Part shown: piece by piece, positions 1 through 64,000 of the stretch | Numbering within the stretch: the first letter of the stretch is position 1 | How the letters are laid out: each line of letters opens with the position of its first letter | Assembly: GCF_010725885.1 (NCBI RefSeq) | Contig: NZ_AP022600.1 | Location: 5,890,001 to 5,954,000 of the forward strand | DNA: 64,000 nucleotides | Source: Mycolicibacterium tokaiense | GTDB taxonomy: Bacteria > Actinomycetota > Actinomycetes > Mycobacteriales > Mycobacteriaceae | Reading direction: 5' to 3' | Translations under genes and position numbers: made by a program | The notes under the pieces: model-generated | Told to the model about the DNA's origin: nothing | The model's input: only the letters and a program-made list of their open reading frames with translations | Database searches by the model: none

Positions 1-764
1 CCCTGGAACTGCGGGCGGGCGGGGTCGGCGTGGTGCACCGCGGGCAGCGTGCAGAAGTACGGCAGATCCGTCGCAGTGCAGAACTCCTCGATGGCGGCCA
101 GGGCGCCCCAGCGCACAGCTTGCGTGTCGAACACCACCAGCGGCCGCGCCGCCGCGGCCACTACCTGCGCCACAGCGGCTGCGGCATCGGCGAGCTGCGG
201 GCCGGCAGACGCTTCGTCGCGGACTGTCAGCACTGGGCCGGGCACGGTGATCTCGACGGTCGCCAGGTCCGATGGCAGCTCCAGGCGTACCGGCCGCCGC
301 GAACGGTGCGCCGCCAGCAGGGCATGGTCGATCACCTCGACGGCGTTGGCGGCCGAGATGGTGGCGCCGTACTCGATGAACTCGGCGAAGGCCCGGTGCA
401 CGTTGCGGTACCCGCCGTCGAGCAGGCTGTGATGTAGCGGAACACGGTCGCGCACAGCGTGTTCCGGTGGTGCACCGGAGATGTGGATGAGGGGGATGTG
501 CTCACAGTAGGCACCGGCGACGCCGTTGAGCGCGCTGAGGCAACCCACGCCGTAGGTGGTCAGCAGGACACCCGGCCGCCCGGATCGGGCATGTCCGTCG
601 GCGGCGTAGGCCGCGTTGAGTTCGTTGCAGTTGCCCACCCAGTCGATGCCGCGGTGGGCTTCGAGTTGCTCGAGGAAGGCCATGTTGTAGTCGCCGGGCA
701 CACCGAAGACGTGGGTGGTTCCGATCTCGGCCAGCCGGCGTAACAGGAACTCACCGATCAACAC
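1..764 (-). CDS. TPP-dependent alpha-keto-acid decarboxylase, C-terminus beyond window
   Basis: This is the N-terminal ~254 residues of a thiamine-pyrophosphate enzyme of the pyruvate/indolepyruvate decarboxylase family, which decarboxylates 2-keto acids to aldehydes. The visible part is the PYR domain. It contains the FGVPGDYN motif, the cofactor-activating glutamate in NELNAAYAADGHAR, and the HH pair (LHHSL) used in catalysis by pyruvate decarboxylases. The gene runs off the left edge, so the Mg/TPP-binding domain is not seen. The GTG start at 764 has an AGGAG six bases upstream and overlaps the end of the preceding FAD dehydrogenase gene by seven bases, so the two are probably co-translated. 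The mycobacterial homologue Kdc is the nearest family I recognise. Substrate is not determinable from this fragment. Confidence 0.82.
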   Translation of the reverse strand, partial: MLIGEFLLRRLAEIGTTHVFGVPGDYNMAFLEQLEAHRGIDWVGNCNELNAAYAADGHARSGRPGVLLTTYGVGCLSALNGVAGAYCEHIPLIHISGAPPEHAVRDRVPLHHSLLDGGYRNVHRAFAEFIEYGATISAANAVEVIDHALLAAHRSRRPVRLELPSDLATVEITVPGPVLTVRDEASAGPQLADAAAAVAQVVAAAARPLVVFDTQAVRWGALAAIEEFCTATDLPYFCTLPAVHHADPARPQFQ

Positions 765-2395
765 AAGCCACTCCTGACGATGCTGCGGCCGACGGTGCGG
801 CCGGTGAACAGACAACCTCCGACGAACGTGCCCTCCAGGGACCGGTGCCCATGGATGCCGCCACCCCCGAACCCGGACACCTCGCCGGCGGCGTACAGGC
901 CCGCGAGCGCGTCTCCGGACTCGGTGAGTACCCGGCCCTGCAGATCAGTTTGCACCCCGCCCAACGTCTTTCGGGTGGTGATGTGCAGTTTGACGGCGAT
1001 CAGCGGACCGGCGCCGGGGTCGAGGATGGGTCCGGGCCTGGCGACCTTGAACCGGTCCGGCCAGTAGCGCCGGGCGTTGGCGATGGCGGCGAACTGCGGG
1101 TCCTTGCTGTAGTGGTTGCGCGCCTGGGAATCCCGCGCGGCGATCTCGCGCTGCAGGGTCGCCTCGGGGACCGACATGGCCTTCGCCAGGGCGCCCACCG
1201 TCGTGGCAGACACGAAGTCGGCTCCACGCTCCAGGAACTGTCGGTTGGCGCCGCCGATTCTCGGCCGCAGCAGACCTCGGAGCACCGCCCACGGGTGGCG
1301 CCCGGTGATCGCCGGGTTCAGCTCCTGACCCGACATCGCGAACTCCCGGCGGAAGATGTCGGCATTCATCACCAACCACGAGTGTGAATACCCGGAATCC
1401 ATCACGTATCTGACCGCACCCACGGTGTCGAAGTTGGGGAACAGCGGTGCCGGCAGTCGCCGACCCGCGGCGTCGAGCCACAGCGCAGACGGTCCTGCCG
1501 TGACGTGGATTCCGTGGCCGGGCCAGATGGGGTCGATGTTGGCGACGCCGTCCGGATAGAACCAGAGCCGGTTGGCATTGGCGATCTTGGCGCCCGCCTC
1601 GCGCGCGATGGCGATCATGGCGCCGTCGACGTATGCCGGGTTTCCGCAGAGCATTCCGTCGGGATACCGGCCGAAGCTCTGGGTGAACAGCTCTTCGACC
1701 ATGGTCGGGCTGCCGCCGACACCGCCGGTGGCCAGGACAACAGCACCGGCCCGGGCGCAGAAGTCGTCCACTTCGCCGTTCGGGGACGGCGCCCCGCGCG
1801 GATGGTCGGCGGGTTCCAGGACCCGGCCGTGCACACCGGTGACGACGCCGCCGGTACGGTCGAGCCCGGTGACCCGGTGCCGGAACAGCCGCCGCACCAG
1901 TCCACGCGACTCGGCGTCGGTCACCCGGCGGGCGAACACCTCGACCAGCCCGGGTCCGGTGCCCCAGGTGATGTGGAACCGGGGCACGCTGTTGCCGGAG
2001 CCCAGCGCCCCGCGCCCGCCCCGTTCGGGCCAGCCGGGGATCGGGAACGCGCGCCAGCCCAGGCCGCGCAGCCAGCGCCGCTTCTCCCCCGCGGCGAAGT
2101 CGACGTAGCTGCTCGCCCACTGCCGGGGCCAGTGGTCGTCGTCGGTGAACTGCGCAGACCCCAGCCAGTCCTGCCAGGCCAGTTCCCGGGAGTCCCGAAT
2201 GCCGCAGAGCCGTTGCTCGGGGGTACCGACCATGAACAGGCCGCCGAAGGACCAGTACGCCTGGCCGCCGAAGTCCTGGGGCCCCTGCTGGTCGATGAGC
2301 AGCACCGTCTTGCCCGCCGCAGCGATCTCGTGGGTCGCCACCAGGCCGGCCAGACCGTGACCGACCACGATCACGTCCGCCACCAGCCTCGCCAT
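758..2395 (-). CDS. FAD-binding dehydrogenase, 3-ketosteroid-dehydrogenase/fumarate-reductase-like
   Basis: A 545-residue flavoprotein of the FAD_binding_2 family. The N-terminus carries the dinucleotide-binding pattern VIVVGHGLAGL followed by an acidic residue at the end of the second strand (LLIDQQ). A second FAD element, GAVVLATGGVGG, lies mid-protein, and the C-terminus has GLYAAGEVSGFGGGGIHG, typical of KstD-like enzymes and of the mycobacterial Rv0785-type dehydrogenases. The ATG at 2395 is preferred over the GTG six bases upstream because GGGAAGG then sits six bases away. It shares an operon and a seven-base overlap with the keto-acid decarboxylase. The family oxidises steroid or other hydrophobic substrates; the substrate here is unknown. 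Confidence 0.8.
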   Translation of the reverse strand: MARLVADVIVVGHGLAGLVATHEIAAAGKTVLLIDQQGPQDFGGQAYWSFGGLFMVGTPEQRLCGIRDSRELAWQDWLGSAQFTDDDHWPRQWASSYVDFAAGEKRRWLRGLGWRAFPIPGWPERGGRGALGSGNSVPRFHITWGTGPGLVEVFARRVTDAESRGLVRRLFRHRVTGLDRTGGVVTGVHGRVLEPADHPRGAPSPNGEVDDFCARAGAVVLATGGVGGSPTMVEELFTQSFGRYPDGMLCGNPAYVDGAMIAIAREAGAKIANANRLWFYPDGVANIDPIWPGHGIHVTAGPSALWLDAAGRRLPAPLFPNFDTVGAVRYVMDSGYSHSWLVMNADIFRREFAMSGQELNPAITGRHPWAVLRGLLRPRIGGANRQFLERGADFVSATTVGALAKAMSVPEATLQREIAARDSQARNHYSKDPQFAAIANARRYWPDRFKVARPGPILDPGAGPLIAVKLHITTRKTLGGVQTDLQGRVLTESGDALAGLYAAGEVSGFGGGGIHGHRSLEGTFVGGCLFTGRTVGRSIVRSGLC

Positions 2396-2487
2396 CGGCA
2401 CCCTTCCCGTCGCTGTTGCAGCGAACGGTACTCATCGCGGGGAGCAAAACCCGGATGCCACGACGGGCCGACTCTGCGAACAGACGA

Positions 2488-2516
2488 AGGCGCCCCCGAG
2501 TGCATCGGGGGCGCCT
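2488..2516 (-). terminator. Strong GC hairpin, intrinsic-like terminator
   Basis: A perfect 12-bp inverted repeat (left arm AGGCGCCCCCGA) with a 5-base loop lies 17 bases beyond the stop of the small exported protein. There is no T-tract, as is usual in mycobacteria. It separates that gene from the FAD dehydrogenase operon on the same strand. Confidence 0.7.
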
Positions 2517-2533
2517 GTCGTGGGTGGGTGCGT

Positions 2534-2836
2534 CTACTTCACGTTGACGTAGATGGTGCGCGTGGTGACAGGCACCATGTAGTCGCTGCTGCTGCCGTCG
2601 GCCGCGACGTTGTGGCTGAAGGACGGGCCTTCGCCGACGGAGACGACGTTCGCGTCGGCCAGCGCGGCGGTGGACTGGCGGTTCACCACCACCTTGTACC
2701 CCTGGTCCTCCAGGGAGGAGATGGTCTCCAGAGCGTCGCCGTTGCCGCTGGGGGCGGCCAGCGCCGGCGCGGCGAGGCCGAGGGCACCGGCGGTGAGGGC
2801 GGTGGCGGCGAGGGTAGCAAATCCGAGGTTCTTCAT
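2534..2836 (-). CDS. Small exported mycobacterial protein of unknown function
   Basis: A 100-residue protein starting at the ATG at 2836, preceded by GAGAGAAG at a normal distance. Residues 1-27 form a classical signal peptide with a hydrophobic core rich in Ala/Leu and an A-L-A cleavage site before APSGNGDAL. The mature ~73 residues contain LEDQGYKVVVNR and a Ser/Thr-rich C-terminus ending YVNVK. This layout resembles short secreted mycobacterial proteins of unknown role. No catalytic motif or cysteine is visible. It stands alone, with a terminator hairpin downstream and a ~500-base upstream region. Confidence 0.75.
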   Translation of the reverse strand: MKNLGFATLAATALTAGALGLAAPALAAPSGNGDALETISSLEDQGYKVVVNRQSTAALADANVVSVGEGPSFSHNVAADGSSSDYMVPVTTRTIYVNVK

Positions 2837-3344
2837 GATCCGTCTTCTCTCATTATCTGGTTCGGGTGCGATCGCAACACTGCCGAATCGCGCTTCCAGC
2901 CGGCGCAGGAGGGGAACTGGCCGATCTGACAGTTCAAACCAGCAGTTCACGCCATTTGATTTCCCGTGGCAGGAATTTGTTGTTGATTGGCAGGATTTTT
3001 ATGTAACACCGCTCGAGAGAGAATTCACTGGCACGGCACCGGCGAAATATTCCCGCGGTTGTGCAGCTCATAGCAAACACATGAAAGCCGTCATCACGTT
3101 CGCGAACAGGAGGTGGTCATGATCACGGTCCACCGCCTGGTGCCCCGCCGCGTCGGTGGGGCGAAAGCGGCGTGAGAGACGCCAGTCAACGCAAGACACG
3201 CCTGTTGCGACCCAGGGCACGGACACCCTGAGTTCCATCCCCAACACGCCGCCCCGCGGGGGCAGCGCAGCGCTCGGGTCGCCTATCTTGGACCCTCCGG
3301 TGACCATCACGACGACGGTCACGAGAACGACAAGGGGTGGGTAG
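2837..3344. other. Long intergenic region upstream of the Wadjet-like operon
   Basis: About 500 bases without a recognisable protein gene. Positions ~2940-3010 are clearly more AT-rich than the surroundings and hold two copies of TGGCAGGA about 20 bases apart. The 3' half contains two overlapping very short ORFs listed separately. It probably holds divergent promoters for the exported protein and for jetA. No terminator, RNA gene or clear operator could be identified by eye. Confidence 0.5.
3081..3175 (+). other. Two overlapping short ORFs, possible leader peptides
   Basis: An ATG at 3081 opens a 13-codon frame (MKAVITFANRRWS) whose TGA overlaps the ATG at 3119 of an 18-codon frame (MITVHRLVPRRVGGAKAA). 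The second start has a near-ideal AGGAGG at the right spacing. Both lie in the leader of jetA. The strong Shine-Dalgarno and the ATGA coupling suggest translation, but both ORFs are short enough to be chance. Confidence 0.3.
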
Positions 3345-4826
3345 GTGGACGACGACACAGCCGTGCCGGCCGCCGAACTGCTCACGCTCAATCGGGACAT
3401 CCAGAGCTCGCCCACGCTGCGCCTGCTGGCCACCACGAACCTGGGGCTGTACGCGACGTTGATGGAACGCCACCTCAGCGGCGGCGTGATGCCCGAGACC
3501 GAGCTGGTGGTGGCCTTGGAACGCGACCTGGCCGGCCTCGCCGACGGCGACACCCAGTCCGGACTGGGCCTGATCAAGTCCTGGGCCAGCCAGGGCTGGC
3601 TGCACCGGGTGGCCGACACGCGTTCCGGCCACGAGCGCAACCTCTGCTATCTGACCCAGGAGGCGCGCCGCGCCCTGGACTTCGTACGGGGCATGCGCCG
3701 CCAGGACACCATCGCCACCGGCGGATCGATCAATGGCATCGCATCCCGGCTCAAGCAGGTGGCGCTGCGGGTGGACACCGATCCCGAGCGGATCCGCCGC
3801 AGCATCGAAGCCGAGATCCAGGCGCTGCACGACGAGCTCGACGGACTGGCCTCGGGTGAGATCGAGCGTGCCGAGCCCGACCTCACCGACTCCTATGACG
3901 AGGCGCGCGCCATCGCCCTGCAGATGGAACGACTGATCACCGACATCGGCCAGTACGGCACCATGATCGAGCAGGCCACCGCCGCGCTCGACGAACCCAT
4001 CGACAGCAACGTCGAGTACCGCGACCGGCAACGCCAGATGTACGCCGACTACCAGGCCGCCTGGGACTCCCAGGGCCGCGACTCCCACCGCGCCTTCCTG
4101 CGCATGGTCAACGATCCCGACCAGCGCGCGGAGTTCGAGGCCGACGTGGCCGCGGTCGCCGAGGCGCTGCCCGCGCTGGACCCGCAGCTGCGTAAGGTGA
4201 TGGCCGGGTTCTTCGAACTCGTCGGCCACCAGATCGACGAGGTGGAACGCATCCAGCAGCGCTGCGCCCAGCGCGTCAAACGCTTCACCGCCTTCGGCAC
4301 CCTGGAGCAGAGCCGGGGCGTGGCCCGCCAACTCAGTGAGGCCATCGGTGCCGCCCGCAACCTGCTCAAGGCGTCGCTGACCGATTCCCGCCTGGACATC
4401 GAGCTGCCGCTGGCCCGCCATTCCATCAGTTCCGTTGGCGCACTGAGCTTCCGGATCGGCGACCTGTCCAATCCGAAACCCGCCCACCCCGCGGGCAGTG
4501 AACTGGACCTGTCCAGTTTCGCGGCGCTGACCACCCAGGTGGACGCCCCCGCGATGTCGGACATGATCAACACCGCTCTCGAGACCGGGCCGCTGTCTCT
4601 GCCCGACGCCGTGGACCGGCTGGACTCGGCCTACCTCGGTCACGTCATCGTGCTGTGGTCCTGGGCGCTCAAACAACCGCACGCACTCGTTCAACCGAAC
4701 CACGGCGAGGTGCCCGAATCCCACACGGTGCGGTTCCGGTCGCTCGACGGCCGTGACCGCGAGATGGAGGTCCCGCACCTGATGTTCACCGAACCCGTCT
4801 CCAACGCCGCAGGAGCACTGCAATGA
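3345..4826 (+). CDS. jetA: Wadjet JetA / MksF-like kleisin subunit (DUF3375)
   Basis: A 493-residue protein with the all-helical DUF3375 architecture of JetA (MksF/EptA in mycobacterial nomenclature), the kleisin-like subunit of an SMC-type complex that acts on plasmid DNA. The N-terminal ~120 residues form a winged-helix-like region (LLTLNRDIQSSPTLRLLA, then LIKSWASQGWLHR). The central part is charged and coiled-coil-like, and the C-terminal segment ends [16 protein letters not shown]. The GTG start follows AAGGGGTGGG. Its stop overlaps the jetB start by four bases. Assignment relies mainly on the invariant A-B-C order with the DUF4194 and SMC partners. Confidence 0.85.
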   Translation: MDDDTAVPAAELLTLNRDIQSSPTLRLLATTNLGLYATLMERHLSGGVMPETELVVALERDLAGLADGDTQSGLGLIKSWASQGWLHRVADTRSGHERNLCYLTQEARRALDFVRGMRRQDTIATGGSINGIASRLKQVALRVDTDPERIRRSIEAEIQALHDELDGLASGEIERAEPDLTDSYDEARAIALQMERLITDIGQYGTMIEQATAALDEPIDSNVEYRDRQRQMYADYQAAWDSQGRDSHRAFLRMVNDPDQRAEFEADVAAVAEALPALDPQLRKVMAGFFELVGHQIDEVERIQQRCAQRVKRFTAFGTLEQSRGVARQLSEAIGAARNLLKASLTDSRLDIELPLARHSISSVGALSFRIGDLSNPKPAHPAGSELDLSSFAALTTQVDAPAMSDMINTALETGPLSLPDAVDRLDSAYLGHVIVLWSWALKQPHALVQPNHGEVPESHTVRFRSLDGRDREMEVPHLMFTEPVSNAAGALQ

Positions 4827-5503
4827 CAGATGCCGACATCGACTTCTCCTCGCTGCCGCAGGTCGACCAGAACACCCGCACCCCGCACGCGAAGCGCCCG
4901 CGCTTCGACGGTGATGTCAGCGAGCTGCCCGACCGTGCCTGCTGGGCACTGCAGCAGCTGCTCACCCGCCGCTACATCAGCGCCGAGGCCGACCGCGACC
5001 TCTACAGCTGGGTGCTGGAGTACCGTAAGGACCTCACTGTCCGGCTCTCGGAACTGGACCTGCTGCTGCGCATTGTGGAGGGCGTCGAAGTCGCGTTCGT
5101 CGAGCAGGCCCGCTACGAATCCGCCAGGGGCGCCAAGCTGTTGCGCCGCGAACCACTGGGCACCTATGACTCCATCCTGGCCCTGCACCTGGCCCAGATG
5201 ATGCGCGCTTCGGGCGACAGCACAGTGTTGATCAGCCGCGACGAGGTGCACGGCCTGTTCGCCGGGGTGCTCAACGACGTCGACCGCGACACCGTGACCT
5301 TCACCGCCCGCATCGACGCCGCGATCGCCCGGTTGGCCGGCCTGGACATCCTGCGCCGCAGCCGCGACGACGAGGACAGCTACACCGTCAGCCCCGTCAT
5401 CACCGCCGTCATGACGGCATCGGTGATCGCCGAGCTTCAGCAGCAGTTCGAGGTGCTGCTGCGCGGCGGCGCCCCTCAAGAGGAAGTAGTGCTCGATGCC
5501 TGA
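4823..5503 (+). CDS. jetB: Wadjet JetB / MksE-like subunit (DUF4194)
   Basis: A 226-residue DUF4194 protein, the MksE/JetB (kite-like) subunit that binds JetA. Characteristic stretches are the AAW-like [19 protein letters not shown] near residue 40, the central [18 protein letters not shown], and the C-terminal winged-helix region ([11 protein letters not shown]... [13 protein letters not shown]). The ATG overlaps the jetA stop (ATGA), and its own stop overlaps the jetC start by eight bases, so the three subunits should be made in fixed ratio. The size is normal for the family. Confidence 0.85.
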
Positions 5504-8500
5504 GCAGTTCCACCTGTCCCGCCTGCAGGTCATCAACTGGGGGGTGTTCGACGGCTACCACTCCATTCCGTTCAGCGAGGGCGGCGCACTGATCGCCGGA
5601 GCCTCCGGCAGCGGCAAATCCTCACTGCTGGACGCGATCTCACTGGGCTTCCTGCCCTTCAACCGCCGCAACTTCAACGCCTCCGGCGACAACTCCGCGG
5701 CCGGCTCCAGCGCGGGCAGGCGCACCGTCGACAAGTACGTGCGCGGCGCCTGGGGCCAGCGCAGTGACGGCGGCACCTCCAAGGTGATGTACCTGCGCGG
5801 TGACGGCACCGCGTGGTCGGCCATCGCGGTGACCTACACCAGCAACACCGGGCGCACCGTCACCGGCCTGGTGCTCAAGTGGCTGACCGGTGAATCCCGC
5901 TCGGACTCCTCCAGCCGCTTCGTCCTCGCCGACGGCGACCGAGACATCGAGGACGTCTGCAACCGCTGGGCGGCAGGCCGTTTCGACACCGGTGTCTTCA
6001 AGGACGACAACTGGCGCTTCTCCACCAAGGTCGAGTCGCAGTACCTGGCCCAGCTGTACGCCACCATCGGCATCCGCGCCTCCGACGCCGCCCAGCAGCT
6101 GCTCGGCAAGGCCAAGTCGCTCAAGAGCGTCGGCGGGCTGGAGCAGTTCGTCCGCGAGTTCATGCTCGACGAGCCCGACAGCCTGGCCCGGCTGCCCGAG
6201 GCCCTCAAGCAGATCGACCCCCTGGTGGAGGCCCGCGAACTGTTGGCCGTCGCGCAGCGCAAGCGCAAGATCCTCGGCGACATCGAGAAGATCCAGCAGC
6301 GCTACGCCTCCGAATCCTCCGACCTGGGCATCATCGACCTGGTGGATGCCCCGATGGTGCGCGCCTACACCGATCACATCCGACTGCAGCAGTGCCCGGC
6401 GCAGATCGAGTCGCTGGACAACACCATCGATCAGTTGGGCAACGAGTACGAAGACGTCACCCGGTCGCTGAATCTGGCCAAGGCCGAGGCGGATTCGCTC
6501 AACGCCCAGATCAGTGGGTCCAGCGCCAGCATCGGTCCGCTGCAGTCGCAGGTGCAGGCCGCCGAGGCCCAGGCCGAGGAAGTCTCGCGACGCCGCAACG
6601 CCTACGAGTCACTGCTGGAAGCTCAGGACATCCGGCCACCGGACAGTGCCGACGACTTCTGGAACCTACGCGAGGAACTCACCACCGCGGCCACCGAACT
6701 GATGGCCAAACTGGACCGCAGCCGGGAGGCGTCCACCGACGCCGAGTACGGCCAGAAGGTGGCGCGGATGGCCCGCGATGACGCCGCCAAGGAACTCAAA
6801 CGTGTCGAGCACGTCGGTTCCGCCCTGCCTGAGTCAGCCATCACCATGCGCGAACTCATCTGCACGGCACTCGGTCTGGACGCCACAGAACTGCCCTACA
6901 TCGCCGAGCTGATGGATCTGCGACCCGAGCACAACCGGTGGCGGGTGGCAGTGGAGAAGGTGCTGCGCGGTGTCGGCCTGCGCCTGCTGGTGCCCGACCG
7001 CCACTACGGCGCGGTGCTGCGCTTCGTGAACGAGACCAACATGCGCGGACGCCTGCAGCTGCACCACGTGCGGGCCTCGCTGGTCGGCAAGGAACCTGAC
7101 GACGCCGAGCCGAACACGTTGGCCGGCAAGCTGTTCGTCGTCGATCCCACCCATCCGTGCGCGGCCGAGGCCGCCGATGTGGTGGCCGCCGCCGGTGATC
7201 ACATCTGCGTCGACACCCCCGACGTGTTCCCCCGGTTCCGGCGTGCGGTCACCGACACCGGCCTGTTCAAGGATTCCGACCGACTGGCCGTCAAGGACGA
7301 CCGACGTCCGCTCAAACAGTCCGACTACATCTACCAGGGTGACGTGCGGGCCAAGATCGATGCGCTCACCGTGGATCTCGCCGCCGCCGAGGAGGCCTAC
7401 CAGAAAGCCCGCCGCGCTGCGGACGACATCGCGGCCGAACGCCAGCAGATGCGTGACCGCGCGGCCGCCAACAAGGCCATCTGCGAACAGTTTCCACAGT
7501 GGAACCACATCGACACCGAGACCGCCGACAAGCACCACGACCGACTGCGCGAACAGTTCGAGATCCTGCTGGCCGATCATCCGGACATCGAGGCACTCTC
7601 AGCCCGCTCCGAGGAGTGCTGGGCCGAGATCCAGACGCTGATGACGCGCCGCGGCGCCATCCAGACCCGCCGCGACGACCTGGATCGCCGGCGGACCCAG
7701 CTGCTCGAGCTGTCCGAGCGTCTGCAGCCGGCCTTCGTCTCCGAGCCGCTGACCGAACTGCTGCACCGCTACGCCGACGACGTGCCGGTGGCGCTGGAGT
7801 TGCTCAACCCCGAACCGCACCGCGAAGCGGTGTTCACCACCATCCGCCGTGAGCGCGAGCAGCTGCGGGAGAGCCGCAGACGCTCCTATGACGAGCTGGC
7901 CCGTATCCTCAACACATTCGACACGGCGTTCCCCGACGCGATCCCCAACGACAGCGACGTGTTCGACGAGCGGGTGCACGACTACGTGGCGCTGTGCCGG
8001 CACATCGACGAACGCGAGCTGCCCGAGGCCTACGAGCGGATGATGCGCCTGGTCACCGAGCAGGCACCGGACGCCATCCTGACGCTGCACCGGGTGGCCG
8101 AGCAGGAGACCCGGCGCATCAGTGAGCAGATCACCCGCGTCAACACCGGCCTCGGCGCCGTCGAGTTCAACCGCGGCACCCGGCTGACACTGCGGGCCAC
8201 TCCGCGCCACCTGACCGCCGTGGCCGAGCTCACTGACATCGTCAAGGCCATCTCGCGGCGCATCGCCGAGGTGGGGCTGGGCGACAAGCAGGCCATCCTG
8301 GACCAGTACGCCGACATCCTGCGGCTGCGCAACCGGTTGGCGTCGACGGCGCCGGAGGACAAGGCCTGGACGCGCGACGCACTCGATGTGCGCAACCGGT
8401 TCACCTTCGACTGTGCCGAATGGGATGTGCGGACCGAGGAATTGATCCGCACGCACAGCAATGCCGGCGACAACTCCGGCGGCGAGCAGGAGAAGCTGAT

Positions 8501-8858
8501 GGCCTTCTGTCTGGCGGGCGCGCTCAGCTTCAACCTCGCCAGCCCTGATGCCGGCGACAACAAGCCGGTGTTCGCGCAGCTGATGCTCGACGAGGCGTTC
8601 AGCAAGTCCGACCCGCAGTTCGCGCAGCAGGCGCTGCAGGCGTTCCGCAAGTTCGGCTTCCAGCTGGTGATCGTGGCGACGGTGCAGAACGCCACCACCA
8701 TCCAGCCCTACATCGACAGTGTGGTGATGGTGTCCAAAAAGGAGGCCACCGGCCGCAATGCCCGCCCGGTCGCGACTGTGGCGACCAAGACCATCTCCGA
8801 CTTCACCACGCTGCGCCGGGAGATGACGGCGGCGGCGCAGGTGCCCGCCGGGGTGTAG
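5496..8858 (+). CDS. jetC: Wadjet JetC / MksB SMC-family ATPase
   Basis: A 1120-residue SMC-like ATPase. The Walker A motif GASGSGKS is at residues 35-42 near the N-terminus. Long coiled-coil arms flank a hinge-like region around residues 480-560. The C-terminus carries the ABC signature NSGGEQEK and a Walker B ([14 protein letters not shown]), so the ATPase looks intact. In Wadjet/MksBEFG and the mycobacterial EptABCD system this protein extrudes DNA loops so that the JetD nuclease can cut closed circular plasmids. No jetD (TOPRIM-like DUF2220/DUF3322) follows here: the next gene is a convergent tetR starting two bases downstream. The symbol eptC would be the mycobacterial equivalent. Confidence 0.9.
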
Positions 8859-8859
8859 C

Positions 8860-9432
8860 TCAGGTGCCGAGGCCGGCCAGCACCAGATCGACGGCGGCCT
8901 CGATCACCGCGTCCGAGGGCCGGGTGCCGAACATCAGGCTCGGACAGGCCACCACCCCGGAGAGCATGGACACCGACGCCTCGAGCCGCGGGCCTTCGGT
9001 GATCTCGGCGAGCATGGTGCGCAACGGGCGCTGACCGTCGCTGTTGATCCTGTCGCGCAGTTGTGCCATCTCATCGGCGGATGCCCACTGCGTCATGACC
9101 GCCAGGATCTGATCGAGGCGCAGGTCGTCCATGGCGCTGCGGAACACCTGCAATTCGGCGATCAGGTCGGTGCGCAGATCGCCGGTGGGACTCAGGTGGG
9201 GCATGTCCCCCAAGGCGTCGAGAGCCATCATGATCAGTTCGAGTCGCGACGGCCAGTGGGTGTAGAGCGTGGTTTTGGAGTAACCGGCGATCTCGGCGAC
9301 GTGGGCGTGGGTCAGCGCTTCGGCGCCTTCGGTGGTGAGCACATGAAGCGCGGCGCGTGACACATCGGTGCGGGTGCGCGCCACCCGGGCATCCTGGCCG
9401 GTCTCCGACACGGAGCGTTCCGCCGGTGTCAC
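8860..9432 (-). CDS. TetR-family transcriptional regulator
   Basis: A 190-residue TetR protein. The DNA-binding domain spans about residues 20-65 with the recognition helix in AEIAGYSKTTLYTHWPSRLEL. The C-terminal ligand domain has no recognisable family. The GTG start at 9432 is preceded by an extended AGGAGGTGA Shine-Dalgarno. It is divergent from the MAA biosynthesis operon and convergent with jetC, so the most likely target is the shared ~200-base promoter region of the MAA operon. A role in plasmid-defence regulation cannot be excluded. Confidence 0.85.
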   Translation of the reverse strand: MTPAERSVSETGQDARVARTRTDVSRAALHVLTTEGAEALTHAHVAEIAGYSKTTLYTHWPSRLELIMMALDALGDMPHLSPTGDLRTDLIAELQVFRSAMDDLRLDQILAVMTQWASADEMAQLRDRINSDGQRPLRTMLAEITEGPRLEASVSMLSGVVACPSLMFGTRPSDAVIEAAVDLVLAGLGT

Positions 9433-9475
9433 CTCATCACCTCCTCACCGATGTCGTCGTTCACCGATCGGACAG

Positions 9476-9493
9476 AAGTTACTTGATGAACTT
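9476..9493. promoter_or_regulatory. Candidate operator in tetR/MAA divergent promoter region
   Basis: An inverted repeat AAGTT-N8-AACTT lies in the AT-rich stretch between the divergent tetR and HAD/MAA genes. Position and symmetry would fit autoregulation by the adjacent TetR, but the arms are only five bases long. Confidence 0.3.
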
Positions 9494-9632
9494 TCCGTCC
9501 AATACTGGTAGACAAATACAGAGATGAACGGTTTGACCACTACTGTACTGGCAATTCATCTCCGAGGCGGGCAGTTGAGCGACAGCGCCCAGCCACCTCA
9601 TGTGAGGACCGTGGCTCCAGGGAAGGAAACCC

Positions 9633-10304
9633 ATGTCCGCAATCCTGTTCGGTTCGATCAGCACTCTGGCTGATACCTCCGAGCTGCAACGTCGCGCCTT
9701 CAACGAGGCCTTCCAGGCGCACGGCCTGGACTGGAACTGGTCGCGCGACGACTATGCGTCGATGCTCGGCTCCAACGGCGGCCAGAACCGCATCGCCGAC
9801 TACGCCTCGGCCAAGGGCGTCGACGTCGACGCCGCCGAGGTGCACGCCACCAAATCCTCGATCTTCCAGGAACTGCTCGGCTCGGTCGGGGTGTCGCCGC
9901 GGGCCGGCGTCCTGGACACTGTGAAAGAAGCCAGGCAGCAAGGTGTTTCGCTCGGTTTCGTCACCACCACCTCACCGGAGAACGTCGCGGCTCTGCTGTC
10001 CGCGCTGTCCCCGGACCTCAGCACCGACAGCTTCGACATCGTGGTCGACAAGACGTCGGTCTCGGACGTCAAACCCGACCCGGCGGTGTATCTGTACGCC
10101 CTCGAGCAGCTCGGTGAGGACGCCGGCACCGTCGTCGCCATCGAGGACAACCAGGGCGGCGTGCAGGCCGCCTCCGCCGCCGGCATCAGCTGCGTGGCCT
10201 TCCCCAACGAGAACACCGCCGACGGTGATTTCTCCGCCGCCACCACCACCGTCGACACGCTGGACGCCGAAACCGTCCTCGCCCTCATCAAGGAGGCTCG
10301 ATGA
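9633..10304 (+). CDS. HAD-like protein with degenerate catalytic motif, first gene of MAA operon
   Basis: A 223-residue protein with the fold of HAD-superfamily beta-phosphoglucomutase/CbbY-like phosphatases. Motif III lysine ([17 protein letters not shown]) and motif IV ([10 protein letters not shown]) are present. Motif I, normally FDxDGTL, reads FGSISTL at residues 6-12, so both the nucleophilic and the acid/base aspartates are absent. Catalysis by the usual phospho-aspartate route is therefore unlikely. The ATG at 9633 has GGAAGG just upstream. It overlaps mysA by four bases (ATGA), which ties it to mycosporine-like amino acid synthesis. It may be a binding or chaperone-like subunit, or use an altered chemistry. 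Confidence 0.8.
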
Positions 10305-11527
10305 GCACCATGGCTGCCACAGTCACCCAGGACGACAAGGCTTTTCACGTCGTCGGACACGAGACCATCTCCTACGACCTGGTCTATGTCGACGGCGTGT
10401 TCGACGTCGGACAGACCGCTCTGGCCGACTGCTACCGCCCCTACGGCCGCGCACTGATGGTGGTGGACGAGTCGGTCTACGCGCTCTACAGCCGGCAGAT
10501 CCACGCCTACTTCGATCACCACGGAATCACGTTGACCGTGGTGCCCATCCAGATCCGCGAGACGGCCAAGTCGCTGGAGACCTTCGAGCGCATCGTCGGA
10601 GAGTTCGACACCTTCGGGCTGGTGCGCACCGAACCGGTGCTGGTGGTCGGCGGCGGGCTGACCACCGACGTGGCCGGATTCGCCTGCGCCAGCTACCGGC
10701 GCAACACGCCCTACATCCGCATCCCCACCACCTTGATCGGCCTCATCGACGCCAGCGTCTCGATCAAGGTGGCTGTCAACCACGGCAAGCACAAGAACCG
10801 CCTCGGCGCCTACCACGCGTCATCGACGGTGTTCCTGGACTTCTCCTTCCTGGCCACCCTGCCCGAGGACCAGGTACGCAACGGCATGGCCGAGCTGATC
10901 AAGATCGCCGTCGTCGGCAACAGCGAGATCTTCGGGCTGCTGGAGGATTTCGGTCCGGAACTGCTGCGCACCCGGTTCGGCCACCGCGACGGCACCCCGC
11001 AGTTGCGGGAGGTGGCCCACCGGCTCACCTACCAGGCCATCGCCACCATGCTCGAACTCGAAGCGCCCAATCTGCACGAGATCGATCTCGACCGGGTGAT
11101 CGCGTTCGGCCACACCTGGAGTCCCACTTTGGAACTCACTCCGGAGCGGCCGTTCTTCCACGGCCACGCCATCAACATCGACATGGCGCTGTCCACCACC
11201 CTCGCCGAGCAGCGGGGACATCTCAGTGCCAACGATCGCGACCGCGTGCTGGGCGTGATGAGTTCCCTGGGCCTGGCACTCGACAGCGAACACCTGACGC
11301 CGGAGCTGCTGGCGTCGGCCACCGAATCGATCCTGCGCACCCGCGACGGGCTGCTGCGCGCCGCGGTGCCGGACCCGATCGGTCACTGCCGCTTCCTCAA
11401 CGACGTCACCGTCGACGAGCTGGCCGACACCTTGACGCTGCACAAGAAGCTGTGCCTGGACTTCGACCGTGGCGGCGACGGGTTGGACATGTTCACCCCG
11501 GTGGACACCGAGGACGACGCGCGGTGA
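10301..11527 (+). CDS. mysA: Sedoheptulose-7-phosphate cyclase, desmethyl-4-deoxygadusol synthase (DDGS)
   Basis: A 408-residue member of the dehydroquinate-synthase-like sugar phosphate cyclase family. The NAD-binding [13 protein letters not shown] spans residues 115-127, [20 protein letters not shown] follows, and [10 protein letters not shown] is at 163-172. Zinc-ligand positions are E198 (MAELIK), H271 (FGHTW) and H287 (FHGHA). The family contains DDGS and 2-epi-5-epi-valiolone synthases, which cannot be separated by eye. The downstream O-methyltransferase, ATP-grasp and D-Ala-D-Ala-ligase-like genes make DDGS by far the likelier. It would convert sedoheptulose 7-phosphate to desmethyl-4-deoxygadusol in the cytoplasm. 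It is coupled by ATGA/GTGA overlaps on both sides. Confidence 0.88.
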
Positions 11528-12345
11528 CCGGTGCCGCCCTCACCCCGAGGCCGGTGACCCCGACCAGCATCCTGGCCGCCGAACTCGCCGAGTTGTGCCG
11601 CGAACTCGGCACCGTCGCCGGTCTGCCGGCGGCGGTGCTCGACCGCGCGCAGCGGGCCGGCGCCCTGGCCGCGGGCCTGGACCCCTACCTGGACCGGTGC
11701 ACCTCCCCCGAATCGACCGCGCTGGCCCGGCTGAGCGAACGCACCGCGCACACGGACTGGAGCGCCCGCGCCGACGGTGCGGTGTTCCTCGAGCAGGAGA
11801 TGCTCTCCGGTCACGTGGAGGGCAAGGCGCTGCAGTTCCTGCTGCACCTCTCGCGCTGCACCCGGGTGCTGGAAATCGGGATGTTCACCGGTTATTCGGC
11901 GCTCGCGATGGCCGAGGCCATGCCCGCCGGGGGAACGGTGCTGGCCTGCGAGATCGATCCGGACGTGGCCCGCTTCGCTCGGGAATGCTTCGACGCCTCA
12001 CCGTTCGGGGACCGCATCACCATCGCGGTGGGCCCGGCACTGGAGACGCTGCACCAGCTGCCCGACACCGAGCCGCCCTTCGACTTCGTGTTCATCGACG
12101 CAGACAAAGCCGGTTACCTGGGCTACGTCGACTTCCTGCTGAGCAGCCCGCTACTGGGACCAGAGGCCGTCATCGCCGTCGACAACACGCTGATGCAGGG
12201 CCAGCCCTACACCGGCTCGGGCGTGACGGCCAACGGGGCGGCCATCGCGACGTTCAACCAGGCGATCGCCGACGACCCCCGGGTCGAGCAGGTGCTCATT
12301 CCGTTGCGCGATGGGCTGACGCTCATTCGGAGAACGCCCGCGTGA
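11524..12345 (+). CDS. mysB: Cation-dependent O-methyltransferase of MAA pathway
   Basis: A 273-residue class I, metal-dependent SAM O-methyltransferase (caffeoyl-CoA/catechol type). SAM-binding motif I is [18 protein letters not shown] and the acidic post-motif is LACEIDPD. The metal-binding region [14 protein letters not shown] is followed by [11 protein letters not shown]. The GTG start at 11524 overlaps the mysA stop by four bases; an upstream extension of the open frame is not needed. In MAA synthesis MysB methylates desmethyl-4-deoxygadusol to 4-deoxygadusol. The N-terminal ~80 residues are helical and lack motifs, as in other MysB-like proteins. Confidence 0.88.
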
Positions 12346-13688
12346 CCGCCACCGCCACGGTCGCACCGGCAGCGGAGGTGACCCGCCGGCCGGTGGCAGC
12401 GGCTCCGGCACGCACTCTGCTGGCGCTGGCAGGCCTGGGTGCCACGCTGCCGCTGGACGCCGCGCTGGTGGGTCTGGCGCTGCTGTTCGTGCGACCCACC
12501 ACGCCGGCGGCGCATCCACGTCCCCGGACCGTGCTGATCAGCGGCGCCAAGATGACCAAGGCGCTGGCGTTGGCGCGGTCGTTCCATGCCGCCGGGCACC
12601 GGGTGATCCTGGTGGAGTCGGCGAAGTACCGCTTCACCGGACACCGCCTGTCCCGGGCCGTCGACCGCTTCCACGTGGTGCCCGAACCCCACGAACCGGG
12701 CTACGCCGAAGCGCTGCTGGAGGTGGTGCGCCGGGAACACGTCGACGTGTACGTCCCGGTGTCCAGCCCGGCCGCCAGCGTGCACGACGCCGACGCCCGG
12801 GCACTACTCGACGGCGTGTGCGAGGTCATCCACGTCGACTCGCGCATGGTCCGCAATCTCGACGACAAGGTCCGGTTCTCCCGCGCGGCAACAACTCTGG
12901 GGCTGCGAGTCCCGGACTCCCATCAGATCACCGACGCCCGCCAGATCCAGGACTTCCCGTTCCCACCCGGGCGCAGTTACATCCTCAAGCGGGTGGCCTA
13001 CAACCCGGTCGGCCGGATGGACCTCACCCGGCTGTCGGCGGATACACCCGAGCGCAACGTCGCCTTCGCGCGCAGCCTGCACATCAGCGAGGACGATCCG
13101 TGGATCCTGCAGGAGTTCATCGCGGGACAGGAGTACTGCACCCACAGCACCGTTCGCCAGGGCCGGGTCCAGGTCTACGGCTGCTGTGAGTCATCGGCGT
13201 TCCAGATCAACTACGCACAGGTGGACAAGCCCGAGATCCACAACTGGGTCCAGCGCTTCGCCGCAGGCACAGGCATCACCGGTCAGGTGTCGTTCGACTT
13301 CATCGAGGGTCCCGACGGTCACCCGTACGCCATCGAGTGCAACCCGCGGACCCATTCGGCCATCACGATGTTCTACGACCACCCTGGCGTGGCCGCGGCG
13401 TATCTCGAGGACGGTCACCCCATGATCGTGCCCAATCCCTCGGCCCGACCGACGTACTGGATCTATCACGAGCTGTGGCGGCTGCTCACCCAGCCGCGCC
13501 GGCTGGCCCGCCTGCGCACCATCGTCTCCGGAACGGACGCGGTGTTCTCCTGGCAGGACCCGCTGCCCTACTTCGGGTTACATCATCTGCAGATCCCGGC
13601 ACTGCTGCTGGGCAACCTGCGCGCCCGAAAAGGCTGGAGCCGCATCGACTTCAACATCGGCAAGCTGGTGGAGCCTGGTGGGGATTGA
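12342..13688 (+). CDS. mysC: ATP-grasp ligase, mycosporine-glycine synthase type
   Basis: A 448-residue protein with an N-terminal hydrophobic segment (residues ~25-50, one possible membrane helix), then an ATP-grasp ligase. Visible ATP-grasp elements are VLISGAKMTKALALARSF, YILKRVAYNP, the adenine-contacting WILQEFIAGQEYCTHS, and the metal-binding SFDFIEG...YAIECNPRTHSA. The family ligates an amino acid, normally glycine, to 4-deoxygadusol to give mycosporine-glycine. The GTG overlaps the mysB stop by four bases, and its end overlaps mysD by eleven bases. The N-terminal hydrophobic stretch suggests the step may occur at the membrane; this is inference. Confidence 0.87.
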   Translation: MTATATVAPAAEVTRRPVAAAPARTLLALAGLGATLPLDAALVGLALLFVRPTTPAAHPRPRTVLISGAKMTKALALARSFHAAGHRVILVESAKYRFTGHRLSRAVDRFHVVPEPHEPGYAEALLEVVRREHVDVYVPVSSPAASVHDADARALLDGVCEVIHVDSRMVRNLDDKVRFSRAATTLGLRVPDSHQITDARQIQDFPFPPGRSYILKRVAYNPVGRMDLTRLSADTPERNVAFARSLHISEDDPWILQEFIAGQEYCTHSTVRQGRVQVYGCCESSAFQINYAQVDKPEIHNWVQRFAAGTGITGQVSFDFIEGPDGHPYAIECNPRTHSAITMFYDHPGVAAAYLEDGHPMIVPNPSARPTYWIYHELWRLLTQPRRLARLRTIVSGTDAVFSWQDPLPYFGLHHLQIPALLLGNLRARKGWSRIDFNIGKLVEPGGD

Positions 13689-14736
13689 GACGCGGCGGCG
13701 CATCCTGCACCTGATCGGCTCCCCGGTCGATGAGTTCCACGCCGAACTGTCCCGGTTGTACGCCCTGGGCTGCCTGCTGGCGCTCGAGGATCCGCACCGC
13801 TACGAGATGCACCTGGCGCACGTCGAACCCGGCGGCACCTGGCGGTTCCCGCGCGCCCTTTCAGCGGCGGCGCTGTCCTCGGCCATCCCGATGTCGCTGT
13901 CACACGCGGTGGCGCACATCGAGCAGCTCGAGGTGGATGTCGTGGTGCCGCAGATGTTCTGCCACCCGGGGATGACGGCCTACCGCGCGCTGTTCGACAT
14001 CCTCGGCATCCCGTACGTCGGCAACACCGCGACCGTGATGGGTATCGCCGCGGACAAAGCCAAGACTCGGGCCATCGTCGCGGCCGCCGGGGTCGCGGTA
14101 CCCGCCGCACGGGTGGTGAACGATCAACAGCCGGTGGACATCCCGTTCCCGGTCGTGGTCAAGCCGGTCGCCACCGACAACTCCGTCGGCGTCACGCTGG
14201 TCCACGATCGCCGGCAGTACGCCGTGGCCGTCGATGCCGCGCTCTGCCACGGCGACACCGCTCTGGTGGAGCAGTACGTAGAACTGGGCCGCGAAGTGCG
14301 TTGTGGCATCGTCGCCCGCGACGGTGACCTGGTGGGGCTGCCGCTGGAGGAGTACGCCGTGGACCCGGTGACCAAACCGATCCGCGACAGCGCGGACAAA
14401 CTCGCGCGCAGCGCCGACGGTCAGCTGTACCTGGTGGCCAAAGACCGGGCCCACGCCTGGCTGGTGCCCGAGGACGATCCGCTCACCGACCGCGTCCGGG
14501 CAGCGGCGCGGGCTGCCCACCGGGCGCTGGGGTGCCGGCACTACAGCCTCTTCGACTTTCGCATCGACCCGCAGGGCAACCCGTGGTTCCTGGAAGCCGG
14601 ACTGTATTGCTCGTTCGCCCCGAGCAGCGTGATCGCGGTGATGGCGGCCGGCGCAGGCACCGGCGTCGGCGAGCTCTTCGCCGGCGTGCTCACCGAACTG
14701 GACCAGGAGGCCAAGACGTGCACGCCGAGCCACTGA
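13678..14736 (+). CDS. mysD: D-Ala-D-Ala ligase-like enzyme of MAA pathway
   Basis: A 352-residue ATP-grasp protein of the D-alanine-D-alanine ligase type. Motifs include PQMFCHPGMTAYRALFDILGIPYVG, the Mg/ATP element PFPVVVKPVATDNSVGVTLV, ALVEQYVELGREVRCGIV, and the C-terminal FDFRIDPQGNPWFLEAGL. The last motif carries the acidic metal ligand, though the usual NxxPG segment is altered. In actinobacterial MAA clusters this enzyme adds a second amino acid to mycosporine-glycine, giving imino-mycosporines such as shinorine. The amino acid used here cannot be read from sequence. The GTG start at 13678 overlaps mysC and is the only suitable early start. Confidence 0.85.
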   Translation: MGIETRRRILHLIGSPVDEFHAELSRLYALGCLLALEDPHRYEMHLAHVEPGGTWRFPRALSAAALSSAIPMSLSHAVAHIEQLEVDVVVPQMFCHPGMTAYRALFDILGIPYVGNTATVMGIAADKAKTRAIVAAAGVAVPAARVVNDQQPVDIPFPVVVKPVATDNSVGVTLVHDRRQYAVAVDAALCHGDTALVEQYVELGREVRCGIVARDGDLVGLPLEEYAVDPVTKPIRDSADKLARSADGQLYLVAKDRAHAWLVPEDDPLTDRVRAAARAAHRALGCRHYSLFDFRIDPQGNPWFLEAGLYCSFAPSSVIAVMAAGAGTGVGELFAGVLTELDQEAKTCTPSH

Positions 14737-15515
14737 AACCCGTTGGCGCGCTCATCACCGGCGTCCCCGTCGGTGCGCTGGGGCTGCGTCAGGCGTCGTG
14801 GTTGCGAACCCAGCTCGCGGAGCACGGTGTGGTGATCCTGCGTGACCAGAACGCCGACGACGAAGCGCTGCTGGACTTCCTGCGCAGTTTCGGCCGGGTG
14901 GTCTTCACCCAGGGTGAGACCCCCGTGGACGGCCATCCCGACCTGAACATCATCAGCAATGTCGGCCGAACCCGGCCGCCGCGCTCCAGCTTTCATGTCG
15001 ACACCAGTTACGTGCAGGAGCCGCCGGCCTACACGGCACTGCGCGCGGTGCGGATACCGGCCCACGGTGGGCAGACCCTGTTCAGCAACCAGTACCGCGC
15101 GCACGACACCCTTCCCGAGCACATCCGCCGGGACCTTGCACGGCGGTCCATCACCCACGTGGCCACCGGGGTCAGCCTGAGCGACGGCGACGAGGCGCAG
15201 GCCACCCACCCCGCGTTGCGCACCCACCCGGTCAGCGGCCGCACCGCACTGTTCCTGTCGACTCCCCCGCGGTGCCGGTCGGTGTCCGGGTTGACCGACC
15301 GGCAGGCCGGCGAATTGGTGGGTTATCTGTTCGAGCATTCCACCCGTGACGACAACGTGTTGCGGCACAGCTGGTTGCCCGGCGACGTGGTGGTGTGGGA
15401 CAACCGGGTGGTGATGCACCGCGCCGACCACCAGGGGGTGGTCGGCGACCGGGTGATGCACCGCGGCATGGTCACCGACGGTGCGGCACCGCGTCAGCTC
15501 CAGAAGTGGGTGTAG
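14718..15515 (+). CDS. TauD/TfdA-type Fe(II)/2-oxoglutarate dioxygenase, MAA tailoring candidate
   Basis: A 265-residue TauD-family dioxygenase with a complete active site. The HxD iron ligands are H93 and D95 in SFHVDTSY, the distal ligand is H234 in WDNRVVMH, and the 2-oxoglutarate arginines are R245 and R249, spaced exactly as in TauD. The GTG at 14718 has AGGAGG eight bases upstream and overlaps the mysD end by 19 bases, so it belongs to the operon. Cyanobacterial clusters use a different non-haem iron enzyme (MysH) to make palythines. A TauD enzyme here could hydroxylate, demethylate or decarboxylate the MAA. Its stop overlaps the convergent astacin gene by 22 bases. Confidence 0.85.
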   Translation: MHAEPLKPVGALITGVPVGALGLRQASWLRTQLAEHGVVILRDQNADDEALLDFLRSFGRVVFTQGETPVDGHPDLNIISNVGRTRPPRSSFHVDTSYVQEPPAYTALRAVRIPAHGGQTLFSNQYRAHDTLPEHIRRDLARRSITHVATGVSLSDGDEAQATHPALRTHPVSGRTALFLSTPPRCRSVSGLTDRQAGELVGYLFEHSTRDDNVLRHSWLPGDVVVWDNRVVMHRADHQGVVGDRVMHRGMVTDGAAPRQLQKWV

Positions 15516-17302
15516 CCCCGGTTGTCGAAGCCGAGCACGAACAGGTCCAGGTTGCTCGGCCCTCGTGACACCGCGGCGATCTGCTGGGTCTGGTTGTCGA
15601 AGATGTGCCCGCCCGGCAGCGGGAACCAGTCGGCGGCCCAGGCGCCGTTCCAGAAGTGGGTGTAACCGCGATTGTCGAAGCCGATGACGAACAGGTCCAG
15701 ATTGTTCGGGCCCCGCGAGACCACCGAGAGCCGCTGCTTCTTGTTGTCGAAGACGTGGCGTCCGGGCAGCGGGAACCAGTCGTTGTTCCACCGGCCGTTC
15801 CAGAAATGCGTGTACGCCTTGTTGTCGAAGCCGAGCACGAAGAGGTCCAGGTTGCCGGCGCCGCGGGAGACCGCGGCCACGTGCTGGGTCTTGTTGTCGA
15901 AGGTGTGACCCCCGGGCAGTGCGAACCAGTCGCTGTTCCACTGGCCGTTCCAGAAATGGGTGTAGACCTTGTTGTCGAACCCGATGACGAACAGGTCCAG
16001 ATTGTTGGGGCCGCGGGACACCGCGGCGATCTTCTGGGTGGTGTGATCGAAAGTGTGCCGGCCCGGCAGTGGGAACCAGTCCCTGCTCCAGCCGCCCTGC
16101 GCGGTCCAGAACGTGGTGTAGACACGGTTGTCGAACCCGATGACGAACAGGTCCAGGTGGTTCGGTGTGCGCGAGACCGCGGCGATGTGCTGGGTACGGT
16201 TGTTGAAGATGTGTTGTCCCGGCAGCGCGAACCAGTCGGAGTTCCACTGCCCGTTCCAGAAATGGGTGTAGACCTTGTTGTCGAACCCGATCACGAACAG
16301 GTCCAGATTGTTCGGGCCCCGCGACACCGCGGCGATCCTCTGGGTGGCGTGGTCGAAGATGTGCCGGCCCGGCAGCGCGAACCAGTCACCGTTCCAGCGG
16401 CCGTTCCAGAAGTGGGTGTAGGCCTTGTTGTCGAAGCCCAGGACGAACAGGTCGAGGTTGGTGCGTCCGCGGGAGACGGCGGAGATCTTCTGCTTCTTGT
16501 TGTCGAAGATGTGCCCGCCGGGCAGGGCGAACCAGTCCGGCGCCCAGCCGCCGTACATGGCCTGGATGGCCAGCCGGTCCCCGACCGACAGTCCGTTCCG
16601 CTGACCCATCACCACCCCCGGCGGCAACGGCACCTTGGGGACGATGGTGGGTTGACCGTTGGTACTGAAAGCCGTTGCGGGGTAATGCATGATGGATCCG
16701 AAGTCGTACCCGCCTGTGTCGTCACCGTCGCTGATGTGTTGCTGGAAGTTGTGCTGATCCCCCGAGGCGATGTTGGCGAAGTTGACGGTGATCAGCGCGT
16801 TGCGGTCCTCCCGGCTCTGCTCGTGCCACAGCCCGATGGCATGCCCCATCTCGTGGATCACCGTCCCGGTGGGTGCGCCCGCGGCGATGCGGATGTCCTG
16901 ACGCCCGCCCTGGCGGCCCACGCGGGAACTGCTGCCGGTGTCAGGGATGAAGCGGACGTAATCGGACTGTCCGTTGCGCGGCACAAAACGCACCGGGGTG
17001 AGCGCCCCGTAGTGCGCCACCGCGTCGGTGACCCGTTGCGGATTGGGCAGATTGGGGTCGACCTCGAACGGGACCACCGCGCCCGGCCATCGGTGGCCGG
17101 CCCCGGTGACGATGACGCCCTCCTGCCCCACCGTCTCCCCCAGCACGATGTCGCCCTCGAACAGCGCCAGGCCGTCGATGTCGCTGTAGGTCACCTCGGT
17201 GCGGACCCCGCCCGGGGTCTCGACGAAGCCGGTGCCGGTGGTGCCTCCGGACCGGAATTCGCCGCTGTCGTGTTCGGTGGTGGTGTTCTCGATGGTGGTC
17301 AT
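15494..17302 (-). CDS. Astacin-family (M12A) metalloprotease with seven C-terminal propeller-like repeats
   Basis: A 602-residue protein. Residues ~70-250 are an astacin protease with the zinc motif HEMGHAIGLWH at 150-160, continuing EQSREDR, and the Met-turn SIMHYP at 203-208. Residues ~256-602 are seven repeats of ~49 residues, each beginning DWFALPG or DWFPLPG and containing NLDLFVIGFDN and YTHFWN, probably seven blades of a lectin-like beta-propeller. No signal peptide is visible on the ATG at 17302, which is odd for an astacin; secretion may be non-classical or the enzyme may act inside the cell. The N-terminal ~50 residues could be a propeptide. Confidence 0.85.
   Translation of the reverse strand: MTTIENTTTEHDSGEFRSGGTTGTGFVETPGGVRTEVTYSDIDGLALFEGDIVLGETVGQEGVIVTGAGHRWPGAVVPFEVDPNLPNPQRVTDAVAHYGALTPVRFVPRNGQSDYVRFIPDTGSSSRVGRQGGRQDIRIAAGAPTGTVIHEMGHAIGLWHEQSREDRNALITVNFANIASGDQHNFQQHISDGDDTGGYDFGSIMHYPATAFSTNGQPTIVPKVPLPPGVVMGQRNGLSVGDRLAIQAMYGGWAPDWFALPGGHIFDNKKQKISAVSRGRTNLDLFVLGFDNKAYTHFWNGRWNGDWFALPGRHIFDHATQRIAAVSRGPNNLDLFVIGFDNKVYTHFWNGQWNSDWFALPGQHIFNNRTQHIAAVSRTPNHLDLFVIGFDNRVYTTFWTAQGGWSRDWFPLPGRHTFDHTTQKIAAVSRGPNNLDLFVIGFDNKVYTHFWNGQWNSDWFALPGGHTFDNKTQHVAAVSRGAGNLDLFVLGFDNKAYTHFWNGRWNNDWFPLPGRHVFDNKKQRLSVVSRGPNNLDLFVIGFDNRGYTHFWNGAWAADWFPLPGGHIFDNQTQQIAAVSRGPSNLDLFVLGFDNRGYTHFWS
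15497..16537 (-). repeat. Seven tandem ~150-base coding repeats of the propeller domain
   Basis: Seven in-frame units of about 49-51 codons, highly similar in protein and DNA. The third unit has a small insertion (TAQGGW). The similarity suggests expansion by recombination; unit number could vary between strains. Confidence 0.8.
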
Positions 17303-17401
17303 GGGTTGCCTGCTTCCTGGTTGAGTCGCGTGTGCCGCGAATGTGCCGTGTGCAGCATCGGTCCGTCACGCAGACGTGGTCGTGCGTAGCGGGCTACCTG
17401 T

Positions 17402-17746
17402 TCACACGGCGACGACGCGCACGGTCAGGCCGGTCACGTCCCCGGCGGAGGCGACGGGGATGCTCTCGACGGACACCAGGTCTCCCGCGCCGAGCTGCTG
17501 GGAGCCGGCCAGACTGATCTGACACTGCAGCGAAAGCTGCTGGTGGGACGAGGTTTCCGGCGCCTGCATCGCGAAGTGTTGACGGCGGCCCGGTGATACC
17601 GCGGTGTCGGGAAAACTGGCGACGGCGATCTGCGGCGCCTGCGCGTCGGCCCATGAGGTGTCACGCAGTTCCAGCACCATCGCCGCCGTGGTGACGGGGG
17701 CGTCCGGTGGCATCACCACTGTCCCGCTGATCCGGCGCATCACCAT
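17402..17746 (-). CDS. Small YbaY/YscW-like domain protein, function unknown
   Basis: A 114-residue protein. Its pattern SGTVVMPPDAP...AMVLELRDTSWADAQAPQIA...PDTAVSPGRRQHFAM, with a repeating all-beta character, resembles the YbaY/YscW (secretion-lipoprotein) domain, which is often found in envelope proteins. No signal peptide or lipobox is visible from the ATG at 17746, so a cytoplasmic location is suggested. It follows the astacin gene on the same strand after ~100 bases and is divergent from the DUF4185 gene. I recognise the fold only weakly and give no function. Confidence 0.6.
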   Translation of the reverse strand: MVMRRISGTVVMPPDAPVTTAAMVLELRDTSWADAQAPQIAVASFPDTAVSPGRRQHFAMQAPETSSHQQLSLQCQISLAGSQQLGAGDLVSVESIPVASAGDVTGLTVRVVAV

Positions 17747-17824
17747 GCCCCCATCGTCGCCTGGGCCGCGCCGCCGCGGGCAGGTAGCGCACTACTCGGC
17801 TCACCGCGCGGCCCCTGTGCCAGC

Positions 17825-18907
17825 ATGGGGCAGATGACGACCAGGCAGTCACCGACCGCACGCGCTGCAGTCACGCCTCGCAGCCCCGGCAAGCTCGCCG
17901 ATGTCACCGGCCCCGGCCTGACCGACCGCTGGGGCGCCGCGGCCACCGACCTCGGCGCCTCCATCGAGGCGCCCGACGGCAACCTGGTGTCGGTCTTCGG
18001 GGACACGTTCTCCGGGGACCGGGTGGGCGTCGGCGACTGGCGTTCTCCGGTGGTACTGATCGGCACCGGTGACGCCCGTCGCCCGGTGCGCTATCACCAG
18101 GCCGGCGGACCCGATGCCGGGTACGCCCGTCAGTTGTGGCACTACATCCACGATGACACCGCACCGCGGTGGACCAAAGGCGGTATCAGCACGGTGATCC
18201 CGTCGGATCTGCTCCGGGTCGGCGACACGCTCTATCTGCACGCAATCGTCAACCGCGGCTTCGGAAACGCGGTCTGGACGGAGATCTGGCGCTCGGGCGA
18301 CAGCGGCGTGACGTGGCATCACCTGGGTGAGCGTGCCAAGTTCCCCGCCGCCCTGCACGGTGGCCACGCCCAACTGTGGTCCTGGGACTTCGACCCCGAT
18401 GATGGCTGGGTCTATGTGGTGTCCACCGGCTTTCAACGCAATAAGGGCATCATCTTGCGCCGGGTCCGCCCCGAGCATCTGGGCGAGCGCACTCGCTACT
18501 CGGGGTGGGGGTTCCGCCACGGCGTCTGGGGATGGGGCAACGAGCCGACACCCATCACCCCCGGCGGGGAGACCTGGGGTGAACTGACATTACGCCGGCT
18601 GGCAGCCGGAACCTGGGTGCTGGGCGGCTTCCTGTCGTCGAAATATGCACTGGGCTACCGGGTGATCAGCTCGCCGGTGGCCAACATGTTCGCCACCGAG
18701 GTCCAGATGCCGGTGCTGGGATGTGGTTGGGACGACGAAGACCACACCCGCAACCGCGTCGCCCAGCTCTACGGCGGCTACCTGCTACCGAATTCGCGCG
18801 TCGGCGTACCCGGCGGGGTCGGGCTGATGGTCTCGCAGTGGCACACCCGGGCGCACTGGCCTTACCGCGTCATGCATTTCGGCGTGACACTGCGCGACAC
18901 CCGGTAG
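17825..18907 (+). CDS. DUF4185 protein, GH183-type arabinanase family candidate
   Basis: A 360-residue DUF4185 protein predicted to be a five-bladed beta-propeller. Typical stretches are VSVFGDTFSG near residue 57, IYLHAIVN-like YLHAIVNRGFG, DSGVTWHHLG, VYVVSTGFQRNKGIILRRV, GYLLPNSRV and MVSQWHTRAHWPYRVMHFG. Mycobacterial DUF4185 proteins (the Rv3707c group) have been shown to be endo-D-arabinanases of family GH183 that cut cell-wall arabinan. Whether this copy is active cannot be decided here. The ATG at 17825 and one nine bases later are both possible. No signal peptide is visible. Confidence 0.78.
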   Translation: MGQMTTRQSPTARAAVTPRSPGKLADVTGPGLTDRWGAAATDLGASIEAPDGNLVSVFGDTFSGDRVGVGDWRSPVVLIGTGDARRPVRYHQAGGPDAGYARQLWHYIHDDTAPRWTKGGISTVIPSDLLRVGDTLYLHAIVNRGFGNAVWTEIWRSGDSGVTWHHLGERAKFPAALHGGHAQLWSWDFDPDDGWVYVVSTGFQRNKGIILRRVRPEHLGERTRYSGWGFRHGVWGWGNEPTPITPGGETWGELTLRRLAAGTWVLGGFLSSKYALGYRVISSPVANMFATEVQMPVLGCGWDDEDHTRNRVAQLYGGYLLPNSRVGVPGGVGLMVSQWHTRAHWPYRVMHFGVTLRDTR

Positions 18908-18908
18908 G

Positions 18909-19763
18909 TCACTCTTTGATGTAAGGCACCAGCAGTGTCGACCAGGCGTAACTCATCCGGTCGTACTCGTCCTCGCACTGGCCGGCCCGTTCCTGCGGCA
19001 GCAGTTCGTTGTCCACCAGGTCGGCGTTCATCTCGGGATCGGCGCCGTAGGCCCAGCACAGCAGGTTGAACATCCGGGTCTGGTCCAGCGAGTGTTCGTC
19101 GGCGAAGGCCGCCTCGTCCAACTCGCCGTAGTCGGAGAAGGCGGCGAAGAAGCGGGCGTTGTCACGCAGCACGTCCACCGACTCGGGGTCCAGCTGGTCG
19201 TCGTCGCCGGGCACCAGCAGCATGAAGGCCGAAAGCTGGTCTGCCACATCTTCTTCGCGTCCTGTGGTGGGCAGGTCGTAGATGTCGATCACCATGTGGC
19301 CCATCTCGTGGAAGAAGGTGGCATAGGTGGCATTGACCGCCGAATTCAGCGCGTCCTCCGGGGTGTCACCCGCGTCCAGGAACATGCTCTCGGCGAAGTC
19401 GACGTACTCGTAACACATGGTCATGGTCTGCTCGGACGGGCTCCACCAGGCGTTGGGCTCGTCGCACTGGGCGCCCACCAGCGGAATGTCGAAGGGCAGC
19501 TTCAGCAGATCGGTGGCGCCCTCGGCCATGTCCTCGAGCATCTTGCCGTCCTCGAAGATCTGCTTGCCGCGGATGGCCTCCGGGGTGGTGGCGTCCTGGT
19601 ATTCGGGAATCATGTCGCCGGCGTCGGGCACCGACTCGGCGTCCGCCGCCTCGACCGCCGTCGTCTCCGGCTCCGCCGACGGCGCGGGCGCCTCTTCGGA
19701 GCTGCCGCAGCCGGCGATCACCATCGTCGCCGCAAACAACGGCAGCCAGAAAGAACGCACCAC
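18909..19763 (-). CDS. DUF4344-type lipoprotein metallopeptidase
   Basis: A 284-residue lipoprotein: a hydrophobic N-terminus and lipobox VIAGC with the lipidated Cys at residue 19, followed by a disordered Ala/Glu/Pro linker to ~50. The body matches DUF4344 metallopeptidases, with a zinc HExxH in YATFFHEMGHMVIDIYDLP and a downstream acidic EEDVADQLSAFMLL that may supply the third ligand. It is anchored outside the membrane and is presumably a protease of unknown target. A tandem GTG start at 19763/19760 follows GAAGG. Its stop lies one base from the end of the convergent DUF4185 gene. Confidence 0.8.
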   Translation of the reverse strand: MVRSFWLPLFAATMVIAGCGSSEEAPAPSAEPETTAVEAADAESVPDAGDMIPEYQDATTPEAIRGKQIFEDGKMLEDMAEGATDLLKLPFDIPLVGAQCDEPNAWWSPSEQTMTMCYEYVDFAESMFLDAGDTPEDALNSAVNATYATFFHEMGHMVIDIYDLPTTGREEDVADQLSAFMLLVPGDDDQLDPESVDVLRDNARFFAAFSDYGELDEAAFADEHSLDQTRMFNLLCWAYGADPEMNADLVDNELLPQERAGQCEDEYDRMSYAWSTLLVPYIKE

Positions 19764-19879
19764 GCCTGACCTTCCCCAGCGGCGCCGAGCGCCCGCATCA
19801 CATTCATGAATTCACAAGTTGACGCTCAGGAAGATATCGCAGCAAACATCTCCGCGCTACTGTTCGGGCAAAGTGTCGC

Positions 19880-20509
19880 TCAGGCCACCAGTGCGGTGCC
19901 CGCACCGGCATAGCCCCGGTCGCGGGCCACCTCGGCCAACTGCGAGCGCAGCTGCCGGCGCCCGCGATGCAGCCGGGACATCACGGTTCCCAGCGGGGTG
20001 CCCATGATCTCGGCGACCTCCCGGTAGGCGAAGCCCTCGACATCGACGTAGTACACCACCATGCGGAACTCGTCCGGAAGTGTCTGCAGCGCCGCGACGA
20101 TGCGCGCGTCGGGCATCGCCTCCAACGCCTCGACCTCTGCGGAGCGCAGGCCCGTGGACGAGTGCGCTGCTTCGTCGGCCAGCTGCCAGTCGGTGATCTC
20201 GTCGGTGGCGTACTCCGTCGGCCGGACCCGGCGCTTGCGGTACCCGCTGATGTAGGTGTTGGTCATGATGCGGTACAGCCACGCCAGCAGGTTGGTGCCG
20301 TCGCGAAAGCTGTGGAAGCCGACAAAGGCGTTGATCATCGTCTCCTGCAACAGATCTTCGCAGTCGGCGCGGTTCTGCGTCATCCGCAGCGCGCCGCCGT
20401 AGAGCTGGTCCAGCCTGGGCAGGACGTCGCGTTCGAACCGCTGCCGCAGCGCGGCGTCCCGGCCGGCAATGGCCGGGTGGTGGTCTGCTGCCTCGAGATT
20501 CCGTGCCAT
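19880..20509 (-). CDS. SigH-like ECF RNA polymerase sigma factor
   Basis: A 209-residue ECF sigma factor very close in sequence pattern to mycobacterial SigH. Region 2 contains [12 protein letters not shown]...[14 protein letters not shown] and [20 protein letters not shown]. Region 4 contains [26 protein letters not shown] and [14 protein letters not shown]. The ATG at 20509 with GGGGAGC upstream is preferred over an in-frame extension to 20617. Authentic sigH is followed by the zinc anti-sigma gene rshA. Here the next same-strand gene is the DUF4344 lipoprotein, so this is probably a SigH paralogue with its control elsewhere. Confidence 0.88.
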
Positions 20510-20690
20510 CGCTGTGCTCCCCTGACTGGACCCGTATTCACTCCTGCGGTTGATATTCGTCCCGCAGCGGCCCGTGGTCGCCCGTGCTGACCCCACTCTC
20601 GAACTACCGGCTAGCACTACCCACGTTCATCACCTTCCCCATCGTTACGCAAAAGCCCTTCAGTAGGGATGTATAGGGTAGGTTTCTGTC

Positions 20691-21095
20691 ATGTCTGCGA
20701 CGATGTACTCGCCAGATGACGTGGCCGACCTGCTCGGTCTGCACGTCCGGACCATCCGCCACTATGTGCGCGACGGACGGCTGCCGGCCGTGCGAATCGG
20801 AAAGCAGTACCGCATCTCCGAGGTCGATCTGCGCGCGTTCACCGGTGGTGCGCCCGCGGCGGCGCCACCGCGCCTGGACACCACCACCGTCGTGCGGATC
20901 GCCGACATCACCCGCGAACTGATGGACCGGGTGTCCACCCTGGCGCTGGCCGGCGCGAGCGCCGCACGACTGCAGGTGCACACGTCCTACGAACCGGTCC
21001 AGCGCACCCTCACGGTCGTCGCCGTGGGTGATGCCGATGACGCCGCCGCACTGTTGTCCATGGTCAGTGCGCTCATCCGGGACGCCGCGTCATGA
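20691..21095 (+). CDS. Excisionase/MerR-type helix-turn-helix DNA-binding protein
   Basis: A 134-residue protein. Residues ~5-52 are an HTH_17-type winged helix: YSPDDVADLLGLHVRTIRHYVRDGRLPAVRIGKQYRISEVDL, split here as the usual helix-turn-helix plus wing with G-R-L-P-A-V-R-I. The C-terminal ~80 residues form an alpha/beta domain without known motif, with TYEPVQRTLTVV-like HTSYEPVQRTLTVVAVGD. The ATG at 20691 lacks a strong Shine-Dalgarno; an ATG 12 bases later is an alternative. It overlaps the YqeY-like gene by four bases and is divergent from the sigma factor gene, so it may regulate either. Confidence 0.75.
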   Translation: MSATMYSPDDVADLLGLHVRTIRHYVRDGRLPAVRIGKQYRISEVDLRAFTGGAPAAAPPRLDTTTVVRIADITRELMDRVSTLALAGASAARLQVHTSYEPVQRTLTVVAVGDADDAAALLSMVSALIRDAAS

Positions 21096-21412
21096 CACGA
21101 GACGCCGACGCCGTGCGCGCCGCCCTGCGCCGCGACCTGCTGGCCGCCATGAAAATCCGCGACACCGTTCACGTGGCGGCCCTGCGCACGGCGATCGCGG
21201 CCATCGACAACGCCGAAAGTGTTGATGCCGAGGGGGTCACGGCCACTGAGGTGGCCCGGCGCGAGCTCTCGGCCGACGAAGTCCATGCCGTGCTGGCCGG
21301 GCACGTGCATGGTTATGCCGTCGAGGTCGACGGTTACGACGCGGTGGGTCAGGCCGGGCCCGCCGCGCGCCTGCGCCGCCAGGCCGCCCTGCTGCGCCGC
21401 CACCTCCCGTGA
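21092..21412 (+). CDS. Short GatB/YqeY-like domain protein
   Basis: A 106-residue protein. Its N-terminus (LRRDLLAAMKIRDTVHVAALRTAIAAIDNAE) matches the first helices of GatB/YqeY proteins, which resemble the tail domain of the amidotransferase GatB. Canonical YqeY is ~150 residues, so this version is short in the C-terminal part. The ATG overlaps the HTH gene (ATGA), indicating a two-gene operon. A large palindrome begins at its stop codon. Function is unknown. Confidence 0.6.
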   Translation: MTRDADAVRAALRRDLLAAMKIRDTVHVAALRTAIAAIDNAESVDAEGVTATEVARRELSADEVHAVLAGHVHGYAVEVDGYDAVGQAGPAARLRRQAALLRRHLP

Positions 21413-21461
21413 TTTCGGCGCGCTGGTAACCGCTGCGCGGTTACCAGCGCGCCCAAGTCAC
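21409..21461. terminator. Very long near-perfect palindrome at end of HTH/YqeY operon
   Basis: A 17-bp perfect stem (left arm GGCGCGCTGGTAACCGC, 21417-21433) has a 3-base loop and the mirrored arm at 21437-21453. The arms continue outward for eight more bases with two mismatches (GTGATTTC / CAAGTCAC). It starts at the YqeY stop codon and would act as a strong terminator. Its size and near-perfection also fit a dispersed palindromic element. Confidence 0.7.
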
Positions 21462-21881
21462 GTGATGCTGTCGTGCGTACACGAATGGTCGCCGCAGAAG
21501 TCCCCGATACGCCAGACGGCATTATCCGACGACTCCGATTTGCTGTGTCCCCGCCCCGGTCGAATTGTGTACCGACGCCGTTGCGCTGAGACAATGAGTC
21601 CCGGCGCCATTGTCCCGAGAGCAACTTTGCTTGAATTGGCAAAAATACCCGGCTTGACGATTTTTGCCGAATCACGCTGTAAAAGCGTCGATGTCGCTGT
21701 CAAGGACGAGTCAGACCCCTCACTTGGGTCAGATTTCGGATTTGCCAGTCGAATGGCGGACGGAATACAGGCACGGCAATAAGATGTATTTGCCGCGATC
21801 CGCGACACGTCCGATTAAGGTAGGGCGTCTTGAAGTTGCGGATTTGCGGTATCTGCATCGCGGGTCGGGGGAGGTCCAGTA
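21462..21881. promoter_or_regulatory. Atypically AT-rich leader of the response-regulator gene with inverted repeat
   Basis: About 420 bases without a gene and visibly lower in GC than the neighbours. The main structure is the inverted repeat GGCAAAAAT (21638-21646) / ATTTTTGCC (21660-21668), extendable by a few bases with a mismatch and enclosing a TTGACG that could be a -35 element. The region probably carries the promoter and long 5' leader of the response regulator. Confidence 0.45.
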
Positions 21882-22556
21882 TTGGTCACTGGAGGCGCGC
21901 AGCGACGGGTCACAGTTGCGGTCATCGACGACCAAGACGTGGTGCACGCTGGTGTTGAGGCGTGGTGTGCCGCCGCGGACCCGCCCATCGATCTGGTTGG
22001 CAACTACCTGCATCCGAAAGAGTTCTTGACGGCCTTTCCCGCCGTCCCACACGAGGTGGACGTCGTCTTGTTGGATCTGCAAATCGAGGGCAGCCGGCCG
22101 GACTTCGACATACTGCGCACGCTCAGCCAGGCAGGCCAACGGGTGGTCGTCTACTCGCATCTGGCGGCCGATGAGATCATCCTCAGCAGCTTGGATCTCG
22201 GGGCCGTGACCTACCTGGTCAAATCGGAAGGACGCTTACACCTGATCGAGGCCCTGCATTCGGCGGCATCCGGCACGCCGTACATCGGCCCCAGGATGGC
22301 CAAAGCGCTGGCCCATGACCGGAACTCGGGCCGGATCAAGCTGTCCGAGCGCGAGATCGAGGTTCTGCGGGCGTGGTTTCAGACCGAGAGCAAGGAACTG
22401 GTGGGCAAGAGACTTTATATCGCGCCCACCACCGTGCGCACCCACCTGCAACGGGCCCGCGCCAAGTACGCCGCGGTAGGCCGTCCTGCGCCCACCAAAT
22501 CGGCCCTGCTGGCGCGGGCGGTGGAAGACGGGATCCTGAGCCTCAACGAGCTCTGA
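21882..22556 (+). CDS. Orphan NarL/LuxR-type response regulator
   Basis: A 224-residue response regulator. The receiver domain has the acidic pair D16-D17, phosphoacceptor D65 (VVLLDLQ), S92 and K114 (YLVKSEG). The C-terminal LuxR-type HTH covers about 155-220 (LSEREIEVLRAWFQ...IAPTTVRTHLQRARAKY). The start is TTG at 21882, supported by GGGGGAGG seven bases upstream. No histidine kinase is adjacent. It is transcribed toward the repeat-peptide operon 250 bases downstream and is the best candidate for its regulator, although no shared site could be shown. The receiver residues look functional. Confidence 0.82.
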   Translation: MVTGGAQRRVTVAVIDDQDVVHAGVEAWCAAADPPIDLVGNYLHPKEFLTAFPAVPHEVDVVLLDLQIEGSRPDFDILRTLSQAGQRVVVYSHLAADEIILSSLDLGAVTYLVKSEGRLHLIEALHSAASGTPYIGPRMAKALAHDRNSGRIKLSEREIEVLRAWFQTESKELVGKRLYIAPTTVRTHLQRARAKYAAVGRPAPTKSALLARAVEDGILSLNEL

Positions 22557-22805
22557 TCCTGTCGTACGAACCACCCAATTCCCGAGCTCGACTTCACCGC
22601 TGCGCCGACGTCGCCCAGAATCGTCGGCGGCTTCCGGGTATCGCCGGCCCGTCCCGAGACGCTCCGGGTAGGCCTGGGCCGGCTTCCGCAGGTAAGCCAA
22701 TCCTGGCGTTTCGACCGCCCGCGGGCGGGGCAATCCCCGAAACGCGCGCAGCCCGCGCACGCTCCGTGCAGGCTGGAGCGGACAGCACCAGTGAAAGAGG
22801 CCCCC

Positions 22806-23057
22806 ATGGCGATCAACGACGATGACATCAGCACCTCCGCGGCAGGCGGCGGCGAAGGCCCGGCCGACGGCGGCAGCAACCCCGGTGGCCACGACGGTGG
22901 CGCGGACGGCACCGCAGGCGGCGAAGGCCCGGCCGACGGCGGCAGCAACCCCGAGGGTCACGACGGCGGGGCCGACGGCACCGCAGGCGGCGAAGGCCCG
23001 GCCGACGGCGGCAGCAACCCCGACGGCCACGACGGCGGCGCCGACGGCACGGCCTAG
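22806..23057 (+). CDS. Gly/Asp-rich three-repeat peptide, candidate multi-core RiPP precursor
   Basis: An 83-residue protein starting at the ATG at 22806, with AAAGAGG five bases upstream; a GTG at 22791 is less well placed. Residues 1-14 (MAINDDDISTSAAG) form a short leader-like segment. Residues 15-37, 38-60 and 61-83 are three copies of a 23-residue unit, GGEGPADGGSNP-x-GHDGGADGTA, differing only at position 13 (Gly, Glu, Asp). There is no Cys, Lys, Arg or aromatic residue in the repeats and no signal peptide. The stop is nine bases before a JmjC-cupin hydroxylase gene. The most economical reading is a substrate protein whose repeats are oxidatively modified. It could also be a Ca-binding or low-complexity surface protein. 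Confidence 0.7.
   Translation: MAINDDDISTSAAGGGEGPADGGSNPGGHDGGADGTAGGEGPADGGSNPEGHDGGADGTAGGEGPADGGSNPDGHDGGADGTA
22848..23054 (+). repeat. Three tandem 69-base units in the precursor gene
   Basis: Three exact-length units at 22848-22916, 22917-22985 and 22986-23054. Nucleotide differences are few and concentrated at the codon for unit position 13 and at a few synonymous third positions. The last unit runs directly into the stop codon. Confidence 0.9.
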
Positions 23058-23066
23058 AGTTCGATA

Positions 23067-24284
23067 GTGCTCAGCCGCTGCATCAGCGTCGACCAGTCCG
23101 TCTTCGCCGCGGAGTACTGGGGACGCAAGCCGCTGCTGAGCCCAGCCGGTGCGCTACCCCGCGATTTCGGTGATCTGCTCTCCCCCGACATGGTGGACGA
23201 GCTGATCGCCGAACGCGGGGTACGCGCGCCGTTCATCCGGCTGGCCAAAGAAGGTCGGCTGCTGGCCAAGGACTCCTACCTGGGGCCGGCCGGTTTCGGC
23301 GCGGAGGTCACCGATCAGGTCGATTCCGCCAAGGTGCTCGAGCAGCTCGCCTCGGGTGCCACGGTGGTCTTGCAGGGTCTGCACCGGTTGTGGCCGCCTC
23401 TGATCGACTTCACCCGCGACGCAGTCGACGACATCGGCCATCCGGTCCAGGTCAACGCCTACATCACCCCGCCGGGCAACCGCGGGTTCGACTTTCACTA
23501 CGACGTGCACGATGTCTTCGTCCTGCAGGTCTCGGGAACCAAGCGGTGGATGGTCCACGAACCGGTGCATCCGCATCCGCTGCCGTCGCAGCCGTGGACC
23601 GATCACCGCGAGGCCATCGCCGAGCGGGTCCGGGATACACCGGCGATCGACGCCGAACTGTCCGACGGCGACGCACTGTATGTTCCGCGCGGCTGGGTAC
23701 ACGCCGCGCAAGCCCTGGACACCACCTCCATTCACCTGACCGTTGGTGTCGCGGCCACGACACCCCTGGATGTGGCCCGGGCTGTGCTGGAGGAACTCAG
23801 CGCGATCGAGCAGCTGCGCGCGCCACTGCCGCTGGGCATGAACCCGATCGATCATGACGACGTGGCCGCCACCGCCGCCAAGGTGATCTCGCAGCTGAGC
23901 ACCCACTTGCGTGACAACGCCGAGACGCTCAGCGCGCTGGCGACCGAACGTCTTGTCTCTCAGCATGTTTCACGCACCCGCCCAGATGCCGTGCGTCCGC
24001 TGGCTGCACTTCGCGCCGCTGTAGACCCCACCGCGGGACCGGTGCGGTGGCGCCGCGGCCTGCACGCCACCCTGACGCAGGACAGCGACAACCGGGTGGC
24101 GGTGCACCTGCCCACCAAGACCATCAGATTCCCCGCGTTATGCCTTGCCGCGCTGACCCATCTGGCCGCCGGCCACGACAGCGACCCTGCGGCCCTGCCC
24201 GGTCTGGACGCCGCTGACGGCGCCGTGGTGGTCCGACGGTTGTTGCGGGAGGGCGTCCTGGCGCCCTCGTCGGCCGCGTCGTGA
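23067..24284 (+). CDS. JmjC-type cupin 2-oxoglutarate oxygenase (ROXA/YcfD/NO66-like)
   Basis: A 405-residue JmjC protein of the ribosomal-oxygenase type, which hydroxylates protein side chains (Arg in YcfD, His in NO66/MINA53). Iron ligands are H144 and D146 (FDFHYDVHDVF) and H212 (VPRGWVHAAQA). K159 in SGTKRW fits the 2-oxoglutarate-binding lysine. After the cupin core a helical section and a winged-helix-like C-terminus follow, as in YcfD. The start is GTG at 23067, nine bases after the repeat-peptide stop and without a strong Shine-Dalgarno, so it may depend on coupling. It overlaps the next gene by four bases. Likely substrate: the adjacent repeat peptide (inference). Confidence 0.85.
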   Translation: MLSRCISVDQSVFAAEYWGRKPLLSPAGALPRDFGDLLSPDMVDELIAERGVRAPFIRLAKEGRLLAKDSYLGPAGFGAEVTDQVDSAKVLEQLASGATVVLQGLHRLWPPLIDFTRDAVDDIGHPVQVNAYITPPGNRGFDFHYDVHDVFVLQVSGTKRWMVHEPVHPHPLPSQPWTDHREAIAERVRDTPAIDAELSDGDALYVPRGWVHAAQALDTTSIHLTVGVAATTPLDVARAVLEELSAIEQLRAPLPLGMNPIDHDDVAATAAKVISQLSTHLRDNAETLSALATERLVSQHVSRTRPDAVRPLAALRAAVDPTAGPVRWRRGLHATLTQDSDNRVAVHLPTKTIRFPALCLAALTHLAAGHDSDPAALPGLDAADGAVVVRRLLREGVLAPSSAAS

Positions 24285-25177
24285 CAACCCCGAGGCGGCC
24301 GCCGTGCAGCGACCAGTCGCTGGCGCGCGAAGAGCCGATGTACGGCACCGCGTCGGCGGGCTCGGCCTGGCTGCTGCTGGAGGTCGAAGGCGGCTGGGGA
24401 CCATCGGCGTTCCTGCAGTCGCCCACCAGTATCGACCCGGTCCTCGGGCGGGCGATCGTGCGCCGCGCCGAGGCCGCCGGAATGCGCATCGCCGCGATCC
24501 GCCGGCATGGTCGCCGCTCCGGGGCGCCGCGCTGGCGGTGGTTCGTGGCCAGGGCCGACGTCGGTCGCTCGCAGCTGTTCCACGGTGAGGTCGACACCGC
24601 CACCGAGTACCTCGACATCGACCTGGACGGACACGACGGCACCCGGGCCACCGGACCGCTGGTGGCCGTCTGCGCCCACGGCCGGCACGACCAGTGCTGC
24701 GCGGTGCGCGGCCGGGTCGCCGCCGGCGCCATCGCTGCCGAGTATCCCGAGCTGGTCTGGGAGTGCTCACATCTGGGCGGCGACCGGTTTGCTGCCACGA
24801 TGCTGATCCTGCCGGAGGGGTTGTGTTACGGCCGGGTGGACGGCACCGACGCCGCTGAACTGGTTCGGCTGTATCTCGACGGGCGCCTCGATGACCGGTT
24901 TCTGCGGGGCCGCACCTCGGTCCCGCACGCCGTGCAGGCCGCACAGCATTTCGCGCGGCAGGCGTACGGCGATGACCGGATCGAGGCTCTGCCCGCCGTC
25001 GCCATGGAGGGCGGCACGGGGCAGATCCGGGTGGTCCTGGCACGCGAGCGCGGAAACCTGGAGGTGGTGCTCGACGAAGTGGTCTCCGAGCCGTTGTTCT
25101 CCCAGTGCTCGGCAACGGTGGCCGGACCGGTCCGCTGCTTCGGCTTGCACTCCATCGCTGCACATCCGCCCGGCTGA
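24281..25177 (+). CDS. Sucrase/ferredoxin-like (Apd1-type) thioredoxin-fold Fe-S protein
   Basis: A 298-residue protein of the sucrase/ferredoxin-like family, whose yeast member Apd1 carries a [2Fe-2S] cluster. The family hallmark CAHGRHDQCC starts at C131, and ECSHLGGDRFAATMLILPEG starts at E161, giving Cys/His candidates C131, H133, C139, C140, C162 and H164. The N-terminal half is a divergent thioredoxin-like domain. The GTG overlaps the JmjC stop by four bases, so the two proteins are co-translated. In this context it may supply electrons or iron to the oxygenase, or do a second redox step on the peptide. Both ideas are inference. Confidence 0.8.
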   Translation: MTTPRRPPCSDQSLAREEPMYGTASAGSAWLLLEVEGGWGPSAFLQSPTSIDPVLGRAIVRRAEAAGMRIAAIRRHGRRSGAPRWRWFVARADVGRSQLFHGEVDTATEYLDIDLDGHDGTRATGPLVAVCAHGRHDQCCAVRGRVAAGAIAAEYPELVWECSHLGGDRFAATMLILPEGLCYGRVDGTDAAELVRLYLDGRLDDRFLRGRTSVPHAVQAAQHFARQAYGDDRIEALPAVAMEGGTGQIRVVLARERGNLEVVLDEVVSEPLFSQCSATVAGPVRCFGLHSIAAHPPG

Positions 25178-25266
25178 CCCCCGCCCCTACTGCCGCCCAA
25201 CCAACTGGTCGGCTAGCCTGTTGAACATCGGTCCAAGATCTCCGACACCGAGCAGGGAGGCCGCTC

Positions 25267-26424
<1,158 letters not shown>

Positions 26425-26432
26425 GGTAAGAA

Positions 26433-27542
26433 GTGGACTTTCAACTCAGCGATGAGCAGGAGATGCTGCGCGACACCACGCGCGACCTGCTGGCCCACAG
26501 CTACGACGCCGAGCGGCGCAACAAGATCATCGAGACCGACCTGGGCTGGAGCCGTGAGGTGTGGAGCCAGCTCGCCGACACCGGAATCCTCGGTCTGGGC
26601 TTCGACCCGGAGGAGTCCGGGCAGATCGAGATCATGCTGGTGCTCACCGAACTCGGTCGCCGGCTGGCACCCGAGCCGGTGCTGCACGCCGCACTGGCGC
26701 CCGGCCTGGTGATCGCCGAGGCCGGCACCGACGAGCACAAGCAGCTGCTCGACGAGGTGGCCGAGGGCCGGTTGTTGTTGGCATTCGCCCACTTCGAACC
26801 GGGCATGCGGGGAGCCGCTACCGCCGTGACCACCACCGCCCGCCAGGACGGCGACGCCTGGATGCTCAGCGGCCAGAAGAACCCGGTGCTCGCCGGCGAC
26901 ACCGCAGACAAACTGGTCGTCACCGCCGCGCTGCCCGACGGCGGCACCGGGCTGTTCCTGGTGGACGGCGATGCTGTCACCAAGACCGGCTACCGCACGT
27001 TCGACGGCCAGCGTGGTGCGCAGATCGACCTCAACGGCTCCCCCGCCGTGGCGCTGGGATCCGCCGCCGACGACGCGACGGTCACCATCGAGCGCGCCCT
27101 GGTCCGCATCCAGTCCGCCCTGTGCGCGGAGGCGCTCGGCGCCATGGAAGAGTCTCTGCGGCTGACCTCGGAATACCTGAAGAGCCGCAAGCAGTTCGGT
27201 GTCACGCTCAACGCATTCCAGACGCTGACCCAGCGGGCCGCCGACATGTACGTGTCGCTGGAGCTGGCCCGCAGCATGACCCTGTACGCAGCGATGTCGA
27301 TCTCCGACGGTGTGCTGGACCCGACCATCGCCGCACGGGCCAAGCTGCAGGTCGCCCGCTCGGGACGCCACATCAGCCAGGAGGCCATCCAGCTGCACGG
27401 TGGCATCGGCGTCACCGCCGAGTATCCGGTGGCGCACTTCGCCGCCCGGCTCACGGCCATCAACCAGACCCTGGGGTCGGCCGACGATCAGCTGCACGTG
27501 CTCGTGGACCAGCTCGGCGGATACGAGATCGCCGCGCTCTGA
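26433..27542 (+). CDS. Acyl-CoA dehydrogenase, second subunit of a paired FadE
   Basis: A 369-residue, divergent acyl-CoA dehydrogenase. The N-terminal domain is recognisable (FQLSDEQEMLRDTTRDLL) and so is the C-terminal half (RKQFGVTLNAFQTLTQRAADMYV, then AIQLHGGIGVTAEYPVAHF). The middle FAD-binding beta-domain is short and lacks the usual SEPxxGSD segment, typical of the partner subunit in heteromeric mycobacterial dehydrogenases. It lies eight bases behind the first fadE and is convergent with the sulfatase gene. Confidence 0.85.
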   Translation: MDFQLSDEQEMLRDTTRDLLAHSYDAERRNKIIETDLGWSREVWSQLADTGILGLGFDPEESGQIEIMLVLTELGRRLAPEPVLHAALAPGLVIAEAGTDEHKQLLDEVAEGRLLLAFAHFEPGMRGAATAVTTTARQDGDAWMLSGQKNPVLAGDTADKLVVTAALPDGGTGLFLVDGDAVTKTGYRTFDGQRGAQIDLNGSPAVALGSAADDATVTIERALVRIQSALCAEALGAMEESLRLTSEYLKSRKQFGVTLNAFQTLTQRAADMYVSLELARSMTLYAAMSISDGVLDPTIAARAKLQVARSGRHISQEAIQLHGGIGVTAEYPVAHFAARLTAINQTLGSADDQLHVLVDQLGGYEIAAL

Positions 27543-27549
27543 GCGGCGG

Positions 27550-29880
27550 TCACGTGTAGGCGACGTGGACCCTGGAGATGTGGCCTTCGAAGGGGAACGG
27601 TGCGCGTTCGCGGTACTCGTGTGACACGGGCGAGCCGAGGCAGGTTCCGATGTCGAGGCAGTCGTTGGCGGTGAACAGCAACGGGGCACTGACCGGAACC
27701 CGCCCCGATGCCACGGTCTGCCCGTCGACGGCCACCGTGACGTCCAGCGGCCCGGCCGGTCGCGGGTCGGCGTACTGGGTTCGTACCTCGATCCGAGCTG
27801 TCCCGGCCTCGATCTCGGCGCTCGAGCGCACAACGGTGCGCGACAAGATGAACAGGTTGTACTCGTACACCAGGTGGCCGCCGTCGAAGTAGCACGTCAG
27901 CCCGCCTGCAGCGCCGCCCAGTGCGTACAGGACTCCACTGGCGTGCGCCGGGATATCGACATCGATGGTGACGACGTTGTTCTTGTTGCCCAGCGCGGGC
28001 GCGCAGAATTCCGGCATCCGTACCATGTCCCCGGCAAACGTCCATTCCCGGTAGGGCGGGGTGATGCGCAGTTCCGGGTGGTACACCGGCACCCACAAGC
28101 CACCTCCGATGGGCAGCACCGCGTTACGCGCCGCCTCGATGGCGAACATTTCCCGCATCTGCCCGAGTTTGTCGGGTTCTGCGGCGGCGAGATCGTGGGC
28201 CTGCGACCAGTCCCGGTCGAGGTGATAGAGCTCCCAGGTGTCGTGGTCGGGGGTCCAGGTCGCGATGCCCTCGGGCTGTCCCGGCACCCACGGCAAGCGT
28301 GGCCCGCGGGCGCAGGCCAACCAGCCGTCGTGGTAGATGCCCCGGCTGCCCATGATCTCGAAGTACTGCGTCTGCTTGCCGCCGGGGGCCGACCGGTCCA
28401 CCAGGGTGCGCGCGAAACTGGCTCCCGCGAGCGCGGTCTGCGGTTCGCCGTACACCGTGCGCGGCGTCTCGATGCCCACGATGTCGTAGATGGTCGGGAC
28501 CACGTCGTTGCAGTGCAGGAATACGTCGCGCGGAGTGGTGTCGGCGGTGATCTTCGCAGGCCAACGCACCGCCATCGGATTGCGCGTGCCGCCGAGGTGT
28601 GACGCCAGCAGCTTCATGCCTTTGTACGGCGTCGAGCCGGCCCAGGCCCATCCGGCGTGGTATTGGTTGTCCACCAGCGGTGAACCCAGCACGTCCAAGC
28701 CGCCGAGTTGGTCGAGGGCATCGATGTGCTGGCGCACCGTGGTGGGAATTCCGTTCTGCGCCAACAGTTCTGCGATGGTGCCGTTCTGGCCCTCACCTGA
28801 GGACCCGTTGTCCCCCCAGATGTAGAAGAACAGCGTGTTGTTCCCGTATCCCAGCTCGTCGAGTTCGTCGGCGATCCGGCCCACCTGGACGTCGACGTGC
28901 TCGGCGTAGCCGGCGGCCACTTCCATCAGGCGGCGCTGGAACGGCTTTTCGTCGTCGGGAATGTCGTCCCAGGCGGCCAGTGTCGCGTCCCGCTCGGTCA
29001 ACTCACAATCCTGCGGAATCCAGCCGGTGGCTTTGGCGCGCTCGAAAACCCGCCGGCGGTAGGCGTCCCAGCCGTCGTCGAACTTTCCGGCGTACTTGTC
29101 CGCCCACTCCTTCATGATGTGGTGTGGCCCGTGCAGGCACCCGCTGGCCCAGTACATGAAGAACGGCTTGTCGGCGTTGAATGCCTTGTGGCGGCGCAGC
29201 CAGCCGATGGCGTCGTCGGCTAGATCCTCCGACAGGTGGTAACCCTGCTCCGGGGTACGCGGCGGGGGCACCACCGTGGTGTTGCGCACCAGATGCGGCT
29301 CGTACTGTGAGGCCTCGCCGGCGAGGAACCCATAGAAGTACTCGAATCCCAGCCCCGTGGGCCAGTTCTCGAACGGCCCCGCTGCGGTGGTCTCCTCGGC
29401 AGGGGTGTTGTGCCATTTGCCGAATGCCGATGTCGCGTAACCGTACTGCTTGAGCACCTCGGCCACCGTCGCGCTCGAGCGCGGGATCTTGCCCGAGTAG
29501 CCGTCCCAGTCGTTGGCCAGTTCGGCGATCTGCCCGTTGCCGATCTCGTGGTGATTGCGCCCGGTCAGCAGGGACGCCCGCGTCGGCGAGCACATCGCCG
29601 TGGTGTGGAACCGGTTGTAGGAAACTCCCCCGGCAACGATGCGGTCCAGCGTCGCCGTTGTCACTTCACCCCCGAACGTCGTCGGCAGCCCGGGACCCGC
29701 GTCATCGATCAGCACGATCACGATGTTGGGCGTGTCGGGATGCAGACGGCGTGGCGCTTCGCGGGGAGCGTAGCTCGACTCACCCAGCGTGCGCCCCGCC
29801 ACGCTGCCTGACGGCACCGGCGGGAACGGCAGCACCGCGCCACCGGGCAACGTGGGGGCCACGATCTGTTCTCCGGCCAT
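27550..29880 (-). CDS. Type I formylglycine-dependent sulfatase (AtsD-like)
   Basis: A 776-residue sulfatase. Metal ligands are D59-D60 (IVIVLIDDAG). The formylglycine motif CSPTRASLLTGR begins at C97, to be oxidised by a formylglycine-generating enzyme. A GKWHN segment follows near residue 165 and the metal-binding WGDNGS near 350. After ~550 residues comes a ~220-residue beta-rich C-terminal domain, making it as long as mycobacterial AtsD-type enzymes. The ATG at 29880 with GAAGGAG upstream is chosen over a long in-frame extension. No signal peptide is visible. It would hydrolyse sulfate esters and provide sulfur; its substrate is unknown. Confidence 0.88.
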   Translation of the reverse strand: MAGEQIVAPTLPGGAVLPFPPVPSGSVAGRTLGESSYAPREAPRRLHPDTPNIVIVLIDDAGPGLPTTFGGEVTTATLDRIVAGGVSYNRFHTTAMCSPTRASLLTGRNHHEIGNGQIAELANDWDGYSGKIPRSSATVAEVLKQYGYATSAFGKWHNTPAEETTAAGPFENWPTGLGFEYFYGFLAGEASQYEPHLVRNTTVVPPPRTPEQGYHLSEDLADDAIGWLRRHKAFNADKPFFMYWASGCLHGPHHIMKEWADKYAGKFDDGWDAYRRRVFERAKATGWIPQDCELTERDATLAAWDDIPDDEKPFQRRLMEVAAGYAEHVDVQVGRIADELDELGYGNNTLFFYIWGDNGSSGEGQNGTIAELLAQNGIPTTVRQHIDALDQLGGLDVLGSPLVDNQYHAGWAWAGSTPYKGMKLLASHLGGTRNPMAVRWPAKITADTTPRDVFLHCNDVVPTIYDIVGIETPRTVYGEPQTALAGASFARTLVDRSAPGGKQTQYFEIMGSRGIYHDGWLACARGPRLPWVPGQPEGIATWTPDHDTWELYHLDRDWSQAHDLAAAEPDKLGQMREMFAIEAARNAVLPIGGGLWVPVYHPELRITPPYREWTFAGDMVRMPEFCAPALGNKNNVVTIDVDIPAHASGVLYALGGAAGGLTCYFDGGHLVYEYNLFILSRTVVRSSAEIEAGTARIEVRTQYADPRPAGPLDVTVAVDGQTVASGRVPVSAPLLFTANDCLDIGTCLGSPVSHEYRERAPFPFEGHISRVHVAYT

Positions 29881-30092
29881 CGGCTCACTCCTTCTCCACC
29901 GGTCGATCGCGATCATTGTGGTCCATCGTGCTGCACGCGGGACGGATTTCCCGCACGGCAGTCCAACGCCGCCGCTGCTGCCGCAAGACCCCGCGACCCG
30001 GGCCCTTCGGCCCTGGTGCCGCCGCCGTCGCCCTCGTAGCGTCGAGGGTGGCGTCGGCGATGTCGCCGGGCGTGGGAGAAGGGACGCTGACC

Positions 30093-30947
30093 ATGACGCT
30101 GGGTATCGCTGTCGGGGTGGACGGGTCGGACCCGTCGGATGCCGCACTCCGCTGGGCCGCGCGGGAAGCGGCGTTGCACGCCGCGCCTCTGAAGCTGCTG
30201 CACGTCGTGACACCGCCGAACATGGTGGCCTGGCAGGAGCCTCTGGCCATGACGGGCTACGGCGAATGGCAGCAGACCCGGGCGCGCGAGATCCTCGACA
30301 AGGGACGCCAGCTGGCCGAGGAGGCCGCCCCCGGCATCGACGTGTCCACCGAATCCCTCGCGGGACCGTCTGTCGCGACCCTCATCGACCTCAGCAAGGA
30401 CGCTCAGATGATGGTCGTCGGTTGCCGCGGGCTCGGTGCTGTCGGGCGCGCCTTGCTGGGTTCGGTGAGCCGCGCGATGGTGCATCACGCCCACTGCCCG
30501 GTGGCGGTCGTCCACGACGCCACCGCGCCCGACGATGCTCCCGTGGTGGTGGGCATCGACGGGTCACCGGCGTCGGAGCGGGCCGTGGCCATGGCGTTCG
30601 ATGAGGCTTCGTGCCGCGGTGTGGGCCTGGTCGCGGTGCACGCGTGGAGCGACGCGGGGGTGATGGACTTTCCCGGGTTCGATTTCACCCCGCTGGAGCA
30701 GGACGCCAACGAGGTGCTCGCCGAGCGGCTGGCCGGCTGGCAGGAGCGCTACCCCGACGTGGCCGTCGAACGGATCGTCGCCTTCGACCGCCCGGTGCCA
30801 CAGCTGCTGCTGCAGGCCAAACGCGCCCAGCTGCTGGTGGTCGGCAGCCATGGCCGCGGCGGCTTCGCGGGCATGCTGCTGGGCTCGGTGAGCTCTGCGG
30901 TGGTGCAGTCGGCCACGGTTCCGGTGCTGGTGGCCCGGCAGGCCTGA
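30093..30947 (+). CDS. Universal stress protein, tandem UspA domains
   Basis: A 284-residue protein with two UspA domains (about 1-140 and 150-284). Each ends in the ATP-binding pattern G-x2-G-x9-[19 protein letters not shown] in the first and [17 protein letters not shown] in the second. Both begin with the strand containing VGVDGS or [10 protein letters not shown]. Two-domain ATP-binding USPs of this kind are abundant in mycobacteria and many belong to the hypoxia/DosR response. The ATG at 30093 is chosen from the VGVDGS position; upstream frame has no homology. A second USP gene follows after 17 bases. Confidence 0.88.
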
Positions 30948-30964
30948 CGGGTACGTTCCTGAGT

Positions 30965-31810
30965 ATGGGTACCGAAATCGTTGTGGGCGTTGACGGCTCG
31001 CCATGCTCGCAAGCCGCGCTGAGCTGGGCCGCTGCCGAAGCGAAACTCCGCGGGGCACCTCTGGTGGTGCTGTATGCGGCCGTCCCGGCCACCGTGGCCA
31101 CCTGGGCCTCGTCGGCGGCCCTGCCGGCCGCGTGGGCCGACCTGCAACGTGACGCCGGGGAGCAGGTCCTGCGCGACGCGACGGCCCGAGTAGGTGCCGA
31201 CGTCCCGGTCAGCACCGAGTTGGTGCCGCAGGGCCCCGCTGCGGCGCTGATCGAACGGTCCCGCGACACCGCGCTGGTGGTGGTGGGCAGCAACGGTCGC
31301 GGGGCCCTCGCGCGCGCTGTCCTGGGCTCGGTCAGTACCGCGCTGCTGCACCATGCGAAGGCCCCGGTGGTGGTGGTCCGCGAACCGGCAGTCCCCGGCG
31401 ACAAACCGGTGCTGCTGGGGTTCGACGGCTCGGGGTTCTCTCGTCAGGCCGCCGCCCTGGCGTTCGAGGAGGCTGCTCGCCGAGGCGTGGAACTCGTTGT
31501 GCTGCATGCGTGGTGGTCACCCGGCGCCTACGATCTGCCGGGTCTGGACTGGGACAGCGTGCAGGCGCAGATCGATGAGGAACTGGCAGCCCAGCTGGCC
31601 CCGTTCAGTGCGCAGCACCCCGATGTGATGGTGCGGCGGGTGGTGGTCAAGGACCAGCCGGCGCACCACTTGGTGGAGGCGTCCGACGAGGCCCAGCTGA
31701 TCGTCGTGGGCAGCCGCGGCCACGGCGCGCTGGCCGGAACATTGCTGGGGTCGGTGTCGTCGGCGGTGGCGCAGGCGGCGCAGTGCCCGGTGATGGTGGT
31801 TCGCGAATAG
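30965..31810 (+). CDS. Universal stress protein, tandem UspA domains
   Basis: A 281-residue two-domain universal stress protein, second of a tandem pair. It has [18 protein letters not shown] at the N-terminus and ATP-binding patterns [17 protein letters not shown] and [17 protein letters not shown]. It is more diverged from the other two USPs in this window than they are from each other, so the pair is not a recent duplication. It presumably shares the promoter of the upstream gene. Confidence 0.88.
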
Positions 31811-31821
31811 CAACCTCTATG

Positions 31822-31842
31822 TATACTAATCGTTCATTTCCG
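31822..31842. promoter_or_regulatory. Operator-like site upstream of tetR, copy 1
   Basis: The sequence TATAC-TA-ATCGTTCATTT-C-CG starts 41 bases before the tetR start at 31863. An almost identical site (TATAC-N2-ATCGTTCATTT-N-CG) lies at 35714-35734 upstream of the MFS operon. The conservation implies one regulator, most likely the adjacent TetR. Confidence 0.65.
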
Positions 31843-31862
31843 TGTGTGGAGGAGGACGCGAC

Positions 31863-32486
31863 GTGCGGCCACGTGCGACGGTCGAGAAGGCAGTGCGGCC
31901 GGGACGGGGCCGTCGCCCCGCGTCCGAGGTACGGCAGGCGGTCCTCGAGGCTGCGGCGCGTCTGCTCTACGACGAGGGACTGAGGGCCGTCACCTTCGAG
32001 CGCGTGGCCGCCGCCGCCGGTGCCAGCAAGGTCACCTTGTACAAGTGGTGGTCCACCCCGGCGGTGCTGGCGTTCGAGGCATACCATGCCGATGTCATGC
32101 CGGGCCTGGCGTTCCCGGACAACGGTGACTTCCAGACCGATCTGCGCACCCAGCTGCACTCGTTCGCCCGCGCCATGATGGAGCGCCCGGGCTCGGGAGC
32201 CCGCACCCGCGGGCAGGTGATCGCCGAGATCGTCGGCGCCGCCCACGGAGACGCCACCTTGGCCGACGCCTTCCACGCGTACTACACGACGCCCCGCCGG
32301 GAGTTGACCCAGCGGATGTTCCGGCTCGCCCGTGAACGCGGACAGATTCCCGCGCATCTGGACCTACCGGCGCTGGCCGACCAACTCTGGGGTGCGTGCT
32401 ACCACAAGCTGATGATGTTCGGCGAGCCCCTGGACGACGGTTACATCGACGCGCTGATCGCGAACCTCTTCGGCCGAACGGGCTGA
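31863..32486 (+). CDS. TetR-family regulator of the MFS/NmrA/LLM unit
   Basis: A 207-residue TetR protein. After a basic N-terminal arm, the HTH covers about 25-70 (AVLEAAARLLYDEGLRAVTFERVAAAAGASKVTLYKWW, recognition helix SKVTLYKWW), and the TetR_C-type ligand domain contains GQVIAEIVGAAHGD. The GTG at 31863 is chosen because GGAGGAGG sits at correct spacing; a GTG 21 bases upstream is less likely. It is convergent with the LLM gene, the last of the MFS-NmrA-LLM operon, and shares an operator-like site with that operon's promoter. Confidence 0.87.
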   Translation: MRPRATVEKAVRPGRGRRPASEVRQAVLEAAARLLYDEGLRAVTFERVAAAAGASKVTLYKWWSTPAVLAFEAYHADVMPGLAFPDNGDFQTDLRTQLHSFARAMMERPGSGARTRGQVIAEIVGAAHGDATLADAFHAYYTTPRRELTQRMFRLARERGQIPAHLDLPALADQLWGACYHKLMMFGEPLDDGYIDALIANLFGRTG

Positions 32487-32488
32487 GA

Positions 32489-33364
32489 TCAGCCGAGTTC
32501 GGCGAGTTGCCGGACAGCCGGTGCCATGGCGTCGATCCACGCCGCGGGCGTTCCCGAGGTGGGAGTGACGATCACCGTGTGCACGCCCAACCGCGCGTAA
32601 TCGTCCATCGCGGAGACGAATTCGTCGCGGCGATCGGGTTCGGGCCGCGGGAACGCCGCCGTCACCGTCACGTCGATCTCGGTGTGATCGCGGCCGAGGT
32701 CGTCGCAGTGTCGACGCAGCACCTCGATCTTGCGGGCGACGTCCTCCACGGAGGTGGTGAACAGGTTGCACGCATCGCCGTAGCGGGCCACCAGCCGCAG
32801 TGTCTTACGTTCTCCCCCACCGCCGATCAGCACCCGCGGTCGCTGCAGCGGCTGCGGCCGGCACAACGTCTCCGCCAGTTGGTAGTGCGTACCCTTGAAC
32901 GGCCCGTCGTTGTCAGGGTCCCACATCTGGGCGCAGATCTGCAGCGTCTCCTCCAGCCGTTCGAAGCGCTCGGCCAACGGCGGGAACGGCACTCCGAGCC
33001 CGCGGTGCTCACGCTCGTACCAGGCAGCGCCGAGTCCGAGTGCCGCTCTGCCGCCGGACAACACGTCCAGGGTCGTCACGATCTTGGCCAGCAGACCGGG
33101 GTGACGGTAGGTGACTCCGGTGACCAGCACGCCCAGTTCGACGGTGCTGGTGTGGGCGGCCAGGTAGCTCAGGGTGGTGTAGGCCTCGAGCATGGTGGAC
33201 TCCGCCGGCAGCCCGGTGGGCTCGATCTGGAAGTAGTGGTCCATCAGGGACAGCCAGCTGATGCCGGCGTTCTCGACGGCGGCCCCCACGCGGGCCAGCT
33301 CACCGCTGATGGCGGCGGTGCCGCCATCGATGTCCAAAAAGGGAAGGTGAATTCCGAGCTTCAT
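32489..33364 (-). CDS. LLM-class flavin/F420-dependent oxidoreductase
   Basis: A 291-residue luciferase-like protein (TIM barrel). N-terminus MKLGIHLPFLD, then WLSLMDHYFQIEP, LGVLVTGVTYRHPGLLAKIVTTLDVLSGGRAALGLGAAW (typical LLM strand-loop) and PRVLIGGGGERKTLRLVARYGDACN. These patterns are shared by mycobacterial F420-dependent reductases and FMN-dependent monooxygenases; the cofactor cannot be settled by eye, but F420 is likely in this host. It lies ten bases behind the broken NmrA gene, at the end of the MFS operon. Confidence 0.85.
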   Translation of the reverse strand: MKLGIHLPFLDIDGGTAAISGELARVGAAVENAGISWLSLMDHYFQIEPTGLPAESTMLEAYTTLSYLAAHTSTVELGVLVTGVTYRHPGLLAKIVTTLDVLSGGRAALGLGAAWYEREHRGLGVPFPPLAERFERLEETLQICAQMWDPDNDGPFKGTHYQLAETLCRPQPLQRPRVLIGGGGERKTLRLVARYGDACNLFTTSVEDVARKIEVLRRHCDDLGRDHTEIDVTVTAAFPRPEPDRRDEFVSAMDDYARLGVHTVIVTPTSGTPAAWIDAMAPAVRQLAELG

Positions 33365-33374
33365 CGTTGCACTC

Positions 33375-34273
33375 CTAGTGATTCAGGGCCGGGACGAGTA
33401 CGTCGAGGCACCATTGCCGAAATGTGGTCGCAGACGAGGATTCCGGGGTGCGCGGCTCGGCGTTGTCCAGCCCGCCGTCTTTGGCGACCGCCATGTCGAG
33501 CATGCCCTGGGCCATGGCTGCCGACATTCCGTGACTGCGCATGGTCGCCGCGTAGGCGTCCCCGTCGATCTGCTGGTACCGCACCGGCCGGCCCAGCACG
33601 TCGGACATCACCGCCGCCATGTCCTCGAACGAGAGGTCCTGCGGGCCCAGCACCGGCACGCTGCCGGCTCCGGTCCACGACGAGTCGGTGAGCAGCCGCA
33701 CGGCCGCCGCGGCGATGTCGCGGGTGGCGCAGGTGGGCAGCGCACGCTCACCGCTGATGGGGCCGAAGAACATCCCCCGCTCGGCGATGGCGGCACGCTG
33801 GCGCAGCAGGTTGTCCATGAACGACGGCAGGACCAGCGCCCGGTAGGGCACCCCGGTGTCGGCCATCATGTCGTCGACGGCCAGCGTGGCGGTGACAAAC
33901 CCGGCGTAGGCGGCCATCGGCGTGCCGCGGCCCAGCGCCGAGATGCCCACCACCCGCGCGATGCCGCTGGCCGGCAGGGCTGCGCAGGCGGGTTTGGCGA
34001 AGTCGACGTAGGCGGCCTCGACGCTGGCGGCCTGCGGATTCGGCGGTACCAGCCAGAACAACGCCTCGGTACCGGCGAAGGCGGCGGCGATCACGTCGGG
34101 ATCGGCGTGCGACCCTTCGATGACGTCCCTTCGATGACGTCGACGGCCGCGCGGACGCGATGGGACAGCCGGGCGGGGTCGCGGACGACGACGCGCACCG
34201 GAGCCCCCTGCTCGAGGAGTCGGTCGACGACCTGGGCGCCGATGGTGCCCGTGGGTGCGGTGACGGTGATCAT
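33375..34273 (-). pseudogene. NmrA-like NAD(P)-binding protein, frameshifted by a 14-base duplication
   Basis: The ATG at 34273 (GAGAGG upstream) opens an NmrA/SDR-like protein, with TAPTGTIGAQVVDRLLEQGAPVRVVVRDPAR as the nucleotide-binding start. The frame stops at 34091. The rest of the protein (GTEALFWLVPPNPQAAS..., ALVLPSFMDNLL, QDLSFEDMAAVMSDVLGRPV) continues in another frame to 33375. A perfect 14-base tandem duplication lies at the junction, and removing one copy gives a continuous ~294-residue protein reading VIEGSHADPDVIAAAF. As it stands the gene makes a truncated protein of about 60 residues. It could be a real recent mutation or a sequencing/assembly error. The downstream LLM gene may still be translated. 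Confidence 0.88.
34113..34140. repeat. Perfect 14-base tandem duplication causing the frameshift
   Basis: CCCTTCGATGACGT occurs twice in direct succession (34113-34126 and 34127-34140). Fourteen bases is not a multiple of three. Confidence 0.97.
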
Positions 34274-34301
34274 GCGGGTGCCTCTCGTATTAGTGTTGTG
34301 C

Positions 34302-35576
34302 TCAAACATCTTTGGCGACGGCGGGCGTGGTGCCGGAGCCGGAGATTGCGGGAACCCTGACCACGGCGAGCATCATCAAGGCGATGGCCGCCGTGATCTG
34401 GATGGCGATCACCCAATAGGGGGCTGCGGGTGCGACGGCCAGGTACAGCCAGCCGACCGCGAGCGGGCCGAGCACCTGGGCCAGTGCCATGGTGGCGGAC
34501 ACCGCTCCCTGCACCCGCCCCTGGATCGCGGCGTCCATGGTCGTGGACATCGTGGCGATCAGGCTGGTCTGCACCAGTGGTTGACCGATACCGAAGAGCC
34601 CCACCGCCAGATAGATCAGGGTCGCCGACTCGGCTCGGGTGAACAGGGCGATGAGGATGAAGGCCAGGACGGACAGGGCGGCACCGGCCATGGCCAGGTG
34701 GATCTCGCGGATGTAGCGCACGAGCAGCGGGATCACCACCAGTTGTACCGACACCACCAGCACTCCGTAGAGCACCAGCACCGAGGCGATGCGGGCGGTG
34801 TCCCATCCGCCCAGATCCGTGAGCAATGTCGGCAAGTTCGCCGAGAGCGCGATGACACCCGGCCAGAACAGCAGATAACTCAGCAGCAGCAGACGCAGCT
34901 GCGGAAAGCTCAGCAGGTCGCGGAACTGCGCCAGGGGATTCATCTGCGATACGCGCAGACTCGTGGCCCGATGCTCCGACGGAAGACTTTCCGGCATGGA
35001 CAGATAACCCCACACCAGCGCCACTCCCAGCAGCGCCAGCAGCACGAACAACGGGGTCACCGGACTGGTGGCCGAGAACAGGCCACTGGTGGCCGGCCCG
35101 ATGATGAAGGCCGATCCGATGGCGGCGGTGAGGAATGCGAAGTACCGGGTGCGCACGGCGGGTGCGGTGGTGTCGGCGACGTAGGAGTAGGCCGTGGCGA
35201 TCCAGCAGTCGGAAGCGCCGACGATGATCCAGCCGAGGAACAGCATCCACAGCCCGGCCCCGGTTGCCGCGCCGGCGGTGAAAATGCCGAACCCGATCAG
35301 TGCGCCGATGAAGCTGGACACCAGGACTGTGCGACGGCCGAATCGGTCACCGAGGGCGCCCAGCACCGGCGCGGAGAGGAACTGCGCCAGTGAGTAACTG
35401 GAGAACAGCATGCCGATGGCGAGTGCGTCACCGCCCAGCGGTCCTGCGACGGCCGGCAGGATGGGGCCCAGCAGGGCGACGTAGTAGGTGCTCAGGAAAC
35501 CCACCCCGAGAACAAAGGGGTGCAGGCGTCGGGGCGCGGTGTTCGTGGTGGACGTTGAGGTCATCGAAGGAGTCAC
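34302..35576 (-). CDS. MFS drug-type transporter
   Basis: A ~424-residue major facilitator with 12 predicted membrane helices. The loop 2-3 signature reads GALGDRFGRRTVLVSS, and a polar central loop (SMPESLPSEHRATSLRVSQ) separates the two halves. The GTG at 35576 has AGGGA nine bases upstream; an ATG 12 bases inside lacks a Shine-Dalgarno. It probably exports a small toxic compound. It is the first gene of an MFS-NmrA-LLM operon; the operator-like site at 35714-35734 lies ~140 bases upstream. Confidence 0.85.
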   Translation of the reverse strand: MTPSMTSTSTTNTAPRRLHPFVLGVGFLSTYYVALLGPILPAVAGPLGGDALAIGMLFSSYSLAQFLSAPVLGALGDRFGRRTVLVSSFIGALIGFGIFTAGAATGAGLWMLFLGWIIVGASDCWIATAYSYVADTTAPAVRTRYFAFLTAAIGSAFIIGPATSGLFSATSPVTPLFVLLALLGVALVWGYLSMPESLPSEHRATSLRVSQMNPLAQFRDLLSFPQLRLLLLSYLLFWPGVIALSANLPTLLTDLGGWDTARIASVLVLYGVLVVSVQLVVIPLLVRYIREIHLAMAGAALSVLAFILIALFTRAESATLIYLAVGLFGIGQPLVQTSLIATMSTTMDAAIQGRVQGAVSATMALAQVLGPLAVGWLYLAVAPAAPYWVIAIQITAAIALMMLAVVRVPAISGSGTTPAVAKDV

Positions 35577-35713
35577 TGTCGTCGGTCCCTGTTCGGTATC
35601 GAAGTGCCGGCTATGAATAAACAAGTGGCGCAGACGTTTTCGCGCACCGCGCGACGCCAGTCCACCGTGTTCGGATAGATCCCATATGTGAACAGCTTGT
35701 CCATATCTCACTA

Positions 35714-35734
35714 TATACAGATCGTTCATTTACG
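35714..35734. promoter_or_regulatory. Operator-like site upstream of MFS operon, copy 2
   Basis: TATAC-AG-ATCGTTCATTT-A-CG matches the site in front of tetR (31822-31842) at 18 of 21 positions. It lies in the divergent region between the MFS operon and the universal stress protein gene. Confidence 0.65.
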
Positions 35735-35777
35735 CAAGGTGGGCCTCGGTGAACCAGGGCAGTAAGGCCGCCGGTGA

Positions 35778-35791
35778 GGGACCTAAGACTC
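35778..35791. promoter_or_regulatory. Possible DosR-box-like site upstream of universal stress gene
   Basis: GGGACCTAAGACTC matches 11 of 14 positions of the mycobacterial DosR palindrome core (GGGACTWWAGTCCC), 61 bases before the USP start. Many two-domain USPs are DosR targets. One half-site is poor. Confidence 0.4.
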
Positions 35792-35852
35792 CTGCGCTCC
35801 CGCATCGGCAATTTCTAGCCTGGGAACAACGAATCCAGGGAAGGGACAACGC

Positions 35853-36737
35853 ATGGCCGTTGAACAGCAGCACCGTGAGGACGTCGTTGTCGGGGTGGAC
35901 GGTTCACCGGCGTCGAAGGTGGCCGTCGATTGGGCCGCCCGCCAGGCGGCATTGCACCGGGTTCCGCTGAGAGTGGTCCACATCGCCCAGCTGCCGACGA
36001 TGTCGACGGTCATCGAGCCGCTGGTGATCGTCGGTATGTCGGAGTGGCTGGACAAGCACGGGCGCGATGTGCTGGCGGATGCGGTGCGGATCGCCGCCGA
36101 GGCCGCGCCCCAGCTGAATGTCAGCACCGAGATGCTCACCGGCTCCGCGGTGTCCGGGTTGCTCGACCATTCCAAGGACGCGCGCATGCTGGTGGTCGGG
36201 TGCCGGGGGCTCGGGGCCGTCGGCCGCACCATGATGGGTTCGGTGAGCTCTGCGCTGGTGCATCACGCCCGCTGCCCCGTGACCGTGGTCCGCGACGAAG
36301 AGTCACCCACGGCGACGCCTGCGCAGGCTCCGGTGGTGGTCGGCGTGGACGGGTCCGAGGTGTCCGAACGCGCGCTGGCGCTGGCCTTCGAGGAGGCGTC
36401 GCTGCGCGGGGTGGGGTTGGTCGCCGTACACGCCTGGAGCGACGCAGGTGTGCTCGACTTTCCTGGCTTCGACCACGCCGAACTGCAGCAGACCGCTCAC
36501 CGGGTGCTCGCCGAGCGGTTGGCGGGCTGGCAGGAGCGCTATCCCGATGTCCACGTGGAGCGCGTGGTGGCGTGGGACAACCCTGCTCACGCCCTGCTTG
36601 AACAGTCGCGGCGGGCACAGTTGGTGGTGGTCGGCAGCCACGGCCGGGGCGGTTTCGCGGGCATGCTGCTCGGCTCGGTCAGCGCCGAGGTGGTGCACGG
36701 CGCCGCCGTCCCGGTGACGGTGGTGCGCCAGTCCTGA
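35853..36737 (+). CDS. Universal stress protein, tandem UspA domains
   Basis: A 294-residue two-domain universal stress protein, closely similar to the one at 30093 (shared [16 protein letters not shown] and [15 protein letters not shown]). The ATP-binding patterns are [17 protein letters not shown] and [17 protein letters not shown]. The ATG follows GGGAAGGG. A DosR-like half-palindrome upstream suggests hypoxia or stress control. It is divergent from the MFS operon. Confidence 0.9.
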   Translation: MAVEQQHREDVVVGVDGSPASKVAVDWAARQAALHRVPLRVVHIAQLPTMSTVIEPLVIVGMSEWLDKHGRDVLADAVRIAAEAAPQLNVSTEMLTGSAVSGLLDHSKDARMLVVGCRGLGAVGRTMMGSVSSALVHHARCPVTVVRDEESPTATPAQAPVVVGVDGSEVSERALALAFEEASLRGVGLVAVHAWSDAGVLDFPGFDHAELQQTAHRVLAERLAGWQERYPDVHVERVVAWDNPAHALLEQSRRAQLVVVGSHGRGGFAGMLLGSVSAEVVHGAAVPVTVVRQS

Positions 36738-36778
36738 TCTGGCCGGGTCTGTCGGGGGCCACCCGTACCGTCACGGAC

Positions 36779-37132
36779 ATGAGGTCTCGCACCGAATCCG
36801 AGGAGCTGGTGGTCGAGGGGCTGCGTCAGCCATTGAGCTTGGGCTGGCTGCACGGCTTTTTCGAATACGACCTGCTGGACCACGGCCGGGCCCAGCAGCG
36901 CACGCTGGAGATGCTGCGCCATCTGCTCGAACAGGACCTGTTCGTGGTGGGCACCCCGGCCACCATCGGCTACCACCAGTGGCTGATGTCGGTGGACGAG
37001 GTGCTCGCGGAGATCACCGCGGTCTACGTCGATCGCTTCGCTGATCGGGGCGGCTGGGCCGAGTGCATCGAGTTGCACCTGACCACCAAGGGAAAGGAGC
37101 TCGGGCGCAGTCTGTTTCGCCGGTCGGCCTAG
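36779..37132 (+). CDS. Hypothetical protein, 117 residues
   Basis: A soluble, acidic protein with the start at ATG 36779, 41 bases after the universal stress gene on the same strand. Visible pattern: LGWLHGFFEYDLLDHGRAQ, LEMLRHLLEQDLFVVG, and a C-terminal ELHLTTKGKELGRSLFRRS. I do not recognise the family. The mixed helical composition and a position behind a USP fit a small stress-related protein, which is only a guess. Confidence 0.6.
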   Translation: MRSRTESEELVVEGLRQPLSLGWLHGFFEYDLLDHGRAQQRTLEMLRHLLEQDLFVVGTPATIGYHQWLMSVDEVLAEITAVYVDRFADRGGWAECIELHLTTKGKELGRSLFRRSA

Positions 37133-37147
37133 GAGAACGGGTGGACA

Positions 37148-37903
37148 TCACGCCCTCCGCAGCACCAACAACTCCCCCGTCACCGTCCCGTCCGCCAGCA
37201 GCCCACCGATGAGCTCACTCTGCTTTTCGGCCAGTTGCCAGGCGCGTTCATTGTGATGGCGGGCCTTGATCTCCTCTGTCACCGCGTCGATCTTGGCTTG
37301 CCAGTCGTCGGGGATGTCCGGTAGGTCGGCAGTACCGTGCCAGTGCTCCACACGCAACCCACTGCGGACGATCAGGTCGGTCAGGGTGCTCCGGGTCGGG
37401 AAGTTGTTGCCGTCGGGCTGGCCGGCGGGATCGGGTATCTGCGCCATGAACACCAGCAGCCCGATGCGACCCGGTGAGCGCACCACCCGCCGCAACTCGG
37501 TGAGGAAAGCCAGCTGGTCCTCGAGTGTGCACATCACGCCCAGCGCCCAGGCGGCGTCGAACATCTGATCCTCGAACGGCATGTCCGTGGCGCTGGCCTG
37601 CACCACCGGATATCCGAAGAGCGCCTGGGCCGCCCGGCACGCACCGTGCTCGGGCTCGAGCAGCGTCGGGCGTACCGACCGCCGCTGCACGGCGTACGCG
37701 GCGGGCCCGCCGACGCCGGCGCCGCTGTCGAGCAGGCTCTCCCCCGGCACCAACTCGAGATGCTCCATCAACCAGTCCAGCGCGGCCGGGCTGCCGCTAC
37801 CCCGGCACCCCGCCGGGATGTGGAACGACGGCCCAAAATCGCGCGCCACCTGCGCGGTGAACTCCGCGACCGTGCCGAACTCCGCTTCCATCGCCTCGCT
37901 CAT
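37148..37903 (-). CDS. SAM-dependent class I methyltransferase
   Basis: A 251-residue methyltransferase of the Methyltransf_11 type. The SAM loop is LLDSGAGVGGPAAYA (residues ~57-71), the motif II region is PTLLEPEHGACRAA, then ASATDMPFEDQMFDAAWALGVMCTLED and the post-I helix ELRRVVRSPGRIGLLVF. The substrate is unknown. The ATG overlaps the stop of the MTHFR-like gene (ATGA), so the two are co-expressed, possibly linking one-carbon supply to a methylation step. Confidence 0.82.
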   Translation of the reverse strand: MSEAMEAEFGTVAEFTAQVARDFGPSFHIPAGCRGSGSPAALDWLMEHLELVPGESLLDSGAGVGGPAAYAVQRRSVRPTLLEPEHGACRAAQALFGYPVVQASATDMPFEDQMFDAAWALGVMCTLEDQLAFLTELRRVVRSPGRIGLLVFMAQIPDPAGQPDGNNFPTRSTLTDLIVRSGLRVEHWHGTADLPDIPDDWQAKIDAVTEEIKARHHNERAWQLAEKQSELIGGLLADGTVTGELLVLRRA

Positions 37904-38871
37904 GCGAACTCCGTCCGGATCCGTTGCCCCACTTCGGCTTTGATCTGCGCCCCGACACGCGTGCCCGCGCTCGATGCCGAACCCGACAGGTTCACCCCGT
38001 CCACGCCGTCGATGGCCAACAGTGCCCGCGCCTCGGCCACCGCTGCGGCGATACCGGCCTCCACCGGGTCCCTGGCGTTGATCACCTGCGCCACCACCTC
38101 CTGGTCGAGTTCCAGCCCCGGAAGGCCTTCCAGAATCGCTGCGGACCAGGGGTCGGTGAACACTGCCACCGCGGCCAGCACCGGGATCGAAAGCCCCAGC
38201 GCCCGGGCCTCTGCCATGAACGCAGCCACCTGAGCGGGGTACGGCACATGGTTGAGCACTGCGATCCGCGCGCCGGCACGCTGCTTCTGCACCAACCGCG
38301 CCGGGCGGCCTGTCACCGGTGGAGCCGTCGGTGTCTCGGGTGCCGCGGCCGTCACGCCCAGCGCGGCTGCCAGCGACAGCAGCCGCGGCCCGTCGAGGTC
38401 GAAGGTCTGCGTGACGTCCGGGCGCACGTCATAACCTCGCCCGTCGCCGGTCACACAGAAAACTGTCTGTACCCCCACCTGCCGAAGACCTCGCAACTCC
38501 TGCTCCAGGACGATGCGGTTGCGATCGCGACAGGACAGCGTGATCCACGGGCTGACGCCGCTGTCGAGCAGCATCCGGCCGGCCAGTGTGGGTGGAAAAT
38601 CGGGCCGGTTCTGATGCTCACCGACCAGCACCGCATCACACGCCGGAGCCAGGAGCTCGGCGGTCGCAACCAGGTCGGCGGGGTCGAACGGGGCGGCGCT
38701 GAAATCCGTGAGCACCAGTGGCGCCGTCACCGGCACACCGTCGGCGACCGGCCCCGACCAGGGCACCACCTCAGGGAACGCACACGGACCCGGACGCATC
38801 TCGCAGGAGCCGTCGGGGTGCACACCACCACACGGGCCGAAGTCCATTCGCTTCGGGCAGCACACACCCAC
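37900..38871 (-). CDS. MTHFR-like protein with N-terminal Cys-rich MTHFR_C module
   Basis: A 323-residue protein. Residues 1-30 carry a cysteine cluster (C4, C5, C14, C23, C30) in CPKRMDFGPCGG and SCEM, as in the MTHFR_C module that normally sits C-terminal or in a separate protein. The remainder is a TIM-barrel of the methylenetetrahydrofolate reductase type (LVGEHQNRPDFPPTLAG, WITLSCRDRNRIVLEQELRGL, VFCVTGDG). The domain order is therefore reversed relative to usual MetF/MetV arrangements. It might reduce or sense folate one-carbon units; FAD binding could not be verified. It overlaps the methyltransferase gene by four bases. Confidence 0.72.
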   Translation of the reverse strand: MGVCCPKRMDFGPCGGVHPDGSCEMRPGPCAFPEVVPWSGPVADGVPVTAPLVLTDFSAAPFDPADLVATAELLAPACDAVLVGEHQNRPDFPPTLAGRMLLDSGVSPWITLSCRDRNRIVLEQELRGLRQVGVQTVFCVTGDGRGYDVRPDVTQTFDLDGPRLLSLAAALGVTAAAPETPTAPPVTGRPARLVQKQRAGARIAVLNHVPYPAQVAAFMAEARALGLSIPVLAAVAVFTDPWSAAILEGLPGLELDQEVVAQVINARDPVEAGIAAAVAEARALLAIDGVDGVNLSGSASSAGTRVGAQIKAEVGQRIRTEFA

Positions 38872-38934
38872 TACCTCCCCCTTCCGCGAACGCCGGCGAG
38901 GTACAGGTCTACCCGCTGCGGACGGGGGTAATCG

Positions 38935-39702
38935 TCAGTAGACGGTGTACCCGCCGTCGATCACGACCACCGAGCCGGTCATGAACGCCGAGGCGTCAGA
39001 CGCCATGTAGACCACCGTGGGGGCGATCTCCTCGGGCATCGCGTAGCGCTTCATCGGCGCGTCTTCGATCCAGTGCTGCCGGAACTCCGGGCGGTCCACC
39101 GGGGCCATCTCGGTCTTGACGTATCCGGGTGCCAGCGCGTTGACCCGGATGTTGTAGGGCGCCCACTCCGCGGCCAGTGATTTGGTCAGCTGGTGCACCG
39201 CGGCCTTGGACGCGTTGTAGGACGCCTGCCACTGCGGACGGTTGACGATGATGGAGCTGATGGATCCGATGTTGAGGATGTTGCCGCCGCCGTGGTCTTT
39301 CATATAGGCTCCGGCGCGCTTGCTCAGCCGCCACAGCGAGCGGGTGTTGACGTCGAACACCAGATCCCAGTCGTCGTCGGCGATCTCGAGTGCCGGCTGG
39401 TGGATGGCCAGCCCGGCGTTGTTGAGCAACAGGTCCAGCCCGCCCAGGCGCTCCACGGCGCCGTCGATGGCTGCCGCGGGCCCGTCGTCGGCGGTCACGT
39501 CCACCTCGAAGGCCTGCACCTTGAGTCCCTCGTCGGCCAGCGCCGCGAGTGCGGAGGCGTTGCGGTCGACATCGCGCGAGACGAACACCACGTCGGCACC
39601 GGCCTCGGCGAGCCCGCGCACGAATGCGAACCCGAGCCCGCGGTTGCCCCCGGTCACCAGGGCACGCTTGCCGGCCAGCGAGAAGGCATCAAGAACTGTC
39701 AC
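38935..39702 (-). CDS. Short-chain dehydrogenase, polyol/sugar type
   Basis: A 255-residue classical SDR. The cofactor loop is TGGNRGLG (residues ~18-25), NNAG is at ~91, the active-site Ser lies in NIGSISS, and YNASK holds the catalytic Tyr/Lys. GYVKTEM and SVVVIDGGYTVY close the protein. The pattern resembles gluconate-5-, mannitol- or arabitol-dehydrogenases. It is encoded directly behind the sugar-type ABC importer genes on the same strand, 27 bases away, so it likely oxidises the imported sugar or polyol. Confidence 0.85.
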   Translation of the reverse strand: MTVLDAFSLAGKRALVTGGNRGLGFAFVRGLAEAGADVVFVSRDVDRNASALAALADEGLKVQAFEVDVTADDGPAAAIDGAVERLGGLDLLLNNAGLAIHQPALEIADDDWDLVFDVNTRSLWRLSKRAGAYMKDHGGGNILNIGSISSIIVNRPQWQASYNASKAAVHQLTKSLAAEWAPYNIRVNALAPGYVKTEMAPVDRPEFRQHWIEDAPMKRYAMPEEIAPTVVYMASDASAFMTGSVVVIDGGYTVY

Positions 39703-39729
39703 TACGTCCTCCGTTTCGACCGGGCGGGC

Positions 39730-40815
39730 TCAGTCGCCGCCACGGAACCTTCGGGTGGTCAACCCGTTGAGCAGCGCGGCCAGGATCAGCACCACACCGA
39801 GCGCGAGCAGCTGGAACTGGGTTCCGGTGTTGCCCGAGAAGTACAAGATGATGCCCGCGTTGAGCCACACGATCAGCAGCGTGGCCAGCAGCACCCCCGC
39901 GATACGCCCGATGCCGCCGGTGATCGCGACCCCGCCCAGCACGGCGATGGTGATGGCAGGCAGCGCCAGCCCGTTGCCCGCGGTGCCGGCATCAGGCCGC
40001 GCGGAGGCGAACTGAGCGGTGATGTAGACCGCCACCAACCCCGAGAGCACCCCGGAGGTCACGTAGGCGCGCATCCGGGTGGCGGCGACATCGACGCCGG
40101 CCCAGCGCGCCGCCACGTCGTTGGTGCCAATGGCGTACAGCCGGCGCCCGTAGGTGCCGCGGCCCAGCGCAAGCCACAGCACCAGCAGCACCGGGATCAA
40201 GAAGGTGAACACCCCCAGGGGCACGTTGGGGATGTAGGGCCCGATCACGGGCAGCTCCACAGAACTGGTCAGCGAGTACAGCCCCTGGATCTCGGGGCTG
40301 TTGATCGGCTTCTGGCCGTTGATCACCATCGCAATCGACTTGTACGCGTAGTAGGTGGCCAGCGTGGCGATGAGGGCGGGAAAACCGATGCGGGCCACCA
40401 GGAATCCGTTGACGGCGCCCAGCAGCGCACCGACGGCCACGGCCAGCAGGATGGCCAGCGGAAGCGGCCAGCCCCACTGCCCGTAGGCGAACCCGAAGAT
40501 CATGCCGACAAGCGACACCATGGCACCCACGGACAGGTCGATGCCGCCGCGGCCGGAGACGATGACCACCAGCTGTGCGAAGGCCAGCATGGCCAGCGGC
40601 ACCGCGTCGATCAGCACGGCCGACATGTAGTCGAAGTCGTAGTCGCCGGACAGATATCCGTTGGCGCTCAGGTACATCAACCACGCGACGACGATGACGA
40701 TCAGGATGCCCAACAGCACGATGCGCTGGGTCAGGACGGCCTCGAGGATCCGGTCGGCCCGGCTGCGCCCGGCCGGCTTGGGCGTGGCCGGCGGCGCCGC
40801 GGTCTCAGCGGTCAC
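39730..40815 (-). CDS. Sugar ABC importer permease (RbsC-like)
   Basis: A 361-residue BPD_transp_2 permease with about nine to ten membrane helices. Family landmarks are GGIDLSVGAMVSLVGM and GPxxGAVNGFLVARIGFPALIATLATYYAYKS (here GALLGAVNGFLVARIG), followed by GGVAITGGIGRIAGVLLATLLI. The GTG at 40815 with GGAGGG upstream is chosen over a longer open frame. It overlaps the second permease by four bases (GTGA). Together they form a heteromeric channel, as in rhamnose and AI-2/Lsr-type importers. Confidence 0.87.
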   Translation of the reverse strand: MTAETAAPPATPKPAGRSRADRILEAVLTQRIVLLGILIVIVVAWLMYLSANGYLSGDYDFDYMSAVLIDAVPLAMLAFAQLVVIVSGRGGIDLSVGAMVSLVGMIFGFAYGQWGWPLPLAILLAVAVGALLGAVNGFLVARIGFPALIATLATYYAYKSIAMVINGQKPINSPEIQGLYSLTSSVELPVIGPYIPNVPLGVFTFLIPVLLVLWLALGRGTYGRRLYAIGTNDVAARWAGVDVAATRMRAYVTSGVLSGLVAVYITAQFASARPDAGTAGNGLALPAITIAVLGGVAITGGIGRIAGVLLATLLIVWLNAGIILYFSGNTGTQFQLLALGVVLILAALLNGLTTRRFRGGD

Positions 40816-41834
40816 GGTTCCCTCCTGGCACGTCGACGGAGCAGATCGGTTCCGACCGCGACGACGATGAAGATGCCGACGAACAGGTCGGACAGTTGTG
40901 AGGGCCAACCCAGTTGGGTGACACCTGATTTGACGGTCTGCACCAGCAACGCGCCGAGCAGGGTGCCCAGCACCGAGCCGCGGCCGCCCATGATCGACGT
41001 ACCGCCGATGACCACTGCGGCGATCACCGCGAGTTCCTGGCCCGAGCCCACCGACTGGTCCAGGTTCGAGGTGCCCTTGGCCAGGGTGAAAATCGAGGCG
41101 AGTCCGACCAGCAGTCCGGTGACCACGTAGGCGATCAGGATGCGGCGCTGCACCCGGATGCCGGCCAGCCGGGCGGCCACCGGGTCACCACCGACGGCGA
41201 AGAAGTGCCGGCCACCGGGGGTGTGTCGCAGATACCACCAGGCGATGGCCGCGAGGATGACGGTGATGGCGAAGCTGTTCGGCACACCCAGTGTGCGGCC
41301 GTCGACGCCACGTCCGAACCACGCCAACGTGTTCGGCATGCCGGCCACCGGGGTGGACCCGAAGATCTGCAGTCCGATGAACAGGAAGAGGTTCGCGGTG
41401 CCGAAGGTGATGATGATGGCGTGCACCCGGCCGTAGGCGATCAGCAGACCGTTGAGCAGGCCCAGCACCGCGCCGGTGCCGAGCGCCACCACCAGACACC
41501 ACCACACCGGCAGGGCGGCGTCGCGCATCAGTTTGGCGGTCACCACCGAACACACCATGATGGCGCCGGCGACGGAGACATCGATGCCGCCGGTGATGAT
41601 GACAAAGGTCATCCCGATGCCGATCAGCGCCACCGGTGCGACTTCGACCAGCAGCGGGATGATCGACCCCGCGCTCAGGAACGCCGGGGTGGCGAACGCC
41701 AGGACGATCCACAGCACCACCAGCACGCCGATCAGGACGATCTCGGCCGGGGTCACCGGTGAGGGCAGCACGCGGCCGCGGGTTTTCACCGCGGCGGCAG
41801 ACGGTGCCGCGTTGGGATCCACTGTGGTGCTCAC
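40812..41834 (-). CDS. Sugar ABC importer permease (RbsC-like)
   Basis: A 340-residue inner-membrane permease of the ribose/AI-2/rhamnose class. Landmarks: TGGIDVSVAGAIMVCSVV, GLLNGLLIAYGRVHAIIITFGTANLF, and AVVIGGTSIMGGRGSVLGTLLGALLVQ. The ATG at 41834 starts a hydrophilic ~25-residue lead before the first helix. It is translated just ahead of the other permease and behind the ATPase gene (25-base gap). Confidence 0.87.
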   Translation of the reverse strand: MSTTVDPNAAPSAAAVKTRGRVLPSPVTPAEIVLIGVLVVLWIVLAFATPAFLSAGSIIPLLVEVAPVALIGIGMTFVIITGGIDVSVAGAIMVCSVVTAKLMRDAALPVWWCLVVALGTGAVLGLLNGLLIAYGRVHAIIITFGTANLFLFIGLQIFGSTPVAGMPNTLAWFGRGVDGRTLGVPNSFAITVILAAIAWWYLRHTPGGRHFFAVGGDPVAARLAGIRVQRRILIAYVVTGLLVGLASIFTLAKGTSNLDQSVGSGQELAVIAAVVIGGTSIMGGRGSVLGTLLGALLVQTVKSGVTQLGWPSQLSDLFVGIFIVVAVGTDLLRRRARREP

Positions 41835-41859
41835 TGTGCTCTTCTCACGATTGTCTTTC

Positions 41860-43371
41860 TCACGGCGTCGCCGATCCTTCCCGGTCGCCGGCCGCGGCGG
41901 CCAGCACGTCGGCCTGCCGGGCGTCGGGACCGAACTCCGCGGTGATGGTGCCGGCCCGCACCACCAGCAGGCGGTCGGCGATGCGCAGCGCTTCCTGGAG
42001 ATCGGAGGTGACCACCAGAACCGCGGTGCCGTTGTCGGCGAGTTCGGCGATGATGCGGTGGATCTCCTCCTTGGCGCCGATGTCCACGCCCTGGGTGGGC
42101 TCGGCCAGCAGCAGCAGTTTCGGGCGTTCCACCAGCTGTCGCGCCAGCATCACCTTCTGTGCGTTGCCGCCGGACAGGGTGCCCACGGCCTGGTTCTCGT
42201 CGGAGGCCCGCACCGCCAGCCGCTTCATCAGATCCCGCACCACACTGCGCTCACCACGCCGGTCCACGAATACCTTGGCCAGCGAGAGCTTCTGCAGGTG
42301 CCCGATCGAGACGTTGAACGCGATGGACTGGAACGAGAACATGCCCTCGGTCTTGCGGTTGGCCGGCAGCAGGGCGATGCCGGCGCGGGCGGCTTCGCGC
42401 GGGGAACGCGGAGCCACCGCGCGTCCCTCGACGACGATGTCGCCGCCGCTGGTCTTGGCCAATCCGTAGATGCATTCCGCGATTTCGGCCACACCGGAGC
42501 CGACGAGGCCGTAGAGCCCGAGGATCTCTCCCGAACGCAACTGCAGGCTCACGTCCTGGAAGGAGCCGGCCCGCCCCAACGACTTCAGCTCCAGCACCGG
42601 CTCCCCCTTGGGGGTGGTGCGTGGCTCGGTGTTCTCCGAGAGCGCATCGCCCACCATGAGTTCGGCGATGCGGCGCACCGTCATGTCCGCGATCGGGTAG
42701 GTGCCGATGGTGGCGCCGTCGCGCATCACGGTCACCTGGTCGGCGATGGTGATGACCTCATCGAGGCGGTGCGAGATGTAGATGACGGCCACACCGTCGG
42801 CGGCCAGCCGGCGGATGACGCCGAACAGCACTTCGATCTCGGCGTCGGTCAGGATGGCCGAAGGTTCGTCGAGGATCAGCACCCCGGCGTCGCCGGCCAG
42901 CGCCTTGGCGATGGACACCTGCTGCTGGGTGGCCACCGACAGGGTTCCCACCACGGCAGTGGCCAGCGAGGCCGGCAGATCCAGGGATTCGAGCAGGGTG
43001 ACCACGGCTTCGTTCTGCGCGGTCCAGTCGACGCGGCCGCGGGTGACCATCTCGCGACCCATGAAGATGTTCTCGGCGACGGTCAGTTCGGCGAAGAGTT
43101 GCGGCTCCTGGTACACCGTGGCGATGCCGAGGTTGATGGCATCCAGCGTCGAGGTGATGGTCACCGGTTCACCGTTGTAGGTCACCGAACCCGCGTCCGG
43201 CGCGGTGGCACCGGAGATGATCTTGATGAGGGTGGACTTCCCGGCGCCGTTCTCCCCCACCAGGGCGTGCACCTGCCCGGGTTGCAGCTCGAAGTCGGCG
43301 TGCCTGATGGCCTTGACCGCGCCGTAGCTCTTGACGACCCCGGTGAGGGTCAGTCGAGGCTGCTGCGCCAT
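41860..43371 (-). CDS. Sugar ABC importer ATPase, tandem domains (RbsA-like)
   Basis: A 503-residue double ABC ATPase. The first domain has an intact Walker A (LVGENGAGKSTLIKI), a signature LSVATQQQVSIAKAL and a Walker B VLILDEPSA. The second has the degenerate P-loop usual in this family (GLYGLVGSGVAEIAE) and a canonical signature LSGGNAQKVMLARQL. Its Walker B reads LLLLAEPTQGVD, with Ala in place of Asp. The ATG at 43371 has GGGAGAG upstream. It energises the two permeases encoded downstream. Confidence 0.9.
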   Translation of the reverse strand: MAQQPRLTLTGVVKSYGAVKAIRHADFELQPGQVHALVGENGAGKSTLIKIISGATAPDAGSVTYNGEPVTITSTLDAINLGIATVYQEPQLFAELTVAENIFMGREMVTRGRVDWTAQNEAVVTLLESLDLPASLATAVVGTLSVATQQQVSIAKALAGDAGVLILDEPSAILTDAEIEVLFGVIRRLAADGVAVIYISHRLDEVITIADQVTVMRDGATIGTYPIADMTVRRIAELMVGDALSENTEPRTTPKGEPVLELKSLGRAGSFQDVSLQLRSGEILGLYGLVGSGVAEIAECIYGLAKTSGGDIVVEGRAVAPRSPREAARAGIALLPANRKTEGMFSFQSIAFNVSIGHLQKLSLAKVFVDRRGERSVVRDLMKRLAVRASDENQAVGTLSGGNAQKVMLARQLVERPKLLLLAEPTQGVDIGAKEEIHRIIAELADNGTAVLVVTSDLQEALRIADRLLVVRAGTITAEFGPDARQADVLAAAAGDREGSATP

Positions 43372-43443
43372 GAACTCTCCCATGGGTGGTAGCGGAACCG
43401 GATGGGCGGCAGGCACGTCGGCCTGCCGCCCGTCCAGAGTGGA

Positions 43444-44508
43444 TCAGTAGTCGAAGTCGCCGACGTTCTCGGTGGTGATCAGCAGCGGATCACCGAGGAC
43501 CAGGGTCTTGCTGGCCTCGTCCCACTTCACGTCACTCATGTCGTCGTTGACCTTGTTGTCGGCTTCGAACGGCTTGCCCTCGGCCACCTGCTGGCCGGCC
43601 CACACCGTGAGGTAGCCGAGGTTCTCGACGTTCCACAGGATCGAACCGGAGGAGGATCCGTCCTCCAGGTAGGGCGCCATCGACTTCGGGGTGCCGACGC
43701 CGACGGTGAAGACCTGTCCGATCTTGCCGGCATCCTTGACCGCCTGTGCCACACCGACGGCCGAGGTGGTGCACTGACCCAGCAGACCCTTGAGGTCGGG
43801 GTGTGCGCTCATCAGGTCGGTGGACATCTGGGTGCCGCGAGCCTGGTCCTCGCCGGAGTACACCACGTCGACCAGCTCGGCCTCGGGGTACTTCTCTGCG
43901 ACATAGGCCTTTTCGACCTCGATCCAGGAGTTCAGGTTCTCGGCGGTCTCACCGCAGGACACGATGGCCCACTTGCCCGTTCCGCCCATTGCCTGCATCA
44001 GCGTCTCGGCAGTCGTGGTGCCGATGCCCTCGGCGGTGGCCTGGTTGACGAACGCCTCGCGCACCGAGTTCGGGGCGTCGGTGTCGGCGGTCATCACCTT
44101 GATGCCGGCGTCGGCGGCTTCCTTCATCAGCGGCGCCATGGAATCGGGGTCGTTCGGGGCGACCACGAGGACGTCGACGTTCTGCTGGATGAACGACCGC
44201 ACGATCTGCGCCTGGGCGGCGGCGTCGGCCGAGGTGGGGCCCTGGTAGAGCCACTCGATGTTGCCGAGTTCGGAGGCAGCCTTCTTGGCGCCGGAGTCCA
44301 TGGCCTCGAAGTAGGGCGAACCCTGCAGCTTCGGCACGAACGCGACCTTGATCGCCTCGCCGGAGGCGGCTCCACCGCTCTGTTCAGCGCTGCCGCCACC
44401 CGTGGTGGCCGGAGCGGCTTCTTCGTTCTTCTTGGTACAGCCGCCGGTGATCATTGCCATGGCCAACGCCACGCTGATCACTCCGACGACACGTTGGGAA
44501 ATCGCCAT
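43444..44508 (-). CDS. Sugar ABC importer substrate-binding lipoprotein (RbsB/LsrB-like)
   Basis: A 354-residue periplasmic-binding lipoprotein. A signal sequence ends in a lipobox-like ITGGC with the lipidated Cys at residue 24, followed by a Gly/Ser/Ala linker to ~50. The body is a type 1 periplasmic-binding domain: KVAFVPKLQGSPYFEAMDSGAKKAA, DVLVVAPNDPDSMAPLMKEA, GIKVMTADTDAP, and GQVFTVGVGTPKSMAPYLED. The pattern is closest to AI-2/rhamnose binding proteins, but the ligand is not determinable. It is the first gene of the SBP-ATPase-permease-permease-SDR operon; the ATG follows GAAGGAAG. Confidence 0.88.
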   Translation of the reverse strand: MAISQRVVGVISVALAMAMITGGCTKKNEEAAPATTGGGSAEQSGGAASGEAIKVAFVPKLQGSPYFEAMDSGAKKAASELGNIEWLYQGPTSADAAAQAQIVRSFIQQNVDVLVVAPNDPDSMAPLMKEAADAGIKVMTADTDAPNSVREAFVNQATAEGIGTTTAETLMQAMGGTGKWAIVSCGETAENLNSWIEVEKAYVAEKYPEAELVDVVYSGEDQARGTQMSTDLMSAHPDLKGLLGQCTTSAVGVAQAVKDAGKIGQVFTVGVGTPKSMAPYLEDGSSSGSILWNVENLGYLTVWAGQQVAEGKPFEADNKVNDDMSDVKWDEASKTLVLGDPLLITTENVGDFDY

Positions 44509-44617
44509 CGATTCTTCCTTCGGCCCGGGGTCAGTATCACGTGCCGCCGTCGTTCCGACGCCGGCTGCGTGCACCTCGCCCGAGACCTCCCCGGGCAGGC
44601 GAACACCCGGCGCTTGC

Positions 44618-44653
44618 GTTTCATATATCGAACTCAGCGTCGAGTGATGAAAC
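44618..44653. promoter_or_regulatory. Inverted repeat in divergent promoter of ABC operon and regulator
   Basis: A perfect seven-base inverted repeat GTTTCAT / ATGAAAC with 22 bases between the arms lies in the 249-base divergent region. It is a plausible looping or dimer-of-dimers operator for the adjacent regulator. Confidence 0.4.
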
Positions 44654-44757
44654 ACACAGTAAGCATCCGGTCGGCGCCTTGTCAACAACGACGGCCGTCG
44701 CGTCGGAACGCGAAAGTGCCACTGGTCGAAGGCCGGAAATCCCGTACGCTTCCTCGA

Positions 44758-45864
44758 ATGGCGGTGGTTGCAGACGTGGCGGCGCACGGTGGGCGCGTCC
44801 CCGCCATGACGCGTGCAGCCGTGGTTCTGCAGACCGTCAGCCGTGCCACCCGGCCGATGACGCTGGCCGAACTGACCGAGCTGACCGGGTTTCCGAAGAG
44901 CAGCGTGATGGGCATCTGCCATGCGCTGGCCGATGAGCTGCTGCTGACCCGCGGGGTCGACGGCACCTACGTACTGGGGTCGCGGGTGTTCGAGCTCGCC
45001 TCCGCCGCCCGGGCCCGGAGCTGGCCCGTCCACGACATCGGCTTCAGCTATCCGGTGGACGAGAGCTTCTTCCTCGCCGAGATCGGGGCCCTGCACGCCG
45101 AAGCCGAGCGTCTCGACGCCCGGCTGCACATCCACACCGCCATGCAGGACAGGGTCGGCCAGGCCCGGCAGATCCTCGAATTCGTGGACGCCGGACTGGA
45201 TCTCATCCTCGTCGAACCGGTGGCCTCCGAGGGCCTCGAAGAAGCCTGCGCCCGCGCCCGGGCCGCCCGTATCCCGGTGGTGGCCCTCGGCTCGGCAGTC
45301 AGCGGCGCCGACGCCGTGGTGGCCACCGACAACACCAAGGCCGGCTTCCTGGCCGGCTCGGCGTTGGCGACCGCGCTCGACGGACGTGGACGGGTGGCCG
45401 TTGTCGGTGGCATCCCGATCACCGCCAACTCCGACCGGATCGCCGGCTGCCTGGCCGCGCTGGCGCCACACCCGGCCATCCAGGTGGTCGCCACCAGCCG
45501 AGGTGAACTCGACGCCGGGTCGGGCCAGCGGGCCGCCGAGGAAATCCTGACCGCCGAGGTCCACGTCGACGGCTTCTTCGCCGCCAATGACCAGATCGCA
45601 GTGGGCATTTCGCAGGTGCTGCGCGAGCGTCGCCTGCATGTCCCGATCGTCGGGGTCGACGGCGCCCGCACCGCCGTCGAACAGATCCGCGCCGGCGGGC
45701 CGATCATCGCCACCGCGACGCAGGATCCGCCGGCGCTGGTGCGCGAGGCCATCGACATCGGGATCGCCCTGCACAGCGGTGCGCGGGTGATCAGGCCGAC
45801 CCGCTCCATCGCCCCACGACTGATCGATGTCCACAATGCCGCGGGATACACCCCATGGGGGTGA
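44758..45864 (+). CDS. Chimeric regulator: IclR-type HTH fused to periplasmic-binding-like sensor
   Basis: A 368-residue protein. Residues ~15-80 are an IclR-type winged helix (AAVVLQTVSRATRPMTLAELTELTGFPKSSVMGICHALADE). From ~95 to 350 follows a RbsB-like sugar-binding domain of the cytoplasmic sensor type (ESFFLAEIGALHAEAERLDA, LILVEPVASEGLEEACARARAARIPVVALG, VDGFFAANDQIAVGISQVLRE, VPIVGVDG). The common IclR effector domain is missing, and so is the LacI HTH that normally carries this sensor. It is divergent from the ABC importer and probably senses the same sugar. The ATG at 44758 lacks a strong Shine-Dalgarno; ATG 44806 is possible. Confidence 0.82.
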   Translation: MAVVADVAAHGGRVPAMTRAAVVLQTVSRATRPMTLAELTELTGFPKSSVMGICHALADELLLTRGVDGTYVLGSRVFELASAARARSWPVHDIGFSYPVDESFFLAEIGALHAEAERLDARLHIHTAMQDRVGQARQILEFVDAGLDLILVEPVASEGLEEACARARAARIPVVALGSAVSGADAVVATDNTKAGFLAGSALATALDGRGRVAVVGGIPITANSDRIAGCLAALAPHPAIQVVATSRGELDAGSGQRAAEEILTAEVHVDGFFAANDQIAVGISQVLRERRLHVPIVGVDGARTAVEQIRAGGPIIATATQDPPALVREAIDIGIALHSGARVIRPTRSIAPRLIDVHNAAGYTPWG

Positions 45865-46550
45865 CCGGCCCGCGCACCCCGGCGGTGCATCGCGGTGTCA
45901 GAGTGCTCGACGCGGTGTCCACCGGCACCGCCCGCACCCCGGCCGCGCTGATCGGGCTGCTGGGGTTGCCCAAGAGTTCGGTGTCGGACCTGCTGAGCAC
46001 CCTGGAGGGGGTGGGCTTTTTGGCCCGCGGCGCCGACGGCAGCTTGCACGCCGGGGCCCGCTGGTCGGAGCTCACCGATCCCGACGCCGTGACACACAAC
46101 CTCTTCCGCGCCTGCGCTGCAACGGATCTCGACGGTCACACCGTCTCACTGGTACGACTGCTGGGCAACCAGGCGATCGTCGTCGATGTTCACCTGGGCA
46201 CGCTGCCGCTGCCGTTGCCCCCCCGCCCCGGACAGCGCCTGCCCGCGGCGTCGTGCGCCGGGGCGGTGGCCATCCTGTCGGCGATGTCGACCGAGGACGC
46301 AGCGCAGGCGGTTACGTCGGCGGCTGCGCACCTGGGCCTTGACGACGAGGACGTGGCGCAGTGCCTGAAACTGCGGATGCCCAAGCGCCGCAGATTCTAC
46401 GAACTGACCGCTCCGCCTCTGGGCCGTCAGGTCGCCTGCGCGGTGGCGGGCCGCGACTACGCGCTGGTGCTGCACGTACCCGCGCGGTGGCCGGAGAGCT
46501 CGATGCGCAGAGCCGCGCGTGCATTGCACGCGGCAGCCAACGACAGCTGA
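45855..46550 (+). CDS. IclR-family transcriptional regulator
   Basis: A 231-residue IclR protein: winged helix at ~10-65 (RVLDAVSTGTARTPAALIGLLGLPKSSVSDLLSTLEGVGFL), then an effector domain (DLDGHTVSLVRLLGNQAIVVDVH, LPAASCAGAVAILSAM) that looks shortened at the C-terminus. It overlaps the chimeric regulator by ten bases, so the two are co-expressed and may act on the same ABC/SDR operon. The HTH PKSSVSDLL closely parallels PKSSVMGIC in the chimera, suggesting the chimera's HTH came from a relative of this gene. Confidence 0.83.
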   Translation: MGVTGPRTPAVHRGVRVLDAVSTGTARTPAALIGLLGLPKSSVSDLLSTLEGVGFLARGADGSLHAGARWSELTDPDAVTHNLFRACAATDLDGHTVSLVRLLGNQAIVVDVHLGTLPLPLPPRPGQRLPAASCAGAVAILSAMSTEDAAQAVTSAAAHLGLDDEDVAQCLKLRMPKRRRFYELTAPPLGRQVACAVAGRDYALVLHVPARWPESSMRRAARALHAAANDS

Positions 46551-46556
46551 GGAACA

Positions 46557-46576
46557 ACGTTAACGTTCGTTAACGT
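46557..46576. promoter_or_regulatory. Perfect 20-base palindrome after the iclR gene
   Basis: ACGTTAACG-TT-CGTTAACGT is a perfect inverted repeat with a two-base centre, seven bases after the iclR stop and ~245 bases before the MFS exporter start. It contains the CGTTAA core of the sites at 46675 and 49872, so it may be a strong site for the same TetR-type regulators. Confidence 0.55.
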
Positions 46577-46674
46577 CACTGACACCCATTTTGCGCGTTG
46601 TTGGGTTCGAATAACGCGTGTGCACACCACGCTCGCCCTGGGGCATCACTGTTGACAACATCACAGTGTCGCCA

Positions 46675-46693
46675 TACGTTAATGCTCAGTCAC
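46675..46693. promoter_or_regulatory. Operator-like site upstream of MFS exporter
   Basis: TACGTTAATGCTCAGTCAC matches the site at 49872-49890 at 16 of 19 positions. It lies ~130 bases before the exporter start. Confidence 0.6.
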
Positions 46694-46820
46694 ATTTCCG
46701 GACGCCTTCCGCGAAGTGGTGATGGCTCACGCTCGTCAGTCCGAAAAGCCACTCTGCCCAGGTCATCTCGACAGCTCCGGACCTGACCTTCTCCCCCACG
46801 ACCACGAAAGGAGCAGCACC

Positions 46821-48257
46821 ATGTCACTGCGAAACTCCCATGACTCACGGGCCACGGCGCCTGACCGGCGCGCCCGCGCAGGTGCGATCCTCGCTGCGGT
46901 GATTGGATGCGTCGCTGCGTTCAAGGGCCTCAACGAGTCGGTGACGCCGCCGGCCCTGCCGATTCTGCAAGAACAGTTCCAGGTTCCCGGGTCCACCATC
47001 TCCTGGGTGATCACCGGCGTTCTGCTGACCGGGACCATCGCGACGCCCATCGTCAGCCGTCTCGGCGAGGTCTGGGACAAACGTCGGGCACTGCTCGGGG
47101 TTCTCGCCATCGTGTCGATCGGGACGCTGATGTCGGCCCTGTCGGTGTCCATCGAGATGCTCATCGTCGGTCAGTTGCTGCAGGGCATCGGGCTGAGCAC
47201 CGTCCCCCTGGCCATCGGGATCATCCGAGACACCCAGAACGAAGTTCGGACCAAGTCCGCCAACGGTATTCTCGTCGGGGCGATCTTCGGCAGCACAGCA
47301 GCGGGAACCATGATCGCCGGGCCGATTGCCGACCACCTCTCCTACCGCTGGCTGTTCTGGGTTCCGTTCATCGCGCTGAGCGTATGCATGGTCGCGGTGT
47401 GGTTCTTCGTTCCGCGTTCGCCGAACTCCGGCGGCCCGCGACCGCGCATCGACGTCCTCGGCAGCATCCTGCTCGCGCTGGGCCTGGCCAGCATCCTGCT
47501 GGCGCTGACCTTCGCCCCCACCTGGGGCTGGTTGTCCCCGAAGCTGTTGCTGCTCGCCACCGCTGGTGTTGCGGCGTTCGCACTGTTCGCCCGGACCGAA
47601 CTGACCGTCGCCGCTCCGCTGATCGATCTGCGGCTCATGCGTAGCTTCACCGTGGTCGCCGCGACGGGCCTGATGTTCCTGGCGGGCTACTGCATCAACG
47701 CGTTTCTGATCAGTGTGCCCATCCAGATCCAGCTGCCGGCGTCCACCGGCTACGGGTTGGGCCAGACAGCTACCGTGACGTCCGTGATCCTGGTCTCGGC
47801 GATGATGATCGGGTTGTCCGCCCCCTTGATCTCCCTACTGGACCGCAGATTCGGCTCGCGCATCGCGTCAGCACTCGGTCCCGCGTCGATCCTCGGCGGC
47901 GCTGTGCTGATGCTCGCAGCCGGGCACCGCGGCAGCATCATGGTGATCATCGTCGTCGCTCTGCTGGTCAACTTCGGGATCTCGGTATCGATGACCCAAT
48001 CACTCAATCTCGTGGTCAGCGGTGTACCCGCGGACAAGGTGACCGAGTTCAACGGGCTCAATTTCGCCATCCAGGCGGTGGCCGGAACCGTCGGGGCCCA
48101 GGTGTCCGGCGCGGTCCTCACCGTCGATGGCGCTGACGTGGGCACGCCTCCCCCGTGGAGTGGGTTCGCAATCGGGTGGGGACTGTCCGGGGTGCTGGCC
48201 ATGGTGGCGCTGGCTCTGGTCATCGCGGTCCGGACGCCACGGGCTGCCGCCCGGTAA
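46821..48257 (+). CDS. DHA2-type MFS exporter
   Basis: A 478-residue major facilitator with about 14 predicted helices, as in EmrB/QacA-like drug:H+ antiporters. Landmarks: ALPILQEQFQVPGSTISWVITGVLLTGTIATPIVSRLGEVWDKRRALLG (loop 2-3), and LQGIGLSTVPLAIGIIRD for motif C. The ATG at 46821 has GAAAGGAG upstream. Operator-like sites at 46557 and 46675 connect it to the TetR-controlled catabolic region to its right. A bidirectional terminator follows. Confidence 0.87.
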   Translation: MSLRNSHDSRATAPDRRARAGAILAAVIGCVAAFKGLNESVTPPALPILQEQFQVPGSTISWVITGVLLTGTIATPIVSRLGEVWDKRRALLGVLAIVSIGTLMSALSVSIEMLIVGQLLQGIGLSTVPLAIGIIRDTQNEVRTKSANGILVGAIFGSTAAGTMIAGPIADHLSYRWLFWVPFIALSVCMVAVWFFVPRSPNSGGPRPRIDVLGSILLALGLASILLALTFAPTWGWLSPKLLLLATAGVAAFALFARTELTVAAPLIDLRLMRSFTVVAATGLMFLAGYCINAFLISVPIQIQLPASTGYGLGQTATVTSVILVSAMMIGLSAPLISLLDRRFGSRIASALGPASILGGAVLMLAAGHRGSIMVIIVVALLVNFGISVSMTQSLNLVVSGVPADKVTEFNGLNFAIQAVAGTVGAQVSGAVLTVDGADVGTPPPWSGFAIGWGLSGVLAMVALALVIAVRTPRAAAR

Positions 48258-48265
48258 GACCGTCG

Positions 48266-48298
48266 ACGTCGGCCCCGGATCGCATCCGGGGCCGACGT
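48266..48298. terminator. Bidirectional hairpin terminator
   Basis: A perfect 15-bp stem (left arm ACGTCGGCCCCGGAT) with a three-base loop fills the space between the convergent MFS exporter and SDR genes. Confidence 0.8.
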
Positions 48299-48299
48299 G

Positions 48300-49061
48300 T
48301 CAGGTGATGGTGAGACCGCCGTCCACCGCAAGCGTCTGTCCGGTGACAAAGGCACCGGCGGCTGAAGCCAACCAGACAGCGGTGGCCGCCAGCTCGACAG
48401 GCTCACCGATCCGCCCCAAGATGACCCGCGGCATCTGTGCCTCGAGGTAGCCCGGTAGGTAGGAGTCGGTCATCTCCGATCGAAAGAATCCGGGTGCCAG
48501 GGCGTTGACGCGAATCCCCTTCCGGGAACCCCACTGCTGAGCGAGATCTCGGGTCAGTCCCATCACGGCGGCCTTGGACGATGCGTAAGCCGCCTGCGGC
48601 AGCCCGGCAGTGGTGATACCCAGAACACTGGCGATGTTGATCACCGAGGAACCGGCCTGCATCACCCGGGCGCACGCCTGCGCCATCCAGTAGGAACCGT
48701 GCAGGTTGACGTCCACCACGCGGCGGAACTCGTCGGGAGTCTCCCGCAAGGCGGGGACCGCCGTGCCCACGCCCGCATTGTTGATCAGGACGTCGACCCT
48801 GCCGAACTCGGCCATGGCCGCATCGACCAGTAGCTGACACGATGTCGGGTCGGCCACGTCGGTACCCACGACCAGCGCTCGACGACCACTGGCAGTCACG
48901 AGTTCAGCCGTCGCCGAGAGCTTGTCGATGCGACGGGCGCCCAGCGCGATGTCCGCACCGGCCTGGGCGAAGGCCTGGGCGAAGGCCACGCCGAGGCCGG
49001 AGGACGCACCGGTGATGATCACCACCTTGCCGTCGAGGTCGAACAGATCCAGAACACTCAT
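48300..49061 (-). CDS. Short-chain dehydrogenase/reductase
   Basis: A 253-residue classical SDR: cofactor loop TGASSGLG, NNAG, catalytic Ser in INIASVLG, YASSK for Tyr/Lys, GFFRSEM and a C-terminal TGQTLAVDGGLT. The ATG at 49061 (GAGGAG upstream) is chosen over an in-frame upstream start. It lies 28 bases behind the tetR gene on the same strand and probably belongs to that transcript. It is likely NAD(P)-dependent with an alcohol or ketone intermediate of the nearby catabolic pathway; substrate unknown. Confidence 0.85.
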   Translation of the reverse strand: MSVLDLFDLDGKVVIITGASSGLGVAFAQAFAQAGADIALGARRIDKLSATAELVTASGRRALVVGTDVADPTSCQLLVDAAMAEFGRVDVLINNAGVGTAVPALRETPDEFRRVVDVNLHGSYWMAQACARVMQAGSSVINIASVLGITTAGLPQAAYASSKAAVMGLTRDLAQQWGSRKGIRVNALAPGFFRSEMTDSYLPGYLEAQMPRVILGRIGEPVELAATAVWLASAAGAFVTGQTLAVDGGLTIT

Positions 49062-49089
49062 CAGGGGCTCCTCGTGTCTCATCGTGGGG

Positions 49090-49716
49090 TCAGGCGCTGT
49101 CAGAACGGGACGTTGTCGGCCGGGAGGTGAGCGCCTCGACCGCCGCGGTCGTCATCGTCACGACGATCTCCTCGCGGTTCAGACCGCGGTTGAGGGTGCC
49201 CACCGAGTTCACCATCGCGAACACCGCCTGCGTCAGCAGGCGCACCTGCGGCTCGGCAAGATCCGGTCGCAGCCGCTGCACCAGCGAAACCCATTCTTGA
49301 GCATACGCATTCATCGACCGCCGAATACGTCGTCGATCAGATTCGGGCAGGGTGTGCTCGTTCTTGGTGAAGATCAACGTCGTGGGCGGACCCGCGACGA
49401 CAGATCGGGTGTGGAAATCGATCACTGCCTCCAGCGCGACGCGCGGATCGGGCTCGGCGTCAGCGGATCCTTGGGCGAACCGGTGCAAACCATGCAACCC
49501 CTCCTCGACCACCGCGATCAGCAGCGCTTGCTTGCTGGCGAAGTGGCGGTAGAGCCCCGGCCCGGAAATGCCGGCTTCGGTGGCGATCATGCCGACCGTG
49601 ACCGAGTCGTAGGGATGGCGCAGGAACAGGGCCGCAGCAGCGTCGAGAAGCTGACCCCGTCGCGAACCCCCGGCCCGCGCCGCACCGTCACGTGCGGTCG
49701 CTGCAGTCGGAGCCAT
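49090..49716 (-). CDS. TetR-family regulator, paralogue of the one at 57425
   Basis: A 208-residue TetR protein. The HTH is LLDAAAALFLRHPYDSVTVGMIATEAGISGPGLYRHFASKQALL (about 20-63). The ligand domain contains GPPTTLIFTKNEHTLPESDRRRIRRSMNAYAQEW, shared almost word for word with the second TetR of this region. It is divergent from the six-gene catabolic operon and lies next to operator-like site 49872-49890. It is most likely a repressor released by an acyl-CoA or pathway intermediate (inference from the family). Confidence 0.87.
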   Translation of the reverse strand: MAPTAATARDGAARAGGSRRGQLLDAAAALFLRHPYDSVTVGMIATEAGISGPGLYRHFASKQALLIAVVEEGLHGLHRFAQGSADAEPDPRVALEAVIDFHTRSVVAGPPTTLIFTKNEHTLPESDRRRIRRSMNAYAQEWVSLVQRLRPDLAEPQVRLLTQAVFAMVNSVGTLNRGLNREEIVVTMTTAAVEALTSRPTTSRSDSA

Positions 49717-49871
49717 GGGCGGTCACTCTACATGCATAGACCCCTCCTCGTTAACATTATCGGTCAGCGGTCGTCCCGCTTCCCGTTGTCCGCCGATACG
49801 CCAAAGCGGCTGTACAGGAACCGATTTGAGGCCGTTATCCCGGGACTCTTGACAGAGCTTACCAGTCCGCT

Positions 49872-49890
49872 TACGTTAATGAGCATTCAC
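49872..49890. promoter_or_regulatory. Operator-like site upstream of catabolic operon
   Basis: TACGTTAATGAGCATTCAC, containing an imperfect palindrome AATG-AG-CATT, lies 42 bases before the LLM gene in the tetR divergent region. A further CGTTAA half-site lies at 49749-49755. Confidence 0.6.
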
Positions 49891-49913
49891 ACCGATAGGA
49901 GATGACGAAGACC

Positions 49914-51119
49914 GTGAGATTCATATTCATGAGTGAGGGCGAGACCGCCCCCGGTGCCTCCTACGAGCACCGTTACCGGGAGTTGATCGACGAGGTCCTG
50001 CTGGCCGAAGAGGTGGGATTCGACGCGTTCGGCACCTCCGAACAGCACCTGGCCATCGGCACCGCGACCACCTCGGCACCGGAGGTGCTGTACCCGTACC
50101 TGATGGCCCTGACCAGCAGGATTCGATTCGTCCACCTGGTCACCCTGCTGCCGACGCGGATCAATCACGCCATCCGGGTCGCCGAGCGGCTCGCCACCGA
50201 GGATCTGCTGTCCCACGGCCGGGTCGAGCTCGGCGTGGGGCGCGGAAACACAACGCTCTCGTTGCGCGCATTCGAGGTCTCCCCCGCCGAGAACAAATCC
50301 CAACAGCTCGAAGGCATCGAAGTGATCCGCCGGGCGCTGCACAACGACGTGTTCTCCTTCGTCGGGGAGCACTACAAGATCCCGCCCCGCAGCCTCGTGC
50401 CCAGGACCATCCAGACCCCGTATCCCCCCATCCACATGGCCACCGGCAGCCCCGAATCTGTCCGCGCCGCCGCGCAACTCGGCATCGGCGCCATCGTCGG
50501 TGGCTTTTACCTGGGTTTCGATTTCGTGGAGAACATGATTCGCCTCTACGACGAGGCGCTGGCCACGGCGACACACACCTACCCGTTGCAAGCCGAACGG
50601 CTGGTGGCCATCGGCGGCGGTATGCACTGCGCGGAAACCCGAGAGGAAGCCCGCACCTGGGCGCGCGGCCTGAAGGAGACCGTCGGCCTGTCCACCGACG
50701 CCTACGAGCGGCTGTCGAAGCTGTCCAGCGACTACCAGTACATGGGCGCCGTGAAGCACCTCGACTTCAGCGACGAGCAGTACATGTTCGAGGATTCATC
50801 GGGGTTCATCGTCGGCGACCCCGATGACTGCATCGCCCAGGTCCAGCGGTTCGCCGATCTCGGTGTCGATTCGCTGGTCATGCGTATCGACGGCCTGCCG
50901 CACAAAGAGCTGATGAAGTCGATCGAGCTCTTCGGCAAGTACGTGATCCCCCACTTCAAAAACCCGCGTGGCGTAGCGCGCACACCGGAGGCCATTTTGG
51001 CCGACATCCGCGCTGCCCGCCCGGCCCACTACGCCGAACGAGAGGCCTTCGAGGAGAACATGAACCAGAAACAACCGGTGATCAGCGGTGTCGGCGCGGG
51101 CGCAGGTGATGCCCGATGA
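49914..51119 (+). CDS. LLM-class flavin-dependent monooxygenase, first gene of catabolic operon
   Basis: A ~401-residue bacterial-luciferase-like protein. Motifs: GFDAFGTSEQHL near the N-terminus, IRFVHLVTLLPTRINHAIRVAERLATEDLLSHGRVELGVGRGNT (split LLM core), YPPIHMATGSPESVRAAAQLG, and GDPDDCIAQVQRFADLGVDSLVMRI. A flavin reductase is encoded four genes downstream, so a two-component FMNH2-dependent monooxygenase is likely. The GTG at 49914 gives the family-like start M-R-F-I-F; an ATG at 49902 sits too close to the AGGAG. It overlaps the next gene by four bases. Confidence 0.82.
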   Translation: MRFIFMSEGETAPGASYEHRYRELIDEVLLAEEVGFDAFGTSEQHLAIGTATTSAPEVLYPYLMALTSRIRFVHLVTLLPTRINHAIRVAERLATEDLLSHGRVELGVGRGNTTLSLRAFEVSPAENKSQQLEGIEVIRRALHNDVFSFVGEHYKIPPRSLVPRTIQTPYPPIHMATGSPESVRAAAQLGIGAIVGGFYLGFDFVENMIRLYDEALATATHTYPLQAERLVAIGGGMHCAETREEARTWARGLKETVGLSTDAYERLSKLSSDYQYMGAVKHLDFSDEQYMFEDSSGFIVGDPDDCIAQVQRFADLGVDSLVMRIDGLPHKELMKSIELFGKYVIPHFKNPRGVARTPEAILADIRAARPAHYAEREAFEENMNQKQPVISGVGAGAGDAR

Positions 51120-51967
51120 GCACACGCAACGGCGACGACATCTTCTCGCGCTACCCCCGGGAGTTCCTGATCGAACGCAAACCCAACGGGGTCCTGCTGA
51201 TCACCCTCAACCGGCCCGACCATCTCAACGCCTTGACCATGCCGATGTTCGAGATGATGGGCGACCTGCTCACCGACGCCGACCGCGACCCACAGACCCG
51301 CGTGGTCGTCGTCACCGGCGCCGGACGCGGCTTCTGCACGGGCATGGATGTGGCACAACCCGATCCGTCCCTCGAGGACGCCATCGTGCTCATGGAGACC
51401 GAGCGCCGGCGGATCACCGCGACGATGAACATGGACAAACCGATGATCTCGGCGATCAACGGCCCCGCCGTCGGGTGGGGTCTGTCGCTGGGACTGCTGG
51501 CCGATATCAGCGTCGCCGCCGAGGACGCGATCCTCATGGACGGTCACACCCGCGTCGGTGTGGCCGCCGGTGACCATTCGTCTCTGATCTGGCCGCTGCT
51601 CGTCGGCATGGCCAAAGCGAAGTACTACCAGCTCACCTCGGCCCGATTGACCGGGATCGAAGCCGAACGCATCGGTCTGGTGAGCCTCGTGGAGCCGAGG
51701 GACAAGGTGCTCGAGCGCGCTCTGGCGATCGCCGATGACCTCGCGATGGGCTCACAGCGAGCGATCCAATGGACCAAACGGTCCCTGAACGCGGGCTGGC
51801 TCACCAATGCCCTGCCCCAACAAGAACTCTCGGCCGCCCTGGAGACACTCAACTTCGCCGGCGCCGACTACTTGGAGGCACGCCAAGCGTTCCGGGAGAA
51901 GCGTCCGACGCGCTTCCCCTCCGCTCACGGCCACCTCCCGGCACCGGAACCCGCCGGCCAGGCGTGA
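51116..51967 (+). CDS. Enoyl-CoA hydratase/isomerase family protein
   Basis: A 283-residue crotonase-fold protein. Oxyanion-hole stretches are VVVTGAGRGFCTGMDV and ISAINGPAVGWGLSLGLLADISVAAED. The catalytic glutamates of classical hydratases appear replaced in DGHTRVGVAAGDHSS, so it may catalyse hydrolysis, isomerisation or C-C cleavage rather than hydration. It is coupled to the LLM gene (ATGA) and to the second crotonase (GTGA). Confidence 0.83.
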   Translation: MSTRNGDDIFSRYPREFLIERKPNGVLLITLNRPDHLNALTMPMFEMMGDLLTDADRDPQTRVVVVTGAGRGFCTGMDVAQPDPSLEDAIVLMETERRRITATMNMDKPMISAINGPAVGWGLSLGLLADISVAAEDAILMDGHTRVGVAAGDHSSLIWPLLVGMAKAKYYQLTSARLTGIEAERIGLVSLVEPRDKVLERALAIADDLAMGSQRAIQWTKRSLNAGWLTNALPQQELSAALETLNFAGADYLEARQAFREKRPTRFPSAHGHLPAPEPAGQA

Positions 51968-52737
51968 GCGAGGTGAAGCTGTCGGAGATCCCCGGGGCGA
52001 CGTGCGCCGACCACTCCGGCGTCCTGGTCCTCACCATGGACCGCCCGCCGGCGAATGCGCTCAACCGCGGCCTCATCGTCGGTCTGGGCAGGTTCTTCAC
52101 CGAACTGGGCTCCCACGATGCTCCTGCACCGGTGGTGCTCACCGGTGCAGGAGCACGTTTCTTCACCGCCGGGGGCGACATCAAAGAACTGGAGGGCACC
52201 GGCCCCGGGGAGATCGAAGGACGGATGCGTGACTTCCACGCGCTGCTCGTCGCCCTGGACCGGTTCCCGGGACCGCTGGTCGCTGCCGTCAACGGATACT
52301 GCGTCGGCGGCGGAATGGAGTTGGCGCTCTTCGCCGATGCCATCCTGGCGTCTCCGAATGCCACGTTCGGGTTCCCCGAGATCAACCACGGCCTCCTGCC
52401 GGCGGACAAGGGTCTGCAGCGGGCGGTGCGCATCCTCGGTGCGCCCGCCGTGCGATCCATGGTGCTGTCCGGCAGGCTGTTCTCCGCGCACGAGGCGGTC
52501 GATCTCGGTGTGGTCGACCGTCTGGAGGACCCCGCCGCGCTGCTCGACGCCGCGCTCGAGACCGCCCGTGCCGCCGCTGCCAAGGCTCCGGTGCTCTACC
52601 GGTCCCTGAAGCGAAGCATCAACGATCCTGACAGCGGCCGAGACGAGCGGTCGCTGGCCACCACCATCAGCGCGGCGCACGACTATTTCGGTGATCCGGT
52701 CGCCGCCGCGCTGCGTGCCGGCTGGAACCGCGGATGA
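51964..52737 (+). CDS. Enoyl-CoA hydratase/isomerase family protein
   Basis: A 257-residue crotonase. Landmarks: VVLTGAGARFFTAGGDIKEL, VAAVNGYCVGGGMELALFADAILAS and ATFGFPEINHGLLPADKGLQR, the latter retaining one family-type glutamate. The GTG at 51964 overlaps the preceding stop by four bases. Having two non-identical crotonases in one operon suggests two separate CoA-ester steps. Confidence 0.84.
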   Translation: MSEVKLSEIPGATCADHSGVLVLTMDRPPANALNRGLIVGLGRFFTELGSHDAPAPVVLTGAGARFFTAGGDIKELEGTGPGEIEGRMRDFHALLVALDRFPGPLVAAVNGYCVGGGMELALFADAILASPNATFGFPEINHGLLPADKGLQRAVRILGAPAVRSMVLSGRLFSAHEAVDLGVVDRLEDPAALLDAALETARAAAAKAPVLYRSLKRSINDPDSGRDERSLATTISAAHDYFGDPVAAALRAGWNRG

Positions 52738-53522
52738 CCGGGGAACCTGAGGTGCGCATCGAGCGGATGACCAGCCAGGAGGTGGGGTCGGCGGTTGCCG
52801 GGGGCGCGCGTACGGCGATCCTGCCGCTGGGGGCCGTCGAACAGCACGGCCCGCACCTGCCGCTGTCGATGGACGCCGAGCATGCCGACGCGCTGGCCGT
52901 GCGCATTGCCCGTGCCTTGGGGGACGCACTGGTGCTCCCCACCATCCGGGTCGGGTGCTCGGAGCACCATCTGGGGTTTCCCGGCACCCTGTCGCTGCGA
53001 CCGTCGACGCTGGAAGCCCTGTGCGAGGACTACGGAGCCCATCTGGCTCACTCGGGTTTCGAGACCCTCGTCCTGTTCTCCGGGCACATCGGCAATTACC
53101 CCGTGATGCGCGGATTCGAGGACCGGCTGGCGGCCAGGTTGGCACCGCTGTCGGTGATCGTGTTCGGAGGCAGCGAGGCAATTCTGACCGCGTGGCGGAC
53201 TGCCGCGCAGGCATCGGGGTTTGGCACGCGTGTCGGCGGGCACGCCGACATCGCCGAGACGTCGGTCATGCTCGCCCTGCATGCCGACAGCGTGCGCTCC
53301 GACCGGATGGAACCCGGCCTTGTGGTCGACACCGACGATGCGTTTCTGGCGCGTGTGTTCGATGAAGGCCTCAAAGCCCTCTCCCCCAATGGCATCCTCG
53401 GTGACCCCACGGGCGCGGACCCGGCGATCGGCACGGCCTGTCTCACCGCCGTCACGGATCTGATCGTCGATTACGTTCGCGCACAACGAGCTTTGCCCGT
53501 ATCCAGGAAAGAGACCCGATGA
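52734..53522 (+). CDS. Creatininase-family metal-dependent hydrolase
   Basis: A 262-residue creatininase-type protein. The metal-binding signature LPLGAVEQHGPHLPLSMDAEHAD contains the Glu-x-His and Asp ligands. SGHIGNYPVMRGFED and GGHADIAETSVMLALH give the further His and Glu expected at the dinuclear site. The family opens cyclic amides or hydrolyses C-N/C-C bonds (creatinine, formamides, ketocyclitols). In an operon with CoA enzymes it would act on a ring or amide intermediate. ATGA overlaps on both sides. Confidence 0.83.
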   Translation: MTGEPEVRIERMTSQEVGSAVAGGARTAILPLGAVEQHGPHLPLSMDAEHADALAVRIARALGDALVLPTIRVGCSEHHLGFPGTLSLRPSTLEALCEDYGAHLAHSGFETLVLFSGHIGNYPVMRGFEDRLAARLAPLSVIVFGGSEAILTAWRTAAQASGFGTRVGGHADIAETSVMLALHADSVRSDRMEPGLVVDTDDAFLARVFDEGLKALSPNGILGDPTGADPAIGTACLTAVTDLIVDYVRAQRALPVSRKETR

Positions 53523-54022
53523 AGACCCTCACCAGCGATCTGACCCAGGACGTGTCGCGACTGCGGAGACTCTACGGCCGCTATCCGACCGGTGTGGCCG
53601 CGATCTGCGCGGTGCGCGACGGACAACCGGTGGGAATCGTCGCCACGTCGTTCACGCCCGTGTCGATCGAACCCGCACTGGTGTCCATCTGCGTGCAGCA
53701 CACGTCGACCACGTGGCCGCGGCTGTCCCGAGACGGCCATGTCGGCATCTCCGTGCTCGCCGAAGGTCACGCCGAGGTATCCCGGCAACTCGCGGCCAAA
53801 ACCGGTGATCGCTTCGCCGGACTGACCTGGTTCGCCGGCGACTCTTCCGCGGTCTTTCTCGCCGATGCCGCCGCATGGCTGGACTGCCGGATCACCTCGT
53901 CGATCACCGCGGGTGACCACGACGTGGTCCTGCTGGAGGTCACCGGCGCCGCTGATGACGACACCGTCTCGCCACTGATCTTCCACGACAGCCGGTTCCG
54001 CACCATGCTCGCCGATGACTGA
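53519..54022 (+). CDS. Flavin reductase-like, FMN-binding split-barrel protein
   Basis: A 167-residue flavin_reduct-domain protein: RRLYGRYPTGVAAICA, GIVATSFTPVSIEPALVSICVQ, WPRLSRDGHVGISVL, and WLDCRITSSITAGDHDVVLLEV. It would reduce FMN with NAD(P)H and feed the LLM monooxygenase at the start of the operon, though some members act on substrates directly. It overlaps the creatininase gene by four bases and the PrpD gene by eight. Confidence 0.85.
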   Translation: MKTLTSDLTQDVSRLRRLYGRYPTGVAAICAVRDGQPVGIVATSFTPVSIEPALVSICVQHTSTTWPRLSRDGHVGISVLAEGHAEVSRQLAAKTGDRFAGLTWFAGDSSAVFLADAAAWLDCRITSSITAGDHDVVLLEVTGAADDDTVSPLIFHDSRFRTMLADD

Positions 54023-55349
54023 CTCCGATCTGGCCTCCAGGATCGCCGAGGTCGCCGCCGATCCCGTTGCGGTTCCGGCGCAGACGCAGGCCATGGTGAT
54101 CAACCGCATCATCGACAATGCCGCGGTGAGCGCCGCATCGGTGGGTGATCACCTCGTTTCGGGGGTTCGCGCCCAGGCCCGTGCACATCGAACCACCCCG
54201 GGCGCAACAATTTTCGGTATCGACGGGACGTTCTCCCCCGAGTGGGCCGCCTTCGCCAACGGTGTCGCCGTTCACCACCTCGAGCTCAACGACGCCGTCG
54301 GCGCCGATCAGCCCACCCATCCCGGTGGTGTCATCCCGGCTCTGGTGGCCGTGGGCCAACACACCGGGCTGCGCGGCGTCGACCTGATCCGCGGCATCGC
54401 CACCGCGTATGAGATACAGGTTCGCCTGACCACCGCGGACAGCACGGTGGATCATGGTGCGCTGCTCGGTACGTCGGTGGCCGCAGGTCTGGGCACCATG
54501 CTGCGACTGCCGTCGCCAACCATCCGGGCGGCCATCGAACATGCCGTGCACCTGACCGGCGTTCGTCACACACCCGCCTATGCAGGCAAACTGGCCGTCG
54601 ATGCTGTCGACCGCGCGATGCGCGGCGGTGACGCACCACCCCCATCCGCCCTCGAGCAGATCGACGGTGTGGCCCTTCCCGATATCGGCGAGCCCAAGCA
54701 GGCCATCCTGGCCAGCTACCCCCGGCAGCATTCCGCCCATTGCCACGGCCAGGTCGCCATCGATCTGGCTCTGCGATTGCATCACCGGGTCGGCCGGGTC
54801 AGCGACATCGAGTCCGTCGTCCTGCACACCGGGCATGACACCCACGTGCAGCTGGGTTCCGGTGCTGACGACCCCGACAAGTTCGACCCGGATGCGCCGC
54901 GGGAGGTCTTGAGCCGGTCGCTGATGTACCTGTTCGCCGTCGCCCTGGAGGACGGCCAGTGGCATCACGAGCGGTCCTACACCTGCGAACGGGCGCACCG
55001 CCCCGAGACGGTCGCGTTGTGGCGCTCGATCTCCACCGTCGAAACGGCCGGTGTGCAGGCCTGCACCGTCCGCGCGGTGATCACCCTGCGCAGCGGCGAG
55101 GTCATCGTTGATGAGCTCGCAGTCGCGCATGCCCACCCGGCCGGGGCTCATCCGTTCACCCGGAACGACTACGTGGCAAAATTCGCCCTGCTCACCGACG
55201 GGGTGATCGACAGGCGCGAACAGCAGCGTTTTCTGGACGTCGCGGTGTGCCTGAGTGAACTGCGACGGGGTGCACTGGGCATGCTGAACCCGTTGGTGGA
55301 CAGGCGCATCCTCGACGACGCGCCCACCACCTACGGGATCTACCGCTGA
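54015..55349 (+). CDS. MmgE/PrpD family protein
   Basis: A 444-residue MmgE/PrpD protein, a family including 2-methylcitrate dehydratase, cis-aconitate decarboxylase and iminodisuccinate epimerase. Family stretches are FANGVAVHHLELNDAVGADQPTHPGGVIPALVAVGQ, IRGIATAYEIQVRL, HGALLGTSVAAGLGTMLRL, and KFDPDAPREVLSRSLMYLFAVAL. No prpC or prpB is nearby, so a methylcitrate role is unlikely; dehydration, isomerisation or decarboxylation of a polycarboxylate in the operon's pathway is more plausible. Its end overlaps the convergent acyl-CoA ligase gene by ten bases. Confidence 0.85.
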   Translation: MTDSDLASRIAEVAADPVAVPAQTQAMVINRIIDNAAVSAASVGDHLVSGVRAQARAHRTTPGATIFGIDGTFSPEWAAFANGVAVHHLELNDAVGADQPTHPGGVIPALVAVGQHTGLRGVDLIRGIATAYEIQVRLTTADSTVDHGALLGTSVAAGLGTMLRLPSPTIRAAIEHAVHLTGVRHTPAYAGKLAVDAVDRAMRGGDAPPPSALEQIDGVALPDIGEPKQAILASYPRQHSAHCHGQVAIDLALRLHHRVGRVSDIESVVLHTGHDTHVQLGSGADDPDKFDPDAPREVLSRSLMYLFAVALEDGQWHHERSYTCERAHRPETVALWRSISTVETAGVQACTVRAVITLRSGEVIVDELAVAHAHPAGAHPFTRNDYVAKFALLTDGVIDRREQQRFLDVAVCLSELRRGALGMLNPLVDRRILDDAPTTYGIYR

Positions 55350-57232
55350 CCACCTGAGCGTCCGCCAGGCTTGGCGTACCGGGCCTGGCGGGCAATCGCC
55401 TCGAGATCACCGGCGTCATACATCTCGTCAACCAGGTCGCTGAACGCGGCGAGGATGGCGGCCCGCCGGATGGTGCCCTTCGCGGTCAGCTCGCCGGCCG
55501 TGATCGACAGCGCCCGCGGCAGCACCCGGTACTTCTTGATCTGGTAGGGGCGGGACAAGTCGGCGTTCACCTCGTTGAGCCACGCGGTCACTGCGTCGTC
55601 GCGCTCCCGGTCCGGCAGCGCGGCGGCTTCCGGGCTCAGACTCAGCAACACCGACAGGTACTTTCGGCCGTCGCCCACCACGATCGCTTCGTCGATCAGC
55701 GGGCCGGCCTTGAGACGCACCTCGATCGGTTGTGGGTTCACCATCTTGCCCCCGCTGGTTTTCAGAACGTCCTTCAGCCGGCCGATGATGGTGATCTCGC
55801 CGTCGGGGGCCAGCTCGACCAGGTCGCCGGTGCAGTACCAGCCGTCGGACATGGCCGCCGCAGAAGCCTCCGGATTCTCCCAGTACCCCACGAACAGCGA
55901 AGGCGTGCGCAACTGCAGTTCGCCGCGGTCGGACACCCGCACGGCCCAACGCGGATCCGGCAGGCATTTGCCGATGGTGCCGGGCTCGGGGAAGGCCCGA
56001 TCCCATTGCGCGAGAACCGAACCGCATGTCTCTGTGGTCCCGAAGAGTTCTCGCAGATCCAGACCCCAGGTGTGCCACAGTGCGGCCACGTCGGGGGTCA
56101 TGCTCCCCGACGCCGTCCAGGTCACCTGGATGCGGTCCATGCCCACCTTGGCCAGCAGGGGCCCGAAGACGGCCTTGCGGGTCAGTGCGTTCGCCGCCGA
56201 GAGATACCAGGGCAGTGCGCGGCCCTGCCAGCGAAGAGCACTGACCGGTCGGGCCACTGCCATCGCGGCGCGGTAGGCGAGCTGGAACACCGCACCCGAT
56301 TCCGACAGCGCCTGCAGCGCTTCGGCAGCGAGCTTCTCGTGCATGCGCGGCGGCCACAGCACAGCCGTCGGCCGCACCCCGATCAAGGCGTCGAGGCGTT
56401 CCTCCATGGTGCAGTGCGTGATGACCAGTCGGGTCATGAGGGGGGCGTACACGGCGATCAGCGCGGGTGCCACGTGCGACAACCCCAGGAACCCCACCAG
56501 GTCGTGACGGGTGCGCCCGAGTTCGGGGTAGGACATCGCGAAGCCGAGCACCGAGTACTGGAGGGTCCGGTGGGTGTGGGTGACGCCCTTCGGCGCGCCC
56601 GTTGATCCCGAGGTGTAGAACAACCCGGCGGGCTGATCGATGTCGCCCTGGCTGACCAGATCGTGGAACAGCTCAGGTGAGGCGGCGGCTCGCTGCCGAC
56701 CGATGACCCGCAGGTCCTCCCACGACTGCGCCACCATGTCGCCCGCCGGCCCGGCCGGGCGCACCTCGAGCCCGATGGCCACTCGCAGCTGCGCGAGCTC
56801 GGGTGCCAACGCTGCCAATTTTGCTGCATCGTCGGCCGTTTCGACGATCATGGCCGTGGCGCCGCAGTTGTCCAGGACGTGTCGGACCTCCGAGAGGGAG
56901 CTGGTCTGATGCACACCTACCGGGATCGCGCCGACGCTGAGGATGGCCTGCGCGCCGGTCACCCACTCCTGCCGGGTCCCGGACAGGATCGCCACCCGGT
57001 CCCCCGCCACCACGCCGTGGTGGTGCAGACCCAGCGCAACCTCACGCACCTGCTCGAGATACTCCCGCCAGCTGGTGGTGCGTACCGTACCGGCCGACCA
57101 GCTCTGGTAGGCGACGGCATCCGGTTCCGATTCGGCTCGCTCGCACAGCATCTGCGGGAAAGTCCGCTCCACGGCGACGAAGTCGGTCAAGGACGCCAGC
57201 ACCGGGGCCCCGTCACTGATCTCAGCAGTCAT
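55340..57232 (-). CDS. Long-chain-type AMP-forming acyl-CoA synthetase (FadD)
   Basis: A 630-residue adenylating enzyme of the FadD15/long-chain type. P-loop-like FYTSGSTGAPKGVTHTH is near residue 210, ELFGTTETCGSVLAQWD holds the A5 motif, YCTGDLVEL the A7 motif, and GRLKDVLKTSGGKMVNPQPIE the A8 hinge. It activates a carboxylic acid to its CoA ester, presumably the entry step of the pathway handled by the neighbouring operon. The ATG at 57232 follows GAGGAA. It is divergent from the second tetR, with an operator-like site between. Confidence 0.88.
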   Translation of the reverse strand: MTAEISDGAPVLASLTDFVAVERTFPQMLCERAESEPDAVAYQSWSAGTVRTTSWREYLEQVREVALGLHHHGVVAGDRVAILSGTRQEWVTGAQAILSVGAIPVGVHQTSSLSEVRHVLDNCGATAMIVETADDAAKLAALAPELAQLRVAIGLEVRPAGPAGDMVAQSWEDLRVIGRQRAAASPELFHDLVSQGDIDQPAGLFYTSGSTGAPKGVTHTHRTLQYSVLGFAMSYPELGRTRHDLVGFLGLSHVAPALIAVYAPLMTRLVITHCTMEERLDALIGVRPTAVLWPPRMHEKLAAEALQALSESGAVFQLAYRAAMAVARPVSALRWQGRALPWYLSAANALTRKAVFGPLLAKVGMDRIQVTWTASGSMTPDVAALWHTWGLDLRELFGTTETCGSVLAQWDRAFPEPGTIGKCLPDPRWAVRVSDRGELQLRTPSLFVGYWENPEASAAAMSDGWYCTGDLVELAPDGEITIIGRLKDVLKTSGGKMVNPQPIEVRLKAGPLIDEAIVVGDGRKYLSVLLSLSPEAAALPDRERDDAVTAWLNEVNADLSRPYQIKKYRVLPRALSITAGELTAKGTIRRAAILAAFSDLVDEMYDAGDLEAIARQARYAKPGGRSGGQR

Positions 57233-57361
57233 CGGCTCAGTTCCTCAGTAGGGTTTGTCATCATCCGCCGGCTTCGTACGGTCCAGGCACCACTGAACGT
57301 CGGGAGCACGGAGACGTTCACATCGGGTAGCGCCGGACCGCGGCACCGGAAAACCAACAAT

Positions 57362-57380
57362 GTGAACATAGATTAACCTA
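57362..57380. promoter_or_regulatory. Operator-like site between fadD and tetR
   Basis: GTGAACATAGATTAACCTA matches the reverse complement of the 49872 site at 13 of 19 positions, keeping GTGAA-N5-ATTAAC-N-TA. It lies in the divergent promoter region of fadD and the paralogous tetR. Confidence 0.5.
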
Positions 57381-57424
57381 GAGTGGGTGCATGCGCTTTG
57401 TCAACGATGGATATCGTGGTGGTC

Positions 57425-58033
57425 ATGAGTGAAGCCCCAGTGCAGAGCCGGACACCGCGCGCCCGCGGTTCCCGGCGTGAGCTGCTACTCAAGGTGGCCG
57501 CGGACCTGTTCCTCGAGCACCCCTTCGACTCGGTCACTGTCGAGATGCTCTGCGCGAAGGCGGGGATTTCCGCACCGGGGTTGTATCGCCATTTCCAGAA
57601 CAAGCAGGCCCTGCTCATTGCCGTCGTGGAGGACCCGATCGGAGCACTGCAGGAGTTCGCCCGGAAAGCCGCCGAGGATGAAGCCGATCCGCACACCGCG
57701 CTGATGGCCATGGTGGACTTTCACATCCGCAGTGTCCTGCAGGGCCCGCCGACGCCGTTGATCTTCCTCAAGAACGAGCACTCGTTGCCCGAGAGCGATC
57801 GGCGCCGCATCCGGCGCTCCATGAACCTCTATGCCGAGGAATGGATCTCGGTGGTCTCGACGCTGCGCCCCGATCTGTCCGATCCCGCGGTGCGACTGTT
57901 GACCCAGACGGTGTTCTCGATGCTCAACGCCGCGGCGACATTGCACAAGGGCCTCGACCACGAAACCATCGTGACCACGATGTCCACCGCGGCGTACCAC
58001 GCTCTGACGGCGCCGGTGCAACCAGCGACGTGA
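57425..58033 (+). CDS. TetR-family regulator, paralogue of the one at 49090
   Basis: A 202-residue TetR protein closely similar to the regulator at 49090: HTH LFLEHPFDSVTVEMLCAKAGISAPGLYRHFQNKQALL and ligand-domain LIFLKNEHSLPESDRRRIRRSMNLYAEEW. The ATG at 57425 matches the paralogue's N-terminal length; starts further upstream are in frame but poorly supported. It probably recognises the same operator type and controls the fadD, and perhaps the E2 and second ligase genes. Confidence 0.86.
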   Translation: MSEAPVQSRTPRARGSRRELLLKVAADLFLEHPFDSVTVEMLCAKAGISAPGLYRHFQNKQALLIAVVEDPIGALQEFARKAAEDEADPHTALMAMVDFHIRSVLQGPPTPLIFLKNEHSLPESDRRRIRRSMNLYAEEWISVVSTLRPDLSDPAVRLLTQTVFSMLNAAATLHKGLDHETIVTTMSTAAYHALTAPVQPAT

Positions 58034-59056
58034 TCACGTCTCCACGCGGGAGCGGACTGCGCTCAGGTAGCGCGCCGCGTCCGCACCGTCGACGAGCCGA
58101 TGGTCGTAGGTCAGCGACAGATACGCCATGGTCCGGACGGCGATGAGCAGCCCACCGTCGTCGTCCCGCCGCGGGATTACACGTTCGACGGCGGCCCCCA
58201 CGCCGAGGATGGCCGACTGCGGCTGGTTGATGATGGGGGTGTCGAACAGTGCGCCGCGGCTGCCGGTGTTGGTGATGGTGAACGTGCCGCCGCTCAGGTC
58301 GTCGGGCCGGATTGTTCCCTTACGGACCGCCGAGGCTGCGGCCGCGATGGCCGTGCCCATCTCCACGACATCCTTGGTCTGAGCGTCGCGGATCACCGGC
58401 ACCATGAGGCCCTTGGGGCTGTCGACCGCCATCCCGAGGTGTACCGAACCGTGGTACGTCACCTCCGAGCAGTCGGCATCGAGGGAGGCGTTGATGACGG
58501 GATGCTCGGCCAGCGCCTGCACTGCAGCCACCGCGATGAACGGGAGATAGGACAGCCGGGTCCCGGTTTGTTCGCGCATCGTCGCCCGACGGGCCGCCAG
58601 GGCGGTCAGGTCCGCTTCGACAACAGTGGTCAACTGCGCTGCGGTCTGCAGCGATTCGACCATCCGACGGGCAATCGTCCGGCGGATCCGCGGTAGCTTC
58701 TCCACCCGGTCGCCTCGCGTATCGGCCTCGGTGTCCGGCGCCGGTGCAGGGTCGACGTCCGGGACATCCGGCGCCGCTGTCTGCGAAGTGGCGTCGGCCG
58801 GCGCGGTGACCCCGAGACGCGCGACGACAGCCCCCACCGCGACCGCGGCGTCTTCGGGCTCGAGGATCTCCAGTAGGACGCCCGCTGCGGGAGCGGGGAT
58901 TTCGGTGTCCACCTTGTCGGTGGACACCTCGAACAGCGGCTCGTCGAACTCCACCGGGTCACCCACCGCCTTGAGCCAGCGCGTGATCGTGGCCTCGGCG
59001 ACCGCGTCGCCCAGGCTGGGTAGCGGCACCGCGATGGCATTGTCGGCTGCAGTCAT
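58034..59056 (-). CDS. Lone lipoyl-bearing 2-oxoacid dehydrogenase E2-type acyltransferase
   Basis: A 340-residue E2 protein. Residues ~8-80 are a biotinyl/lipoyl domain with the lipoyl lysine K48 in STDKVDTEIPAP. A Pro/Asp-rich linker (~80-115) leads directly to the catalytic domain (KLPRIRRTIARRMVESL...; C-terminal YDHRLVDGADAARYL with the catalytic His and Asp). The usual peripheral subunit-binding domain between the two is not recognisable. No E1 or E3 gene is nearby. It may use E1/E3 encoded elsewhere or act as a stand-alone acyl transferase. The ATG at 59056 (GAGGA upstream) is chosen over an extension through a tandem-repeat region. Confidence 0.82.
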   Translation of the reverse strand: MTAADNAIAVPLPSLGDAVAEATITRWLKAVGDPVEFDEPLFEVSTDKVDTEIPAPAAGVLLEILEPEDAAVAVGAVVARLGVTAPADATSQTAAPDVPDVDPAPAPDTEADTRGDRVEKLPRIRRTIARRMVESLQTAAQLTTVVEADLTALAARRATMREQTGTRLSYLPFIAVAAVQALAEHPVINASLDADCSEVTYHGSVHLGMAVDSPKGLMVPVIRDAQTKDVVEMGTAIAAAASAVRKGTIRPDDLSGGTFTITNTGSRGALFDTPIINQPQSAILGVGAAVERVIPRRDDDGGLLIAVRTMAYLSLTYDHRLVDGADAARYLSAVRSRVET

Positions 59057-59071
59057 GTTCGGAGCGTCCTC

Positions 59072-59138
59072 GTTGTCGGGCGTTGTCGTCTGTCGGGCGT
59101 TGTCGTTTGTCAGGCGTCGTCGTCTGTCGGGCGTTGTG
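59072..59138. repeat. Imperfect 17-base tandem repeats upstream of the E2 gene
   Basis: Three units close to GTTGTCGTCTGTCGGGC (59082-59098, 59099-59115, 59116-59132), flanked by partial copies, lie just before the E2 start. Unit number may be variable and could influence expression. Confidence 0.75.
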
Positions 59139-59339
59139 GGTGGTGAGTCGACCATCAGGCTCCCTGAATGCGCAACCATGCACACGCTTGTAGCGCAATG
59201 TGCCCAACGGACCCAGTGGATTCCGTGGCGCGATGCGCAGAATGCAGATTTTCGGCGTCACCCGTTGTGCGACAGCCACACCACAGTGTTGACTGCCCCT
59301 ACCGGAACCCGATGTCGATTCCGGAGAAGGGATGCCGTG

Positions 59340-60908
59340 ATGCGATCCATGAGTTACGAACCGTTGACGCCCACCGCCTACCTCGACCGCGCCGCCAGTT
59401 CCCACGGGGACCGGGTGGCAGTGGTCGACGGTGAGCAGAGCTGGACCTACGAGCAGCTACATCAGCGCTCCGCTCAGCTGGCCGGGGCGCTGGCGCAACT
59501 GTCGTCGGGTCGGCCGGTGGCTGTGCTGGCGCCCAACTCGCACGTCCTGCTGGAGGCGCATTTTGGTGTGCCCTGGTCGGGCTCACCGCTGATCGCGCTC
59601 AACACCCGGCTCTCGGCTCACGAGATCGCCTACATGCTCGGTCATTCCGAGGCAGCCGTGCTGATCTACGATTCGGTGTTCACCGATGTGGTCGAGCAGG
59701 TGCGGGTGCAGATGAGCATCCCGCCGCTTCTGGTGCGGGCTGACGACGATCCGCAGGGTGAGTACGAGCGGATGCTGTCGACGGCCGCGCCGCAGCGCCG
59801 CACCCCGGACGACGAGCTGGGGCTGCTGTCGGTGAACTACACCTCGGGAACCACGGGAAAACCCAAGGGGGTGATGTACTCCCACCGGGGGGCCTACCTG
59901 CAGGCGCTGGCCATGGTGGGGCACACCGGCCTGTCCCCGTCGTCGGTGTACCTCTGGACACTGCCGATGTTCCACTGCAACGGCTGGTGTTTCCCCTGGG
60001 CGGTCACGGCCGCGGCCGCCACCCACGTGTGCCTACGCAAGGTCGACCCGTCGCAGATCTGGCGGCTGATCCGGCAGCAGGGCGTCACGCATCTCAACGG
60101 TGCGCCGACCGTGCTGTCCATGATCGCCCACGCGCCCGAGGCGGACGCCATCGCGGGCAGTCCCGTTCGGATCGCCACCGGCGGAGCCCCACCGTCGCCG
60201 GCCATCCTGCGCCGCATGTCGGAGCTCGGCTTCGACGTCACGCATCTGTACGGGCTGACCGAGACCTACGGCCCGGCCGCCATTTGTGATTGGCGCCCCG
60301 AGTGGAACACCCTCGATCTGGCCGCGCGCGCGAAAATCAAGGCCCGCCAGGGTGTGGCGAACATGATTTCGTGCGAGATCCGGGTGCTCGCCGAGGACGG
60401 CGCCGATGTGCCGTCTGACGGTGTGCGCACCGGCGAGATCGCGCTGCGGGGCAACAACGTGATGCTCGGGTATCTCCACGATCCGGGCGCCACCGCGGCG
60501 GCGGCACCCGACGGCTGGTTCCGGACCGGGGACATCGGCGTGCGTCATCCCGACGGATACATCGAACTGCGCGACCGCAGCAAGGACGTGATCATCTCGG
60601 GCGGCGAGAACATCGCCTCGGTGGAGGTCGAGCAGGCGATCATGGAACACCCCGCCGTGCTCGAGGTGGCGGTGATCGCCGTCCCGGACCCGCAGTGGGG
60701 CGAGGTGCCCGCCGCCCACGTCGCGCTGAAACCCGGCTGTGAAGCGACCGCCGAGGACATCATCGAGCACGTGCGGGCCACCATCGCACGGTTCAAGGCC
60801 CCCAAGCACGTGATCTTCGGCGAGTTGCCGAAGACCTCCACCGGCAAGACGCAGAAGTACCTGCTCCGCGAACGCGCCTGGCAGGGTGTGGACACGCGCG
60901 TGCAGTGA
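59340..60908 (+). CDS. Medium/short-chain AMP-forming acyl-CoA synthetase
   Basis: A 522-residue adenylate-forming ligase: A3 motif VNYTSGTTGKPKGVMYSHRG, MFHCNGWCFPW, A5 HLYGLTETYGPA, A7 WFRTGDIGV, A8 RSKDVIISGGENIASVEVE and the C-terminal catalytic lysine in TSTGKTQKYLLRE. This is the pattern of FadD enzymes acting on medium-chain or aromatic acids. The ATG at 59340 has GGAGAAGG eight bases upstream. It is divergent from the E2 gene and ends five bases before the convergent deacylase gene. Confidence 0.88.
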   Translation: MRSMSYEPLTPTAYLDRAASSHGDRVAVVDGEQSWTYEQLHQRSAQLAGALAQLSSGRPVAVLAPNSHVLLEAHFGVPWSGSPLIALNTRLSAHEIAYMLGHSEAAVLIYDSVFTDVVEQVRVQMSIPPLLVRADDDPQGEYERMLSTAAPQRRTPDDELGLLSVNYTSGTTGKPKGVMYSHRGAYLQALAMVGHTGLSPSSVYLWTLPMFHCNGWCFPWAVTAAAATHVCLRKVDPSQIWRLIRQQGVTHLNGAPTVLSMIAHAPEADAIAGSPVRIATGGAPPSPAILRRMSELGFDVTHLYGLTETYGPAAICDWRPEWNTLDLAARAKIKARQGVANMISCEIRVLAEDGADVPSDGVRTGEIALRGNNVMLGYLHDPGATAAAAPDGWFRTGDIGVRHPDGYIELRDRSKDVIISGGENIASVEVEQAIMEHPAVLEVAVIAVPDPQWGEVPAAHVALKPGCEATAEDIIEHVRATIARFKAPKHVIFGELPKTSTGKTQKYLLRERAWQGVDTRVQ

Positions 60909-60913
60909 CTGGC

Positions 60914-62023
60914 CTACAGCCGCAACGCGTCGGCGATCAGCGCCGCCTGGGCAATCACCGCGTCCTGCCACGGCTGCAGCAGGTGCGCCGGCGAGTTGTC
61001 GAAGCTCTGTCCGAACGGGTCGACCACCCCGGTCTCGTGGCCGCTCAATGCTTCCAGCACCGCCAGCCCACAGAACGGCACGTGCACCGGCGAGTAGCCG
61101 CCTTCGTGACTGAAGACGATCTTGCCGCCGCAGACGTGCTCGGCCAGGGTGACCAGTCGTGCGGCCATGTCCTTGAAGCCGCCTGAGGTGACGGTCATGC
61201 AGCCGAGTGGATCGACGGGGCTGGGGTCGAATCCGCTGGAGACGAAGATGATGTCGGGTGCAAACGCCGTCACAGCCGGGACGGCCACGCGTTCGATGGC
61301 CGCCAGGTAGGCGCCGTTGCCCGACCCGGCATGCAGGGGCACGTTGATGTTGGTGCCGCCGGCGCCGGTCTCGGTGACCGCTCCGGTGTCCTGGGGGAAG
61401 AGCCGGTCCTGGTGCAGGGAGATGGTGAGCACATCCGGGTCGTCCCAGTAGATGGATTCGGCGCCGTTGCCGTGGTGGACGTCGTAGTCCACGATGGCAA
61501 CCCGCTGCACTCCCAGGTGCGCGCGCACGTATTCGATGGTGATGCAGACATTGGAGAACATGCAGAACCCCATCCCGATGTCACGGCGGGCGTGGTGACC
61601 GGGCGGGCGCACCAGCGCGTAGGCGTTGTCTGCTGCGCCGGTGAGCACGGCCTCGGCGGCGGCGATGGTGCCGCCGGCGGCCAGTCGGGCGATGTCGTAG
61701 GAGCCGGGCCCGAACGGGGTGAAGCCGTCTCCCCCGTCGCCGCCGCGGTCGGCACTCTCGCGCTCGATGCGGTCGACGTGGTCGGCGTCGTGTACCCGCA
61801 GCAGATCCTCGCGGGTGGCCATTCGGGCGGGGACCCGGACCAGTTCGTCGATCATCCCGGAGACTTCGACCAGGCCGGCCATCCGGGATTTGGATTCGGC
61901 GCTCTCGAAGGTCATGTGCGGCTGGTTGAATCCTCCCGCGGGGAAGATGCCGACGTGTGTGCCGGTGTCGTGCCATGCGTAGCGTTCATGCCAGACGTAG
62001 CCGGTACGTCGTTGTGCGGTCAC
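60914..62023 (-). CDS. HDAC-family / acetylpolyamine amidohydrolase-like deacylase
   Basis: A 369-residue zinc deacylase of the arginase/HDAC fold. H143-H144 (PPGHHARRD) form the catalytic pair. D181 and H183 (VDYDVHHGNG) and D266 (SSGFDPSPVDP) are the zinc ligands, so it looks active. Bacterial relatives remove acetyl groups from polyamines or other N-acyl compounds. The GTG at 62023 overlaps the symporter stop by four bases, so imported substrate and deacylase are probably matched. Confidence 0.85.
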   Translation of the reverse strand: MTAQRRTGYVWHERYAWHDTGTHVGIFPAGGFNQPHMTFESAESKSRMAGLVEVSGMIDELVRVPARMATREDLLRVHDADHVDRIERESADRGGDGGDGFTPFGPGSYDIARLAAGGTIAAAEAVLTGAADNAYALVRPPGHHARRDIGMGFCMFSNVCITIEYVRAHLGVQRVAIVDYDVHHGNGAESIYWDDPDVLTISLHQDRLFPQDTGAVTETGAGGTNINVPLHAGSGNGAYLAAIERVAVPAVTAFAPDIIFVSSGFDPSPVDPLGCMTVTSGGFKDMAARLVTLAEHVCGGKIVFSHEGGYSPVHVPFCGLAVLEALSGHETGVVDPFGQSFDNSPAHLLQPWQDAVIAQAALIADALRL

Positions 62024-63510
62024 GGGGTTGCCACCTTGTCGGTTGTGTGCAGGGAATCGAAAAGCTGGTCCACGCGCCGCTTTTCGTCCACGCTGTGCGG
62101 CATGGCGAAGGACACGACGATGTAGACGGCGACATTGACGGCCAGGGCCGCCACCCCGGAGGTCATGCCCCCGAGCACCGGGATGGCGATCGGGTACAGC
62201 ACCTGCAGCACGCAGGCCGTGCCGAAACCGAGGACCATCGCGGCCACGGCGGCGGTGGCATTGCCTCGGCGCCAGAAGATTCCGAGGAACACCGTGGGCG
62301 CCAGCTGCACGATGCCCTGGTACGACACCTGCGCCAGCGCCACCATGCCGGAGGACAGCGCATCCGTCGTCGCCACCGCGACCGCACCGGCCAGCAGCGT
62401 CAGCACGCCGACCGAGATCTTGCCCCACCGAGGATCTTCCACGCGGGTGCCGCGAGCCACGCCCACCACGTCGTTGGCGATCTGGGCGCCCAGGGCCTGC
62501 AGGTTGGCCCCGACGTTGCCCATGGTGGCGGCCAGTACGCACACCCCGGCCAGCGTCAGGATCACCGGTCCGCCGATGGAGGCCGTCAGGAACCACACCT
62601 CGTCGGGGGCGTCGGCCACGCCGGGGTAGGTGGAGGCCGCCACGGCCAGCAGGCACAGTGACGAGCCGAAGATCAGCAGCAGCGGGGAGGCCATCACCGC
62701 GGCGCGTTTGATGGTGTGGGTGCTGTTGGAGGCGAACAGCCGCACGAAGATGTCCGGCCAGCACCAGCCGCCGAGGGCGCCGGTGGCGATCAGCGAGAAC
62801 AGGTACAGCGGGCCGTCGACGCTGCCGGGGCCGGGCAGGGTGAAGAACGCCGGGTCCACCTCGCCGAAGCCGTGCCCGTTGGTGAGCAGCCAGGTGAGCA
62901 GGCCGAGGATCAGTACGGTGCCGATCAGGTAGGCGACGATGCCCTGCACGAAGTCGCTGATGACCAGGCCGCGGGCGCCCAGGCGCACCGTCCACCACTG
63001 CCGCGCGACCAGGACGCCGATGCCGATGAACGCCGCCCCCGCCGCGGGAACGGCGCCGAAGGACAGGTATTCGAACACCAGGGTCAGCGACTGCATGCCC
63101 AGCACAATCCACGGGAACGAGGCGATGACGCCGATGATGGCCGCGACCACCCGCACCGCGGTGGAGCCGTAGCGCAGGCCCAGCAGGTCAGCCTGGGTGC
63201 GCAGGTCGAATTGGCGGCCCCACTGGTGGACGGGCTTGGCCAGCAGGAACATCAGCACCACGGCCAGGATGGAGTAGGCCACGAAGTAGAAGCCGATGGC
63301 GCCGGCGCTGGCCGCGTATCCGGCGAAGGCGATGAAGATGGTGCCGGGTAGCCAGGTGTTGACGAACGCCATGGACGAGAACATGGGGCCGAAAGAGCGC
63401 CCCGCCGTGGCGTATTCGCTGAAGTCGGCGCTGCCCTTGGTGCGTTGCAGCACCACCAGCAGCACGATGAGGAAAACGGCGACGCCGCCGTAGCCGATGA
63501 GGATCTCCAT
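62020..63510 (-). CDS. Sodium:solute symporter (SSS family)
   Basis: A 496-residue SSS-family permease with about 13 predicted helices. Typical segments are SEYATAGRSFGPMFSSMAFVNTWLPGT, LGLRYGSTAVRVVAAIIGVI, GLVISDFVQGIVAYLIGTV, and WCWPDIFVRLFASNS. It is preceded by a gene for a 69-residue two-helix membrane protein with only one base between, a pairing common for SSS carriers. Substrate unknown; the following HDAC-like gene suggests an N-acylated amine or amino compound. Confidence 0.87.
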   Translation of the reverse strand: MEILIGYGGVAVFLIVLLVVLQRTKGSADFSEYATAGRSFGPMFSSMAFVNTWLPGTIFIAFAGYAASAGAIGFYFVAYSILAVVLMFLLAKPVHQWGRQFDLRTQADLLGLRYGSTAVRVVAAIIGVIASFPWIVLGMQSLTLVFEYLSFGAVPAAGAAFIGIGVLVARQWWTVRLGARGLVISDFVQGIVAYLIGTVLILGLLTWLLTNGHGFGEVDPAFFTLPGPGSVDGPLYLFSLIATGALGGWCWPDIFVRLFASNSTHTIKRAAVMASPLLLIFGSSLCLLAVAASTYPGVADAPDEVWFLTASIGGPVILTLAGVCVLAATMGNVGANLQALGAQIANDVVGVARGTRVEDPRWGKISVGVLTLLAGAVAVATTDALSSGMVALAQVSYQGIVQLAPTVFLGIFWRRGNATAAVAAMVLGFGTACVLQVLYPIAIPVLGGMTSGVAALAVNVAVYIVVSFAMPHSVDEKRRVDQLFDSLHTTDKVATP

Positions 63511-63511
63511 G

Positions 63512-63721
63512 TCAGTCCTCCCCCGCCGAGCTGTCGGCGCGGTACATGATCAGCAGTGAGAGCACGCCGATGACGCCGGTGATGAGGAAGAACCAGATCC
63601 CGTTCTGGCCGAGGTACCACGTCAACGGCGGGAAGAGCAGGATCACGAAGTTCAGGACGGCCAGGGCGACCACGATGGTCGCATTGCGGCGTTTCGCTGG
63701 GCGCGGTGCCTCGGTGGACAT
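63512..63721 (-). CDS. Small two-helix membrane protein, symporter partner
   Basis: A 69-residue protein with a basic N-terminus (RPAKRRNA) and two hydrophobic helices (residues ~15-35 and 43-60) around PPLTWYLGQNGIWFFLITG. Such short proteins precede SSS symporters in many actinobacteria. The ATG at 63721 has CGGAG upstream. It is the first gene of the symporter-deacylase operon; a perfect palindrome lies 14 bases upstream of its start. Confidence 0.8.
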   Translation of the reverse strand: MSTEAPRPAKRRNATIVVALAVLNFVILLFPPLTWYLGQNGIWFFLITGVIGVLSLLIMYRADSSAGED

Positions 63722-63734
63722 TGATGTCTCCGTT

Positions 63735-63756
63735 CATGCCGGAACGTTCCGGCATG
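63735..63756. promoter_or_regulatory. Perfect LacI-type operator
   Basis: A 22-base perfect palindrome with 11-base arms CATGCCGGAAC and a central CG lies between the divergent LacI gene and the symporter operon. Length and central CpG are typical of LacI/GalR operators. Its place right at the symporter operon start would allow repression. Confidence 0.85.
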
Positions 63757-63829
63757 TCTGAGACTCGCGCCACACCGGGGGTCTTGTCAAGGGGTGAGCG
63801 GCAATTTACGAGCTGGTTACGATGGCCGC

Positions 63830-64000
63830 ATGGCAGCGCGACGGGTGACGATCGTGGAGATTGCCCAGCGTGTCGGGTTGTCCAAGACGACGGTCTCCGA
63901 TGCGCTGCACGGCGGCGGCCGCGTGTCGCCGGCCACCGCGGCCAAGGTGGCCGCCGCGGCGCGCGAACTCGGCTACGTGACCAACCGGGCGGCGCGGCAG
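63830..64000 (+). CDS. LacI-family regulator, N-terminal part only
   Basis: The first 57 residues of a LacI/GalR regulator, cut by the window edge. The HTH is VTIVEIAQRVGLSKTTVSDALHGGGRVSPATAAKV, and the hinge-helix region begins with ARELGYVTNRAARQ. The ATG is at 63830. It is divergent from the symporter/deacylase operon with a perfect palindromic operator between, so it should repress that operon and perhaps itself. Confidence 0.88.
   Translation, partial: MAARRVTIVEIAQRVGLSKTTVSDALHGGGRVSPATAAKVAAAARELGYVTNRAARQ

Follow-up and report, generated by a model that had tools for sequence, protein, structure and literature searches.

In the window, a 64,000-nt stretch of the Mycolicibacterium tokaiense genome, three consecutive genes encode a small repeat peptide, a JmjC oxygenase and a sucrase/ferredoxin-like (Suc_Fer-like) Fe–S protein:

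22806..23057, + strand: gene for an 83-aa repeat peptide, with the leader MAINDDDISTSAA followed by three 23-aa repeats GGEGPADGGSNPxGHDGGADGTA; homologues found
22848..23053, + strand: the three repeat units, starting at 22848, 22917 and 22986, with a spacing of 69 nt
23067..24284, + strand: gene for a 405-aa JmjC oxygenase (PF08007), NO66-like over its whole length, with H144, D146 and H212 (iron) and K159 (2-oxoglutarate)
24281..25177, + strand: gene for a 298-aa Suc_Fer-like protein (PF06999)

The peptide gene runs from an ATG at 22806 to a stop codon at 23055–23057, and its repeat copies are 68 nt each, copies 2 and 3 being 91% and 93% identical to copy 1. The oxygenase gene starts with a GTG at 23067, 9 nt 3′ of the peptide stop, and ends with a stop codon at 24282–24284; the Suc_Fer-like gene starts with a GTG at 24281 and overlaps it by 4 nt. 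Both larger proteins match their Pfam families above the cut-off (E = 2.9e-26 for PF08007 and 4.7e-16 for PF06999), and these matches and the coordinates confirm the layout given in the original prediction, namely an 83-aa product of a leader and three 23-aa repeats, a JmjC gene 9 nt on and an Fe–S protein gene overlapping by 4 nt. The host genome (6.3 Mb, single contig) encodes PF08007 once and PF06999 once. No repeated DGGADG was found elsewhere in it, and the DNA pattern coding for DGGADG occurs three times in the window, always inside the peptide gene, with 0.02 occurrences expected. The window peptide has no match in Pfam or NCBIfam at E ≤ 1, five other peptides of the family have none in NCBIfam, and inspection by eye showed no signal-peptide-like stretch. 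A homologous peptide of Leifsonia poae (P0132) is named ‘BatC protein’ in public records.

Sequence and fold both place the oxygenase nearest to NO66 and MINA53 among solved structures, with YcfD next. These ROX enzymes (PF08007) share its JmjC architecture at approximately 20% identity; what sets the window oxygenase apart from them is its pairing with a gene for an Asp-rich repeat peptide. The HxD...H residues H144, D146 and H212 and the 2-oxoglutarate lysine K159, correctly picked out beforehand, are invariant in alignments of 14 and of 36 sequences. The NO66 structural alignment spans model residues 1–403 of the oxygenase and so takes in the winged-helix region at the C-terminus as well as the JmjC core. 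Within that region, strands and helices at approximately 326–400 form a winged-helix-like domain. Both the dimerization region and the C-terminal winged helix of ROX enzymes are seen, on a predicted model of moderate confidence (pLDDT 81, pTM 0.60).

The modelled fold of the Suc_Fer-like protein comprises a thioredoxin-like [2Fe-2S] ferredoxin domain (residues 124–213) and a cystatin-like C-terminal domain (214–298), with C131, C139/C140, C162, H164 and D168 as candidate cluster ligands. Yeast Apd1-type proteins hold their [2Fe-2S] cluster with two Cys and two His, the latter in an HxxxH motif. In 14 aligned Suc_Fer-like sequences, C139, C140 and C162 are all conserved, and the motif HLGGD, containing H164 and D168, is present in 14 of 14. 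The assignment as Apd1-type therefore stands for the thioredoxin-like ferredoxin domain but not for the ligands: because the second His of HxxxH is Asp168, the protein is not plainly Apd1-type, and it differs from yeast Apd1 and thioredoxin-like [2Fe-2S] ferredoxins also in its extra C-terminal domain. Foldseek returned no match for this protein, which we do not read as an absence of relatives.

The neighbourhood is conserved in relatives, as had been predicted. Among 148 genomes sampled from the genus, including that of M. tokaiense, 77 have a JmjC match, 52 of them close (E ≤ 2.3e-107) and 25 weak only (6e-21 to 1e-33). A Suc_Fer gene lies 3′ of the oxygenase in all 52 close loci, with a 4-nt overlap in 39 (at script-chosen starts), and an intact repeat peptide lies 5′ in 50, the peptide frame being disrupted in the other two (L023 and L035); in L062 the oxygenase ORF is split. 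Repeat number also varies as foreseen: under a strict unit pattern, 28 of 58 mycobacterial loci have two units and 30 have three (a small number of genomes enter this count twice), and longer arrays occur outside mycobacteria. Distant oxygenases were without these partners: in 17 of the 25 weak-match genomes (18 loci), none had a credible peptide or Suc_Fer gene, the two peptides called there by rule (L073 and L076) being long unrelated ORFs without repeats. Eight class-level loci with weak JmjC matches had neither gene, so that no credible peptide or Fe–S gene was found in any of the 26 distant loci read. The distant JmjC paralogue of other mycobacteria (L063–L080), without peptide or Suc_Fer nearby, is approximately 30–40% identical.

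Beyond the genus, at E ≤ 1e-40, the oxygenase profile matches 196 of 348 genomes from the order, spread over 40 of 79 genera, and 84 of 394 from the class, spread over 47 of 137 genera; at E ≤ 1e-50 it matches 29 of 396 from the phylum. The three samples share genomes, and the lowest-scoring matches could be paralogues. At 131 distinct related JmjC sequences, a non-random choice of best matches, an intact peptide lies upstream in 127. Rule-based calls gave 126, from which the doubtful L160 was dropped and to which L010 and L162 were added by eye; L060 is counted because a true peptide is present although the rule picked the wrong ORF, and the sequence of L104 begins 90 nt before the oxygenase. 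A Suc_Fer gene falls within the stretch examined in 117 of the 131, on the same strand and within 150 nt in 115; the missing Suc_Fer carries little weight at L175, where just 434 nt lie downstream. Genus, family and Micromonosporaceae names of the sampled genomes follow those of named relatives. In one genome (L160 and L189), the ORF upstream of a related oxygenase is acidic and has no DGG repeats, and a Suc_Fer-like gene lies elsewhere.

Divergent members keep an acidic leader and an Asp-rich core while nearly all else has changed. In a deeper subgroup, all eight loci have a peptide and a Suc_Fer gene, and in other classes 11 of 12 loci (L190–L198, L200 and L201) have a Suc_Fer gene; in both sets the core is different yet Asp-rich, nearly always under the same kind of leader. 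The twelfth locus, L199, has a divergent oxygenase, no Suc_Fer gene nearby and a peptide with repeats of ADGTDQGVxGGTYGPRD that, unlike the others, contain Tyr and Arg. In a quick tree of 115 rows, peptide-bearing labels cluster strongly in two groups of 81 and 8 rows, the larger including one row without a credible peptide and one unknown; the two groups may or may not together make one clade, several joins being open or long-branched, and the peptide pairing may have had a single origin or more than one. Across Actinomycetota, the peptide gene sits immediately 5′ of one group of NO66-like JmjC oxygenase genes and is conserved together with them.

The Fe–S protein, proposed as the third partner, is usual in this neighbourhood but not obligatory. 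Four species of family f15 (L122, L123, L133 and L134) have peptide and oxygenase, yet a search of their whole genomes with the Suc_Fer profile gave no match, so the Fe–S protein is dispensable. In L133, ADRGVERGADAGADVG is repeated in a long run.

Genomic context points to the repeat peptide, rather than a ribosomal protein, as the probable substrate of the oxygenase. The converse, in which the small acidic protein stays unmodified (working as a metal buffer, a chaperone or part of a complex) and the enzyme acts on something else, such as a ribosomal protein, would fit the JGI name of relatives, ‘ribosomal protein L16 Arg81 hydroxylase’, and the lack of a conserved leader-cleaving protease nearby among the clusters listed. 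We consider it very unlikely given the tight pairing of the peptide with this oxygenase group and the survival of the Asp-rich core through sequence change.

The peptides themselves are 55 to 226 aa long (median 82; automatic extraction of 127 peptides) and begin with a short, acidic leader, typically containing xDDD[IM]xT. A strict pattern for this motif matches 121 of 146 peptides; the 25 misses include several near variants, some peptides without a clear motif and one wrong ORF. The wrong ORF (L060) and an internal start (L151) slightly blur the composition, length and spacing counts from both the 127- and 146-peptide sets, and the latter leaves out L186–L189 and L199. Units from one genome resemble each other more closely (0.90) than do units of equal index taken from different genomes (0.84), the pattern anticipated for arrays that grow, shrink and homogenize. 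Across 210 non-independent pairs of same-length mycobacterial peptide genes, 5193 synonymous and 1797 nonsynonymous codon differences point to selection on the protein. This excess, the conservation of leader and Asp-rich core as protein across Actinomycetota and the range of peptide lengths make it extremely improbable that the small ORF is a translational attenuator of the oxygenase with no functional product, an explanation that the short distance to the oxygenase gene would otherwise favour.

Asp, Gly and Ala occur in all 146 cores, whereas Ser is missing from 5, Pro from 14, Thr from 24, His from 30, Glu from 34 and Asn from 67; only one of 127 extracted peptides contains Cys. In 127 peptides, Asp residues most often lie four positions apart (714 of the 1353 spacings counted). 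Of 804 xDGGADG cases, 796 retain the Asp, which His precedes in 458 of the 796. These unit counts draw on 244 peptides, some with out-of-frame or fused ends, and because the fixed letters of a unit pattern are conserved by construction, only variable columns and two open patterns were used. If the whole family shares one modification, Asp, the only reactive residue in every core, would be much the best site for it. The original prediction had named His, Asp or Asn; Asp stays as the candidate, while His and Asn, absent from 30 and 67 of the 146 cores, are poor candidates for a family-wide site.

A rival reading, unlikely but with two arguments in its favour, is that the enzyme hydroxylates the His of GHDGG, in the way that NO66 and MINA act on ribosomal proteins, and that Asp serves for recognition: these His hydroxylases are the closest solved relatives by sequence and fold, and 376 of 413 mycobacterial-type units retain His. 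Set against it are the His-free cores, some almost purely Gly, Ala and Asp, and the occupation of the His position by Q, R, N, S, T or K in other units. For the mycobacterial peptide taken by itself, His may be the site.

ROX enzymes of known activity are hydroxylases, and Gly is scarce in some distant cores (down to a fraction of 0.016 among the 146); both make other 2-oxoglutarate chemistry on Asp or its neighbours distinctly doubtful, be it desaturation, crosslinking or Gly α-hydroxylation followed by backbone cleavage. Such chemistry is favoured by the presence of Gly in every core and by RiPP macrocyclization by 2-oxoglutarate enzymes, the title of a work in the reference list of PMC12710340 (ref. 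45).

The reading that we prefer, and hold to be slightly better than even, is a stand-alone peptide-modification cassette in which the oxygenase binds the leader and β-hydroxylates core Asp, the peptide staying in the cytosol. The winged-helix domain at the C-terminus of the oxygenase would probably be what binds the acidic leader, and Fe(II), O2 and 2-oxoglutarate would be used to hydroxylate the evenly spaced Asp residues at the β-carbon, giving a poly-(β-hydroxy-Asp) peptide retained in the cytosol. We infer Asp β-hydroxylation from sequence patterns, and it is precedented chemistry of this fold (FIH). More tentatively, the hydroxylated peptide might be a ligand for hard metal ions and for iron in particular. 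In loci that have it, the [2Fe-2S] protein might serve as a redox partner, either reducing Fe(III) on the peptide or maintaining the iron of the oxygenase in its reduced state. A bolder version, in which phylum-wide ribosomal poly-β-hydroxyaspartate peptides made by a NO66-like oxygenase serve as an intracellular buffer for hard metals (iron), discharged by a [2Fe-2S] reductase, as ribosomal counterparts of hydroxyaspartate siderophores, seems to us unlikely.

Leader binding by the winged helix is plausible by analogy, because the oxygenase has a NO66-type winged-helix region and, according to passages of a 2025 RRE survey (PMC12710340), RRE-like folds are fused to PF08007 domains in fish and algae. 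The closest bacterial homologues, approximately 30% identical, sit in RiPP-like contexts according to the same source, passages of which foreshadow, without describing, the peptide–JmjC–Suc_Fer system.

A 2–3 kb flank survey of linked genes at 59 loci found, among the largest clusters listed, no conserved family beyond the trio and shadow frames in more than eight loci and no conserved protease or exporter/transporter. The leader motif with variable cores upholds the description as RiPP-like, but because the flanks lack a conserved protease or transporter, the strict label is not yet earned: ‘RiPP-like modification cassette’ is justified, and ‘RiPP natural product’ not yet.

JmjC action on a RiPP is already known in kind, because passages of PMC12707348 describe BipG as a JmjC ornithine hydroxylase of biphenomycin biosynthesis. 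BipG likewise is a JmjC oxygenase acting on a ribosomal peptide, an action that we infer for the present enzyme; its target is an Arg-derived residue, and its cluster also contains rSAM, MNIO, HExxH, transporter and TldD genes (PMC12707348), whereas no family flanking the present trio exceeds eight of 59 loci among the clusters listed. With the Asp/Asn hydroxylases FIH and AspH, the proposed chemistry is shared, namely β-hydroxylation of Asp in repeated elements. Bufferins, which are RiPP metallophores, share a possible role as metal-binding ribosomal peptides but are Cys-based and MNIO-dependent, in contrast to the nearly Cys-free peptides here. The expectation that no system with this trio had been described held in the open-access (PMC) literature, where we found no account of the peptide family, its pairing with a NO66-like enzyme or its breadth; the main texts on decRiPPter (PMC7794033) and RRE-Finder (PMC7470986) do not mention cupin, JmjC or sucrase.

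With an oxygenase profile that matches more than half of the genomes sampled from the order, and the peptide at nearly all related loci read, the cassette would amount to an oxygenase-modified peptide system of very wide distribution that apparently has no name yet. If so, ROX-type JmjC enzymes, known from ribosome hydroxylation, would have a further dedicated role. Should the product bind iron, the system would link O2, 2-oxoglutarate and metal homeostasis in environmental mycobacteria and many other actinobacteria.

Several further candidates were rejected. A scan of 55 upstream regions with the IdeR iron-box consensus found no IdeR-like site (best 6 mismatches of 19, median 9), so a role in iron would be without regulatory support, and no σ70 promoter was found in 22540–25300. 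No PADLOC match at E ≤ 0.01 suggested defence. For a mobile element, there was no phage match, and of 132 matching plasmid records none covered more than 80% of the query, all at less than 60% identity. A LuxR-type response regulator gene (21882–22556, + strand; receiver domain weak, below the Pfam cut-off) lies directly 5′ of the peptide gene; as a cluster regulator it was set aside, being found in no examined locus outside the host genome. Farther upstream are genes for a DUF4185 protein (17825–18907, + strand) and a DUF4344 putative metallopeptidase (18909–19763, − strand), which end tail to tail, and for a 602-aa protein (15494–17302, − strand) in which an Astacin (M12A) peptidase domain precedes several repeats, each approximately 40 residues long (WFALPGxHIFD...FDNKVYTHFWNG).
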